Notes under the pieces: model-generated | The model's database searches: none | What the model saw: only the letters and a program-made list of their open reading frames with translations | Told to the model about the DNA's origin: nothing | Shown: piece by piece, positions 1 to 37,546 of the stretch | Position numbering within the stretch: position 1 is the first letter of the stretch | How the letters are laid out: every line of letters begins with the position of its first letter | Program-made: the position numbers and the translations under genes | From: a virus | DNA length: 37,546 nucleotides | IMG/VR virus record: IMGVR_UViG_3300029267_001488 | Coordinates: 1-37,546 of that record | Reading direction: 5' to 3' (one strand)

Positions 1-98
1 TAGGAAAGAAAGGATCGAATATAGGAGCAGTGAGAACTATTATGAATGCCGCAGCAATGAAGTTAGGTAAAAGAATAGTGATTGAAATAATTGATTAG
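1..98 (+). CDS. C-terminal end of an unknown protein (5' truncated by window)
   Basis: The frame read from base 3 stays open to a TAG at 96-98 and gives about 31 residues, ending KLGKRIVIEIID. The end is basic and then hydrophobic, and nothing in it identifies a family. The stop lies 8 bases before the ATG of the radical SAM gene, whose ribosome binding site (AGAGGTGA) overlaps this gene's end, so the two are probably co-transcribed. The start is outside the window. Confidence 0.55.
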   Translation, partial: GKKGSNIGAVRTIMNAAAMKLGKRIVIEIID

Positions 99-106
99 AG
101 GTGAAA

Positions 107-985
107 ATGAGTTTAGATATCTCAAATGAGAAATCAAATTATGTTTACCCAGGGGTACAGCATAAATATAAACCTACGTTAACTGTTATTTGTTGCGATA
201 ATTGTTTAAAAAGATGTGACTGGTGTTTCAGGAAACGATTTTATTTGGATAGATTGTCTAATGACAAAGTTGCAAGTATTGATAAAGTTGTTGATTATGT
301 TGCAGAACATAAGGAAATTAAATCAATTCTTTTTACTGGTGGTGACTCATTTTTAGCTGACTCAAAGTATATGATGGAAATGATTATAGCATTAAATCAA
401 TTTGATCATATTACATCATATAGATTTGGAACAAGGGCAGTTGTATTAGATCATCATACATATTTTAATTTAACAGAAGTGTTGAGTATGGCTAGTAGGA
501 AGACGGTTTATATTATGCTTCATATAGTTCACCCTGATGAGATAACAAAAGATTTAAAGAAAATCACTCTAACACCTAATACACGATTTTATTTATCTCA
601 AGTGCCGCTATTGAAAAGTATTAACAACGATTATGAAATACTTAGCGAGTTGTTTATTAAAATGGAACAAATAAGAATTAGTCCGTATTATATATTTCAA
701 TGTAGATATGTTGATGGAAATAAAAAGTATATGGTTACATTAGATGAAGGGTATGAGTTGATGAGATCGTTAAAAAGGCGTCTTAGTGGGGTTAGTAAGC
801 GGTTTAAATATGTGATGTCAACAGATGAGGGCAAGTTAGAAATAGTAGGAAAGAATGATTTACAAAATGTAATTTATTTGAGTTACCACCAAGCAAGGGA
901 TGAAAAGAATTTAGGATATATTATTCCAGTAAATAAAAATGCGGTTTGGATGAGAAACGGTCAGCCAATTTTTATAAGGAAATAG
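107..985 (+). CDS. Radical SAM enzyme, lysine 2,3-aminomutase (KamA)-like
   Basis: A 292-residue protein. Residues 33-40 hold the radical SAM CxxxCxxC motif (C33, C37, C40, in NCLKRCDWCF), which binds the 4Fe-4S cluster that cleaves S-adenosylmethionine. An FTGGDSF segment follows about 40 residues later, the GGD/GGE loop that contacts SAM. The arrangement 'CxWCFRKRF ... ILFTGGDSF ... YRFGTRA' follows lysine 2,3-aminomutase, which has CRHCTRRRF, LLSGGD and IGSR at the equivalent places. A GTG at 101 is in frame, but the ATG at 107 has AGAGGTGA at proper spacing and is preferred. It is shorter than bacterial KamA and I see no PLP-binding segment, so the substrate is open. It lies upstream of the small-terminase-like gene. 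It is not a convincing QueE. Confidence 0.72.
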   Translation: MSLDISNEKSNYVYPGVQHKYKPTLTVICCDNCLKRCDWCFRKRFYLDRLSNDKVASIDKVVDYVAEHKEIKSILFTGGDSFLADSKYMMEMIIALNQFDHITSYRFGTRAVVLDHHTYFNLTEVLSMASRKTVYIMLHIVHPDEITKDLKKITLTPNTRFYLSQVPLLKSINNDYEILSELFIKMEQIRISPYYIFQCRYVDGNKKYMVTLDEGYELMRSLKRRLSGVSKRFKYVMSTDEGKLEIVGKNDLQNVIYLSYHQARDEKNLGYIIPVNKNAVWMRNGQPIFIRK

Positions 986-987
986 AT

Positions 988-1209
988 ATGTTTTTAAAGA
1001 ATTTAATAAAAATAGTTATATTGATAATTATACTATGTCTTTTACTTTATTTTTCTAATAAATACGCTAAGCAAATAAAATCAACAATTAAGAAAGGATT
1101 TAGGAAGACTCAGATACAGAACGTAATAGAAAGTGCGGGAGTTTTGGGTCTGAGTCTTCCTAAATGTAAGATGTATTTGTATAATCGGAATAATTTTAGA
1201 AAGGGTTGA
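988..1209 (+). CDS. Small single-span membrane protein
   Basis: A 73-residue protein with one strongly hydrophobic helix at about residues 5-22 (IKIVILIIILCLLLYF), then a lysine-rich segment and a short C-terminal part. The likely topology is N-terminal anchor with the basic tail in the cytoplasm. An upstream in-frame ATG at 946 lies inside the radical SAM gene; the ATG at 988 follows AAGGAAAT and is chosen. Function is unknown. A perfect 16-bp inverted repeat (1099-1114 with 1149-1164) sits inside its second half. Confidence 0.55.
   Translation: MFLKNLIKIVILIIILCLLLYFSNKYAKQIKSTIKKGFRKTQIQNVIESAGVLGLSLPKCKMYLYNRNNFRKG
1099..1164. repeat. Perfect 16-bp inverted repeat with 34-nt loop, just before the small-terminase-like gene
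   Basis: TTTAGGAAGACTCAGA at 1099-1114 is the exact reverse complement of 1149-1164. The repeat lies within a small membrane-protein frame, ending 53 bases before the next gene. No T-run follows the second arm, so it is not an obvious intrinsic terminator. Possible roles are a terminase recognition site, an RNA processing hairpin or an operator. Confidence 0.7.
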
Positions 1210-1216
1210 GATAAAA

Positions 1217-1801
1217 ATGAGTAATGAAACAAAGCCAACAAAAGAAACAGCATTACAGAAACAGGCGTTTGAATACTATTATGGATTAAAGGCTGATAGA
1301 TCATATGTTAAGGTTGCATTAAGATTTCAAAAATCAACCTCCACAATTGAGAAGTGGGGAAAACTACACCAGTGGGGGAATCGAGTAGAAAAAAGAGACA
1401 ATGATGCACGCAATAAGGTTGTTGAGCAACAACAGGTAGAAAAGGAAGTTGATTTTATCCAGAGAAACCTTAAAGTAGCAAAAAGAGGAATATTTGAATT
1501 TGCCAAAGCAATGCAGGAAGGAAAAATTAAATTTACTGTTTCTGATTACATAAATCTAGTTAATTTGGAATTAAAATTACGCACAGGTGTAGATCAACGT
1601 ATACAAGTTGATATTAGACAAGAAATACAGCATTTAAGTAATGAGGAAATAATGAAAAGAATAGAGGATAAGGTTGATGAATTAAAGAATTTACCATCTG
1701 TGCAGCATTTTAATGAATTGCCTAAAGTAAATGTAATAGAGGCCGACTACAAAGTTTCAAAACAAAAAGAGGAGGAAAGTAATGTTGAGGAATCCGATTA
1801 A
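1217..1801 (+). CDS. terS: Terminase small subunit-like HTH protein
   Basis: A 194-residue protein. Residues about 29-53 (SYVKVALRFQKSTSTIEKW) form a helix-turn-helix of the kind at the N-terminus of phage small terminases: a 'yvkVA..f..s..tI.kW' core followed by a tryptophan-containing 'HQWGNRVEKRD'. The middle and C-terminal parts are charged and helical, suiting oligomerisation. Small terminases bind the packaging site on phage DNA and recruit the large subunit. The large terminase gene is 20 kb away at 21863, which is unusual. The assignment rests on the HTH pattern and on the nearby HNH nuclease, often found beside terminase genes. Another HTH DNA-binding role is possible. Confidence 0.55.
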   Translation: MSNETKPTKETALQKQAFEYYYGLKADRSYVKVALRFQKSTSTIEKWGKLHQWGNRVEKRDNDARNKVVEQQQVEKEVDFIQRNLKVAKRGIFEFAKAMQEGKIKFTVSDYINLVNLELKLRTGVDQRIQVDIRQEIQHLSNEEIMKRIEDKVDELKNLPSVQHFNELPKVNVIEADYKVSKQKEEESNVEESD

Positions 1802-2021
1802 TGTAGGTCTTAAATCTAATGAGTTTTTAAGAGGAAAGGTTAAATGGTTTGATGAAAAGAGAGGATATGGATTTATTTTAGACAATGCAAGGAATGAGTA
1901 TTTTGTCCATATTAGCAAAGTGAAGGGAAATGTATATTTAAAGACCGACCAGCGTGTTAGATTTAAAACAATTAAGGCGTTTAAGGGAACCCAAGCATGT
2001 GAGGTGGAGATAGATGACTGA
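1782..2021 (+). CDS. Cold-shock domain protein
   Basis: A 79-residue protein with a full cold-shock OB-fold. 'GKVKWFDEKRGYGFI' contains the RNP1 motif (KRGYGFI) and 'EYFVHISKV' is RNP2. CSD proteins bind single-stranded RNA or DNA and melt RNA structure. About 15 residues precede the domain. The start at 1782 lies inside the end of the terS-like gene (20-base overlap) and is preceded by GGAGGAAAGTA, so translation is coupled. The phage copy could unfold structured phage transcripts, several of which are visible in this window. Confidence 0.88.
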   Translation: MLRNPINVGLKSNEFLRGKVKWFDEKRGYGFILDNARNEYFVHISKVKGNVYLKTDQRVRFKTIKAFKGTQACEVEIDD

Positions 2022-2427
2022 GAATTTACATCCTAGTTTTTTAACACAAGATAGGGATGTTGTTTCCCTAAAGAGTTATATAGATTCCATTATGCAATTA
2101 TGTTCAATGATAAAATTGGATAGGTTTTATCATACTGTGTATGGGATATCAAGAGGGGGTGTAATTCCTGCTGTTTGGATATCTCATCAGGCTGATTTAA
2201 AATATATAGATGACGTATCACTCATTACAAAAAAGACACTTGTTGTGGATGATATTGTTGACAGTGGAAAAACAATTTCGTTTTTGTATAAATATTTGGG
2301 ATTTGAGCCAGATGTTGCGGTTTTGTATTACAAAAAAGAGTCAATTATAAAACCAAAATATATGATCCATGTTACAAATAAATGGATTGTTTTTCCTTAT
2401 GAGCAACAAGGGGGTGGGATTGGATAG
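2014..2427 (+). CDS. Phosphoribosyltransferase (purine PRTase type)
   Basis: A 137-residue type I PRTase. The PRPP-binding loop is LVVDDIVDSGKT at residues 76-87, the family hallmark with two acidic residues and the phosphate-binding DSGKT. 'YGISRGGVIPA' at about 43-53 is the PPi loop, and 'KWIVFPYE' near the C-terminus resembles the purine-contact segment of xanthine-guanine PRTases. The predicted reaction is base plus PRPP to nucleotide plus pyrophosphate. It overlaps the CSD gene by 8 bases and has GGTGGAGATAG as ribosome binding site. A link to guanine or deazaguanine salvage is attractive but not shown by sequence. Substrate is uncertain. Confidence 0.8.
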   Translation: MTENLHPSFLTQDRDVVSLKSYIDSIMQLCSMIKLDRFYHTVYGISRGGVIPAVWISHQADLKYIDDVSLITKKTLVVDDIVDSGKTISFLYKYLGFEPDVAVLYYKKESIIKPKYMIHVTNKWIVFPYEQQGGGIG

Positions 2428-2502
2428 GTTACTAAAAATGTCGGCCATGTTTTTAGGACTACCACCCCTTTGTGTATTATTACTCTAATTAAAGGAGGGG
2501 TT

Positions 2503-2589
2503 ATGGCAAAGAAGAAAAAGGCAACAAAGAAGAAGTCAGCCAAAAAGAAGACAGCAAAGAAGAAAAAGGCAACAAAGAAGAAAAAATAA
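2503..2589 (+). CDS. 28-residue lysine/alanine-rich micropeptide
   Basis: ATG at 2503 with an excellent ribosome binding site (AAAGGAGGGG at 2491-2500). The product is 28 residues made only of M, A, K, T and S, built from KKKATKKKSAKKKTA-like units, like the tail of histone H1 or bacterial histone-like proteins. It is positively charged throughout and would bind DNA, RNA or acidic surfaces without folding. The upstream ACCACCCCTTT (2461-2471) can pair with the ribosome binding site, so translation may be gated by a hairpin. A second basic micropeptide follows 81 bases on. Confidence 0.6.
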   Translation: MAKKKKATKKKSAKKKTAKKKKATKKKK

Positions 2590-2670
2590 TTTGGCAATGG
2601 ATAAGACCACTATCCAGAAAGGGGTGTTTGTGGTTGTGCAGTTAGGCATCCCTTAGTATTTGGGGGGCAC

Positions 2671-2754
2671 ATGAAGAAACTTAATAAGAAACAGAAGAAG
2701 AGGAGAAAGAAGAAACGTAAGAAGAAAAAAGGAAAAGGAATTAAAAAGAAGTGA
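2671..2754 (+). CDS. 27-residue lysine/arginine-rich micropeptide
   Basis: ATG at 2671, preceded by GGGGGG at 2662-2667. The peptide has 27 residues, almost all Lys/Arg (MKKLNKKQKKRRKKK...), with no acidic residue. It ends 7 bases before the HNH gene. The sequence differs from the first micropeptide (R, Q and G rather than A, T and S), so this is not a simple duplication. Nucleic-acid condensation or competition with host basic proteins are guesses. Confidence 0.5.
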   Translation: MKKLNKKQKKRRKKKRKKKKGKGIKKK

Positions 2755-2761
2755 GAATATA

Positions 2762-3106
2762 ATGGGATTATTAGAACAATTAAAAGATAGGATTCAAGGC
2801 AAGGCACCCAAAGGAGCAAAGAGATCAAAAGACTGGAGGGGCGTAAGGAAGCAATATTTAAAAGACCACCCCAAATGTGCGTTATGTGAGTCGACCACTA
2901 AATTACAAATTCACCATATAATTCCTTTCCATATCGCACCAGATAAAGAATTAGATCAAAATAATTTAATTACATTATGTGAAAACAAGAAATATGGCGT
3001 CAATTGCCATTTATTGGTTGGGCATCTGGGAAACTATCAACGTATCAATGCCAGTGTTTTACTTGATGTTATGACATGGAATGCCAAAATAAAAGGAAAG
3101 GTTTGA
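2762..3106 (+). CDS. HNH endonuclease
   Basis: A 114-residue protein with an HNH/beta-beta-alpha-metal nuclease fold: CALC at residues 39-42 (zinc knuckle), LQIHHIIPFH with the catalytic His pair at 51-52, NNLITLCE at 67-74 and NCH at 81-83 completing the zinc and metal ligands. The N-terminal 35 residues are very basic. Phage HNH proteins of this size often lie beside the terminase genes and aid DNA cleavage at packaging; the small-terminase-like gene is 1 kb upstream. It could instead be a homing-type nuclease. The family call is firm, the role inferred. Confidence 0.88.
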   Translation: MGLLEQLKDRIQGKAPKGAKRSKDWRGVRKQYLKDHPKCALCESTTKLQIHHIIPFHIAPDKELDQNNLITLCENKKYGVNCHLLVGHLGNYQRINASVLLDVMTWNAKIKGKV

Positions 3107-3252
3107 TGATGTGTATAAGTAAGTGGATTAAGTTATATGTGCATGTAATTGTAAAGAATATCACTAGGAATAGAGAGAATCATTATATTGTGAAGGTTCA
3201 CAAGCATTTGATGAGGCCAGTTTGTCATTGTATTTGTGGGTATGTGCCTTGA
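3106..3252 (+). CDS. Small basic protein with CxCxC cluster
   Basis: ATG at 3106 overlaps the HNH stop and is preceded by AAAGGAAAGG. It encodes 48 residues, basic in the middle, ending with a VCHCICGYVP segment that could bind a metal. Nothing identifies a family. The following frame overlaps its end. Confidence 0.4.
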   Translation: MMCISKWIKLYVHVIVKNITRNRENHYIVKVHKHLMRPVCHCICGYVP

Positions 3253-3455
3253 GGTTATTAATTTTGTGCGCAGTGTTAAATTTAGGAATGAGTTGGGATT
3301 GGTTAAATGACAATCCTTTATGGGATGCGTATAAGAAAACGAAGAATATGAAGCATTCGATATGGTTGACGGATAATATGGAGTTAAGTATTGAATTTGA
3401 AACGAATTTTATTGAAAAGAATATGATAACTGGAAATATAATATACCATTTTTAG
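3222..3455 (+). CDS. Unknown small protein, uncertain start
   Basis: An open frame of up to 77 residues, read from a TTG at 3222. TTG 3264 (after GAGG), GTG 3273 and ATG 3288 are alternative starts, and none has an ideal ribosome binding site. The N-terminus is hydrophobic if the long form is used (LRLLILCAVLNLGM), which would make it membrane-anchored or secreted. The C-terminal half is a polar alpha/beta segment. No family recognised. Confidence 0.35.
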   Translation: MSLYLWVCALRLLILCAVLNLGMSWDWLNDNPLWDAYKKTKNMKHSIWLTDNMELSIEFETNFIEKNMITGNIIYHF

Positions 3456-3463
3456 GGGTTAGT

Positions 3464-3709
3464 ATGGAAAAGGAAGATAAGTTAAATGTTTCTGTAAGTA
3501 TTGGATATTCAAATGACAATGAGTTGATTGTATATGGTTCTGATACAGTATTGATGGAATTTAGAGATGCAGTGAATAGTTTAATTAATAGAATGTTGAT
3601 TGATCGGAAAATAACTATGACTCAAATTGAACTCACAAATAGTTCAAAACCCAAAAATATTACATTTGTGAAGACAGTTATTGGAGGAAAAAATGAGCAT
3701 AAAAAATAA
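3464..3709 (+). CDS. Unknown 81-residue protein
   Basis: Starts at an ATG after GGGGTTAGT. The sequence reads as alternating beta strands and one helix (LMEFRDAVNSLINRML), suggesting a small compact alpha/beta fold. The tail is basic. It overlaps the next micro-gene by 17 bases (GGAGG at 3682-3686 lies inside it). No function recognised. Confidence 0.5.
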   Translation: MEKEDKLNVSVSIGYSNDNELIVYGSDTVLMEFRDAVNSLINRMLIDRKITMTQIELTNSSKPKNITFVKTVIGGKNEHKK

Positions 3710-3791
3710 ATCGTATATTACAGGGGTATTTATGTCAGGATTTCTGGTTGGATTCATTATAGCGATTATTTTGCTTTGGTGTGCTGTATAA
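3693..3791 (+). CDS. 32-residue single-span membrane protein
   Basis: ATG at 3693, seven bases after GGAGG. The 32-residue product is a short polar N-terminus followed by one hydrophobic helix (GFLVGFIIAIILLWCAV) reaching the C-terminus. That is the size of tiny phage membrane proteins that act as membrane anchors or antiholin-like peptides; the actual role is unknown. It overlaps the preceding gene in another frame. Confidence 0.5.
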   Translation: MSIKNKSYITGVFMSGFLVGFIIAIILLWCAV

Positions 3792-3890
3792 TTCCACGTG
3801 AAACAATACAGGGACGCTCAGGTGACACTTAAAGGGCAAAACAGGATAGATCATAAGGGGAGGGTGAAGAAATGCTCACAGGAGGCAAAT

Positions 3891-4160
3891 ATGAGCAAAT
3901 TTATAGATGATTTGAAGGATATTATAAAGAAAGTGACAAACGGAAGATGGCCTACTTCAAGAGTCACCCTTCAGTTCCACAATAAATCATTACGTATTGA
4001 AATAACGATTTCAATGTATAAGGTTATAAAGATAATGGTATGGAACAATAATGAAGTATTATATAACGACAGGCATGAAAATGGAATTATAGATAAGTTT
4101 TGGAATTCATTAGAAGATTGGTTAAATCAAGAAGGAGGGAATTATGGAGATAATGATTAA
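3891..4160 (+). CDS. Unknown 89-residue protein
   Basis: The frame is open from a GTG at 3798, but the ATG at 3891 has AGGAGG five bases upstream, so the 89-residue form is preferred. It is a mix of strands (RVTLQFHNKSLRIEITI) and an aromatic helix near the C-terminus. The first 93 bases of the open frame may instead be leader; a 12-codon reading frame begins at an ATG (3872) within it. Overlaps the next gene by 17 bases. Confidence 0.5.
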   Translation: MSKFIDDLKDIIKKVTNGRWPTSRVTLQFHNKSLRIEITISMYKVIKIMVWNNNEVLYNDRHENGIIDKFWNSLEDWLNQEGGNYGDND

Positions 4161-4356
4161 TGGACAATTGTATAACAAAATTGAAACAAGTCCAGCGTGG
4201 AAGCAATATGAGATGAAGTTTTGGGCAAAGGGGAATAAAGAAGCGGAATACAATGTGGCAAATTTGTTTTTGAAAACGCCTAGTTATAGGATTATACAGG
4301 AACGGTGGTATCATAAATTATTAGATGAGATTCATAATTTGTTTGTTTTGCAATAA
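4144..4356 (+). CDS. Unknown 70-residue protein
   Basis: ATG after AAGGAGGGAATT, with an overlap into the preceding gene. The protein is aromatic-rich and looks helical (WKQYEMKFWAKGNKEAEYNV, RWYHKLLDEI). No metal motif, signal or membrane span. Part of the run of tiny co-transcribed genes. No family recognised. Confidence 0.5.
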   Translation: MEIMINGQLYNKIETSPAWKQYEMKFWAKGNKEAEYNVANLFLKTPSYRIIQERWYHKLLDEIHNLFVLQ

Positions 4357-4367
4357 ATGGAGGAGTC

Positions 4368-4628
4368 ATGGACACAACAGTAAAAATTAGGCCAACAGGA
4401 CATTTAAGAATCATTTATAAATCAAAAGGGAGACTATCTGATTTTTTATGGGGACGCAGGAAAGTTCTTCAATACGCTGCCCTAGATCAAGAAAACAGAA
4501 CACATTGGTACGATATTCCAGAACATAAAGAATGCCAAAAATGTAAAGGACAATATGAGTTAATGATGAATTGTCCTGCATGTGGTCGGTCTGGAATTGT
4601 TTCAAATGATTCAGAGGATATTTTATGA
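4368..4628 (+). CDS. Zinc-ribbon protein
   Basis: An 86-residue protein whose C-terminal half has two knuckles, CQKC (residues 56-59) and CPAC (69-72), spaced as in zinc ribbons. The N-terminal half is basic with strands. Start after GGAGGAGTC. Such small zinc ribbons in phages may bind nucleic acid or host transcription proteins; no specific function can be assigned. Confidence 0.6.
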   Translation: MDTTVKIRPTGHLRIIYKSKGRLSDFLWGRRKVLQYAALDQENRTHWYDIPEHKECQKCKGQYELMMNCPACGRSGIVSNDSEDIL

Positions 4629-4783
4629 ATTTTCTTTTAATCATGGGTGCAATCGCTTTGATATTAATTATTTCGATCTTTTTTTATTTGTTTATAAGGT
4701 TACTTATTGTTTCAAACAATGAGGTTCATTCGTCAATTGAGGAAAGACAACGAGCAATGGATGTATTAAAGGGTGATAAATGA
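4625..4783 (+). CDS. 52-residue single-span membrane protein
   Basis: ATG overlaps the upstream stop (ATGA). Residues 2-29 are continuously hydrophobic (LLIMGAIALILIISIFFYLF), followed by a charged cytoplasmic-type tail of about 22 residues. It overlaps the next start again by ATGA, so it belongs to the same translational chain. Function unknown. Confidence 0.55.
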   Translation: MNFLLIMGAIALILIISIFFYLFIRLLIVSNNEVHSSIEERQRAMDVLKGDK

Positions 4784-4995
4784 ATTTAGATGAAAGGATT
4801 AAAAACGGCAAGCGAGATATAAATAAAATACGGAAATTTGTTGGGCTGCCTAAATTAAAAAGTGGACAAATTAGATGTTTAAAATGCGAGGGATATTTTT
4901 ATTCTATTGATAAAGTAAACAATAGAATTTGTAAAAAATGTGGAGGACATCAATATGGAAAAGGTACATATAGCTTACGCTTACACACAAGATGA
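4780..4995 (+). CDS. Zinc-ribbon protein
   Basis: 71 residues, basic N-terminus, then CLKC (residues 33-36) and CKKC (52-55), a classic two-knuckle zinc ribbon. The start has AAGGGTGATAA upstream. The 3' end overlaps the next gene by 41 bases. Probably a nucleic-acid or protein-binding module; nothing more specific. Confidence 0.6.
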   Translation: MNLDERIKNGKRDINKIRKFVGLPKLKSGQIRCLKCEGYFYSIDKVNNRICKKCGGHQYGKGTYSLRLHTR

Positions 4996-5158
4996 AGCGT
5001 TCAGGAAACCGCTATTTGCTTCAGATTCATTAGATCACCTTGAGGAAATGTTACGTGATTTCCAAAAACAACCAGACGGAAAATACCATAGGGACGAAAA
5101 TAATTTTGTGATTACTGAAGTTGATACTATTTCAGTCACAAAGGCTGGAAACGCTTAG
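4955..5158 (+). CDS. Unknown 67-residue protein
   Basis: The ATG at 4955 is preferred because GGAGG lies at 4942-4946; a GTG at 4940 is in frame but overlaps that site. The protein looks like a small alpha/beta domain (VHIAYAYTQDEAF ... LDHLEEMLRDFQ ... FVITEVDTISV). It starts inside the upstream zinc-ribbon gene. Function unknown. Confidence 0.5.
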   Translation: MEKVHIAYAYTQDEAFRKPLFASDSLDHLEEMLRDFQKQPDGKYHRDENNFVITEVDTISVTKAGNA

Positions 5159-5169
5159 AAGGGAATTTT

Positions 5170-5631
5170 ATGGAAACGATAATTGATGCAAAGAGATACT
5201 TAAGAGAAAATTGGGAAATAGGAGTAAAGTGCCCATGTTGTGGACAAAGGGTACAAAAATATAAGTTCAAATTTAATTCTGGCATGGCAAGGCTGTTAAT
5301 TGAGTTTAGAAAACAGGATGATTGGATTCATGTGACAAATCATTTTAGAAGATTAGGATTAAATGCACATGCTATGAACTATGGTAAATTAAAATTTTGG
5401 AAATTAATTGAGAAACAGAAGAAAGAACCAACTTTAGATAAAAATTCAAACGGATATTGGAAAATAACACATATAGGTAAAGATTTTGTTGACCAAAAAG
5501 TAAGTATACCCACACATGCTTATTTTTTCGATAATAAAGTCATAGGATATAGTAGTAATGAATTAAATATCACAGAGGCACTTGGTAAGCATTTTAGTTA
5601 TTATGAATTAATGTATGGAGGCGATAGATGA
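5170..5631 (+). CDS. Zinc-ribbon / winged-helix-like phage protein
   Basis: A 153-residue protein. CPCC(GQ) at residues 22-25 is one zinc knuckle; no clear second pair follows, so metal binding may use histidines. The central part (SGMARLLIEF ... WIHVTNHFRRLG ... YGKLKFWKLI ... GYWKITHIGKDFV) looks like helices plus a beta wing, as in winged-helix proteins. I recall similar hypothetical proteins being common in phages and prophages, without known function. Overlaps the next gene by ATGA. Confidence 0.55.
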   Translation: METIIDAKRYLRENWEIGVKCPCCGQRVQKYKFKFNSGMARLLIEFRKQDDWIHVTNHFRRLGLNAHAMNYGKLKFWKLIEKQKKEPTLDKNSNGYWKITHIGKDFVDQKVSIPTHAYFFDNKVIGYSSNELNITEALGKHFSYYELMYGGDR

Positions 5632-5837
5632 GATGTCCGAGTTGTGATAAGAAATTAAGGTTTGTATATGGTTATCAAGAGTGTGAAAGGCGATTTGATG
5701 TTAAAAATGAGCAATTATATATGCGATTGAAAAGGAAAAGTGTTTTCCTTGGAGATATCGAGTATGAATGCCCACATTGTGGAATAGTGTTAGGTGATGA
5801 TAAAGACATTGAGATGATAAAGGAAAAGAAGGTATAA
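5628..5837 (+). CDS. Zinc-ribbon protein
   Basis: 69 residues with CPSC at 3-6 and CPHC at 49-52, far apart but compatible with one zinc site joined by a basic helical insert. The start is preceded by GGAGGCGATAG. A lysine-rich C-terminus ends one base before the next gene. Function unknown. Confidence 0.55.
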   Translation: MRCPSCDKKLRFVYGYQECERRFDVKNEQLYMRLKRKSVFLGDIEYECPHCGIVLGDDKDIEMIKEKKV

Positions 5838-5838
5838 A

Positions 5839-6033
5839 ATGACAGGATCACTTATTGGGGTTGTAGTTATATTTATATTAATAGGTGTTGGTATTTACGC
5901 TTTTGTTTCTGTTTATTCATCAAAAGATGACTTTGAAGAAATGCACAGATTACAGAGGGAATTATGGAGATTAGAAGAGGAAATGTTTGAATTGGAAAAA
6001 GAAATAGCAGAAAGAAATAGCAGAAAGAAATAG
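5839..6033 (+). CDS. Membrane-anchored coiled-coil protein
   Basis: 64 residues: one hydrophobic helix at about 4-26, then a highly charged heptad-rich helix (FEEMHRLQRELWRLEEEMFE). The layout resembles small spanin-, holin-accessory- or membrane-tethered-type phage proteins, but there is no lipobox or lysis-gene context. The stop codon lies within a 13-bp tandem repeat, so repeat-number change would alter the C-terminus. Confidence 0.55.
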   Translation: MTGSLIGVVVIFILIGVGIYAFVSVYSSKDDFEEMHRLQRELWRLEEEMFELEKEIAERNSRKK

Positions 6034-6039
6034 CAGAAA
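6001..6039. repeat. Three tandem copies of a 13-bp unit at a gene end
   Basis: GAAATAGCAGAAA occurs three times head to tail at 6001-6039, followed by a partial copy. As 13 is not a multiple of 3, the copies are read in different frames (the protein reads EIAER then NSRKK and stops inside the third copy). Slippage here would change the C-terminus of the membrane coiled-coil protein and the distance to the next ribosome binding site. Confidence 0.8.
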
Positions 6040-6060
6040 GAAATATTAAGGAGGAAGAAA

Positions 6061-6261
6061 ATGACGGAATACATGAAGGAATTGAACGAGAGGATAATTG
6101 AGATTTATAACAAAACACCACACCATCCGGTTATGGGTGAATCGCTTATTAGTCCTACAGATAGAGTAATAATTGAAGAGTTAGAGAAAATAAGAAAGAG
6201 ATTGGATGATATGGAAAGTAAATTTGATATTCCTCTACCAACAGATTATGTTAGGAGATGA
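6061..6261 (+). CDS. Unknown 66-residue helical protein
   Basis: Starts after AAGGAGGAAGAAA. Charged helices flank a PHHPVMGES loop; the second helix (VIIEELEKIRKRLDDMESK) could form a coiled coil. No family recognised. Next start follows within a few bases. Confidence 0.5.
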   Translation: MTEYMKELNERIIEIYNKTPHHPVMGESLISPTDRVIIEELEKIRKRLDDMESKFDIPLPTDYVRR

Positions 6262-6266
6262 TAAGC

Positions 6267-6551
6267 ATGAAACCAATAAAGACGAAAATGTTTGAAGTGC
6301 CTATAATGTTTGAGTTAATAAAAATACATAATGGACAAATACACACGGGGGAATGGTTGAATTTAGTTCCTATACGGTTCAAGACGCAGGCGCATAAGAA
6401 CATGACGAATATATTGGATTTTTTTAAGGACCAAGAGGTAACAGAGAAATTAAGGGAAAAGGTTATACATTCATTTCAAGATATATTAGAGGAAGAAATT
6501 ATGGTGGGTCATTTAACACCAGAAGGATGGAATTTAGAAAGGAGCAACTGA
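6267..6551 (+). CDS. Unknown 94-residue protein
   Basis: ATG 6258 overlaps the upstream stop but sits directly against the AGGAG; ATG 6267 has that site at nine bases and is preferred. The protein mixes strands and a helical C-terminal half (KLREKVIHSFQDILEEEIM). The final bases overlap the next start by one base. Function unknown. Confidence 0.5.
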   Translation: MKPIKTKMFEVPIMFELIKIHNGQIHTGEWLNLVPIRFKTQAHKNMTNILDFFKDQEVTEKLREKVIHSFQDILEEEIMVGHLTPEGWNLERSN

Positions 6552-6961
6552 TGAATGATAAATTAATGGTTCCAAATTTAGCAGAAACAATACGTGATCG
6601 AGTGAGAGGATTTATTTTTGATGCAATTCCAGATGATCAAATAGATAAGATGATTGAGAAGGAATACAAGACATTTTTTGAAACTCGTTATGAGAAGGAT
6701 TACAACGGTAGGGATAAAAAAGATAAACCACTTCCTTCGTATTTTGAAAAGATGGTACAAGAGGAAATGATGAAGCAAATGGATGAGGCGGTTAAATCAG
6801 TAATCCAAAAGAAGGTTAGTGAATTGGAGCAAGAATGGGAAGAGGATTTTCCAAGACTGCTTGGACCATTAGTTGAAAAACTTGCTCCATCGGCGTTGCA
6901 ATCAGTTATAGGGGTTATTGTGAGTAGAACATTGGAATCGTTAAGGCAAAATACATATTAA
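6551..6961 (+). CDS. Unknown helical protein, 136 residues
   Basis: ATG 6551 follows AAAGGAGCAACTG and overlaps the upstream stop; an in-frame ATG at 6527 lacks a site. The protein is almost wholly helical and acidic (SVIQKKVSELEQEWEEDF), with a more hydrophobic end (LQSVIGVIVSRTLESL) that might touch membrane or form a bundle. No known domain. Confidence 0.5.
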   Translation: MNDKLMVPNLAETIRDRVRGFIFDAIPDDQIDKMIEKEYKTFFETRYEKDYNGRDKKDKPLPSYFEKMVQEEMMKQMDEAVKSVIQKKVSELEQEWEEDFPRLLGPLVEKLAPSALQSVIGVIVSRTLESLRQNTY

Positions 6962-6974
6962 AGGAGATGAAATT

Positions 6975-7262
6975 ATGTATACCCAAGTAGGTAGTTGTCC
7001 TCATTGTGGTGCACCAATTTATTCACCAAGTGTTTGGCATGGAATTACACCGCCACCGCCCACATATTCATGCGCTTGTGTTCCTCAATCAAAAGTAGTG
7101 ACAACGACAAACACCATACGAATAGATAATGATATTAAGGGTTTGGGCGAAATACAAAAGAATATAGAGGATAAAATAGGCAAAGAAAATATGGATATTA
7201 TTTTTAATGCCCAAACTATTAAGAGCGACAAGATTAATTTCAAAATGGCAGAAATTAAATGA
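6975..7262 (+). CDS. Zinc-binding protein with polyproline loop
   Basis: 95 residues. CPHC at 8-11 and CAC at 33-35 form a probable zinc site around a loop with ITPPPPTY. The C-terminal half is a charged helix pair. Good ribosome binding site (AAGGAGATGAAATT). No family recognised. Confidence 0.5.
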   Translation: MYTQVGSCPHCGAPIYSPSVWHGITPPPPTYSCACVPQSKVVTTTNTIRIDNDIKGLGEIQKNIEDKIGKENMDIIFNAQTIKSDKINFKMAEIK

Positions 7263-7486
7263 CATTTAAAGAAATACAAATAGCATTTATGATACTCGTT
7301 CTAAGATACATCCAAACGGGTAGGTTAAACAACATAGAGAGGATCGAAGTGGATGATTTAATAGAGGATTTAGAAAAGATGTTAAATGATAAGAATGCGG
7401 ATAAAAAGATAGAGGAATGTAGGAAGCATATAGAGGCGACAGTTGAGATAAATAGAATTTTAAAAGAGAAGGGAATAGTGAGATGA
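7259..7486 (+). CDS. Unknown 75-residue helical protein
   Basis: ATG overlaps the upstream stop (AAATGA); the ribosome binding site is weak, so coupling is likely. Predicted helices throughout (IQIAFMILVLRYI, then acidic IEVDDLIEDLEKML). The first helix is hydrophobic enough to be buried or membrane-associated. No known domain. Confidence 0.45.
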   Translation: MTFKEIQIAFMILVLRYIQTGRLNNIERIEVDDLIEDLEKMLNDKNADKKIEECRKHIEATVEINRILKEKGIVR

Positions 7487-7692
7487 AAGATGAAGCATTG
7501 AGGTTATGTGATTGTATTATAATTTATTTAACAGAAGAGGATTTTCCAGACAGCGCGGTAGAGTTTATTGATAGTGTAGAGAAGAAGACAATAAGTATAA
7601 GGGACTGGGTGGAGAAAAACAATCACGCCACAGAGAACCAGATAATTGCATTGGAGAATATGTTAGAAGGTGTGGAGAGATGGCTTAAATAA
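7483..7692 (+). CDS. Unknown 69-residue helical protein
   Basis: Starts by ATGA overlap, with AAGGG upstream. Helical and acidic, with a short CDC near the N-terminus (residues 9-11). It resembles small phage accessory proteins of unknown role. No motif supports a function. Confidence 0.45.
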   Translation: MKDEALRLCDCIIIYLTEEDFPDSAVEFIDSVEKKTISIRDWVEKNNHATENQIIALENMLEGVERWLK

Positions 7693-7703
7693 AGGGGAAT
7701 AGT

Positions 7704-7907
7704 ATGGGAAAGTATTTTGAAATAGAGGGTTGCAAAGGCTGTAAGTTTTTTTATACTAAACTCACCAACGATCACAATATTAAAGACTATTGTGAGTTGG
7801 AAAAACAATATATTAAAGGAAAATATGAAGTCTGCCCTTATAAGTATAAGAAAGCATATGTTTATAAGGAAGGCGATAGATATATGGCTGTGGAGGTAAA
7901 TAAATAA
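7704..7907 (+). CDS. Small cysteine-motif protein
   Basis: 67 residues with GCKGCKF (C10, C13) and later C30 and C44 (VCPY), a four-cysteine set suited to one zinc ion. Rich in Tyr and Lys. Start after AAAGGGGAATAGT. The next gene begins on its stop codon. Role unknown. Confidence 0.5.
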   Translation: MGKYFEIEGCKGCKFFYTKLTNDHNIKDYCELEKQYIKGKYEVCPYKYKKAYVYKEGDRYMAVEVNK

Positions 7908-8068
7908 TGCACATAATAAGTAGAGATATTTGGATGGATAATAATCCATTTGAGGAAGTAGATAAATGCCCACGATGCGGTGGCACTAATTTAGTAATAG
8001 AAACCCAGGGAGGGTTTGATGGTTGGGTATTCTGTGACGACTGCGACCTCTGGTGGTTTGAAATTTAA
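7907..8068 (+). CDS. 53-residue zinc ribbon
   Basis: ATG 7907 overlaps the previous TAA by one base; TGGAGG lies 15 bases upstream. The protein has CPRCGG (residues 21-26) and CDDC (43-46), an almost minimal zinc ribbon with aromatic strands between (GGFDGWVF), ending LWWFEI. It fits the DksA/TFIIS-like ribbon shape only loosely. Confidence 0.55.
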   Translation: MHIISRDIWMDNNPFEEVDKCPRCGGTNLVIETQGGFDGWVFCDDCDLWWFEI

Positions 8069-8100
8069 CAATATCCAATCACATTAAGGGGCACAATAAA

Positions 8101-8169
8101 ATGCACTTTAGTAATAAAAACAATAGGTTGATAAAAATAAAGTACGCGTTTAGAGAAAGGGAGAAATGA
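8101..8169 (+). CDS. Possible 22-residue basic peptide
   Basis: ATG 8101 with AAGGGG ten or more bases upstream; 22 basic residues (MHFSNKNNRLIKIKYAFRER...) overlapping the next start by ATGA. It may be a leader that couples translation to the metallopeptidase-like gene rather than a functional protein. Confidence 0.3.
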   Translation: MHFSNKNNRLIKIKYAFREREK

Positions 8170-8513
8170 AACCAATAATTATACGAAACGAAACCATACT
8201 GAGACTATTTTCAATATTTATGAAAATAGACGGCATCACTCTTTTTCCATTTATATTCATAATAAAAGACCCACCCAAAACTCTCCTTAACCATGAGACT
8301 ATACACTTCATTCAAGCGAAGGAAACCTTTATAATACCCTTCTATATCATTTATCTTTTTGATTTTATTAAACATTATATAAAGTACAGGGACACAAACA
8401 AAGCATACCATCTTATTCGATTTGAGCGTGAGGCATACGCCAACCAATTTGATGATCTTTACTTAAACCGCAGACAGAAACACAATTGGAGGAAATACAA
8501 TTATGTTAATTAA
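8166..8513 (+). CDS. Small HExxH protein (putative metallopeptidase)
   Basis: 115 residues. HETIH at 43-47 is the zincin HExxH motif; FEREAYAN at 86-93 offers a downstream glutamate as third zinc ligand, the spacing seen in minimal gluzincins. Two hydrophobic stretches (TLFPFIFII at 25-33, IIPFYIIYLFDF at 56-67) suggest membrane association. I recall a family of very similar small proteins in Bacteroidetes genomes with 'NHERIH..QQ.E' and 'FEREAY'. Its coding strand is G-poor, unlike the upstream genes. Substrate unknown. Confidence 0.55.
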   Translation: MKPIIIRNETILRLFSIFMKIDGITLFPFIFIIKDPPKTLLNHETIHFIQAKETFIIPFYIIYLFDFIKHYIKYRDTNKAYHLIRFEREAYANQFDDLYLNRRQKHNWRKYNYVN

Positions 8514-8528
8514 TAAAGGAGATACAAT

Positions 8529-8687
8529 ATGAAGAGTAAAGAAATCAGACGAGAGGAAGCAATATTAAGACAAAACAATAGAGATAAACTCTCACCACAG
8601 CAACAGTTGAAAATAATAAAGGAAAGAAGAGGTAACTCAGATAAAGAAATACAAAGATTACAAAAACAAATAAAGGACAGTAAATGA
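8529..8687 (+). CDS. 52-residue charged helical protein
   Basis: ATG 8529 after AAAGGAGATACAAT. The protein is nearly all K, R, E, Q and N (EIRREEAILRQNN-like helices) and would form a long polar helix or coiled coil. It ends by ATGA overlap with the next gene. Function unknown. Confidence 0.5.
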   Translation: MKSKEIRREEAILRQNNRDKLSPQQQLKIIKERRGNSDKEIQRLQKQIKDSK

Positions 8688-8911
8688 AACTCCCCATTTG
8701 CACCATTTGCAATAAACCCATTGATAAACTCACCTCTCAATACGACATCCTTAACCAACAACATATCTATGCTGCACACTGTCATAACGAAATAGAAATA
8801 ACCATCATACCAGATCTCCTATTAGAAAGAGCAACACACATCACAATAACTAAAGCATTCAAAAAGACAAGGAAGGAAATATGCCAAGAAATAAAGAAAC
8901 TATACTCATAG
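8684..8911 (+). CDS. Cysteine/histidine zinc-binding protein
   Basis: 75 residues with CTIC at 6-9 and a later AAHCH (residues 30-34), a likely Cys3His or Cys2His2 zinc site, then a helical basic C-terminus. Overlaps both neighbours. Unknown role. Confidence 0.5.
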   Translation: MKLPICTICNKPIDKLTSQYDILNQQHIYAAHCHNEIEITIIPDLLLERATHITITKAFKKTRKEICQEIKKLYS

Positions 8912-9078
8912 CATGCGCAGAACAACTAAGAGGGATCACAGACCACCGGGCTGGAGAACAATGGATTACTTGCCCAATATGTAAAGATACCTACTGCACA
9001 TGGAGACACGCACTCAACAACATCTGTCCCCTATGCGAACTAAAACAATATGAAAAAGAAAACAACACCCTCTGGTAA
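8881..9078 (+). CDS. Zinc-ribbon protein, last gene of the left block
   Basis: 65 residues. CPIC (31-34) and CPLC (50-53), with a further C39, form a zinc ribbon. Start after AAGGAAAT inside the upstream gene (31-base overlap). It is the last gene before the 1.1-kb non-coding region and is followed directly by a G-depleted tract. Confidence 0.55.
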   Translation: MPRNKETILIACAEQLRGITDHRAGEQWITCPICKDTYCTWRHALNNICPLCELKQYEKENNTLW

Positions 9079-9345
9079 AACATATCCTCTCCCATCCCCC
9101 TATTCCTCTCTACTCAAATACCAATACATCCCTTTAAAGAAAACAAACCATACAAAACCACACAATTACTTTAGTATCCTCAATACATTATCCCCTTTTT
9201 AAGCATACCATAAAGCATACAATATTCTTCCCCATCACTCTCCTCCTCTCTCACCCCATCCTTTCTACCCCCTACCTTTACATCTAATCCTACTTATATC
9301 CTTCCTTTCCCTAACACTTTCAACCCTTTATACCTTCTCTATGAC
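9079..9345 (+). terminator. G-depleted, C-rich tract: candidate Rho-dependent terminator
   Basis: For about 265 bases after the last gene of the left block the plus strand has almost no G, while C and T runs abound (CCTCTCCCATCCCCC, CTCTCCTCCTCTCTCACCCC). An unstructured, C-rich, G-poor RNA immediately downstream of a translated operon is the hallmark of rut sites for Rho. No intrinsic hairpin plus U-run is seen here. Other explanations are replication-linked strand bias or a protein-binding tract. Confidence 0.45.
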
Positions 9346-9354
9346 CCAGTGCGG

Positions 9355-9495
9355 TATAATGAGAACCAATAGAGAAATAGAAGGAAAACCCACATGGAGA
9401 CACATACAGATACGGTTTCCAGTCAATACCTTAGAGAGATACCCAGCATAAAGACCCCCAAATTATATTTAGTAGAATATATACTTAGCATATAA
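9355..9495 (+). CDS. Possible 33-residue micro-gene with its own -10 box
   Basis: TATAAT stands at 9355-9360. An ATG at 9394, with AAGGA at 9381-9385, opens 33 codons ending in TAA at 9493-9495 (METHTDTVSSQYLREIPSIK...). There is no good -35 element and no homology to lean on. The coding part is 9394-9495; the interval given includes the promoter-like box. It could equally be non-coding leader before the repeats. Confidence 0.22.
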
Positions 9496-9628
9496 GAATA
9501 ATAGTTATCCCACAGAGAACCCTTGATTAAAAATATACGGGGGTTGATACTTTTTTTTAATATGACAGATAAACCCACTATATATGTATGGCGTTATTGC
9601 ACAAGCATTAAGCATACCAACCATACCG

Positions 9629-9748
9629 ATTATAATTTTATAATGGGTATGGGATAGGTTTATAATTTTATAATGGGGGCATTATAATTTTATAATGGGT
9701 ATGGGATAGGTTTATAATTTTATAATGGGGGCATTATAATTTTATAAT
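9629..9748. repeat. 52-bp tandem repeat carrying five AT-rich iteron boxes (candidate origin or control region)
   Basis: A 52-bp unit (9629-9680) is repeated exactly at 9681-9732, followed by a partial third copy. Each unit carries two copies of TTATAATTTTATAATGGG; the box is near-palindromic (TTATAA, TT, TTATAA). Box starts are at about 9630, 9660, 9682, 9712 and 9734, so spacing alternates 30 and 22 bases, close to three and two helical turns. Such phased iterons flanked by a perfect dyad are typical of replication origins, partition sites or repressor arrays. No initiator gene is adjacent. Confidence 0.75.
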
Positions 9749-9764
9749 GCACATCCATGTGCAT
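9747..9764. repeat. Perfect dyad directly after the iterons
   Basis: ATGCACAT-CC-ATGTGCAT: 8-bp arms with a 2-bp centre. It abuts the last iteron box, so it likely belongs to the same protein-binding or origin structure. Too tight a loop for a stable RNA hairpin, so a dimeric protein site is likelier. Confidence 0.6.
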
Positions 9765-9779
9765 AGTAGTAAAGACAAC

Positions 9780-10010
9780 TAGGCTCCCCTCACCAGCCCA
9801 GGGTATGGGCACTTGAGTAAAACAGACACCAAAGGGCATAGGGGGGTATGGATCCTTCAGCCGCAGGATTTGGAAAGGGTAGGGGGGTCCTCCTCACAAA
9901 TTACAGCCCAAATACAGGGCCACCCGATTCCGCACCTTCTGAGGCCACTCCTATCCGACTGCGCTCACATATTGAGGTGACCCTGAGGCGCAGAGTGAAA
10001 ATGATAATCC
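9780..10010. other. GC-richer, hairpin-dense non-coding segment
   Basis: This stretch is visibly richer in G and C than the surrounding genome and holds several inverted repeats: GCCC-agggtat-GGGC (from 9797), ATCCT-tcagccgc-AGGAT (around 9851-9869), GCCC-aaataca-GGGC (around 9906) and TGCGC...GCGCA (around 9958-9993, closed by TCA/TGA). Two G-run motifs (GGGCATAGGGGGGT, AGGGTAGGGGGGT) lie between them. No open frame of note. It could be a structured RNA or an origin or packaging element. Confidence 0.4.
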
Positions 10011-10086
10011 ACATTTAGGCCATATAATAACCATACCCTAACCACACTTTAGCCACAACTCAGCCAGCCCACCCTCAGGAGAAATA

Positions 10087-10190
10087 CCATTAATAGTATC
10101 CCACAGATACCATTCCACGGTATCCGGTGGTTGAGTATTAAAAATATTCCTATTAATAGGCATGAAACCCTTCCATTAATGGGCATGAAT
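10087..10190. promoter_or_regulatory. Palindromic operator-like sites
   Basis: CCTATTAATAGG (10149-10160) followed by CATGAA, and CCATTAATGG (10173-10182) followed by GCATGAA, are two perfect palindromes sharing a downstream motif and centred 23 bp apart. A third half-match (CCATTAATAG) is at 10087-10096. The ATTAAT core with two-turn spacing suits a dimeric repressor, perhaps one of the two RHH proteins in this window. They lie 45-140 bases before the next open frame. Confidence 0.45.
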
Positions 10191-10225
10191 GTCAACACGG
10201 TGCATAAAGATTGACATGGGTATAA

Positions 10226-10675
10226 ATGTGTAATAGTGTTTGGGATATGAGGAGGGCATACCACACCACAGTACAGGCAAGACATCTCATGTGTGACCTA
10301 CACGCCTGTGAACTCCACCATAAATACTTTAGTAATGAGTTATATATTAGAAACCTCCTTCTTTATGCGGCTCGATGTGGCAGTATGTTAGTCCGAGGCC
10401 ATGAGACTCATATTATAGATGGCATCCAGGGCGTCCAATGCACCATCATTAGTGATCTTGGTTATATAACCCTCTGCACCATCCCAATTGACAAATATGC
10501 CACCTGTGACGTATACTCCTACTCCCAAAAACACCATCCCACTCGCTGCATGGATCATATAATAGGCTCCCTTCAATCCACATTGCCAGTGATTTATGAG
10601 ATAAATCGAGGGCGAGCCATTGACCTTCTCCGCAATTGTGATGATGTTTGCGAAGAGAATATGCCCCTCAACTAA
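10226..10675 (+). CDS. Doubtful His/Cys-rich ORF, 149 residues
   Basis: A 149-codon open frame, long for chance in this DNA, encoding a protein rich in His and Cys (HACELHHKYF, SQKHHPTRC) with no recognised family. TTGACA at 10211-10216 lies just before the first ATG, so if it is a promoter the real start must be downstream, e.g. ATG 10247 or 10289; none has a clean ribosome binding site (GAGGAGGG at 10249-10256 is poorly placed). Its base composition (C above G) differs from most plus-strand genes but matches the flanking non-coding DNA. Either a divergent accessory gene or a non-coding region with a chance frame. Confidence 0.35.
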   Translation: MCNSVWDMRRAYHTTVQARHLMCDLHACELHHKYFSNELYIRNLLLYAARCGSMLVRGHETHIIDGIQGVQCTIISDLGYITLCTIPIDKYATCDVYSYSQKHHPTRCMDHIIGSLQSTLPVIYEINRGRAIDLLRNCDDVCEENMPLN

Positions 10676-10759
10676 CCATAACGGCTTGATAATAAACGGT
10701 GAGCATAGATGTAGTGTATGGTATGTGCGATATAATGTTATAAAAAATTTATATAACGG

Positions 10760-10788
10760 TTGACTGGATACGGTTATAGTGTTATAAA
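10760..10788 (+). promoter_or_regulatory. Sigma70-type promoter of the deazaguanine operon
   Basis: TTGACT at 10760-10765, a 17-base spacer, and TATAAA at 10783-10788: the best-matching promoter read in the window. Transcription would begin near 10795 and produce a leader of about 245 nt before the RHH gene at 11042, covering a small ORF and a long stem-loop. Confidence 0.65.
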
Positions 10789-10841
10789 AATATAAGATTA
10801 TAATGGTTCATTGTAAACAAGAAATAATGAGAGGGGACTTC

Positions 10842-10955
10842 ATGAGAGGTGACGACTCACACGGGCTTGGATACCAAAGGTATCACATTGAGAACTGTAA
10901 ACATGCTCATGACATGCAGTTTGTCCGCAAGTACCCCACACGTCAGGTGCGGTAG
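10842..10955 (+). CDS. 37-residue leader ORF of the deazaguanine operon
   Basis: ATG 10842 follows GAGAGGGGACTTC. It encodes 37 residues, polar with several His (MRGDDSHGLGYQRYH...), ending TAG at 10953-10955, just before the leader stem-loop at 10974. It could be a small protein or a regulatory leader peptide whose translation affects folding of the downstream leader. No homology recognised. Confidence 0.35.
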   Translation: MRGDDSHGLGYQRYHIENCKHAHDMQFVRKYPTRQVR

Positions 10956-10973
10956 GTGGGTGTAACGCTGGTC

Positions 10974-11028
10974 CTCTTCTAAATAGGGAAGGGATAAACC
11001 TGACTCCCCTTTTATTATTTAGAAAGAG
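10974..11028 (+). promoter_or_regulatory. Leader stem-loop before the RHH-folE operon
   Basis: CTCTTCTAAATA (10974-10985) pairs with TATTTAGA-A-AGAG (11016-11028), 12 bp with one bulged A. Inside it a second stem, GGGA with TCCC (about 10986-10989 and 11005-11008), can form. The 3' arm ends next to the purine-rich ribosome binding region (GAGAGG and AGGGG, 11026-11038) of the gene starting at 11042. The arrangement suits translational control or a ligand-sensing leader. I could not match it to the preQ1 or THF riboswitch consensus by eye. Confidence 0.5.
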
Positions 11029-11041
11029 AGGTTAGGGGAAA

Positions 11042-11260
11042 ATGAATGAGGGAACCACAATTCATATAACACCTGAGAATCGTCAGGCATTGAAATTAGA
11101 GAGTGTGAAGAGAAACATCACAATGCAAACATTAGCGAATGAAATAATCGCTTCATTTTTTAACGCCAATCCTGTTGTGCTACCAAAAACAATGGAAGAA
11201 CTCTACCCAGATACTGGTAGTGATGTGGCAATGAAAACCGAAACACCAGTGGAGGAATAA
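11042..11260 (+). CDS. Ribbon-helix-helix (CopG/Arc-type) protein
   Basis: 72 residues. 'TTIHITPENRQALKLESVKRN' and the following TMQTLANEIIASFF give a beta strand and two helices with the RHH pattern; the C-terminal 25 residues are acidic and flexible. RHH proteins bind DNA as dimers. As first gene of the operon, one base before folE, it is probably its autoregulator, possibly acting at the ATTAAT palindromes upstream. The start is set by AGGGG/GAGAGG upstream. Confidence 0.62.
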   Translation: MNEGTTIHITPENRQALKLESVKRNITMQTLANEIIASFFNANPVVLPKTMEELYPDTGSDVAMKTETPVEE

Positions 11261-11842
11261 ATGGCTGATTATGAAGAGAATATGGCAATTGATTTAAGTG
11301 ATATGGAACAATATATAAAGGATATGTTATTTTGTATAGGAGAGGACCCCAAGAGGGAAGGTTTATTAGAGACCCCACGGCGTGTACTGAAGAGTTGGAG
11401 GGAGTTATATAGCGGATATGGACTTGACCCATCGTCTATCCTTAAGACCACCTTTGCCGATGGTGCTTGCAAGGAAATGGTCATATGCAGGGATATAGAC
11501 TATTTTAGCATGTGTGAGCATCATATTCTACCATTTTACGGCAGAGTCCATATTGGGTATATTCCAAACAGTCGTGTTGTGGGGTTATCTAAACTCCCTC
11601 GTTTAGTTGAAGTGTTTTCCAGACGCCTGCAAATACAGGAGAAAATGACCGCCCAAATTGCTGACACTTTAATGGAAGTATTGCAACCCAAAGGCTGCAT
11701 GGTCATTGTAGAGGGAAAACATATGTGTATGATGGCAAGAGGTATAAAGAAACAAAATTCCATTATGACCACTTCAGCCATAAGAGGCGATTTTGAAAAG
11801 GCACAGGTAAGAGAGGAATTTTTAAATTTAATTAAATTATGA
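11261..11842 (+). CDS. folE: GTP cyclohydrolase I (FolE)
   Basis: 193 residues, full length for type IA FolE. It converts GTP to 7,8-dihydroneopterin triphosphate, the first step of both folate and 7-deazaguanine synthesis. Visible hallmarks: GEDPKREGLLETPRRV at 27-42, the zinc and active-site segment SMCEHHILPF (C85, H88), IGYIPNSRVVGLSKLPRLV at 98-116, QEKMTAQIADTL at 126-137 and the second zinc cysteine in HMCMMARG (C156). Strong ribosome binding site (GGAGGAATAA). In this operon with DpdA- and QueD-like genes its role is almost surely supply of deazaguanine precursor, not folate. Confidence 0.97.
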   Translation: MADYEENMAIDLSDMEQYIKDMLFCIGEDPKREGLLETPRRVLKSWRELYSGYGLDPSSILKTTFADGACKEMVICRDIDYFSMCEHHILPFYGRVHIGYIPNSRVVGLSKLPRLVEVFSRRLQIQEKMTAQIADTLMEVLQPKGCMVIVEGKHMCMMARGIKKQNSIMTTSAIRGDFEKAQVREEFLNLIKL

Positions 11843-12768
11843 TAGTACCATTTAAGACACCAGTTGATTATTTCACTCAAGCTCTGGATGGCAAACCAGA
11901 GAACATAAATAGGTTTTATCAAATTCAAAAAGATGACCCGCAGTGGCTAACATATGATAATGATTTACATATTTATCCATACGTTCATGCCGTTCCCTCA
12001 ATGCTCTCTATGGGGTGTAATAATAAATGCAAATTCTGCCCAACTGCTAAGTTACATAAAGGAAAGGTACATTTTGGCGATCCAGAAATTATAATACCAA
12101 ATTATAAAAATATGAATATTCATTTCATGGATGAGAATTTCTTCCGAAATGATATGGATGTGGTTTTACCGTTGTTAAGAAAATATAAAATAAAATGGCT
12201 GGCAATGTCCACATATAAAGAGACAATGAAGGTCATAGAAACATATAGTGAGGAATATTTATATAAATGCGGACTCAGATGTGTAGAGATGGGATTGGAG
12301 AATGTTGATTTAATGATGAAAGTGGATGAGGCGCCCTATTCATTTGATGAAATTGCACCGTATTATTTAAACATGACCTTCCTCCCCGGGGAGACTAAGG
12401 AAACAATTCTAAATAATGCTAAATGGATGAGAGAGAGGATGCGTTCTTTAGAGCATCCCATTCATTTTAATAACGGTGTTTGGTGGGCACCTGGTCAATT
12501 TTATTATCCATATGGTAGAAAGCATAAAGATGGAATAATGTTAGATGGCAAATACGCAAGGACACAACCCACATATATTCCAAACTCTTTTTTAGATCAG
12601 GATATGGAGATAGTGGATTTAGAAGATGTTAATTATCATAGCCAGTTAACATATGACTTTAAACTATATCCAGAGAAGGATGAATACAACATAAGAGAGT
12701 TCATCTCAGGTGATGTAAAAAGAGCAATGTGGGTTGTTGTTGGATTGAGGGTGGAGGGTATAGAATGA
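11839..12768 (+). CDS. Radical SAM enzyme of the deazaguanine operon (not canonical QueE)
   Basis: 309 residues. C60, C64 and C67 (MGCNNKCKFCP) form the radical SAM CxxxCxxC. Downstream, IHFMDENFF (94-102), VEMGLEN (149-155) and FLPGETKETI (181-190) match the TIM-barrel layout of the MiaB/B12-radical-SAM/Elp3-like branch; there is no N-terminal cobalamin-binding domain. QueE, which would be expected here to make 7-carboxy-7-deazaguanine, has a QGEG...GCNLxCxWCDT pattern that is absent. So it either replaces QueE or further alters the deazaguanine or a sugar. Start overlaps the folE stop; end overlaps dpdA by ATGA. Confidence 0.8.
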   Translation: MIVPFKTPVDYFTQALDGKPENINRFYQIQKDDPQWLTYDNDLHIYPYVHAVPSMLSMGCNNKCKFCPTAKLHKGKVHFGDPEIIIPNYKNMNIHFMDENFFRNDMDVVLPLLRKYKIKWLAMSTYKETMKVIETYSEEYLYKCGLRCVEMGLENVDLMMKVDEAPYSFDEIAPYYLNMTFLPGETKETILNNAKWMRERMRSLEHPIHFNNGVWWAPGQFYYPYGRKHKDGIMLDGKYARTQPTYIPNSFLDQDMEIVDLEDVNYHSQLTYDFKLYPEKDEYNIREFISGDVKRAMWVVVGLRVEGIE

Positions 12769-13625
12769 AATTATATTTGGCTGGTTATGAAGTACAGCAT
12801 AATAGTTATAAATTATTACTACCCAAAGAGACAAATGTATTTTTGACATTTTATTATCCAAGAGAGGCATCAAAATTACTTCCCAAGTTAAAACCAGATG
12901 GACATAAAGGAACAATTATAATTGATAGTGGAGCGCATAGTTTCTTTGGCTATATAGGATTAAGTGTAACCTCATTTCATAAAAAGACAGGAAGTCATGA
13001 AAGTCCACATAGTTATTTTAAAAGGTATTTGGAATGGCTAAAGGAAAATTATGATTTATATGATTACTTTGTGGAGTTAGACCTACAGGAACTTGTTGGA
13101 TATGAAGAGGTTGAGAAATGGAGAGATGAATATAAGAATGCTGGAATATTTGATAAATGTATATTGGTTTATCACTCTAAAGATGGGTTTGAGAAGTTTG
13201 AATACATTGTGCATCGAAGTGATTGTAAATATGTAGGGATTGAAGGTATAAGAGGTCAACAAATCCTTCCTTATAATAAATATATTAAATATGCGTATGA
13301 CAATAATTGTAAAATACATGGATTCGCCTTCACTCGTTTTGGTTTATTAAATAAGTATCCATTTTATTCCACAGATAGTTCCTCATGGACAATTGGAGTT
13401 CGATATGGAAAGACTTGCGTATTCAATGGAACAAAGGGAATGAATGTTATTACATCCACTAAGAAAAACTTTATGAATTATAATTTAGATATAGAGATGC
13501 ACAATAGTAAAAGAGCAATTGAGAATTGTAGAATCAAGAGTCTTCATAATGCAAATGAGTATTTAAAAATGGAAACGTATTTAACAAACCTTTGGACGGC
13601 GAGAGGTATTAAATGGAAAGATTAA
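12765..13625 (+). CDS. dpdA: DpdA-like DNA-guanine transglycosylase (TGT superfamily)
   Basis: 286 residues. The start at 12765 (after GGAGGGTATAGA) is preferred over an in-frame ATG at 12729. Features shared with phage DpdA: 'MKLYLAGYE' at the N-terminus, IIIDSGAHSFF at 51-61 (the LDSGG-like Asp of TGTs, D54), VELDL around D106, YVGIEGIRG at 156-164, and HGFAFTRFGLLNKYPFYSTDSSSW at 185-208, the family's HGFGxTS...YPWYSxDSTSW block with candidate nucleophile D204. TGT-fold enzymes exchange guanine for a 7-deazaguanine; DpdA does so in DNA. Its place among folE, queD-like and ParB genes supports DNA modification. The exact base inserted is unknown. Confidence 0.82.
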   Translation: MKLYLAGYEVQHNSYKLLLPKETNVFLTFYYPREASKLLPKLKPDGHKGTIIIDSGAHSFFGYIGLSVTSFHKKTGSHESPHSYFKRYLEWLKENYDLYDYFVELDLQELVGYEEVEKWRDEYKNAGIFDKCILVYHSKDGFEKFEYIVHRSDCKYVGIEGIRGQQILPYNKYIKYAYDNNCKIHGFAFTRFGLLNKYPFYSTDSSSWTIGVRYGKTCVFNGTKGMNVITSTKKNFMNYNLDIEMHNSKRAIENCRIKSLHNANEYLKMETYLTNLWTARGIKWKD

Positions 13626-14581
13626 TATTCGTACCAATTGAACCGTTAGAAGAACGATACAGCACACAATGGATAAAATGGTTTAGAGAAGAGTTTAAGA
13701 AAAGGGATATACAATTCATAGAGGTTGGTGACGATAAACCAAGGGAGATCACTACAGGACAGTTCCTAGATGTTTACGACACCAACCTATATAAACTCAA
13801 TCAACTAACTCAGATCATAGAGTATATTAAGCTAGGGTTTGAAGGGACCATATTCTTTATGGACTTGTGGTTCCCAGGGATTGAGACAATAGCATATATT
13901 AGGGACTGTGCGAAGCGAATGATAAGGGTAGAGGGCATACTGCATGCGGGCACATATGACCCTAATGACTTCTTAGCCCAGAATGGGTGCGATATATGGG
14001 GCGCAGACCTAGAAAAGTGCTGGTTAAAGTGGGTAGATAGGGTATATGTAGCCACAGACTATCATAAGGCCCTTATAGACCACACTAGAGGGTCATATGG
14101 GCGTATAGAAGTGGTCCGTTTCCCTTGCTATGTGGGTGAGCAGAGGGCTGAGGGAGAGCGATTAAATAGGGTAGTGTTTCCGCATAGGCTGGCCCCTGAG
14201 AAACAGCCAGAGGTCTTTAGAGAGGTGGAGCAGAGGTATAGAGAGCAATACGGGGATGATGGGACTGTATTTGTACGCACTAAGGATGTATGTAAGAGTA
14301 AGGCCGAGTATTATACTCTTTTGGCTGAATCAAAGGTAGCCTTTTCCAGTGCTCTGCAAGAGACATTTGGAATAGCAATGTTAGAGGCATATAATCTAGG
14401 ATGTATCCCTGTTGTGCCCGACAGGATAAGTTATAAGGAAACATTTAAGACCATAAAAAGGTATACATCCCTAAAGGAAGCAATTGAGATGGTGCATAAT
14501 GGCATTCACAATTATAAACAACCACCATTGAGTGAATATGTTGAGGATGTAAGTGATATAGTGAGGAGGATAGTTATATGA
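13613..14581 (+). CDS. GT-B glycosyltransferase (GT4-like) in the DNA-modification operon
   Basis: 322 residues. The C-terminal domain carries the GT4 signatures: VVFPHRLAPEKQPEVF at 187-202 (donor-domain start), then ALQETFGIAMLEAYNLGCIPVV at 247-268 with the EX7E motif (E250, E258), which binds the nucleotide-sugar donor. The N-terminal domain would hold the acceptor. It overlaps dpdA by 13 bases and the queD-like gene by ATGA. In T-even-type phages glycosyltransferases decorate modified DNA bases; here the context suggests a sugar on a 7-deazaguanine or on its precursor. The central part is visibly richer in G and C than the flanks and the neighbours, suggesting separate acquisition. Confidence 0.8.
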   Translation: MERLIFVPIEPLEERYSTQWIKWFREEFKKRDIQFIEVGDDKPREITTGQFLDVYDTNLYKLNQLTQIIEYIKLGFEGTIFFMDLWFPGIETIAYIRDCAKRMIRVEGILHAGTYDPNDFLAQNGCDIWGADLEKCWLKWVDRVYVATDYHKALIDHTRGSYGRIEVVRFPCYVGEQRAEGERLNRVVFPHRLAPEKQPEVFREVEQRYREQYGDDGTVFVRTKDVCKSKAEYYTLLAESKVAFSSALQETFGIAMLEAYNLGCIPVVPDRISYKETFKTIKRYTSLKEAIEMVHNGIHNYKQPPLSEYVEDVSDIVRRIVI

Positions 14582-14937
14582 CTATAACCAAAGCAGATGA
14601 AATGTTTATAATAGTCAGTTTACAATTTGAAGGAATTCATCAATGGTCTAAATGCAATATAAAGGAAGTAAGTTTTCTAAGAGAACCGCATCGGCATATA
14701 TTTTATGTAGAAGTAATGGTTCGTGTTGGTCATGATGATAGAGATATTGAAATCATACAACTCAAAAGACAAATAGAAAAGTATATTAAAGAACAAGTAT
14801 GTTATCATGATAATGATTTAAGGGATAAGAGTTGTGAAATGATTGCACGACAACTATTAGAAAAATTTAATGCCCATAGCGTTAAAGTATTAGAGGATGG
14901 AGAAAATGGCGCATTAATTAGGAGAAGTTATGGATGA
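14578..14937 (+). CDS. queD: QueD-like (6-carboxytetrahydropterin synthase / PTPS fold) protein
   Basis: 119 residues. The zinc triad of the PTPS fold is visible as H21 (FEGIHQW) and H38/H40 (EPHRHIF). GHDDRDIE (51-58) and the C-terminal LEDGENGA (105-112) match a phage and actinobacterial QueD-like subfamily. QueD turns dihydroneopterin triphosphate into 6-carboxytetrahydropterin. The catalytic cysteine four residues before the HxH (C27 in E. coli QueD) is a leucine here (L34), so activity may differ; C26 is a possible substitute. Operon position between the glycosyltransferase and ParB-like gene. Confidence 0.7.
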   Translation: MTITKADEMFIIVSLQFEGIHQWSKCNIKEVSFLREPHRHIFYVEVMVRVGHDDRDIEIIQLKRQIEKYIKEQVCYHDNDLRDKSCEMIARQLLEKFNAHSVKVLEDGENGALIRRSYG

Positions 14938-15619
14938 TATTAATTTATTGGTTGACTTTAGTAAGTATAAATTAGTAAAGGTTAAGGATTTAATATTAGC
15001 CGATTGGAACTATAAAGAAGATGATGAACAATTGCTCGATAATTTAATACAAAACGTAAAGAGAAATGGACAGGTTGAGAATGTTATAATTCGACAATTG
15101 GCTGACGGCAGATATGAGGTCGTTAATGGAAACCATAGGCTGATGGCATTTCAGAAAATGAAACTAGAACAGATCGTTGCATATGATTTAGGAAGTGTAT
15201 CTTTAAATGAAGCAAAACGATTGGCAATTGAGACAAATGAAACCAAGTTCAAGGTTGATTCTATTAAACTTGCTCACACCATGAGTGACTTATTAAATGA
15301 ATTCGATAGAACAGATTTACAATCCACCATGCCTTATAGTGATGATGAAATAGACAATTTTGGTAAACTATTGGACTTTGATTGGAATGAATTTGATAAA
15401 GAAGTAGACGAATTAGAACAAGAAGTGAACCCAAGCGATATGTTTGCTATTACTTTAGAACTACCCGTTGGATTAGCAAAGAGGTTGAATGAGCAAATAG
15501 ATCGCATAAAGAAAATGTTACATCCTGATGAAGCGCACCTAGAAAAGATAAGTTATGTACAGCCAATTAATAAAATTGTGGAGTGCGTAGAAAGAATGGA
15601 GAAAGAGGAGATTGTTTAA
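14930..15619 (+). CDS. ParB/sulfiredoxin-fold protein (DpdB-like candidate)
   Basis: 229 residues. Residues about 14-110 form a ParB N-terminal domain: YKLVKVKDLILADWNY, LLDNLIQNVKRNGQVENVIIR and the box YEVVNGNHRLMAF (62-74), where GNHR stands for the usual G(E/H)RR/DGQHR; then EAKRLAIETNETKF. The C-terminal half is helical and acidic. In bacterial dpd islands DpdB, a ParB-like ATPase, is needed with DpdA to place preQ0 in DNA, so this last gene of the operon may play that part. Phages also carry ParB-domain proteins with other roles. Ribosome binding site AGGAG. Ends tail to tail with a minus-strand gene, stops overlapping. Confidence 0.72.
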   Translation: MDDINLLVDFSKYKLVKVKDLILADWNYKEDDEQLLDNLIQNVKRNGQVENVIIRQLADGRYEVVNGNHRLMAFQKMKLEQIVAYDLGSVSLNEAKRLAIETNETKFKVDSIKLAHTMSDLLNEFDRTDLQSTMPYSDDEIDNFGKLLDFDWNEFDKEVDELEQEVNPSDMFAITLELPVGLAKRLNEQIDRIKKMLHPDEAHLEKISYVQPINKIVECVERMEKEEIV

Positions 15620-15772
15620 TCCTTATATGATGTCGTGTCTACGTCAACTACTGTATCTTTTTCTACATTAACATGGTCGCCCTGCTTCAATTTCAACGTC
15701 AACAGGAAACTTTATAATAAACTCAACACGTTGGAAAACGCGACTGAGGTTATTTGCAAATTTAAAGTGCAT
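15616..15772 (-). pseudogene. Frameshifted small minus-strand gene (real frameshift, error or programmed +1)
   Basis: On the minus strand an ATG at 15772-15770, just downstream of the 15781 gene and preceded by TTTAGGTAG, opens 34 codons (MHFKFANNLSRVFQRV...EIEAGRPC) and stops at 15668. Skipping one base at GGG-CGA (about 15680) joins it to a frame that continues ...GDHVNVEKDTVVDVDTTSY to a TAA at 15616-15618, one base off the end of the parB-like gene. The joined product would be about 51 residues. The continuous protein-like sequence across the shift suggests one broken gene or a +1 recoding site. Confidence 0.4.
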
Positions 15773-15780
15773 TGTTCTAC

Positions 15781-16044
15781 CTAAACCAAATCCTTAACGG
15801 TCTCATTATAATGTTCGTATGCATCTTGTCTATTATTCTTGTCGGTGAAATAGTGACCCCATTGGAGGTCGTTATCTATAAGAGTGATGACGACATATTT
15901 ATCTTTGCCTTCTTGTTTATATGTGGCTAGGAGTTTAGCCTGTCTGTCATCATACTTATGGAGAGCGAGTAGTTCAGTTGATGTTCCAAATACTCTTACT
16001 AATGCCTCTACAGCATTTACTATTAATATGTTATTTTGATTCAT
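15781..16044 (-). CDS. Unknown 87-residue protein (minus-strand block)
   Basis: Start after AAAAGGAGGAAACA. Alpha/beta composition: helix (LLIVNAVEALVRVFG-like), then strands (KYVVITLIDNDLQWGHYF). The gene overlaps the upstream one by 4 bases. No family recognised. Part of the array of about 13 tiny minus-strand genes, probably early-expressed accessory functions. Confidence 0.55.
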   Translation of the reverse strand: MNQNNILIVNAVEALVRVFGTSTELLALHKYDDRQAKLLATYKQEGKDKYVVITLIDNDLQWGHYFTDKNNRQDAYEHYNETVKDLV

Positions 16045-16280
16045 TGTTTCCTCCTTTTAAATTTATAAACGTAATCAGCAATACAGTCTGCCATATAACC
16101 AACAGGATCAGTAATATGTTTCCGTTTCAAATATGCTGCTATCTCTTTTTCAAACATTAACGTGCCTTCCGCAATTTCATAACACATATCGTCATGATAG
16201 TTTTCACCCATATCGGTTGCTAAATCTTCTGCTGTGTCTTTGCATAATTTCTGTATTTTGTTTTCCATTCGTTTACTCAT
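16041..16280 (-). CDS. Unknown 79-residue protein
   Basis: An upstream in-frame ATG (16307) exists, but the ATG at 16280 follows AAAGGAGGTGTT and is preferred. Mostly helical, mixed charge, with two cysteines and a DDMCYEIAEG segment. No family recognised. Confidence 0.55.
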   Translation of the reverse strand: MSKRMENKIQKLCKDTAEDLATDMGENYHDDMCYEIAEGTLMFEKEIAAYLKRKHITDPVGYMADCIADYVYKFKRRKQ

Positions 16281-16290
16281 AACACCTCCT

Positions 16291-16797
16291 TTATTCATCA
16301 CAGTCATCTATAGATGTATCAAACCATTTCATAACGGTTGATAATACATGGTTATAATCACCGCTGGTTGCCTCTTTCATAAACTCATCAACCTTCTTTT
16401 TAGGGTACCCCGCCCGCCTCAATGTCCTTTGTGCTCGTCCGAGTATTGCGAATGTGTTTCCATCTTCACCCAACAAATTCAATTTAGGTTTGACCCCTAA
16501 TTCACTTTTGGCTCTTTTATCCCATTCAAAAGGTACATTATTCTCAATGTTGTAAGCAATTTCGCATTCCTCTTCGTTGTCATTATCGAAATAAATTACA
16601 ACATCGAGATAAGTGCCAAAGTCATGTGGACATCTTTTAATACCAAACTTCATATCGTTTATTAACTTGAAGTTCCGTTTGAGTTGGTTAATAAATGCCG
16701 CACATTCTTTTTGCGCCTGTTCGTGATAGTTTGGTTGACCTAATTGAGCGCACTCTTCTTCGGGAGGAGTGCTACCTAATGATAAAAAGTCTTTCAT
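16291..16797 (-). CDS. Conserved-looking phage protein with GNTFAILG...EATSGDYNH motif
   Basis: 168 residues, the largest of the minus block. The middle (FGTYLDVVIYFDNDNEEECEI) is beta; the C-terminal third contains DGNTFAILGRAQRTLRRAG (about 110-128) and EATSGDYNHVLSTVMKWF (about 142-159), a pattern I recall from hypothetical proteins in many phages and conjugative elements, function unknown. Start after AAGGAGGTAAATT. The N-terminal 40 residues appear flexible. Confidence 0.6.
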   Translation of the reverse strand: MKDFLSLGSTPPEEECAQLGQPNYHEQAQKECAAFINQLKRNFKLINDMKFGIKRCPHDFGTYLDVVIYFDNDNEEECEIAYNIENNVPFEWDKRAKSELGVKPKLNLLGEDGNTFAILGRAQRTLRRAGYPKKKVDEFMKEATSGDYNHVLSTVMKWFDTSIDDCDE

Positions 16798-16800
16798 AAT

Positions 16801-17184
16801 TTACCTCCTTGGATAATCGTTTGGGTTAAGGCCAATCTTATTTATGTTCTTTAATAAAAGTGAATAGTTTCGTTCTAATCTGTCACCAAATTTCCTAACG
16901 AATTTTCCTAAACTACCCTTACGCTTACTACAATTGCTTATCAATTCTCCTAACGTGATTTCAAATTCACCTTCAGCGATCACGCTAATATGTTCCTTTT
17001 TAGATACCGTAATAACAAAAGTGTGTTCAAGTGATTCGTGTAACCAATGTACCCCTTCTGCGCAACAAACAATAACACCTTTCGGTCCTTCAATAACTAC
17101 TAACTCATGTTGGAAATGTGTTGTCCATCCTTTCTCTTTTTTCTCAATGTACTTCTTTACGTTATAAATATTTACTCTTTTCAT
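16801..17184 (-). CDS. Unknown 127-residue protein
   Basis: ATG 17184 after GGAGGGTTAAC is preferred over a farther in-frame ATG at 17283. The N-terminal half is beta-rich (HELVVIEGPKGVIVCCAEG, HTFVITVSKKEHISVI); the C-terminal half is a basic helical region (KRKGSLGKFVRKFGDRLERN). No family recognised; the basic tail may bind nucleic acid. Confidence 0.55.
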   Translation of the reverse strand: MKRVNIYNVKKYIEKKEKGWTTHFQHELVVIEGPKGVIVCCAEGVHWLHESLEHTFVITVSKKEHISVIAEGEFEITLGELISNCSKRKGSLGKFVRKFGDRLERNYSLLLKNINKIGLNPNDYPRR

Positions 17185-17185
17185 G

Positions 17186-17443
17186 TTAACCCTCCTTTCG
17201 TTTGGGTTGATAAATAAAATACTTTCCTTTTGTCTCAACATATTCCCAAGCCGTTCCAGCAGGACCGGGTATGATTTTGTCACATGACCTTATCTCATTA
17301 AGGTATATACCTTTATTAAGATCGAAGAAGCGTAAATGGAACCTCTTCGTCTTCATCTCTTGTTTAAGAGAATTAGCATACCAATATACTCTGATGGCAT
17401 AAGGTGTGTTGGGTGAAACCAACCAATCCCTAATTATTCTCAT
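17186..17443 (-). CDS. Unknown 85-residue basic protein
   Basis: Start after AAAGGAGGAAGT. Aromatic and basic, with a GPAGTAWEYV turn. It overlaps the upstream gene by 4 bases. No known domain. Confidence 0.5.
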   Translation of the reverse strand: MRIIRDWLVSPNTPYAIRVYWYANSLKQEMKTKRFHLRFFDLNKGIYLNEIRSCDKIIPGPAGTAWEYVETKGKYFIYQPKRKEG

Positions 17444-17673
17444 ACTTCCTCCTTTATATTATCCAACTCCTCCTTCAACTCTAACAATTCTTTTTCATGC
17501 CATTCACTCAATGAGTCGCCAGCCATATCAATTGAGTTCTCGATAGGAAGATATACTTGGTTTTGGTAACAAACTTTAAGAGTCTCTTTTGGGTTTCTTT
17601 GAAAGGCAGCCATAAGAGAATCCAAAGTCCCAGTTTCAATTTCTTTGTTTATATCTTTGCAAAAAATACTCAT
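17440..17673 (-). CDS. Unknown 77-residue protein
   Basis: ATG 17673 after AAGGAGGTATGT is chosen over an in-frame ATG at 17778. The first half has an IFCKDINKEIETGTLDSLM segment; the C-terminal third is a strongly acidic coiled-coil-like helix (EKELLELKEELDNIKEE). Unknown function. Confidence 0.5.
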   Translation of the reverse strand: MSIFCKDINKEIETGTLDSLMAAFQRNPKETLKVCYQNQVYLPIENSIDMAGDSLSEWHEKELLELKEELDNIKEEV

Positions 17674-17683
17674 ACATACCTCC

Positions 17684-17959
17684 TTATTTGTTAATTTTAT
17701 TTTCGATTGGAATATAAATTGTGTATGTCCTATTTTGTTCTTCGTCATCGCAACATATAATCCATTCATCAGACCCATCGAAGTGTTTAATTATTTTTCC
17801 TTTTACGAACTGTTTCATGTTGTTAAATATTCTTTTTCCTTTTTTGCCTTCTCGATATATACCGCGACAGCCGCAAGCACATCCACACCGACCGGAATAG
17901 ATCTTTTTAATATCTTCTAATTTAATCTTTTCAAAAATTGCGTGACTTAATTCTTTCAT
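17684..17959 (-). CDS. Cysteine-rich 91-residue protein
   Basis: ATG 17959 after AAGGAGGTATTT. Contains the tight cluster RCGCACGCRG (C25, C27, C29, C31) and a later WIICCDDEE, enough cysteines for a zinc or iron-sulfur site, flanked by basic residues. The C-terminus is beta (RTYTIYIPIENK). The CxCxCxC spacing is not that of the zinc ribbons in the left block. Unknown function. Confidence 0.5.
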   Translation of the reverse strand: MKELSHAIFEKIKLEDIKKIYSGRCGCACGCRGIYREGKKGKRIFNNMKQFVKGKIIKHFDGSDEWIICCDDEEQNRTYTIYIPIENKINK

Positions 17960-17969
17960 AAATACCTCC

Positions 17970-18149
17970 TTAATTTTTATAATATAAAAGGTTAAGTTGC
18001 TCGAAGAAATCACCTATCATATCTGAGTGATCCCATTCGGGGACTTCATTTAACTCCTCAATGAATTCAATAAATAGTTTTTCATTTTTACATTTGCTGT
18101 ATATTAACTCTGCAATGTCCTCTACCATTTTTGCTTGTTTTACTTTCAT
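17970..18149 (-). CDS. Unknown 59-residue acidic protein
   Basis: ATG 18149 preceded by AAGGAGGCATGT; stop TAA at 17972-17970, just before the next ribosome binding site. Acidic and helical (VEDIAELIYSKC, LFIEFIEELNEVPEWD), ending in aromatic residues. The spacing and ribosome binding site match the neighbouring genes exactly, so it is real despite its size. Confidence 0.55.
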   Translation of the reverse strand: MKVKQAKMVEDIAELIYSKCKNEKLFIEFIEELNEVPEWDHSDMIGDFFEQLNLLYYKN

Positions 18150-18159
18150 ACATGCCTCC

Positions 18160-18402
18160 TTATTTTGTTAAAGACTTTAAAATAGTTTTCTCAATTTTAT
18201 AGCTTGCGTTATCAAATGCTCGCATAAATTCATAATCCATTTCGCCCAATTTATATTTCTTTAGTATTGAATCAAGGTTGATGTTTGCTAACTCGTCAAT
18301 CCACCAATCTTTCATTACTTCTTTTAAATATTTCTTAACCTCCTTTCTTAATTTTATTTCCAATTCGTTTTCTAGCCTTTTTCTAAACTCTTTTTTATTC
18401 AT
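18160..18402 (-). CDS. Unknown 80-residue helical protein
   Basis: Start after AAGGAGGGATGT. Very charged helices (RLENELEIKLRKEVKKYLKE) with a central WWIDELANINL segment. No recognised family; possibly a small protein-protein interaction module. Confidence 0.5.
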   Translation of the reverse strand: MNKKEFRKRLENELEIKLRKEVKKYLKEVMKDWWIDELANINLDSILKKYKLGEMDYEFMRAFDNASYKIEKTILKSLTK

Positions 18403-18416
18403 ACATCCCTCCTTAA

Positions 18417-18674
18417 TTAATCAATAATGTAAATTGCCTTTTTCTTTTTAGGCACAAACCAATAGTCTTCAAAATAGACACGAACATCATTTACTTTTCC
18501 ATCACCAACAATACCCGCATATTGTTTCGCTGCTTTATAATCATAATCAAAATACTCTTCCTTACCTTCTTTATTGATTGCAAATATGGTTCCCAAAATA
18601 CCCATCCTGAATGCCAGCCTATGTTTCTTCGTTGGCTTCATTTGTTTTGCTTCAATCCCTAATATTGTTTCCAT
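18417..18674 (-). CDS. Unknown 85-residue protein
   Basis: Start after AAAGGAGGGGTT. Beta-rich with basic and aromatic residues (VRVYFEDYWFVPKKKKAIYI near the C-terminus). No motif. Member of the minus-strand small-gene array. Confidence 0.5.
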   Translation of the reverse strand: METILGIEAKQMKPTKKHRLAFRMGILGTIFAINKEGKEEYFDYDYKAAKQYAGIVGDGKVNDVRVYFEDYWFVPKKKKAIYIID

Positions 18675-18684
18675 AACCCCTCCT

Positions 18685-18966
18685 TTATTTTGTTAACTTT
18701 TTATATCCTTCATAAACTAATTGAGATAATTTATAATGATCTGGACTTAATTGAGTGTCAGCCATAAACATTATCGTCTCTATTTCATCTTCTTCTAATT
18801 CTCTTATTGGGTTGTTAAGATTTATTGCTGGACCTTCTACAATTTCATCACCGTCAACATCATAAAAAAGTGCAGTGTGTCTATTCACATGGCCTAAATA
18901 AAAACCATAACCATAAAACCCCGTTAGATATAAATACTTTGCATATTTAGTTGTGAAGTGTTTCAT
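18685..18966 (-). CDS. Unknown 93-residue protein
   Basis: Start after AAGGAGGTATTT. N-terminal half is Tyr/Gly-rich beta (YLYLTGFYGYGFYLGHVN), then an acidic helix (IRELEEDEIETIMFM). No family recognised. Confidence 0.5.
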   Translation of the reverse strand: MKHFTTKYAKYLYLTGFYGYGFYLGHVNRHTALFYDVDGDEIVEGPAINLNNPIRELEEDEIETIMFMADTQLSPDHYKLSQLVYEGYKKLTK

Positions 18967-18976
18967 AAATACCTCC

Positions 18977-19360
18977 TTATTTGGTTCCTAATAAAATAAC
19001 GTTTTCTTTATTGACTATGTTTTGGACTTGATTGTATTTCATCGAGCAATATGATTTGGTATCCTCATACATATACCATTCACCGCATGCTGTAATTTTA
19101 AACTCCGTATTTGTATTCTGATCTAAATAAACTAAACTATTTCCTCTCTCCCTTCTTTCCTCTTTTACTTTTTCCTCTGCCTCAAGTTCCTCATTCATTC
19201 TCCATATGCTGTCAACTAATGTGAATGTGAAATAATTAATATGAACTTTTTTGCTTCCCTTCTTTATCTCAATACCAAATGCTGTTATGTTTATTATTTT
19301 AAATTTCCTTTTGCCTATGAGTATTATTTCTCCTACTCTTGGTTCTATAAATTCTTTCAT
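18977..19360 (-). CDS. Unknown 127-residue protein, first gene of the minus block
   Basis: Start after AAAGGAGGTGAAAAGGA, nearest to the divergent promoter region. N-terminal beta domain (EIILIGKRKFKIINITAFGIEI), a charged linker (ELEAEEKVKEERRERG) and a second beta part. No known domain. As promoter-proximal gene it is expected to be the most highly transcribed of the block. Confidence 0.55.
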   Translation of the reverse strand: MKEFIEPRVGEIILIGKRKFKIINITAFGIEIKKGSKKVHINYFTFTLVDSIWRMNEELEAEEKVKEERRERGNSLVYLDQNTNTEFKITACGEWYMYEDTKSYCSMKYNQVQNIVNKENVILLGTK

Positions 19361-19430
19361 TCCTTTTCACCTCCTTTAACTATAATGGTATATGGTTATA
19401 TTTATTTAATTATATAATGATTATTTTGCT

Positions 19431-19458
19431 ATTATATAAGGTATGGACCGGATTACAA
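19431..19458 (-). promoter_or_regulatory. Promoter of the minus-strand small-gene block
   Basis: On the minus strand TTGTAA (19458-19453), a 16-base spacer and TATAAT (19436-19431) make a good sigma70-type promoter about 70 bases before the first gene's start at 19360. Confidence 0.55.
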
Positions 19459-20152
19459 AGTTTAATCCAAATAATGGAGTAATATTAGATATTTATAAGG
19501 TCGTAAACTGGGCATCAAAATAAGCGGTTGACAAATGGATTTCCCAGTAAGAATAAGTATTTATAAGGGTGATTCTTGAATGTAATAATATAGTAATAAT
19601 AATGAGTTATAAGGGAAAAAGTTTTCTTGACAGGTGAAATTTGCCAGTAATTGCTGTTATTTAAAAGGGTGTTGTTTGATTCAACTTTACCAATAAATTC
19701 GGGGTGTTATATTTTGTATGTAAAACACTAATAATATTAATAAGATATACACCAAGAAAAATGGCTGAAAAATAACAGTAATATTAGGGGTTTAAAAAAA
19801 GGACTTGACGGATAAAGCATTGAAATTACTATGAAAATTTTTTGTATTTTTGGTCATAATTATAAATTATTCTGGATAGTTATAAAACACCTTACAAAAA
19901 ATCGCAAATTTAAGAAACCCTTGTAATACAGTATTCATGGAGTGTTCGGACGGCGCCCTCGGAAACCTAGATGAACAAAGGCGTACAGAGGATTTTGTTG
20001 TAAAAAATGGGTGAAAATGTGGAATTTCCTTGACATTTGAATATTACAGTAATTCCAAAAGGATATACCCTCTTTTTTCTCTTGATTAATACACTGGGAA
20101 ATCATATACTTTGGCGATTTTAAATAATGTAATTTGTATTAAGGAGGAAATT
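19441..20152. promoter_or_regulatory. Divergent control region with repeated TTGACA...CAGTAA elements
   Basis: The 790-base gap between the divergent genes has no convincing ORF. TTGACA followed 11-12 bases later by CAGTAA occurs at 19528, 19627 and 20030; the first two share a further TATTTA(T/A)AAGGGTG about 24 bases downstream. TTGACG (19805) with TACTAT 16 bases later is a conventional promoter. A (T)TATAAGG motif recurs at about 19434, 19493, 19561 and 19607. These look like tandem promoters or regulator sites controlling the 20153 gene and perhaps later operons. A short GC-richer stretch at 19945-19985 is unexplained. Confidence 0.5.
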
Positions 20153-21196
20153 ATGAAACAAGGCAAGACATTGACGGAACTAGCCGCAGAGGTTCAGCGC
20201 CAACAGGAAAGTAAACGTGATTTTATTGTTCCAATGCGGCAATTTGGAATGAATGGTTCAGGACAATTAAGGTTTGGTGAGGAGCAACCAGTTGAGTTCA
20301 CCAAGCACGCACACAATCAATTGGCTACATTTTTAGATATCCCAGTTAAGTATTATGATAAGATGCGTCAAAGGGATGCAATACTATTACAAACCAATGT
20401 GAATGCGTGGCTCAATACACAACCAGACACTAAGAAGATGGTCCGTATGTTAGATGGGATGGGTAGGGCGTTTTTATCCTCTCGTTATAGGCGACTGGAT
20501 TATGCTGATATGTTAGAGGCGGTATTACCCATCATGGCAAACACAGACATTGAGATTGTGTCCTCAGATGTTACAGAAAGGAAATTATATTTAAAGGCTG
20601 TGTTTCCAGATATTCAAGGGGAGGTTAAAAAGGGTGATGTTGTACAGTCTGGTATTGTGTTATCCAATAGTGAAATAGGATGTGGTGGCGTAAATGTACA
20701 ACCCCTGTTATACCGGTTGGCATGTCTAAATGGTATGATAATGCAGGATAGCAGTATACGGAAATATCATATTGGAAAGAACTTTGGTGGTGCTGGTGTG
20801 GAGGAGCTCTTAACTTCCCAAACCAGAACAGCAAATGATATAGCATTTTGGATGTCTGTGAGGGACGTGGTTAAGGCTTCATTTAATGAAGTGCATTTTA
20901 AGACCCATTTAACCAAGTTACAGGAAGCCGCAGGGGTTGAAATTGAGAGTAAGAACGTGGAGAAGGTAGTAGAGGTGACAAATAAGAAGTTTGGAATAAG
21001 TGAGGAGAACGGGCATGGCGTGTTGTCTCATTTAATTAAGGGTGGCGATTTAACCAAATGGGGTCTATCAAATGCAGTCACAGCCACAGCCAATGATATA
21101 GAGGATTATGAAACAGCCACAGAGTTGGAGCGCATAGGCGGTGAGATAATTGATTTAGGCCCACACCAATGGAATAGTATCTCAATGGCAAGTTAA
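20153..21196 (+). CDS. DUF932 / phage-plasmid-like protein
   Basis: 347 residues. ATG 20153 follows AAGGAGGAAATT; an in-frame TTG at 20111 has none. The sequence VRMLDGMGRAFLSSRYRRLDYADMLEAVLPIM (about 98-129) is the signature of the DUF932 family (phage/plasmid-like protein), with HAHNQLATFLDIPVKYYDKM before it and LYRLACLNGMI (about 196-206) after. The biochemical role is unknown; these proteins are common on plasmids and phages and are often thought to act in DNA metabolism or host takeover. It stands alone with one small gene, under the TTGACA elements upstream, suggesting strong separate regulation. Confidence 0.82.
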   Translation: MKQGKTLTELAAEVQRQQESKRDFIVPMRQFGMNGSGQLRFGEEQPVEFTKHAHNQLATFLDIPVKYYDKMRQRDAILLQTNVNAWLNTQPDTKKMVRMLDGMGRAFLSSRYRRLDYADMLEAVLPIMANTDIEIVSSDVTERKLYLKAVFPDIQGEVKKGDVVQSGIVLSNSEIGCGGVNVQPLLYRLACLNGMIMQDSSIRKYHIGKNFGGAGVEELLTSQTRTANDIAFWMSVRDVVKASFNEVHFKTHLTKLQEAAGVEIESKNVEKVVEVTNKKFGISEENGHGVLSHLIKGGDLTKWGLSNAVTATANDIEDYETATELERIGGEIIDLGPHQWNSISMAS

Positions 21197-21204
21197 GGAG
21201 GTTT

Positions 21205-21417
21205 ATGGGTATAATAGACAAATTGAGTGAGCGTATATTGAGAAAGAATGACACGTTATATTTGAATACGCCCTTTAAACGATTATGGTGGAAGGTGTTT
21301 GGGGATCATTTAATGAAATCGGCTCTGAGTAAGCATGGGATGAGAGACCATTATCCAGAGTTTGAGCATATGATACATGATCTGGTTAGAGAGCATACAT
21401 TGGGCGAAAAGAAATAG
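21205..21417 (+). CDS. Unknown 70-residue protein
   Basis: Start after AAGGAGGTTT, 8 bases from the DUF932 gene, so co-transcribed. Basic, helical, with several His (SKHGMRDHYPEFEHMIHDLV). No family recognised. Its stop lies at the foot of a strong stem-loop. Confidence 0.5.
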   Translation: MGIIDKLSERILRKNDTLYLNTPFKRLWWKVFGDHLMKSALSKHGMRDHYPEFEHMIHDLVREHTLGEKK

Positions 21418-21477
21418 TGGGCAAGGAAGACGTCCATCCTTAATACATTTTAGTCATCCGTGACTATTCCTTGCCCA
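21418..21477 (+). terminator. Long stem-loop after the DUF932 operon (terminator-like, no U-run)
   Basis: TGGGCAAGGAA (21418-21428) pairs exactly with TTCCTTGCCCA (21467-21477), 11 bp, and within the loop AGTCA-tccg-TGACT (about 21452-21465) forms a second hairpin. The sequence after it is ATAATGAAAGG, not U-rich, so Rho-independent termination is doubtful; RNA stability or processing is as likely. Confidence 0.5.
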
Positions 21478-21478
21478 T

Positions 21479-21516
21479 ATAATGAAAGGAGAATCATCCG
21501 ATGATGCTTTCATTAT
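21479..21516. repeat. Second perfect stem-loop before the terminase operon
   Basis: ATAATGAAAG (21479-21488) pairs with CTTTCATTAT (21507-21516), 10 bp, with CATC-c-GATG as an inner stem (from about 21494). It encloses AAAGGAG and an ATGATG that could start a five-codon frame, so a small regulatory leader is conceivable. With the preceding stem-loop it makes a 100-base structured element. Confidence 0.55.
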
Positions 21517-21654
21517 AACCTAAAACATGCCCTTTAAAAACAGTAGTTGTCAACTATTGAATATTTAATCCTTTTTTCTTTTTTAAAAAATAACCTTGCC
21601 TTTCCTTATATAATGATATACATTTTTCCATAGATAATAACTATTGAGGTATTT

Positions 21655-21855
21655 ATGGAAGAGGATAATAAACCACGTAAAACTGTCTCAACCACGTTTA
21701 ATATGCGTACAGACCTTCGCTCAAAGGCTAAAGTTTATATCGCTATGATGAATCAAAAGATTGAAGAAAAAGAACTTGACGCCGAAAAGGTAAACATGGG
21801 TATTCTTTTAAATAAAGCAGTAGAACAATATCTAAATGAAATAGAAATAAATTAG
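21655..21855 (+). CDS. Ribbon-helix-helix-like small protein upstream of terL
   Basis: 66 residues. 'TVSTTFNMRTDLRSKAKVYIAMMN' followed by an acidic helix and VNMGILLNKAVEQYLNE resembles a CopG-type RHH (strand, helix, helix) with an insert. It sits seven bases before terL, where a small terminase gene usually is; it could regulate the packaging operon or help terminase bind DNA. TATAAT at 21609-21614 upstream has no good -35 partner. Confidence 0.5.
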   Translation: MEEDNKPRKTVSTTFNMRTDLRSKAKVYIAMMNQKIEEKELDAEKVNMGILLNKAVEQYLNEIEIN

Positions 21856-21862
21856 GGCTTAA

Positions 21863-23272
21863 ATGGATCAACCAGCACCAGATATTACAAACGCATTGCA
21901 GCAACGTGACCAATTGGAGCGTGATTATGCTAAAACGGTTCTATCTGTTTCAGAGGAATATGGGCGACAAATCATAGGAAACAAAAGACGGATAGATATT
22001 TTAGCAACAAAATTACTAAGATACAGACTTGAAGACTTCCATAAACAAATGCTTCAATTCCAAAATGATAATAAGAAATGTTTAATTCTTGCTCCCAGAG
22101 GTAGTGGCAAGTCTACTATTTTAACCGTAGTGCGTTCCATATTTGAACTACTGGTTGATAACAATTTAAGAATTCTTATTGTTTCCAATACACAATTGCA
22201 AGCAGAGGTATTTCTTAGGGAAATTAAAAATCATTTTGAATCCAATGAGAAATTCATTGAGGCGTTTGGAAAGTTAAAAGGAGAGAAATGGGATAACAAA
22301 GAGATTGATATTATAACAAAACAATCATTTGCGAAGGAATCCAATATATCCTGTGTTGGTGTTGGTGGCGCAGTTGTTGGGCGACATTATGATTTCATTA
22401 TAGCTGATGATATTGTAGACGAAGAGAACTCAAGAACCGAGCTCCAAAGAGAAAGATTAAGGACATGGTTTTATAAAGTATTGGATCCCACTTTGGTTGC
22501 AGACGGCAAGATATGTATTGTTGGGACGCGTTATTATCCAAATGACTTATATGGTCATATTCTTAAAAGTGATCCTGAGTTTAAATATATTGTACTACCT
22601 GCAATCCTCCCAAGTGGTAACTCATTATGGCCGGATGAGATGCCCATAGATTGGTTAGATAATAAAAAGAAGGCAATGGGACTAGCCATCTTCAACACAC
22701 AATATATGAATGATGTTGAAGCAATGGAAGGAAAGATCTTCAAATATGAAGATTGTCAATTTTATGATACATTGCCTGAGCAATTAAGAATCTTCCAAGG
22801 GGTTGACCTAGCCATATCACAACAAAGTACATCTGACTACTTTGTTATTGTTACTATTGGGAAGGATCAATATAATAACGTGTTTGTGATAGACGTGTTT
22901 CAGAGCCGTCTATCTTTCTTGCAACAAACTAATATGATTGCAAGAAAGTTTCGTCAATACCAACCCATTAGGGTTTTTATTGAGTCAAATGCTTATCAGG
23001 CAGCACAGACACAGATAGTACAGGCAGCAACTGAGGTTCGTGCCCTACCTATTATAAACACAAAGGATAAAGTCACAAGGGCATGGCATTTAGCACACAA
23101 ATTTGAAAGCGGTCAAGTATTCTTTCCGAGGTGGGGTTGTCAGGATTTAATAGACCAACTTATTTCCTTTCCTGATGTAGACCATGATGATATGTTTGAT
23201 GCCTTTGAGATAGCTGTTAATGGGGCAGGAAAGAGAATACGTAAACAGAGGAAGGAATTCGGTGTTATATAA
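21863..23272 (+). CDS. terL: Terminase large subunit (ATPase and nuclease)
   Basis: 469 residues, normal length. ATPase: Walker A LILAPRGSGKST at 74-85, Walker B FIIADDIVDEEN at 178-189 with D182/D183, and a coupling-motif-like segment VGTRYYPND at 220-228. Nuclease of RNase H fold: D315 in FQGVDLAIS, E374 in FIESN and the D442-D443 pair in DVDHDDMFDAFE. It drives DNA into proheads and cuts the concatemer. The small-terminase candidate is distant (1217) while an RHH protein is adjacent. The family assignment is secure. Confidence 0.95.
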   Translation: MDQPAPDITNALQQRDQLERDYAKTVLSVSEEYGRQIIGNKRRIDILATKLLRYRLEDFHKQMLQFQNDNKKCLILAPRGSGKSTILTVVRSIFELLVDNNLRILIVSNTQLQAEVFLREIKNHFESNEKFIEAFGKLKGEKWDNKEIDIITKQSFAKESNISCVGVGGAVVGRHYDFIIADDIVDEENSRTELQRERLRTWFYKVLDPTLVADGKICIVGTRYYPNDLYGHILKSDPEFKYIVLPAILPSGNSLWPDEMPIDWLDNKKKAMGLAIFNTQYMNDVEAMEGKIFKYEDCQFYDTLPEQLRIFQGVDLAISQQSTSDYFVIVTIGKDQYNNVFVIDVFQSRLSFLQQTNMIARKFRQYQPIRVFIESNAYQAAQTQIVQAATEVRALPIINTKDKVTRAWHLAHKFESGQVFFPRWGCQDLIDQLISFPDVDHDDMFDAFEIAVNGAGKRIRKQRKEFGVI

Positions 23273-23291
23273 CTTGACCAATATGTATTGT

Positions 23292-23314
23292 GTGCTACCA
23301 TGTTTTGGTATAAT
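23292..23314 (+). promoter_or_regulatory. Extended -10 promoter before the portal gene
   Basis: TGG-TATAAT at 23306-23314 matches an extended -10; the -35 position (about 23286-23291) reads TATTGT and is weak. It lies 35 bases before the portal start. A similar TTATAATTAAAA element occurs before 26108. Confidence 0.4.
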
Positions 23315-23348
23315 ATTAAAATATATCCTTATGTAATGAGGTCATTAT

Positions 23349-25025
23349 ATGGAACGAAAGGCAATACCGGCTACAAATACTGTAACAAAAGTACAGAAAA
23401 AATTATCATCATCTGACTCGAATAAACGAGCATTGCGCTCTATAGTTTTAAAGGCATTAGATGAAGAGGGTTCCAAAGCAATATTAGATGATGTTTTATT
23501 TAAAGACGTAAAGGGCACAATTGAACCACCCTATCATATGTTAACTCTTTGTATGTTAAGAGAAAATTCAACAGAGTTAGGTCAATGCGTTGATGCAATG
23601 ATGACAAATATTGATGGGTTTGGGTATCGTTTGGTTGAGGTATTTAAGACAGATGAGGAAAAAGAAAAGTATAAAGATGAGATACTAAAAGAGAAGGCTG
23701 AACTCAGAGCATTTTTGGATAACATAAATTTCTCCGATGATATAACCTCCCTTAGAATAGAAACAAGAAAAGATATCGAGGAATGTGGAAACGCATATTG
23801 GGAATTTATTCCTTATAAAAATAAATCAGGTATTAGTGCGGTTAAAAGAATTGAAGCACACACTGTTCGTTTGATGCCTATTGATTGCGAACCCCAGAAC
23901 ATAAATATGTATTATTTTAATATGTATACAAAACAGATTGAAAGTAAACCAATTGCTCACCGCTTTAGAAAATTTATACAAAGGGTTGGTTCGCAAACTG
24001 TTTATTTTAAAGAGTGGGGGGATCCCAGAAATATTAATTGTGAAACCGGAAAGGAAATTAAACCAGAGGAACTAGACAAGGCTAAAAAAGAAGGTAAGGT
24101 TGCACACGCTCTTTATCATTTTAAAATTAAATCCAATAGAACACCTTATGGTATTCCAAGATATATTGGAAACCTTTTTTCATTATATGGTTCAAGGGGT
24201 GCAGAAGAGATAAATTTCATTACATTCCAAAACAATAATATTCCCAGCATGATGGTATTAGTTTCAAATGGTCAATTGACACAGGCATCAATTGATCGTA
24301 CACAAGAATTCATTGAGACAAAAATTAAGGGTAGCAATAATAGATCATCTTTTTTAATTCTTGAGGCAGAACCAGCAGATGAGGCACAGATTAATCCTGG
24401 CACAATGAAGATGGAAATAAAAGATTTATCCAGCGCACAAAAGGAAGATCAATTATTTCAAAATTATGATAAGAATAACTCTGAGAAAATAAGACGTTGT
24501 TTTAGATTGCCTCCGATATTTGTTGGCAAATCAGAGGACTATAATAGAGCAACAGCACAAGAGTCAAGAAAGTTAGCAGACGAGCAAGTCTTTTCTCCTC
24601 TACGACAAGACTTTGATAAGACAATGAATCGTATTCTGGTTACAGAATTTAAGATGAAATATCATTGTTTTAAATCTAATTCTGCCAATGTAACCAACGA
24701 TGAGGATTTAGTTAAGATACTTTCCAGTGCTGAAAAAACTGGTGGTGTTACACCTAATCTTGCTCGTGGTATTCTCTCTGATATTCTTAATATTGAACTA
24801 CCTCTTTATAACGAAGAGAAGATTGATTTTGATCCCAACATACCAATGTCATTAACTATTGTGGAGCGTGCCAAGAAGGTTGCGGGCAATCAACAAACGG
24901 GAGCAATTGCGCCAACCCAAGGTCAAATACCTCTCAATTCATCAAATGACGTTGAGGTATTACATATCTTAAAGAATGCCCTTTCAGAAGAAATTTACAA
25001 TGACATATTTAAGGACGTTGAATAA
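23349..25025 (+). CDS. Portal protein
   Basis: 558 residues. The dodecameric portal forms the head vertex through which DNA passes. The features fit the PBSX/SPP1-type portal family: long N-terminal part with ECGNAYWEFIPYKN (about 141-154), a middle with HALYHFKIKSNRTPYGIPRYIGNL (about 254-277), and a C-terminal third with FRLPPIFVGKSEDYNRATAQ (about 382-401) followed by EQVFSPLRQDFDKTMNRIL. The last 80 residues look extended. Gene order after terL and before a MuF-type gene is the conserved one. Confidence 0.9.
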   Translation: MERKAIPATNTVTKVQKKLSSSDSNKRALRSIVLKALDEEGSKAILDDVLFKDVKGTIEPPYHMLTLCMLRENSTELGQCVDAMMTNIDGFGYRLVEVFKTDEEKEKYKDEILKEKAELRAFLDNINFSDDITSLRIETRKDIEECGNAYWEFIPYKNKSGISAVKRIEAHTVRLMPIDCEPQNINMYYFNMYTKQIESKPIAHRFRKFIQRVGSQTVYFKEWGDPRNINCETGKEIKPEELDKAKKEGKVAHALYHFKIKSNRTPYGIPRYIGNLFSLYGSRGAEEINFITFQNNNIPSMMVLVSNGQLTQASIDRTQEFIETKIKGSNNRSSFLILEAEPADEAQINPGTMKMEIKDLSSAQKEDQLFQNYDKNNSEKIRRCFRLPPIFVGKSEDYNRATAQESRKLADEQVFSPLRQDFDKTMNRILVTEFKMKYHCFKSNSANVTNDEDLVKILSSAEKTGGVTPNLARGILSDILNIELPLYNEEKIDFDPNIPMSLTIVERAKKVAGNQQTGAIAPTQGQIPLNSSNDVEVLHILKNALSEEIYNDIFKDVE

Positions 25026-25027
25026 GT

Positions 25028-26011
25028 ATGGAATCATTTCAAATTTTAAAGAATATTACCTTTAAACTCAATGAATTGGAAGATGTAGTTGTCACTAAGG
25101 CATCCACCTTAGATGTATTTCAATTATATTTATTAGATGAATGGGCTAAGTTAGCGAAACCATTAATCAAACAGTCTGTTAAAGTACCACACACAGAGAA
25201 GGCTATTAACAAGTTTATTAAATCTGTCGATACAGTTATGGGGACATATGGAGATATTGTGGAAAAAGAATCGGCAGAATATATTGAATATTTGTATAAG
25301 TATTCAAAGGCGAAGTTTATTAAGGATAATAAACTGACTCCTGTGAAGAAGGCCGAACTCCCTGAAATCACACCTTCTATTTGGATTGCAGCAGATGAGG
25401 AGGCTATTGTTGCTTTGACTGAAATGATGGGACAATCTACGTCTACTTTCTATGGTCAAAGTTGCCAAAAGGCAGTATCAGAGAGCGTTAAAAAGAATAT
25501 CTTTGAAAGAAATCTCACCACAGCACAGGCAGCTAAAGCAATGCAAAAAGATTTAACCAAAGCACTCAGGTTAAAGGACGGCGCATTGGAAAGTAAAGTT
25601 ATACCCAGTGGGTTTAAAGGTACAGCCAATCAATATTTTTCAGGATTGGTTGAACATAATGGAACAATGTCAAGAACATCAAGTGCGCTTAATTCACTAT
25701 TAGGTGTTGGTGTTAAAAAATTTAAGGTCTATTCTATTAGATCAGCCAGAACCTGCCTTGGTTGTTTAGCCATGCACGGAAAGTCTTTCACTGTTGATGA
25801 TGGTGTAAAACATATGAATAAATTATTGGGTGCAGAATCAAAAGATGATTTGAAGGAGATCCAACCGTCTTTTCATTTTGAAAGTAAAGATGGTTATAAA
25901 AATAAAGATCAATTAAAGGCGAAAATGAAAGAGGCAAAAGGAATAGCAGACGCAGGAATTGCGTTACCGCCGTATCATTTTCGTTGCAAATGCTATGTTG
26001 ACATGGCATGA
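25028..26011 (+). CDS. MuF-like head morphogenesis protein
   Basis: 327 residues. The C-terminal domain has the MuF signature RSARTCLGCLAMHGKSF (about 237-253) and ends with LPPYHFRCKCYVD, the 'P..H..C.C' zinc-type motif. The N-terminal 200 residues are helical. MuF proteins are minor capsid components injected or bound near the portal. It starts two bases after the portal stop. Confidence 0.85.
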   Translation: MESFQILKNITFKLNELEDVVVTKASTLDVFQLYLLDEWAKLAKPLIKQSVKVPHTEKAINKFIKSVDTVMGTYGDIVEKESAEYIEYLYKYSKAKFIKDNKLTPVKKAELPEITPSIWIAADEEAIVALTEMMGQSTSTFYGQSCQKAVSESVKKNIFERNLTTAQAAKAMQKDLTKALRLKDGALESKVIPSGFKGTANQYFSGLVEHNGTMSRTSSALNSLLGVGVKKFKVYSIRSARTCLGCLAMHGKSFTVDDGVKHMNKLLGAESKDDLKEIQPSFHFESKDGYKNKDQLKAKMKEAKGIADAGIALPPYHFRCKCYVDMA

Positions 26012-26018
26012 AAAGTAG

Positions 26019-26046
26019 TTTACTTTGGTTGGGATATGGTTATAAT
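26019..26046 (+). promoter_or_regulatory. Sigma70-type promoter upstream of the head genes
   Basis: TTTACT (26019-26024), 16-base spacer, TATAAT (26041-26046) with a GGT just before. It would drive the 26108 gene and the protease, scaffold and capsid genes separately from the terminase and portal, fitting the high demand for capsid protein. Confidence 0.55.
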
Positions 26047-26078
26047 TAAAACTGATAATATTGTTTTAATTAAAACAA
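26044..26078. repeat. Palindrome in the head-gene leader
   Basis: AATTAAAAC (26044-26052) pairs with GTTTTAATT (26063-26071), and TTGTTTTAATTAAAACAA (26061-26078) is itself a perfect 18-bp palindrome, so two mutually exclusive folds exist right at the transcription start of the promoter above. It may be an operator or an mRNA 5' stabilising hairpin. Confidence 0.55.
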
Positions 26079-26107
26079 TGAATAAACATTAACAAAGGAG
26101 GAAAACA

Positions 26108-26413
26108 ATGGGTAGTGGAGCACATAAGAAATCAGGTTCATTTATTGGAACTGGAGCCAGCAAGGATATTGAGCTGGACTTCAGCCCAAAGCATGTAAAG
26201 GTTGTTAACCTTACCGATCTCGAATGGTCTGAACAATTCTACGAAGGTGGAATTACAGGCAAAGAAGGCGGTATTTCATGTGATGTTGCTGGAGCACTCA
26301 CTGGATTAAATGCAGCCGAGGGTATTGTTCTTGGTGAAAGAAAATTCACTGTTGGAACAGATAACAGTGCAAATGGTACTGATGATCACATGGTATTCAT
26401 AGCACAAGAGTAA
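26108..26413 (+). CDS. Small virion protein (decoration-like)
   Basis: 101 residues, Gly-rich and beta: GSFIGTGASKDIELDF, KHVKVVNLTDLEWSEQF, then a C-terminal strand pair. The 'GTG...I.L.F.P..V.V.N' start occurs in small phage structural proteins that coat capsids or tail tips. Strong ribosome binding site (AAAGGAGGAAAACA) and its own promoter imply high expression. Exact location in the virion is unknown. Confidence 0.55.
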   Translation: MGSGAHKKSGSFIGTGASKDIELDFSPKHVKVVNLTDLEWSEQFYEGGITGKEGGISCDVAGALTGLNAAEGIVLGERKFTVGTDNSANGTDDHMVFIAQE

Positions 26414-26430
26414 ATAATAGAGGGATCACT

Positions 26431-27321
26431 ATGGGTATTAAAATTCAGTCAATACGGTTCTCACGAAGTTTCTTTGGAAATTATGAGTCGTGTGTGAAAT
26501 GGTTATCAGATCATGAATATGATTTTTCTCAGTATGAGGAATTTGATGACTATTTTGCTTTCGGTCAGATTGCCAAAGATAAGTTCACTGAAACCTCATT
26601 GCAGCCATTCAAACTGGACAGTGGCGTCGAAGCCGTAGTTGGTCTCGCAATTGAAACACAACCAAATTTCAATAACATACAGGATGCAGATTCAGTCAGT
26701 ATTCCTGAGAAATCTAATGCAGTATCACAAGAGGTTGCCTACGATGCTTTAAAGACATCATATTTAAAGCAACTTGAAACCTTTGTTGATGTTCTATCCA
26801 AATTATCTGAAGTCACTGAACCAATAAAGGCGATGAAGGATAGTTTGTTGACTGAACTAAAACAAGTCAATAAAACATCGGTTGAACTCGTTAATAAAAA
26901 TGAGTTACAAGATAATATTGATGAAGGTCAAATACAAATTTTTACTCCTATTATTAAAACAAAGGATGAGAAAATAGTATTTGGTGAGGTATTAGTTCCA
27001 AATACTGTAGATGGGCAGGAGCATGTCTATTCTGAAAAAGAAGTAGAGAAGGCCGCTCATTTCTGGATGAAAGAATACGGACAAATGGGTGAAATGCACA
27101 GCAATATGTTGTCTGATGACCAGATAAATATATTGGAAACCTATGTTGCACCTATGGGATTTGAATTTGAGAAGTTAGACGGAAAAATGCAGAAGGTGAA
27201 AAAAGGTACGTGGTTATTAAAGGTATTTGTGAAGTCTGACGAATTGTGGGATAAGGTGAAGAATGGTGACCTTAATGGATTTTCCATTGGGGGTCTTGCA
27301 ACTGTTGAGGATATTAAATAA
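26431..27321 (+). CDS. XkdF-like prohead maturation protease (S78_2-type)
   Basis: 296 residues. The C-terminal half (about 165-296) carries the XkdF/S78-type block: VFGEVLVPNTVDGQEHVYSEKEVEKAAHFWM, GEMHSN (about 216-221), KKGTWLLKVFVKSDELWDKV and LNGFSIGG. The catalytic histidine is likely in GEMH and the serine in GFSIGG, by analogy with S78 proteases. The N-terminal 160 residues are unrelated and helical, with an acidic-aromatic stretch (DHEYDFSQYEEFDDYF). It would process scaffold and capsid during head maturation. Confidence 0.75.
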   Translation: MGIKIQSIRFSRSFFGNYESCVKWLSDHEYDFSQYEEFDDYFAFGQIAKDKFTETSLQPFKLDSGVEAVVGLAIETQPNFNNIQDADSVSIPEKSNAVSQEVAYDALKTSYLKQLETFVDVLSKLSEVTEPIKAMKDSLLTELKQVNKTSVELVNKNELQDNIDEGQIQIFTPIIKTKDEKIVFGEVLVPNTVDGQEHVYSEKEVEKAAHFWMKEYGQMGEMHSNMLSDDQINILETYVAPMGFEFEKLDGKMQKVKKGTWLLKVFVKSDELWDKVKNGDLNGFSIGGLATVEDIK

Positions 27322-27336
27322 CGGAGGTCAAAAGGT

Positions 27337-28281
27337 ATGAATGATAAACCTAAGAAGAAGTTAACTAATATTAGACCTCGTGAAGTATCTTTGGTTGACA
27401 ATCCAGCAAATCAGAAGGATTTTCTACTAACGAAGAATCAAGATAAATCACAAGAGTCTACAAAGGAAACTCAGGATCAACCAGTTCTAAAGAAATTAGA
27501 AGTAGCAGTTCATACTTTAAATTTCTTTAAGAATATGTTTCCTGAGAAGGAAGACTGCATGAAGTTTATGGCGATGCAAGGTATTGATCCCACTAAATTT
27601 CAAGTAGTTGAAAACGACATGGAATGGAGATTTGTTGTTAATGACGCAGCTCTATTTGAGGGCACATCCTTAGCAATGAGTTCTTTTGTTCCATTACATC
27701 AGGGTGTTGATAGTTTAGTTGGTGTTTTGAAAAACGTGGAAGAGGAAATCGAGAAGGCCGGAGCCAAGATTTCTTCAGCCCGTTTAAGTAAACTTAAAGC
27801 ACTACAAAAGGAATTGTCTACACTTATTGAAGAAGTTGAAGCCAAAGTTAAGAAGGAAGAAGAGGGCGATGTAAAGAAAGATGATGAGAAAGTAAAAAAG
27901 GATGACGGCGAAGAGGCAGCACCAGAGGGTGATGCAGAGAAAAAAGAAGAAGGTGAAGGGGAAAAGAAAGAGGAAGCAGAACCAGAGAAAAAAGAAGAGG
28001 CAGCACCAGAAGGCGAACAGAAAGAAGAAGGAGAAAGTGAAGCAAAATCGAAGTTCGATCCAGAACACAATGAGGCTGAAATAAAGAAGATGCAGGATAA
28101 AATGGATGAGATCGAAAAGAAATACGAGAAGGAACTCTCCTCTAAAGATGAGAAAATAGAGGAATTAGAAAAGAGAATTTCTGAATTAGAGAATATGCCT
28201 GACGGCATTAAAAGTAATGAAGTAGATAACACACAAGATGTTCAGAAATCAGAAAATAGTTTTTGGAATGGTGTGTTATAA
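27337..28281 (+). CDS. Capsid scaffold protein with XkdF-type N-terminus
   Basis: 314 residues. The first 35 (NIRPREVSLVDNPANQKDFLL) match the 'EVSLVDxPAN..F.L' opening of XkdF-type proteins. Then comes a globular part with a KFMAMQGIDPTKFQVVENDMEW segment, an E/K/A/P-rich low-complexity region (about 165-235) and a coiled coil (MQDKMDEIEKKYEKELSSKD). It ends SENSFWNGVL, a tail echoed in the 36421 protein. Position just before the major capsid gene fits a scaffold. Confidence 0.65.
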   Translation: MNDKPKKKLTNIRPREVSLVDNPANQKDFLLTKNQDKSQESTKETQDQPVLKKLEVAVHTLNFFKNMFPEKEDCMKFMAMQGIDPTKFQVVENDMEWRFVVNDAALFEGTSLAMSSFVPLHQGVDSLVGVLKNVEEEIEKAGAKISSARLSKLKALQKELSTLIEEVEAKVKKEEEGDVKKDDEKVKKDDGEEAAPEGDAEKKEEGEGEKKEEAEPEKKEEAAPEGEQKEEGESEAKSKFDPEHNEAEIKKMQDKMDEIEKKYEKELSSKDEKIEELEKRISELENMPDGIKSNEVDNTQDVQKSENSFWNGVL

Positions 28282-28321
28282 CATTATTGTTAACTAAGTT
28301 TTAAAGTAGGAGGAAATCGTT

Positions 28322-29527
28322 ATGGGTATGAGTAATCAGGAACTTATCCAAAAGGCGCAGATCACAACTGATGCCATTGCTGCCGCAGGGAAACTAAATC
28401 CTGAGCAAGCAAACAAGTTCATCGACTATGTGTTTGATCTAACGTCTTTGAAAGGTAAAGTAAGACAAATCAAGTTTAAACCAGATCAGTTAGACATTGA
28501 CAAAATCAATGTCGGATCAAGGGTTGCAGTTGCAAAGAACGAAGCAACCGATCCACAGGTACGTAGAGGCGTATCAACTTCTAAGATCACCTTAAGTCCA
28601 AAAGAAATCATGGTTCCTTTTGAGATTTCAGATGACTTCCTAGAATACAATATTGAAGGTATGAATGTTGAAGATCATGTAATTAAGATGATGGCAACCC
28701 AGATGGCCAACGATATTGAAGAACTCTTTATTGACGGCGAATCCCTTGGGTCGGCTAGATTCCAAGCAGATCTTTTTGATGGTGGAAGTGCAACACATGC
28801 AGTAAGAGATTCATACATTGGTCTTTTTGATGGATGGTTGAAGTTAGCAAGGTCTGCTAATGTTGTTGACCTAGCTGGTGCAAACATTAGTTCAACTGTA
28901 TTCAACAGAATGATTAATGCTCTTCCAGAGAAGTACAAAAGAAATAAGGGCAACCTGAAGTTCTTCTGTTCTTCTACAATTGAGCAAAATTATCGTCAGA
29001 CAGTATCCGCAAGGGCAACTGCCGCTGGTGATAATGCTCTCAGCTCAATGGTTAACTTAACCCCATACGGGATTGAGTTAGTACCTGTACCACTTCTTTC
29101 ATTAACTCCAAGAGTAACTGAGCATGTGACAATGACTGGTGTTGTTGCGCAACAGCTTCAGTTTACAAATCTTGTAGCCAATGCAGAAATCGTAGTTCCA
29201 ACAACTATAGGCGCAACTCCAATTGCTCCTTATGTTGAGGGTGCTGGAAACGATTATGTAATGGATTATGTTAATGGAACAATCACCAGAGATGCTGCTG
29301 GATCTATTGGTGATGGTCAGGTTGTAAAGATTACTTATCAATCAGAAGCACAACTTCTTTTGACTGAGTATCGCAATCTCTTAATGGGAATCGGAAGAGA
29401 TATCCGCATTGAAAAAGACAGAGACATCTACAAAGGCGTAAATCAGTATGCTATTACTTCTAAGGTTTCATGTGAAATCGAGAACGATGAAGCAGTAGTA
29501 TTTGGCAAGAACATAGGATTGGTATAA
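28322..29527 (+). CDS. Major capsid protein (HK97 fold)
   Basis: 401 residues. Position after protease and scaffold, and sequence features of HK97-type capsids: helical N-arm, strands KITLSPKEIMVPFEISDDFLEYN (about 87-109, E-loop/P-domain), the spine-helix segment MATQMANDIEELFIDGES, a P-domain CSSTIEQNYRQTVSARAT (about 219-236) and the C-terminal LMGIGRDIRIEKDRDIYKGVNQY typical of PBSX/phi29-like capsid relatives. Strong ribosome binding site (GGAGG). It assembles the icosahedral shell. The N-terminal region may be cleaved by the upstream protease. Confidence 0.88.
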   Translation: MGMSNQELIQKAQITTDAIAAAGKLNPEQANKFIDYVFDLTSLKGKVRQIKFKPDQLDIDKINVGSRVAVAKNEATDPQVRRGVSTSKITLSPKEIMVPFEISDDFLEYNIEGMNVEDHVIKMMATQMANDIEELFIDGESLGSARFQADLFDGGSATHAVRDSYIGLFDGWLKLARSANVVDLAGANISSTVFNRMINALPEKYKRNKGNLKFFCSSTIEQNYRQTVSARATAAGDNALSSMVNLTPYGIELVPVPLLSLTPRVTEHVTMTGVVAQQLQFTNLVANAEIVVPTTIGATPIAPYVEGAGNDYVMDYVNGTITRDAAGSIGDGQVVKITYQSEAQLLLTEYRNLLMGIGRDIRIEKDRDIYKGVNQYAITSKVSCEIENDEAVVFGKNIGLV

Positions 29528-29552
29528 TAGCAACTGATAACTGGAGGTGTTT

Positions 29553-29936
29553 ATGTCTACTAAAATGTATGTGGTTACTCTTGACCCGATGAAGTGTAAG
29601 AGTTTTACGCTTCCTGATGGTCGCAAGTTTCTTGCTAATCGACCTAACCATATACCTGAGGATAAACTGGGACCTTTCCAAAGTTCAGGAATGTTTTTAA
29701 TTCAGCCTGTAATGAAGAGGGAAGAGGGATCTGTACCCAAAAGAAAGATTCCTCAACCCGAAACTAATCCAGATGAAAAGGGAGAAGTATTAGTTGAGAA
29801 GGAGAGAACAAAAGAGAAGGCTGAACCCAAAGAGGAAGAAAGCAAACCCGAACCTAAAGAAGAACCAGTGAAACCTGAGGGAGATAAACCAAAGGGTGTC
29901 ATAACGACAAAGGACCTATTTAAAGGCAAAAAATAA
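29553..29936 (+). CDS. Head-associated protein with disordered Pro/Glu/Lys tail
   Basis: 127 residues. ATG 29553 follows GGAGGTGTTT; an in-frame GTG at 29547 is part of that site. The first 55 residues form a compact beta domain (MYVVTLDPMKCKSFTLPDGR, GMFLIQPV), the rest is a K/E/P-rich disordered tail (EPKEEESKPEPKEEPVKPE) ending TTKDLFKGKK. Similar in design to the next gene. Probably a capsid accessory protein; the position after the capsid gene is where head-completion or decoration proteins occur. Confidence 0.6.
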   Translation: MSTKMYVVTLDPMKCKSFTLPDGRKFLANRPNHIPEDKLGPFQSSGMFLIQPVMKREEGSVPKRKIPQPETNPDEKGEVLVEKERTKEKAEPKEEESKPEPKEEPVKPEGDKPKGVITTKDLFKGKK

Positions 29937-29949
29937 AGGAGGTCTTTAA

Positions 29950-30249
29950 ATGATTAAAGTTCAATATTTAGGTTTATCTCCTGTTGATGTTGAGGGTTTT
30001 CCAAAGGGTACCGAAAGGATGAAGCAAGGTGCAATTCACCTGAAACCAAATAAGGTATACCAGTTGTCTGATGGTGAGTTTGCATTTATCAAGAAGTTGA
30101 GACCTGATCTAAAGTTCCATGAGTTTAAACCTGAAAAGAAGTTTGAACCAAAGGTTAAACCTGAGGCAAAGCCTGCGGCGAAACCTAAAGGAATTATGGA
30201 ACCGAAGAAGGAAGAGAAAACCCTTGAGTCAAAGGGGGATAAAAAGTAA
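29950..30249 (+). CDS. Head-associated protein with Lys/Pro tail, second of the pair
   Basis: 99 residues: a beta domain of about 60 residues (MIKVQYLGLSPVDVEGF, AIHLKPNKVYQLSDGEFAFI) then a basic Pro/Lys tail (EPKVKPEAKPAAKPKG). Same architecture as the upstream gene but the tail is more basic. Start after AAAGGAGGTCTTTAA. Such beta domains with charged tails are found in capsid-decorating or connector proteins; exact role unknown. Confidence 0.55.
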   Translation: MIKVQYLGLSPVDVEGFPKGTERMKQGAIHLKPNKVYQLSDGEFAFIKKLRPDLKFHEFKPEKKFEPKVKPEAKPAAKPKGIMEPKKEEKTLESKGDKK

Positions 30250-30299
30250 GGATACGTTAAGAATAACTTATTTGGTGGAGACACAAAAGTTACTTAACT

Positions 30300-30692
30300 A
30301 TGATAAAGATTAATAAAAAAGATGGCAAAACGTCATCATTTGATTTGAATGTTGTTGGGCAAGCTGGTGAGCTAACTGAGTTGATGGACAATAAAGATTA
30401 TATCCAATCAATCACAGGTATCAGCAGCTTGCATAACACATTCTGGCATGCTTTAACTAAGCCGAAAAGGTTTAGGAAAGTTAATTATTTTATAGAGCTA
30501 GTAAAGCATAAGAAGAATGGAGTGGAGAAAGTAGTTGGTGAGAAGATAATTTGTCAGGCAGATGATGTGCAGTTATCCATTCTCGTTTATTATAACATTC
30601 GACCCAAGATGACTCGGATCGAATTAAAGAAGATTGGTAAACCAAGATTTGTACCAAAAAGAGAGGTAACAACCGATGGCGTTAGTAATTAA
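30300..30692 (+). CDS. Unknown virion-region protein
   Basis: 130 residues with alternating strands and helices (SSFDLNVVGQAGELTELM, RKVNYFIELVKHKKNG, DDVQLSILVYYNIRP). The only ATG (30300) has a purine-rich TGGTGGAG that is about 20 bases away, so initiation is weak or a different start is used. Its end overlaps the next gene. Probably head or tail connector related by position; no homology recognised. Confidence 0.5.
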   Translation: MIKINKKDGKTSSFDLNVVGQAGELTELMDNKDYIQSITGISSLHNTFWHALTKPKRFRKVNYFIELVKHKKNGVEKVVGEKIICQADDVQLSILVYYNIRPKMTRIELKKIGKPRFVPKREVTTDGVSN

Positions 30693-30978
30693 GAAATCAA
30701 CAAATTTTGCAAGTGCAAGAGGGACACCTTCGCATGATACTAATTGGGATCAATTCAAATGGGATTTTGATGCAATGAACTTGAAAGTGATAGTGAAGCA
30801 AGGATCAACCGCCGACTTGGAAATGTCTTTTAATGGTGATGATGTACATGCTGCACTACCAGTACCCGAAGCAAATCAAAATGCGCTTATTTATGACTTC
30901 AAGTTTATCGGAATGAGCAGAGTTCATTTTAGAAAGACGGGTGCAGATATTGAATGCTATGCTTACGGTACGGAGTAA
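30676..30978 (+). CDS. Small beta-rich virion protein (paralog A)
   Basis: 100 residues. Strand-rich: MNLKVIVKQGSTADLEMSFNGDDV, DFKFIGMSRVHFRKTG, IECYAYG. The core LxVIV...ADLEMSFNGDDVxAxL aligns with the next gene (ILIVSDTLTDDIEFSYNGRDVDGKL), so the two arose by duplication. Start after GAGAGGTAACAACCG. Likely virion component. Confidence 0.55.
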   Translation: MALVIKKSTNFASARGTPSHDTNWDQFKWDFDAMNLKVIVKQGSTADLEMSFNGDDVHAALPVPEANQNALIYDFKFIGMSRVHFRKTGADIECYAYGTE

Positions 30979-31010
30979 TAACGGATAAACAATGAAGGAA
31001 TATAAGAGTA

Positions 31011-31295
31011 ATGGGCAATCGAGCAAACGAATTTTATGCTCTAACTATAACAAATACATCATTCACTGATCCACCAACTGTTCAGTTCGGAGTCGTTGTC
31101 ACCAAAATACTTATTGTTTCAGATACTTTAACAGATGATATAGAGTTTTCCTACAATGGACGTGATGTAGATGGAAAGTTACATTGGTCCGATGAGACAT
31201 TAACAATGGAGGATGTGGTGATCGGCAGGATATGGTTTAAGACAAACAATTCTGCTGGATCAAATATAAGATTGTTTGTTTGGACGTGCCCATAG
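31011..31295 (+). CDS. Small beta-rich virion protein (paralog B)
   Basis: 94 residues, the diverged partner of the preceding gene: KILIVSDTLTDDIEFSYNGRDVDGKL then IGRIWFKTNNSAGSNIRLFVW. Weak ribosome binding site (AAGGAATATAAGAGTA). The pair could form hetero-oligomers in the tail or on the head. Confidence 0.52.
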   Translation: MGNRANEFYALTITNTSFTDPPTVQFGVVVTKILIVSDTLTDDIEFSYNGRDVDGKLHWSDETLTMEDVVIGRIWFKTNNSAGSNIRLFVWTCP

Positions 31296-31319
31296 GCTCA
31301 ATGTGCCTATGAGGAAAAT

Positions 31320-31787
31320 ATGGCTGATTTAGAGCTCCAAAAAAAGACCAAGATGATACAAGGTCAGGCAGGTCATGTCCTTGTCGTAAATCCAGATGGT
31401 TCGATTAATGTTGTTATATCATCAGGTGAAGGTGGAGCGAGCGCAGAGGCAAGAAGTGCCAGTTTTATTGACATCAATAATTCATCATTTACAACTTTAG
31501 CCACATTAACCATACCAGTTGATAAAACATTTCATCTAAAGGAAATTTGTATTACATTACAAGGATTTTCCGCACAATTTGTGGTTGAGTATTTTGATGG
31601 AACAACCACAACAACCTTGCGATATTATATACTTAATACACAACAGTCTACATTCACTGAACTGTTAGGAAATAGTTTACCTCTACCATACGTGGGTGTT
31701 GGTAGCAGTGTAACAATAAAGGCACTAATGCTTGGCGTCAATCAGGATGGGAAAGCATTTGGTGTCATTAATGGAACAATGATATAA
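31320..31787 (+). CDS. Virion structural protein, beta sandwich
   Basis: 155 residues. N-terminal GHVLVVNPDGSINVVISSGE, then strands (TLATLTIPVDKTFHLKEICITLQGFSAQFVVEYF) typical of phage tail-tip or fibre-type beta domains. 'VNPDGSINV' is a common opening of such structural modules. Role unresolved. Confidence 0.55.
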   Translation: MADLELQKKTKMIQGQAGHVLVVNPDGSINVVISSGEGGASAEARSASFIDINNSSFTTLATLTIPVDKTFHLKEICITLQGFSAQFVVEYFDGTTTTTLRYYILNTQQSTFTELLGNSLPLPYVGVGSSVTIKALMLGVNQDGKAFGVINGTMI

Positions 31788-31804
31788 AATAGAAAAGAGG
31801 ACTT

Positions 31805-32092
31805 ATGCCAATCATACTATTTGACGATAAGAAACTGGAACTTACTATTAGATTAAGGGTAGGGGAATCTTTTGCCCATGACGATGGGCTCCAAGTCTTA
31901 GCCGATAAAGCTAACCAAATAAAGAACAAATATCAAGATATCTTGAAGGAGGTTTCCGTACTGTTAAACGAATGTAACAAATGGAATCAAGACCATGACA
32001 AAGAGTATGCTGAGAGAGCAAAGAAAATGATGGAATTAAAAAAGAAAAAGGCCCCACAAGATGTAAGTACGAGTGAGGTCGCGACTGTTTAA
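31805..32092 (+). CDS. Unknown 95-residue helical protein
   Basis: A short beta start (PIILFDDKKLELTIRLRVGE) then a helical charged region (IKNKYQDILKEVSVLLNECNKW) and a Lys-rich end. Lies between structural genes. Possibly a small tail- or connector-associated protein. No family recognised. Confidence 0.5.
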   Translation: MPIILFDDKKLELTIRLRVGESFAHDDGLQVLADKANQIKNKYQDILKEVSVLLNECNKWNQDHDKEYAERAKKMMELKKKKAPQDVSTSEVATV

Positions 32093-32113
32093 TATTTTTA
32101 AGGAGGGTATAAT

Positions 32114-33208
32114 ATGAACGCTTTAGCTACATTAGTCGGACAATATAATTTGTCCGCAGTCACGTTAGCAGATGGGCAATACGGTCATATTGCACTCGAC
32201 AGTTCGTCCAGAGTTATCTTAGACCATACCACGTCATCCACCAAAATCGGTGATGGTACTAACATATTGGACATACTTGTTGAAGACACTGCTTATGCTG
32301 GTTCTGAAAAAGGTATTGGAGCGATAGCTGTAAGAAACGATTCTGGTGGTTCACTTGTAAGTAATGATTTAGATTTCACATTTTTACAGACTGACGCAAA
32401 TGGTCGATTGAGAGTTGATGCAGAAATATCAGTGGATACTGGTGCAGATAAAGAAGAGGATAGTGCTCACGCAAACGAGGATATTGGTTCATACATACTT
32501 GGTGTTCGTGCGGATAGTAGACCTACAAATGCTAATACGGATGCAGATGGTGATTATTGCTCTATATTTGTAAATGCAAACGGTGAGCAATATGTTCATG
32601 ACACTGATGTGTTAACCAAACTAACTGAAATTGATACTGTTCTTGATAACCTTTACGCTGAACTTCAATCTATTACTCACGCTGAGGATTCCGCTCATTC
32701 AAGTGGTGATATGGGTGTAATGATGCTTGCTGTACGTAATGATTCTGGTGGATCATTAGTTGACACTGACGGTGATTATGGCGCACCACAATTAGATTCT
32801 GAAGGTAGACTTCGTGTTACTGGTGAGTTTGACGCATCTCCGGGAACCGAGGCTGATGAAGGTTCAGACGAAAGTGGTGACGGTGAGATTACAGGTGTTG
32901 ATGATACTTGGAATGATATTGTTACTATTGCTGTTGGTGCTGGCGACACGTTGTATATTTGTGAGGTTGATGGAACATCGGATAAACTCTGTGAGTTTCA
33001 ACTCATTGTGGATGATGATGGAACCCCAACAAAGTATATTCGTAAATTCATGACACCTGAGAATACAGCAACAACGAGTTTAAATTTTGGTAGAGCAATT
33101 GAAGTTGCTGGTGGAACAAATATTTCGGTTAAGTTGCAAGCAAAGAGACTTCGTGGCGGTGCAGCAAACGCAACAGTTTCAGGAGGTATAAACGCTTACA
33201 TTATGTAA
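32114..33208 (+). CDS. Large beta-structured virion protein with three internal repeats
   Basis: 364 residues, acidic (many D, S, G, T). Repeat-like units at about 57-101, 115-160 and 190-235 share 'EDSAHxxxDxGxxxLxVRxDS...DGDYxxxxxxxxGRLRV'. The third part (260-364) is a separate beta domain (VTIAVGAGDTLYICEV, KYIRKFMTPEN). Phage structural proteins with the SAH...LAVRNDSG...DGDY repeat are common in myovirus and siphovirus genomes as spike or decoration proteins. Strong ribosome binding site (AAGGAGGGTATAAT). A strong hairpin follows. Confidence 0.65.
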   Translation: MNALATLVGQYNLSAVTLADGQYGHIALDSSSRVILDHTTSSTKIGDGTNILDILVEDTAYAGSEKGIGAIAVRNDSGGSLVSNDLDFTFLQTDANGRLRVDAEISVDTGADKEEDSAHANEDIGSYILGVRADSRPTNANTDADGDYCSIFVNANGEQYVHDTDVLTKLTEIDTVLDNLYAELQSITHAEDSAHSSGDMGVMMLAVRNDSGGSLVDTDGDYGAPQLDSEGRLRVTGEFDASPGTEADEGSDESGDGEITGVDDTWNDIVTIAVGAGDTLYICEVDGTSDKLCEFQLIVDDDGTPTKYIRKFMTPENTATTSLNFGRAIEVAGGTNISVKLQAKRLRGGAANATVSGGINAYIM

Positions 33209-33219
33209 GATATTGTAAT

Positions 33220-33250
33220 ATAGAACTGGGGTGAAATTCCCCAGTTCTAT
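33220..33250 (+). terminator. Strong 12-bp hairpin after the repeat protein (no U-run)
   Basis: ATAGAACTGGGG-tgaaatt-CCCCAGTTCTAT, a perfect 12-bp stem with 7-base loop, starts 12 bases after the stop codon. It is followed by CATAAATGG, not a U-run, so a partial terminator, an RNase-protection hairpin that sets relative expression, or a processing site is likely. Confidence 0.6.
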
Positions 33251-33264
33251 CATAAATGGAGATT

Positions 33265-33600
33265 ATGATGCAGGAACTACAAACCGAAACACAGGACAAT
33301 ATAGAGAGAACAAATGAACACTTTAATGGAAATGTAGTCACAGCAGGAGTACCAGTCACAATAACAACAGGAACAGGTAGACCTATTCAATTAGCATTCA
33401 TTTACAATCCAGAACAAGGTGTTAATGCAAATGATCTGGGTGATATATTATATATTAGTTGGGATGGTACAAACTATGCAACATTCCCACGTGGAACAAG
33501 TATGGTTTGGCCGGGAAAAGGATTTGGAACAGATAGTAATCAGTTAAAGATTGACACAAACAATAATGGAACAAAGTATGAAATAATGTTGGTGAGTTAA
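33265..33600 (+). CDS. Small virion protein
   Basis: ATG 33265 (or 33268) follows TGGAG; the ATG at 33256 has no site. About 111 residues: a polar N-terminus, then a beta domain (GVPVTITTGTGRPIQLAFIYNPEQG, DILYISWDGTNYATFPRG). Fits structural/tail-region proteins with a compact beta sandwich. Ends on the ATG of the next gene. Confidence 0.5.
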   Translation: MMQELQTETQDNIERTNEHFNGNVVTAGVPVTITTGTGRPIQLAFIYNPEQGVNANDLGDILYISWDGTNYATFPRGTSMVWPGKGFGTDSNQLKIDTNNNGTKYEIMLVS

Positions 33601-34010
33601 TGTTATTTGGTTGGAGAAAAGATAATCAATTAGGTGCAGACGCAACAGGTGCAAGCCCTGGATATACGTATGGAAAGAGTGGAAACGTAGGATCAAATAC
33701 CTATCTTTTAAATGATACAGTTCCAAGTAATAGAACGGGTCGATTTTCAACCGTAAATGGTATTATTGCAGAAGCGTTTATTGCTGGTGAATATGGTAGT
33801 ACATATAATTGTACTATGGCAATTGAAATAAGATATGGTGGTACAGGAGCATTGGTTGAAGTATTGACTTTAACTTTATCGGCTCAAAGAAGTAAAGTTC
33901 AAACATTTTCAGTTGCAGTGAGTCAGGGTGATGAAATTGCCTGTAAAATAAAGACTGGTAGTATTAAGAATCCAGATGTTGGTATCCAGTTAAAAGGCGA
34001 TACTATATGA
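33600..34010 (+). CDS. Beta-sandwich virion protein
   Basis: 136 residues, starts on the previous stop codon (TAATG). Contains GRFSTVNGIIAEAFIAGE, TMAIEIRYGGTGALVEVLTLTLSA, then FSVAVSQGDEIACKIKTGS. The final block resembles the end of the next gene (VNLNAGDYVALYGKKI), suggesting shared domain ancestry with it. Probably a tail or fibre component. Confidence 0.52.
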   Translation: MLFGWRKDNQLGADATGASPGYTYGKSGNVGSNTYLLNDTVPSNRTGRFSTVNGIIAEAFIAGEYGSTYNCTMAIEIRYGGTGALVEVLTLTLSAQRSKVQTFSVAVSQGDEIACKIKTGSIKNPDVGIQLKGDTI

Positions 34011-34759
34011 ATAAACGATTGAAAAATACAACTGAATCAGATTTATTTCATGACAATACTGGTACTGGATTACCTGCTGATGAATATCATGAAGTTGATG
34101 AACATATTCTTGAGAAATATACAGACGATCAGATGCTAGATTGGTTCGCTGATGGGACAATAATTTTTAATGATACTATAACAGACTATTCAACATATCC
34201 TGAGAATTGGGATAGGTTTAGAGATAAAGTAATAATACAGAAGGATAATCAGGTTGTTACAAGAGAAAACATAATAATAAATTTTGAAGGCAGCGGCATT
34301 CAATCAGTTGTTAACAACGGTAACGGAAAAACAACCGTGACAGCGACAAGTGAAGCATTAGCTGGATCATCGTTTCAATATGCGTTTGTTTCTCAAGGTG
34401 CACTTGGAAACAAGTGGTTGGCGTATCACGACCATCCATCTAATACTACTGTTGCGCCAATTCCTTTTGCATGTAGTTTGTTATGTATGACATTTTCAAA
34501 TAAGACAAATGACAGAGATGTTGATATCGAAGTATATAAGAATGGATTCAGCGGTGGAAACAAGATTTATACCTGGCAAATAAGAGATAAACGATGGGCA
34601 TATAAAACAGATATAGCATCAGTAAATCTTAATGCTGGGGATTATGTTGCCCTTTATGGAAAGAAAATTACATCTAACACAAAACCTACTGATGTTGTGG
34701 TTGAATTATTATTTCAAATAACAAACGCCGCAACAGGTGAAGGTGGGGGTAATTTATGA
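34007..34759 (+). CDS. Virion protein, beta-rich, fibre-like
   Basis: 250 residues. An N-terminal acidic region (GLPADEYHEVDEHILEKY), then 'ENIIINFEGSGIQSVVNNGNGKTTVTAT' (about 97-124), a motif seen in phage tail-fibre style proteins ('...GVxxVxxxGxxxVTVT'), and a C-terminal beta sandwich (FACSLLCMTFSN...DVDIEVYKNG, ASVNLNAGDYVALYGKK). Function by inference: receptor-binding or tail-fibre component. Confidence 0.55.
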   Translation: MNKRLKNTTESDLFHDNTGTGLPADEYHEVDEHILEKYTDDQMLDWFADGTIIFNDTITDYSTYPENWDRFRDKVIIQKDNQVVTRENIIINFEGSGIQSVVNNGNGKTTVTATSEALAGSSFQYAFVSQGALGNKWLAYHDHPSNTTVAPIPFACSLLCMTFSNKTNDRDVDIEVYKNGFSGGNKIYTWQIRDKRWAYKTDIASVNLNAGDYVALYGKKITSNTKPTDVVVELLFQITNAATGEGGGNL

Positions 34760-35703
34760 ATAGAGTGATAAGAATTAAAAATTGTCAAGAGTCATCGGAT
34801 GTATATTGCGGACAGACGATAGCCGCAAGTGAATATTATACAATACAGAGCGATACGGAGCGTTTCAAATTTGCGGTTGACTCAAAAATAAACCAACACC
34901 TTTGGTCAGATCCGGCGAAAATACTCATCAATGACGGCGATAAAGATTTAGACGTAGAGACTGGTGATCAATGGTTGAAACTGATAGATAAACAGGAACT
35001 GGATGGAAAGAAGATAGTTCACCAAACATCTCGTCCCCTTGGAACATATACTTATTTTTCTGGGGCAAACGATGACCAAACAGATCCACATGCAGTCGGT
35101 GGAGATGAGACAAACATATTACATCTGGAATTACCTTCCGGTACAAATTCAATTGTCAAATACATGGATTTAAATATCATACAGAACCCAACATATGTGC
35201 ATGAGGGTTATCTTCAGTGGCATGATGCGCATGGCGATATAATAAAGATGGAAATAACTCCAAAAGTGACTGATTATTCCGCATCCTCGGATACAAATTA
35301 TAACTTATACGGCGGTTATCTGATTATTCCAGCCGCAGGTGATGGAACTATTTCAGTGGATAGTGAAGATATGGAATTAGTGCAATGTGTTGAGAATGAA
35401 TTCGGAGTGAAGCCAGCAGGGTATTGGAACGCTGATTGGAATACAACAAACAAGGAATTTGAGAATATCGCAGCCGCACCGAGTGGTAACGGTGATTATA
35501 ATATGTTTGGGGTTGAGGTAGTGTTGGCGAGATTCTGTAACTGGATCCCAGTGCTTGGAAACGGTTTTGTGCAATTGCAAAGTTCAGATCAATCTCAACT
35601 CGGTCACGGATCAAGATTGAAGGCGACAGCAAAAACAAAGGGAGATGCACATGAATGGTGTTGTGCATGTTTTCTTACAATGCACAGAAAGAAAACCTGT
35701 TAG
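34756..35703 (+). CDS. Virion structural protein
   Basis: 315 residues, starts by ATGA overlap. Beta-rich with many D/N/T; a segment YTYFSGANDDQTDPHAVGGDE (about 98-118) and GVEVVLARFCNWIPVLGNGFV (about 253-273), ending in a Cys-rich tail (EWCCACFLTMHRKKTC). No family is recognised; position and composition point to a head, tail or fibre protein. The Cys-rich tail is unusual for this module. Confidence 0.5.
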   Translation: MNRVIRIKNCQESSDVYCGQTIAASEYYTIQSDTERFKFAVDSKINQHLWSDPAKILINDGDKDLDVETGDQWLKLIDKQELDGKKIVHQTSRPLGTYTYFSGANDDQTDPHAVGGDETNILHLELPSGTNSIVKYMDLNIIQNPTYVHEGYLQWHDAHGDIIKMEITPKVTDYSASSDTNYNLYGGYLIIPAAGDGTISVDSEDMELVQCVENEFGVKPAGYWNADWNTTNKEFENIAAAPSGNGDYNMFGVEVVLARFCNWIPVLGNGFVQLQSSDQSQLGHGSRLKATAKTKGDAHEWCCACFLTMHRKKTC

Positions 35704-35711
35704 GAGGTATT

Positions 35712-35843
35712 ATGAAACTACCACCAAGAGGTGTTAAAGTGGAAGACTTGAAATGTAAGAAGTGTGGAAAAACACAGAAGGAATGCAAACCAAAGGATTG
35801 CACTGATCCTGATTGTCCATATAAGAAGGAGCAGCAAGAATGA
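35712..35843 (+). CDS. 43-residue cysteine-motif protein
   Basis: ATG 35712 follows GGAGGTATT; an earlier in-frame ATG (35655) lacks one. Contains CKKC (residues 14-17), then C24, C29 and C34 in 'KECKPKDCTDPDCPYK', five cysteines that could bind one or two zinc ions. Overlaps the next start by ATGA. Unknown role; possibly a structural metal-binding peptide. Confidence 0.5.
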   Translation: MKLPPRGVKVEDLKCKKCGKTQKECKPKDCTDPDCPYKKEQQE

Positions 35844-36421
35844 ATTGGTTGAAACGAGTATATTTTAAGATAATGAGTTGTTTGTGTTGGTTGGTTGCAA
35901 GAGGAACGGGTTGGATTCACGCACCCTGGACGCATAAAATAACATCTTATGAAGATGTGTTAAGGTTATACGGCACGATTAAAGTAGGAGATATTATATT
36001 AACAAGAACCAGAGGTGAGATGTCAACGCTCACCATACCCGGACAATGGAAACATTCAGCTATATATATAGGGGATAAGAAAATATTACATGCTATTTCG
36101 CCGTGCGTCACGAAAGCATATTTGGCGGATTTAATAATGAAAACAGACTATTTCGCTGTTATGAGAATGAAGGATATGACCGAAGAAGAAGGGAAAGCTA
36201 TTGCGGGATATGCACTTAAATATCTTGGTAGGGATTATGATTTTGGTTTGCAAATATGGGATGAAGACGAGATGTATTGCTCTGAGATTGTGTTCCATAG
36301 TGTTAACAGTGTCCGAGAGAATTACATTGAGCTTAGATATAGAATGGGTTATCCTACTTTCACGCCAAATGATAATTATAAGGCGAGAAAGAAATTTGAT
36401 TTGATAACGGAGTTAAGATAA
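35840..36421 (+). CDS. YiiX/NlpC-P60-type permuted papain-fold hydrolase
   Basis: 193 residues. GDIILTRTRGEM (50-61), GQWKHSAIYIG (68-78, catalytic H72), ILHAIS (82-87) and EMYCSEIVFHSV (144-155, catalytic C147 with E149) match the permuted papain fold of the YiiX/YaeF group, where the His precedes the Cys. Members hydrolyse amide or thioester bonds, including cell-wall peptides or lipid-linked ones. An N-terminal hydrophobic patch (IMSCLCWLVARGTGWIH) could bind membrane. It may be a virion-associated wall hydrolase or a host-targeting enzyme. Confidence 0.72.
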   Translation: MNWLKRVYFKIMSCLCWLVARGTGWIHAPWTHKITSYEDVLRLYGTIKVGDIILTRTRGEMSTLTIPGQWKHSAIYIGDKKILHAISPCVTKAYLADLIMKTDYFAVMRMKDMTEEEGKAIAGYALKYLGRDYDFGLQIWDEDEMYCSEIVFHSVNSVRENYIELRYRMGYPTFTPNDNYKARKKFDLITELR

Positions 36422-37152
36422 TGCCACAAGTAATAGACGGACCCAAAGAACTGAATGAATTACTTGAAAGTGTATATTCTTCCTGTATAATTCAAGGTGG
36501 AAGTGAACAATATTGTTCACAAATATCTTGGACGGCTGCCAAGAATGCAGGATGGAAAAAAGATAATGAAGGCAAGTGGGTAAAGGAGAAATCCATGAAT
36601 AAAGGATTAGGTACAGATGGGAAACCAAACCAAGGAAAACCTAAAACAGATGAGGAAAGATTGAAAGAACATTTTGGTGCCGATTGGAAAAACCATACAG
36701 TTGATGAATTACCCCCACATGGAACAGGATTAGGAAAGAAAAAGAAGAAAAAGAAGAAGGATAAGAAATACAAGAAAGCAGTATGGACAGGAGCCTATAT
36801 TAATGATCTCCCTGATGCTGCATTTGCATATATTGAGCCAGGTGGAACAAAAGATGATGAAGGAAAAACTAAACCACGTGCATTAAGACATCTTCCTCAT
36901 CATAATATGAGTGTAAAGAATCCAAATGAAAAGGATTCAGTTGATCTTCCTCATCTTAGGAACGCACTTGCAAGACTTCCTCAAACAAACCTTTCTGATG
37001 TAGCCAAAGCAAAGGCAAGAAAACATTTAAAGATGCACGCCAAACAACATGAAATTGGTGAATTTGCTAAGAATTTAGATGAGGCAATTGAGGGAGTAGA
37101 GAAAGCAATAAACAAATTTAATGAATCTAAATTTTGGGAAGGGGTCTTATAA
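36421..37152 (+). CDS. ChaB-like protein with scaffold-like C-terminal tail
   Basis: 243 residues. The N-terminal ~55 (ELNELLESVYSSC ... SEQYCSQISWTAAKNAGWKK) resemble a ChaB fold. A basic low-complexity part (GLGKKKKKKKKDKKYKKA) follows, then a domain with LPDAAFAYIEPGG, ALRHLPHHNM, VDLPHLRNALARLPQTNLS (about 196-208) as in phage head proteins with 'LR.ALAR.PQT.L'. The C-terminus, NESKFWEGVL, is close to the scaffold's SENSFWNGVL. It could be a capsid-interior or tail protein that uses the same docking tail as the scaffold. Confidence 0.55.
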   Translation: MPQVIDGPKELNELLESVYSSCIIQGGSEQYCSQISWTAAKNAGWKKDNEGKWVKEKSMNKGLGTDGKPNQGKPKTDEERLKEHFGADWKNHTVDELPPHGTGLGKKKKKKKKDKKYKKAVWTGAYINDLPDAAFAYIEPGGTKDDEGKTKPRALRHLPHHNMSVKNPNEKDSVDLPHLRNALARLPQTNLSDVAKAKARKHLKMHAKQHEIGEFAKNLDEAIEGVEKAINKFNESKFWEGVL

Positions 37153-37546
37153 TGGCTGATAATGAAGGCGCATATGTTACATATAAGGAATTGTTGGAAA
37201 GGTTATATCCTTCACAATATGTAAGTGAAAAAAGTGAAATAACCCTATCCAATAAAGTAGGAGATGTGTTTGAATATGCCGATAATACCTTCACTTTAGC
37301 AGAAGGCGATATACTTTGCCAAGACGTATATGGACAAACAATAACTGTATTACAAACAGGTCCAGATAGAATAACATTAGACGATGGGTCGAATATAGTT
37401 GAAGGTACAGCATATGTGTTTAGGGCAACAAAAACAGTTTTGGAATTTCATGCCCTGAGATTAATGGCTATGCAAACCGTTGATTTATATACAGGACAAT
37501 GGTTTAATAAACGCACACTTACAGTTGAAATTGAAGGAAATAATTC
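37152..37546 (+). CDS. Unknown structural protein, cut off by the window end
   Basis: Starts on the previous gene's stop (ATAATGG), with AAGGGG nearby. The 131 visible residues mix helices and strands (KELLERLYPSQYVSEKS, DVFEYADNTFTLAEGD, RATKTVLEFHALRLMAMQTVDLY). The final visible part resembles the length and style of head-tail connector or tail-completion proteins, but I cannot assign it. The 3' end lies outside the window. Confidence 0.55.
   Translation, partial: MADNEGAYVTYKELLERLYPSQYVSEKSEITLSNKVGDVFEYADNTFTLAEGDILCQDVYGQTITVLQTGPDRITLDDGSNIVEGTAYVFRATKTVLEFHALRLMAMQTVDLYTGQWFNKRTLTVEIEGNN

Follow-up and report, generated by a model that had tools for sequence, protein, structure and literature searches.

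A helix-phased array of AT-only boxes in a viral contig, a candidate operator-type site linked to a DNA-modification operon

The box array and its genomic setting

The window, that is, the whole stretch of DNA analyzed here, is an entire IMG/VR virus record of 37,546 bp, which has no end repeats and is probably a fragment of a larger genome. Its left side consists of a block of small + strand genes, its right side carries a terL-portal-capsid structural module, and a block of small - strand genes lies at 15781-19360. A 7-deazaguanine DNA-modification cassette occupies positions 11261-15619 on the + strand (folE, radical-SAM queE-like, dpdA-like, glycosyltransferase, queD-like, and ParB-like genes), and the first gene of this operon (11042-11260, +) encodes a 72-amino-acid (aa) protein with an RHH-like sequence pattern, our candidate binder. 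An S-adenosylmethionine decarboxylase-like gene (10226-10675, +; Pfam E=7e-9) adjoins the cassette. Ribosome-binding-site-like sequences precede 62% of the listed genes versus 18% for the background, a frequency that fits, without proving, a bacterial host. Two 100% identical contigs were found, and they span the structural part only. Elsewhere in the contig, a perfect 13-bp tandem repeat of 3.7 copies (5998-6045, +) spans the 3' end of the open reading frame at 5839-6033 and could shift the frame, its unit not being a multiple of three. A second large non-coding region, divergent, at 19361-20110, shows repeated TTGACA/CAGTAAT and TTTATAAGGG elements ~46 to 100 bp apart and is another candidate for a regulatory or origin function.

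The array itself (9629-9749, +) lies in the gap 9079-10225, the largest non-coding region of the contig; the closest gene start is 460 bp away, and no clear promoter lies alongside. It is made of a 52-bp unit (9629-9680), an exact copy of this unit (9681-9732), and a partial third copy of 17 bp (9733-9749), for which Tandem Repeats Finder gave a score of 242 with 100% matches. The repeats form five boxes of the type A/T-TTATAA-TT-TTATAA-T on the + strand (starts at 9629, 9659, 9681, 9711, and 9733), each made of two self-complementary TTATAA hexamers with their centers 8 bp apart. The exact TTATAATTTTATAA core of the boxes, at 9630, 9660, 9682, 9712, and 9734 (spacings of 30, 22, 30, and 22 bp), is confined to the array within the whole contig. 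With up to two mismatches, the contig holds 18 matches versus 3.57 +/- 2.1 in shuffles, those outside the array falling in just a handful of places, and TTATAA pairs at 8 bp number 11 in the window versus 0.9 in shuffles. All boxes fall within ~70 degrees of one another on the helix at 10.4 to 10.5 bp/turn (resultant of 0.91), a phasing that is good, not extreme; 2.7% of random spacing pairs were phased equally well. Moreover, symmetric elements bound the array at both ends, box 1 sitting inside an extended dyad, CCATACC-G-ATTATAATTTTATAAT-G-GGTATGG (9621-9652, by direct reading), which can form a hairpin in both strands, and box 5 running into a perfect 8+8 dyad, ATGCACAT-CC-ATGTGCAT (9747-9764). 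Altogether, the architecture described in the initial annotation, an exact unit present twice plus a partial copy, five boxes with alternating spacing on one helix face, and an adjoining 8+8 dyad in the largest non-coding region, was fully recovered.

A second motif is clustered in the same region. Six of the 11 contig copies of the heptamer GGTATGG/CCATACC lie inside 9621-10037, at 9621 (-), 9646, 9698, 9802, 9845, and 10031 (-), and the other five are scattered. Among 2,280 heptamers of similar frequency, GGTATGG alone has at least five independent copies within 420 bp.

The boxes could also be read as repeated -10 elements (TATAAT) of tandem promoters or as transcript hairpins, and six TTTATA-N18-TATAAT matches do lie within the array, whose RNA folds reach z-scores of -6.5 (+) and -5.9 (-). 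However, these -10 matches arise from the box sequence itself, palindromes of this composition inevitably give AU-only hairpins, and no convincing gene starts just downstream. Moreover, nothing in Rfam was matched at the gathering score, with one chance match at E=1.8. Such a promoter or RNA element is therefore very unlikely, and the reading of the TATAAT density as tandem promoters was dropped since promoter counts in the window equal those of shuffles.

The search for relatives returned little. The exact 30-bp unit had no match in viral_contigs, distant blastn of 9079-10225 against phages gave no match, and the SpeD-like and RHH-like proteins used as baits retrieved no viral relatives. Relatives identified by TerL and capsid have the structural module in common and little else, and the TTATAA..TTATAA pair was found in none of them. 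One 72-kb relative (G009) carries 130-bp tandem arrays twice, in opposite orientation and ~50 kb apart (L053:1425-1851 and L055:12002-12414). Two-box patterns in viral_contigs led to AT-rich or PrgP/PrgO-type loci, and none of those inspected combined the 22/30 pattern with G-rich spacers. In the collections searched, no relative carried the array or the RHH-like gene, leaving a comparative test no material to draw on. This isolation would fit, and the identity of the unit copies would be expected, if recent slippage had duplicated a single palindromic operator in tandem, with no function attached to the duplication. We consider this unlikely given the helix-face phasing of the boxes, the flanking symmetry at both ends of the array, and the reappearance of the box ahead of an operon.

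Recurrence of the box before the RHH-like operon

Besides the array, a second box cluster (10730-10803, +) sits in the 366-bp gap preceding the RHH-like gene. It comprises ATATAAtgTTATAA at 10730 and an 8-bp-spaced run, TTATAGtgTTATAAaaATATAAgaTTATAA, at 10774-10803. Four box matches with up to two mismatches occur there versus 0.017 expected from local dinucleotide shuffles, none of 2,000 shuffles reaching four. These matches are imperfect, and three of them overlap, as 10774-10803 consists of four hexamers following one another every 8 bp, so that the cluster amounts to ~2 independent sites. Nowhere else in the contig is there such a four-hexamer run, which appeared in 0 of 200 whole-window shuffles. 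Of the other non-coding stretches, the five that were tested, some of them more AT-rich, gave no box match. By eye, a candidate sigma-70-like promoter, TTGACT-N17-TATAAA (10760-10788, +), places its -10 element within the box run; it is missing from the printed list of our promoter scan, for which matches in the window were not above shuffles. Provided that the regulator is the product of the RHH-like gene and that the promoter reading is right, the regulator's own operon thus has the box at its promoter. The initial annotation had offered an operator or a partition complex as one alternative, and the operator half of this proposal gained from the recurrence of the box before the RHH-like/folE operon, with GGTATG at 10720, 10 bp from the box at 10730, whereas for the partition half no ParA or ParM was recognized in this fragment.

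The leading candidate binder of the boxes is the putative RHH-like protein. Its RHH assignment is weak, with E=0.13 against Pfam Antitox_RHH (below the cut-off), a single-sequence structure model made of one merged helix, and no PDB match by Foldseek. Another small protein (21655-21855), modeled with low confidence as two helices, is unlikely to be an array-specific binder since relatives keep it beside terL. The ParB-fold protein had also been put forward as a partner of the array, a role for which it lacks specificity: the ParB-like gene co-occurs with folE, queD-like, glycosyltransferase, and dpdA-like genes in dozens of viral contigs, and the array box was not seen in the stretches fetched from them.

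Phased boxes and a self-regulating RHH protein would also fit a centromere-like site bound by an RHH protein acting with a ParA/ParM motor, as in the parC/ParR, omega, or PrgP/PrgO systems. In other, independent viral contigs, contiguous TTATAANN boxes in tandem lie just downstream of PrgP-like ParA (E=1e-60) and PrgO-like (E=8e-4) genes, both below NCBIfam curated cut-offs (L006:6204-6249 and also L008, L010, L135, L137, L139, and L141), where they are perhaps partition sites. These PrgP/PrgO-type partition loci (L006, L010, L135, L139, and others) resemble the array in having TTATAA hexamers at 8-bp spacing. Nevertheless, they are contiguous 8-bp runs placed directly beside parA/prgO-like genes and not pairs spaced by 22 and 30 bp, whereas no ParA, ParM, or TubZ NTPase was recognized in the present contig, which probably covers part of the genome, and its ParB-like gene belongs to the widespread modification cassette. 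A partition function of the array thus seems hardly probable.

Compositional skew and the origin alternative

Immediately downstream of the left operon's last gene, the + strand stretch 9079-9340 is almost devoid of G (4 G in 262 nt, with 37% C), and G, or C on the other strand, is scarcer there than in any equally long window of the other loci compared. Published criteria for Rho-utilization (rut) sites include a length of at least 70 to 80 nt, C exceeding G, regularly spaced C residues, and a lack of structure (PMC6407284). As RNA, the stretch is unstructured, a 146-nt piece folding at -1.8 kcal/mol, 126 of its 184 78-nt windows pass these criteria, and its C/G ratio is the highest on the + strand. 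It thus looks like a putative rut site, sharing with known ones its richness in C, its paucity of G, its lack of structure, and its location past the end of an operon; the stretch adjoins the array without being part of it.

This stretch bears on the claim that strand composition flips near the array. GC skew is indeed negative over 8172-9349 (segmentation change points at 8172, 9081, and 9349), but AT skew stays positive there and the global minimum of the cumulative GC skew falls at the contig start and not at the array. The local flip is likely due to the coinciding, almost G-free 9079-9340. A local GC-skew flip is consequently an unsafe sign of an origin since a stretch rich in C and poor in G, resembling a terminator, can produce one. 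The genes at 8166-9078 (+) have third positions rich in C rather than G while their AT skew is unaltered, which sets them apart from all other gene blocks, and were possibly acquired from another source. In the rest of the contig, GC skew follows the coding strand, on which its mean is positive on either side of the array. The third-position skew of + strand genes is 0.38 to the left of the array and 0.22 to the right (p=0.10). The skew pattern therefore does not support replication forks diverging from the array.

An origin of replication was the other role initially proposed. The boxes or the GGTATGG motifs would then be iterons for an initiator whose gene lies outside the fragment, the AT-rich boxes would provide an unwinding element, and the G-poor stretch to the left could aid R-loop priming. 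The array lies in the largest non-coding region, its AT-only boxes place it among the four least stable 120-bp stretches of the contig, and two repeat classes cluster within ~430 bp, a plan reminiscent of the lambda ori, in which iterons adjoin AT-rich DNA (PMC7466680). Moreover, the initiator could be missing because the contig is probably a fragment. However, GC skew is explained by the coding strand, + strand genes to the left are at least as G-rich as those to the right, which is, if anything, opposite to what diverging forks would leave, and no replication or initiator gene was recognized among the proteins scanned. The canonical DnaA box TTWTNCACA is absent near the array, one imperfect TTATCCCACA lying at 9505. 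Iteron origins such as lambda ori and P1/R6K-type plasmid origins share with the array direct repeats, phasing, AT-rich segments, an extra dyad, and a large non-coding region, but here no initiator gene, canonical DnaA box near the array, or origin-type skew was found, and the box is reused at a promoter-like site. Altogether, the origin reading found no support from these data, and we regard it as rather unlikely.

Operator reading and known systems

In our favored reading, to which we give a probability of about 45%, the array would be an operator-type nucleoprotein site, and the RHH-like protein, as candidate repressor, would act on its own modification operon while using the array in an auxiliary or titrating role. 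A box with two TTATAA half-operators 8 bp apart would suit a small repressor binding as two side-by-side dimers, and five boxes on one helix face would permit cooperative binding. Since the boxes at 10730-10803 overlap the likely promoter of the RHH-like operon, we infer that the RHH-like protein may repress its own DNA-modification operon there, while the array, ~1 kb upstream, could act as an auxiliary or titrating site, perhaps through looping. The tandem TTATAANN boxes beside ParA/PrgO-like gene pairs in several other viral contigs also speak for this reading. Against it stand the imperfect, partly overlapping matches of the second cluster, the weak RHH assignment, the distance of the array from any gene start, and the absence of both array and RHH-like gene from the relatives searched. 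The 7-deazaguanine pathway protects phage DNA from restriction (PMC6884629), and we found no description in the literature of the regulation of a viral 7-deazaguanine modification operon. Thus, if the operator reading is right, the contig would offer a testable repressor-operator pair for such an operon.

A further, highly improbable possibility would be a two-motif control center through which DNA modification by the virus is coupled to its replication or segregation. The boxes, devoid of G and C, are out of reach of 7-deazaguanine modification, while the guanines of the interleaved GGTATGG motifs could be modified, so that the site could register how the genome is modified and exert feedback on the modification operon.

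The operator reading finds its closest parallels in MetJ/Arc-type RHH systems. The RHH protein omega polymerizes on heptad arrays (PMC4803016), and the RHH antitoxin PrpA binds one shared 8-bp motif both at its own promoter and in the iteron array of an origin (PMC7848731), a precedent showing that operator and origin roles are not mutually exclusive. Compared with these systems, in which the operators form a continuous run, the boxes of the array are pairs spaced by 22 and 30 bp, no toxin or partition partner was seen, and the RHH-like protein is a candidate binder only. Features in common are short tandem boxes about one dimer footprint apart, their presence both at the regulator's own promoter and in a separate array, as would be the case here, and a small RHH-like gene heading the operon.

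Follow-up and report, generated by a model that had tools for sequence, protein, structure and literature searches.

A phage operon that links a GT4 glycosyltransferase and a radical SAM enzyme to 7-deazaguanine genes, and probably makes a glycosylated DNA base

What base would a phage place in its DNA when genes for 7-deazaguanine synthesis and insertion share an operon with a glycosyltransferase and a radical SAM enzyme? The question is raised by an operon on the plus strand (11042-15619) of the window, by which we mean the whole stretch of viral DNA analysed here, a linear contig fragment of 37.5 kb (IMG/VR record IMGVR_UViG_3300029267_001488; 37,546 nucleotides). A sequence-only reading had described an overlapping operon of seven genes, and all seven open reading frames were found in a row where it had placed them (Table 1). 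All are open and tightly packed, neighbouring genes either abutting or overlapping by 4-13 nt. Purine-rich, Shine-Dalgarno-like stretches are found at six of the seven starts; the exception is the radical SAM gene, the start of which overlaps the FolE stop, an arrangement that fits translational coupling. Distant phages carry these genes together as well, so the operon is not a chance assembly. The small protein encoded first is possibly a regulator of the operon. PADLOC returned no relevant match in the window.

Table 1. Genes of the operon and the evidence for their assignment
Feature	Position	Strand	Evidence
Ribbon-helix-helix-like small protein, 72 aa	11042..11260	+	Weak Antitox_RHH match, E 0.13
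FolE, GTP cyclohydrolase I	11261..11842	+	Pfam E 1e-72; TIGR00063 236.9 bits
AprD4-like radical SAM enzyme, CX3CX2C	11839..12768	+	Family profile, fold comparison
DpdA-family DNA guanine transglycosylase	12765..13625 (ATG at 12765)	+	PHROG 887; conserved D54, D106, H185, D204
GT-B/GT4 retaining-type glycosyltransferase	13613..14581	+	EX7E (E250, E258), R192, K197 intact
QueD-fold (T-fold) zinc protein, not QueD	14578..14937	+	PHROG 17812; H21/H38/H40, Leu34
ParB-like protein	14930..15619	+	ParB_N E 3e-7

FolE had already been recognized in the sequence-only reading, and its TIGR00063 score lies well above the cut-off of 181.6; the enzyme would convert GTP to dihydroneopterin triphosphate. We could not identify homologues of QueD, QueE, YhhQ or GalE in the 37.5-kb window; the contig being a linear fragment, these may lie outside it, and most related loci do encode QueD and QueE. 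QueD and QueE, from the host or from the unseen part of the genome, would carry dihydroneopterin triphosphate on to 7-carboxy-7-deazaguanine (CDG). The pathway had been taken to run to preQ0, but QueC is absent from 32 of 33 related records, with a weak match in the remaining one, which suggests that it ends at CDG. Some loci (L045, L051 and L056) encode the glycosyltransferase, DpdA and YhhQ, a precursor transporter, without FolE, QueD, QueE or the T-fold gene; for these an imported base would fit better than CDG.

The small T-fold protein had been read as QueD-like, and comparison with its family shows that it is not QueD. It falls in PHROG 17812, remote kin of QueD, and the zinc triad is kept in 120-121 of the 121 family sequences, whereas all 121 have Leu34 at the site of the catalytic Cys of QueD, four residues ahead of HxH, and no conserved Asp-His pair was found among these sequences. 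Its relatives adjoin genuine QueD genes, and the true QueD proteins of the same contigs keep C23, D70 and H71 (62-64 of 65 sequences). The family includes PhiST_gp040 of Cellulophaga phage phiST. A candidate function is that of a CDG decarboxylase similar to DpdL, for which this activity has reportedly been predicted by Cui et al. (2023); the suggestion draws on the residue patterns together with that reported prediction. The two proteins would be alike in acting on CDG, with orthology a candidate relationship only.

The assignment of DpdA stands: the protein matches PHROG 887 (E 2e-32) as well as transglycosylases from CAjan and other phages, its three Asp residues are kept in 56-58 of 59 sequences, and its His is also conserved. 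Its profile gave chance matches only against PDB sequences. Comparison with a tRNA TGT profile had been proposed as a check, and no Pfam match, hence none to the tRNA TGT model, was seen at E up to 1. The comparison bears on whether tRNA rather than DNA is modified, by a phage queuosine-like system comparable to the one behind mannosyl- and galactosyl-queuosine. DpdA is a TGT homologue, and glycosylated queuosines occur in animal tRNAs (PMC12518689); however, the match is to CAjan-type transglycosylases, DpdA-made deazaguanines are documented in phage DNA (PMC6884629), QueC is missing as described, and the window contains no tRNA gene, all of which make tRNA a very unlikely target.

The ParB fold proposed for the last gene of the operon is borne out by its ParB_N match. 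Among NCBIfam models the protein matched general ParB models only, in a release that may or may not include one for DpdB, and it carries the motif NGNHR in place of DGQHR; DpdB is a candidate identity. The gene adjoins DpdA or the glycosyltransferase in other loci as well (L012, L013, L015, L022 and L047), and we propose that its product is an accessory to DpdA.

Structure prediction, another check proposed earlier, gave a GT4 fold for the glycosyltransferase (pLDDT 94.5), with GT4 enzymes as its nearest folds (Z up to 25). The protein combines a GT-B fold with the EX7E motif and the donor-site Arg and Lys expected of GT4; these residues are intact in 58-59 of 59 family sequences, and the N-terminal motif PIEPLEERY is the family's own. 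At least 395 viral contigs encode a member of the family, and a search of 84,980 cellular genomes yielded only three loci, all on MAG contigs together with the T-fold gene and pathway genes. Linkage was counted over the best loci found with each query, after removal of redundancy: FolE, QueD, QueE or a transglycosylase lies nearby in 61 of the 63 glycosyltransferase loci (T-fold gene 53, transglycosylase 52, FolE 47, QueE 45, QueD 40), and the loci found independently through the T-fold gene have the glycosyltransferase in 54 of 63. An order that recurs, for example in L018, L026 and L053, is QueD-QueE-FolE-Tfold-rSAM-GT-DpdA, and the glycosyltransferase and T-fold pair is also carried by cultured phages, namely Acidovorax phage ACP17 and the Pseudomonas PA5oct group (PA5oct/PAC2, Paride). 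Glycosyltransferase matches of about 450 residues in L005 and L081-L091 were set aside, as they represent a second, different GT4.

These comparisons of sequence and gene content give strong support to placing the glycosyltransferase and the radical SAM enzyme in the deazaguanine system, and the functional tie proposed for the glycosyltransferase is upheld; the unrelated wall or LPS function that had been weighed against it is contradicted by the gene neighbourhoods and by the near-absence of the family from cellular genomes. Might the DNA nevertheless carry plain 7-deazaguanine (dDG or dCDG), with the two enzymes directed at some other molecule, such as a FolE-derived pterin or a cell-surface sugar? 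FolE does make pterins, and the pterin glucosyltransferase BGluT (5zes, 9v0l) is a structural neighbour of the phage enzyme (Z about 22), although generic GT4 enzymes outscore it. The base pathway can also stand alone, since phages phiST and MA9V-3 have it with the T-fold gene and with no glycosyltransferase nearby. We nevertheless consider this reading unlikely: the genes that accompany the glycosyltransferase from locus to locus, namely QueD, QueE, the T-fold gene and transglycosylases, are superfluous for chemistry on pterins or the cell wall, and the glycosyltransferase family is found almost only in viruses.

The radical SAM enzyme was correctly judged not to be QueE: Foldseek ranked AprD4 best (E 1.2e-7, versus 0.026 for QueE), and true QueE coexists with its homologues (for example in L018, L026 and L053). 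AprD4 of apramycin biosynthesis (6fd2) was also the top solved match of the family profile (E 1.3e-23, CysS being second) and the best match in VIA-align (Z 14.1; next 11.8), the likeness covering the core and C-terminal part, with 15% of structurally aligned residues identical. AprD4 itself acts on a pseudodisaccharide, as a diol dehydratase (PMC5461906). Because the closest resemblance is to a sugar-acting enzyme, the sugar is a likelier target of the phage protein than the base; of the earlier view that it acts on the deazaguanine, the tie to the pathway holds, and the base as target becomes less likely. A single-protein scan of IMG/VR revealed no relative and tblastn against named phages no match, while a profile of the radical SAM proteins of the window and L012 found three loci.

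Loci that lack the AprD4-like enzyme often have either a GalE-like epimerase or a second type of radical SAM protein, absent from the window, the best solved match of which is BtrN (4m7t; E 4e-22), the radical SAM dehydrogenase of the butirosin pathway. No locus of the non-redundant viral set has both radical SAM types; an apparent co-occurrence in four loci was rejected, the matches being QueE cross-hits. If the T-fold protein strips the carboxylate from CDG, a radical SAM enzyme acting on the base could equip C7 with a handle, carbon or oxygen, to which the glycosyltransferase would then attach the sugar, and TsrM, MiaB and other base- or ring-modifying enzymes do follow AprD4 among the structural neighbours, as CysS does by profile. 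AprD4 ranks above all of these by both measures, however, and a radical SAM gene of either type is present in 31 of the 63 glycosyltransferase loci (in stretches no longer than 8 kb, some incomplete), with the epimerase elsewhere, so that the step looks accessory rather than prerequisite and a base-acting enzyme seems rather improbable.

Compared with AprD4 and its own homologues, the window's protein is without the N-terminal domain (about 130 residues in the homologues), and it keeps 39 of 80 family-conserved positions, the other 41 being changed or absent; it may be inactive or have a changed activity. These losses, with the lack of QueD and QueE in 37.5 kb, could mean that the operon is decaying and that this phage, unlike its relatives, makes little or no modified base. 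We find this doubtful, given that all seven frames are open, the key residues of FolE, DpdA, the glycosyltransferase and the T-fold protein are intact, and the radical SAM protein retains its cluster motif and gives a model that is confident overall. Hosts, moreover, often produce queuosine precursors, and L013 and L015 have a similar DpdA/GT/T-fold/ParB core with no FolE, QueD or QueE in the stretch covered.

The earlier reading of these genes as an operon for 7-deazaguanine in DNA is supported, and we favour a sugar-bearing base, regarding it as probable, from the gene content, that the phage DNA receives a glycosylated 7-deazaguanine through this operon. From the gene identities, catalytic residues and conserved gene linkage we infer the reactions past FolE, their order, the sugar and its point of attachment as follows. 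The T-fold zinc protein would act on CDG, decarboxylation to 7-deazaguanine being its most likely reaction, and DpdA with its ParB-like helper would put this base in the place of some guanines in the DNA; the GT4 enzyme would use a nucleotide-sugar donor to attach a hexose-type sugar to the base, either ahead of its insertion or once it is in the DNA, and the AprD4-like enzyme would then dehydrate, deoxygenate or oxidise the sugar. Decarboxylated CDG would offer no hydroxyl or carboxyl handle, which counts against this scheme: the glycosyltransferase could then join the sugar only through a C-C or N-glycosidic bond, an uncommon reaction for GT4 enzymes. If the base is unsubstituted 7-deazaguanine, its nucleophilic C7 would yield a C-glycoside. 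The bulky product would make the DNA resistant to restriction enzymes and further nucleases. More tentatively, and at somewhat less than even chances, these phages may represent an undescribed, widespread branch in which 7-deazaguanine bears a radical-edited (deoxy-, keto- or epimerised) sugar, possibly as a C7 C-glycoside, with interchangeable tailoring modules (AprD4-like and BtrN-like radical SAM enzymes, GalE-like epimerase, second GT4) giving varied bases.

The known phage deazaguanines have, to our knowledge, small C7 substituents, and a partial literature search found no report of a glycosylated 7-deazaguanine in DNA. The systems of phages 9g, CAjan and nt-1 (Hutinet et al., 2019; PMC6884629) are alike in having FolE, DpdA and a proposed anti-restriction role, and the window's relatives add QueD and QueE; here, however, QueC, ArcS, Gat-QueC and QueF were not seen, and the GT4 glycosyltransferase, the AprD4-like radical SAM enzyme and the non-QueD T-fold protein are extra. 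The T4 alpha- and beta-glucosyltransferases are likewise phage enzymes that put sugars on DNA bases, but they act on 5-hydroxymethylcytosine, whereas the GT4 family described here is linked to 7-deazaguanine genes. Mannosyl- and galactosyl-queuosine also carry a sugar on a 7-deazaguanine nucleoside, but in animal tRNA and on the cyclopentenediol of queuosine.

If the proposed pathway is correct, 7-deazaguanine with a sugar would form a chemically new class of DNA base and would, like the glucosylated cytosines, protect against nucleases by its bulk, while aminoglycoside-type radical SAM chemistry would gain a biological setting beyond antibiotic biosynthesis. Since cultured phages carry the glycosyltransferase and T-fold pair, the idea could be tested on existing virion DNA; and as relatives of the glycosyltransferase sit with the pathway in many phages, an entire class of DNA bases with sugars may have been missed.

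Seven genes follow one another on the + strand, either directly adjoining or sharing 4-13 nt, and their arrangement as a single operon, proposed in the sequence-only reading, was borne out when ORFs, overlaps and starts were re-examined. Shine-Dalgarno-like sequences are found at six of the seven starts; the start lacking one, that of the radical SAM gene, overlaps the FolE stop. Operon and window are equal in G+C (0.359 and 0.357), and the contig, a linear virus record of 37.5 kb, carries terminase, portal and head genes downstream.

Features of the window and of related loci (L-numbers, found by GT or T-fold searches)
Record	Position	Feature	Remark
window	11042-15619	seven-gene operon	
window	11839-12768	radical SAM	309 aa
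window	12765-13625	DpdA	
window	13613-14581	glycosyltransferase (GT)	
window	14578-14937	T-fold gene	PHROG 17812
window	14930 (start)	ParB-like gene	
window	2014-2427	phosphoribosyltransferase	several large phages have members of this family near their GT/T-fold pair (profile E 1.3e-20)
window	26431-27321	head maturation protease-like protein	best PHROG label, DNA methyltransferase, probably a family mislabel
L009 (Chryseobacterium phage MA9V-3)	6449-7333	T-fold domain	apparently fused to ~180-aa N-terminal extension
L032	8999-9649	BtrN-like SPASM-type radical SAM	no AprD4-like one at locus
L047	6523-7398	as L032	as L032
L014	8978-9946	as L032	as L032; others exist
L045	10017-10688	YhhQ-type queuosine-precursor transporter	adjoins DpdA; likewise L051, L056, L038, L013, L007, L010
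L073	6989-7528	~170-180 aa family, no Pfam match	near GT; nine other loci, also ACP17; 27/63 non-redundant T-fold loci

The identity of FolE is unambiguous. Its sequence places the 12765 protein in the DpdA family of transglycosylases, as first proposed: the protein matches PHROG 887 (E 2e-32) and, in tblastn, transglycosylases including those of CAjan, Seurat and mycobacteriophages, and 56-58 of 59 family members retain D54, D106, D204 and His185. The Pfam model for tRNA TGT, the named alternative, gave no match at E up to 1. A ParB_N domain was identified in the 14930 protein, which is a candidate DpdB; NCBIfam returned generic ParB models only.

The AlphaFold model of the GT (pLDDT 94.5) has a GT-B fold; its nearest structural neighbours are retaining GT4 enzymes (Z about 21-25), most of which use UDP-sugar donors. 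The active-site residues of the GT are intact (EX7E, E250 and E258; R192; K197), and the family has an N-terminal motif of its own, with E10, E13, R15 and Y16 invariant in 59/59. Profile scans placed the family on at least 395 viral contigs, whereas 84,980 cellular genomes yielded no more than three loci, all of them MAG contigs with the same neighbours.

Gene neighbourhoods were counted over best-scoring, non-redundant loci and flanks no longer than 8 kb, which makes absences soft: GT-found loci carry the T-fold gene in 53/63, any transglycosylase in 52/63, FolE in 47/63, QueE in 45/63 and QueD in 40/63, with at least one of FolE, QueD, QueE and transglycosylase in 61/63, and loci found independently with the T-fold gene carry the GT in 54/63. 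The order QueD-QueE-FolE-Tfold-rSAM-GT-DpdA recurs, and one locus (L012) has all of these plus ParB. Among cultured phages, the GT/T-fold pair is found in Acidovorax phage ACP17, PAC2 and other PA5oct-group phages, Phosso, BUCT-ZZ01 and X1. The loci with YhhQ beside DpdA mostly have the GT and lack precursor synthesis genes, which suggests phages importing the base; at three of them (L045, L051, L056), GT, DpdA and transporter were seen and T-fold and precursor synthesis genes were not, so that the GT acceptor may vary.

The sequence-only reading had assumed a preQ0 route. QueC (PF06508) was found in one of 33 related viral records, as a partial match of 22.9 bits, and not in the ACP17 record (156,281 bases); given this near-absence, 7-carboxy-7-deazaguanine (CDG) is the more likely precursor. 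Neither QueD nor QueE was found in the 37.5-kb window, and the small gene read as QueD-like proved to be something else. Its profile aligns with the QueD-type structure 2dj6/2dtt (E 0.004), zinc histidine against zinc histidine, and H21/H38/H40, R55, S85-C86-E87 and E106-D107 are essentially invariant across 121 aligned sequences. Compared with QueD, the zinc histidines and substrate-anchoring Glu are kept, whereas the catalytic Cys is Leu34 in 121/121 and the Asp-His pair is gone. Canonical QueD (Cys, Asp-His and both Glu residues) is also encoded on the same contigs, ACP17 and phiST included. On these grounds the T-fold protein is an enzyme separate from QueD. Cui et al. in 2023 are said to have given DpdL the role of CDG decarboxylation. 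We infer that this would be the most economical role for the T-fold protein, since zinc and the anchoring Glu are kept, the pathway ends at CDG, and the new invariant Arg could take a carboxylate.

The radical SAM protein lacks the ~130-aa N-terminal domain of its homologues and departs from the family at many conserved positions. Among solved structures the family profile matches AprD4 best (6fd2, E 1.3e-23), then CysS (2.5e-12); the window model also matches AprD4 best in VIA-align (Z 14.1, rmsd 3.1, 231 residues; then TsrM, 11.8) and in Foldseek (E 1.2e-7, against only 0.026 for QueE), in agreement with its original description as non-QueE. BtrN, a dehydrogenase of butirosin biosynthesis that acts on a cyclitol, is the best match (E 4e-22) for the family profile of a second radical SAM type, present in the operon at 12/63 non-redundant loci. 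Further loci have a GalE-like epimerase or a second GT4; the latter (about 450 aa) adjoins a 429-aa DpdA2-like protein in L005 and L081-L091, with the epimerase besides in L081-L091. No locus of the non-redundant viral set was found to combine the two radical SAM types, or either of them with GalE; on one MAG contig, L177, the second type is accompanied by a weak match to the AprD4-like one on the minus strand. Since sugar-acting enzymes appear interchangeable beside the GT, we favour sugar tailoring as the probable radical SAM role. AprD4 is a diol dehydratase acting on paromamine with the reductase partner AprD3 (PMC5461906). Shared ancestry, though, is no proof of a common substrate.

The initial interpretation is partly supported and sharpened: the deazaguanine operon with DpdA is supported, the small gene as QueD and the preQ0 route are not. 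The best explanation is that the operon probably makes a glycosylated, CDG-derived deazaguanine. Searches of the accessible literature, partial in coverage, turned up nothing on glycosylated 7-deazaguanine in DNA. The system is of a kind already known, DpdA-type DNA modification; its glycosyl and radical-tailoring branch appears to be new.
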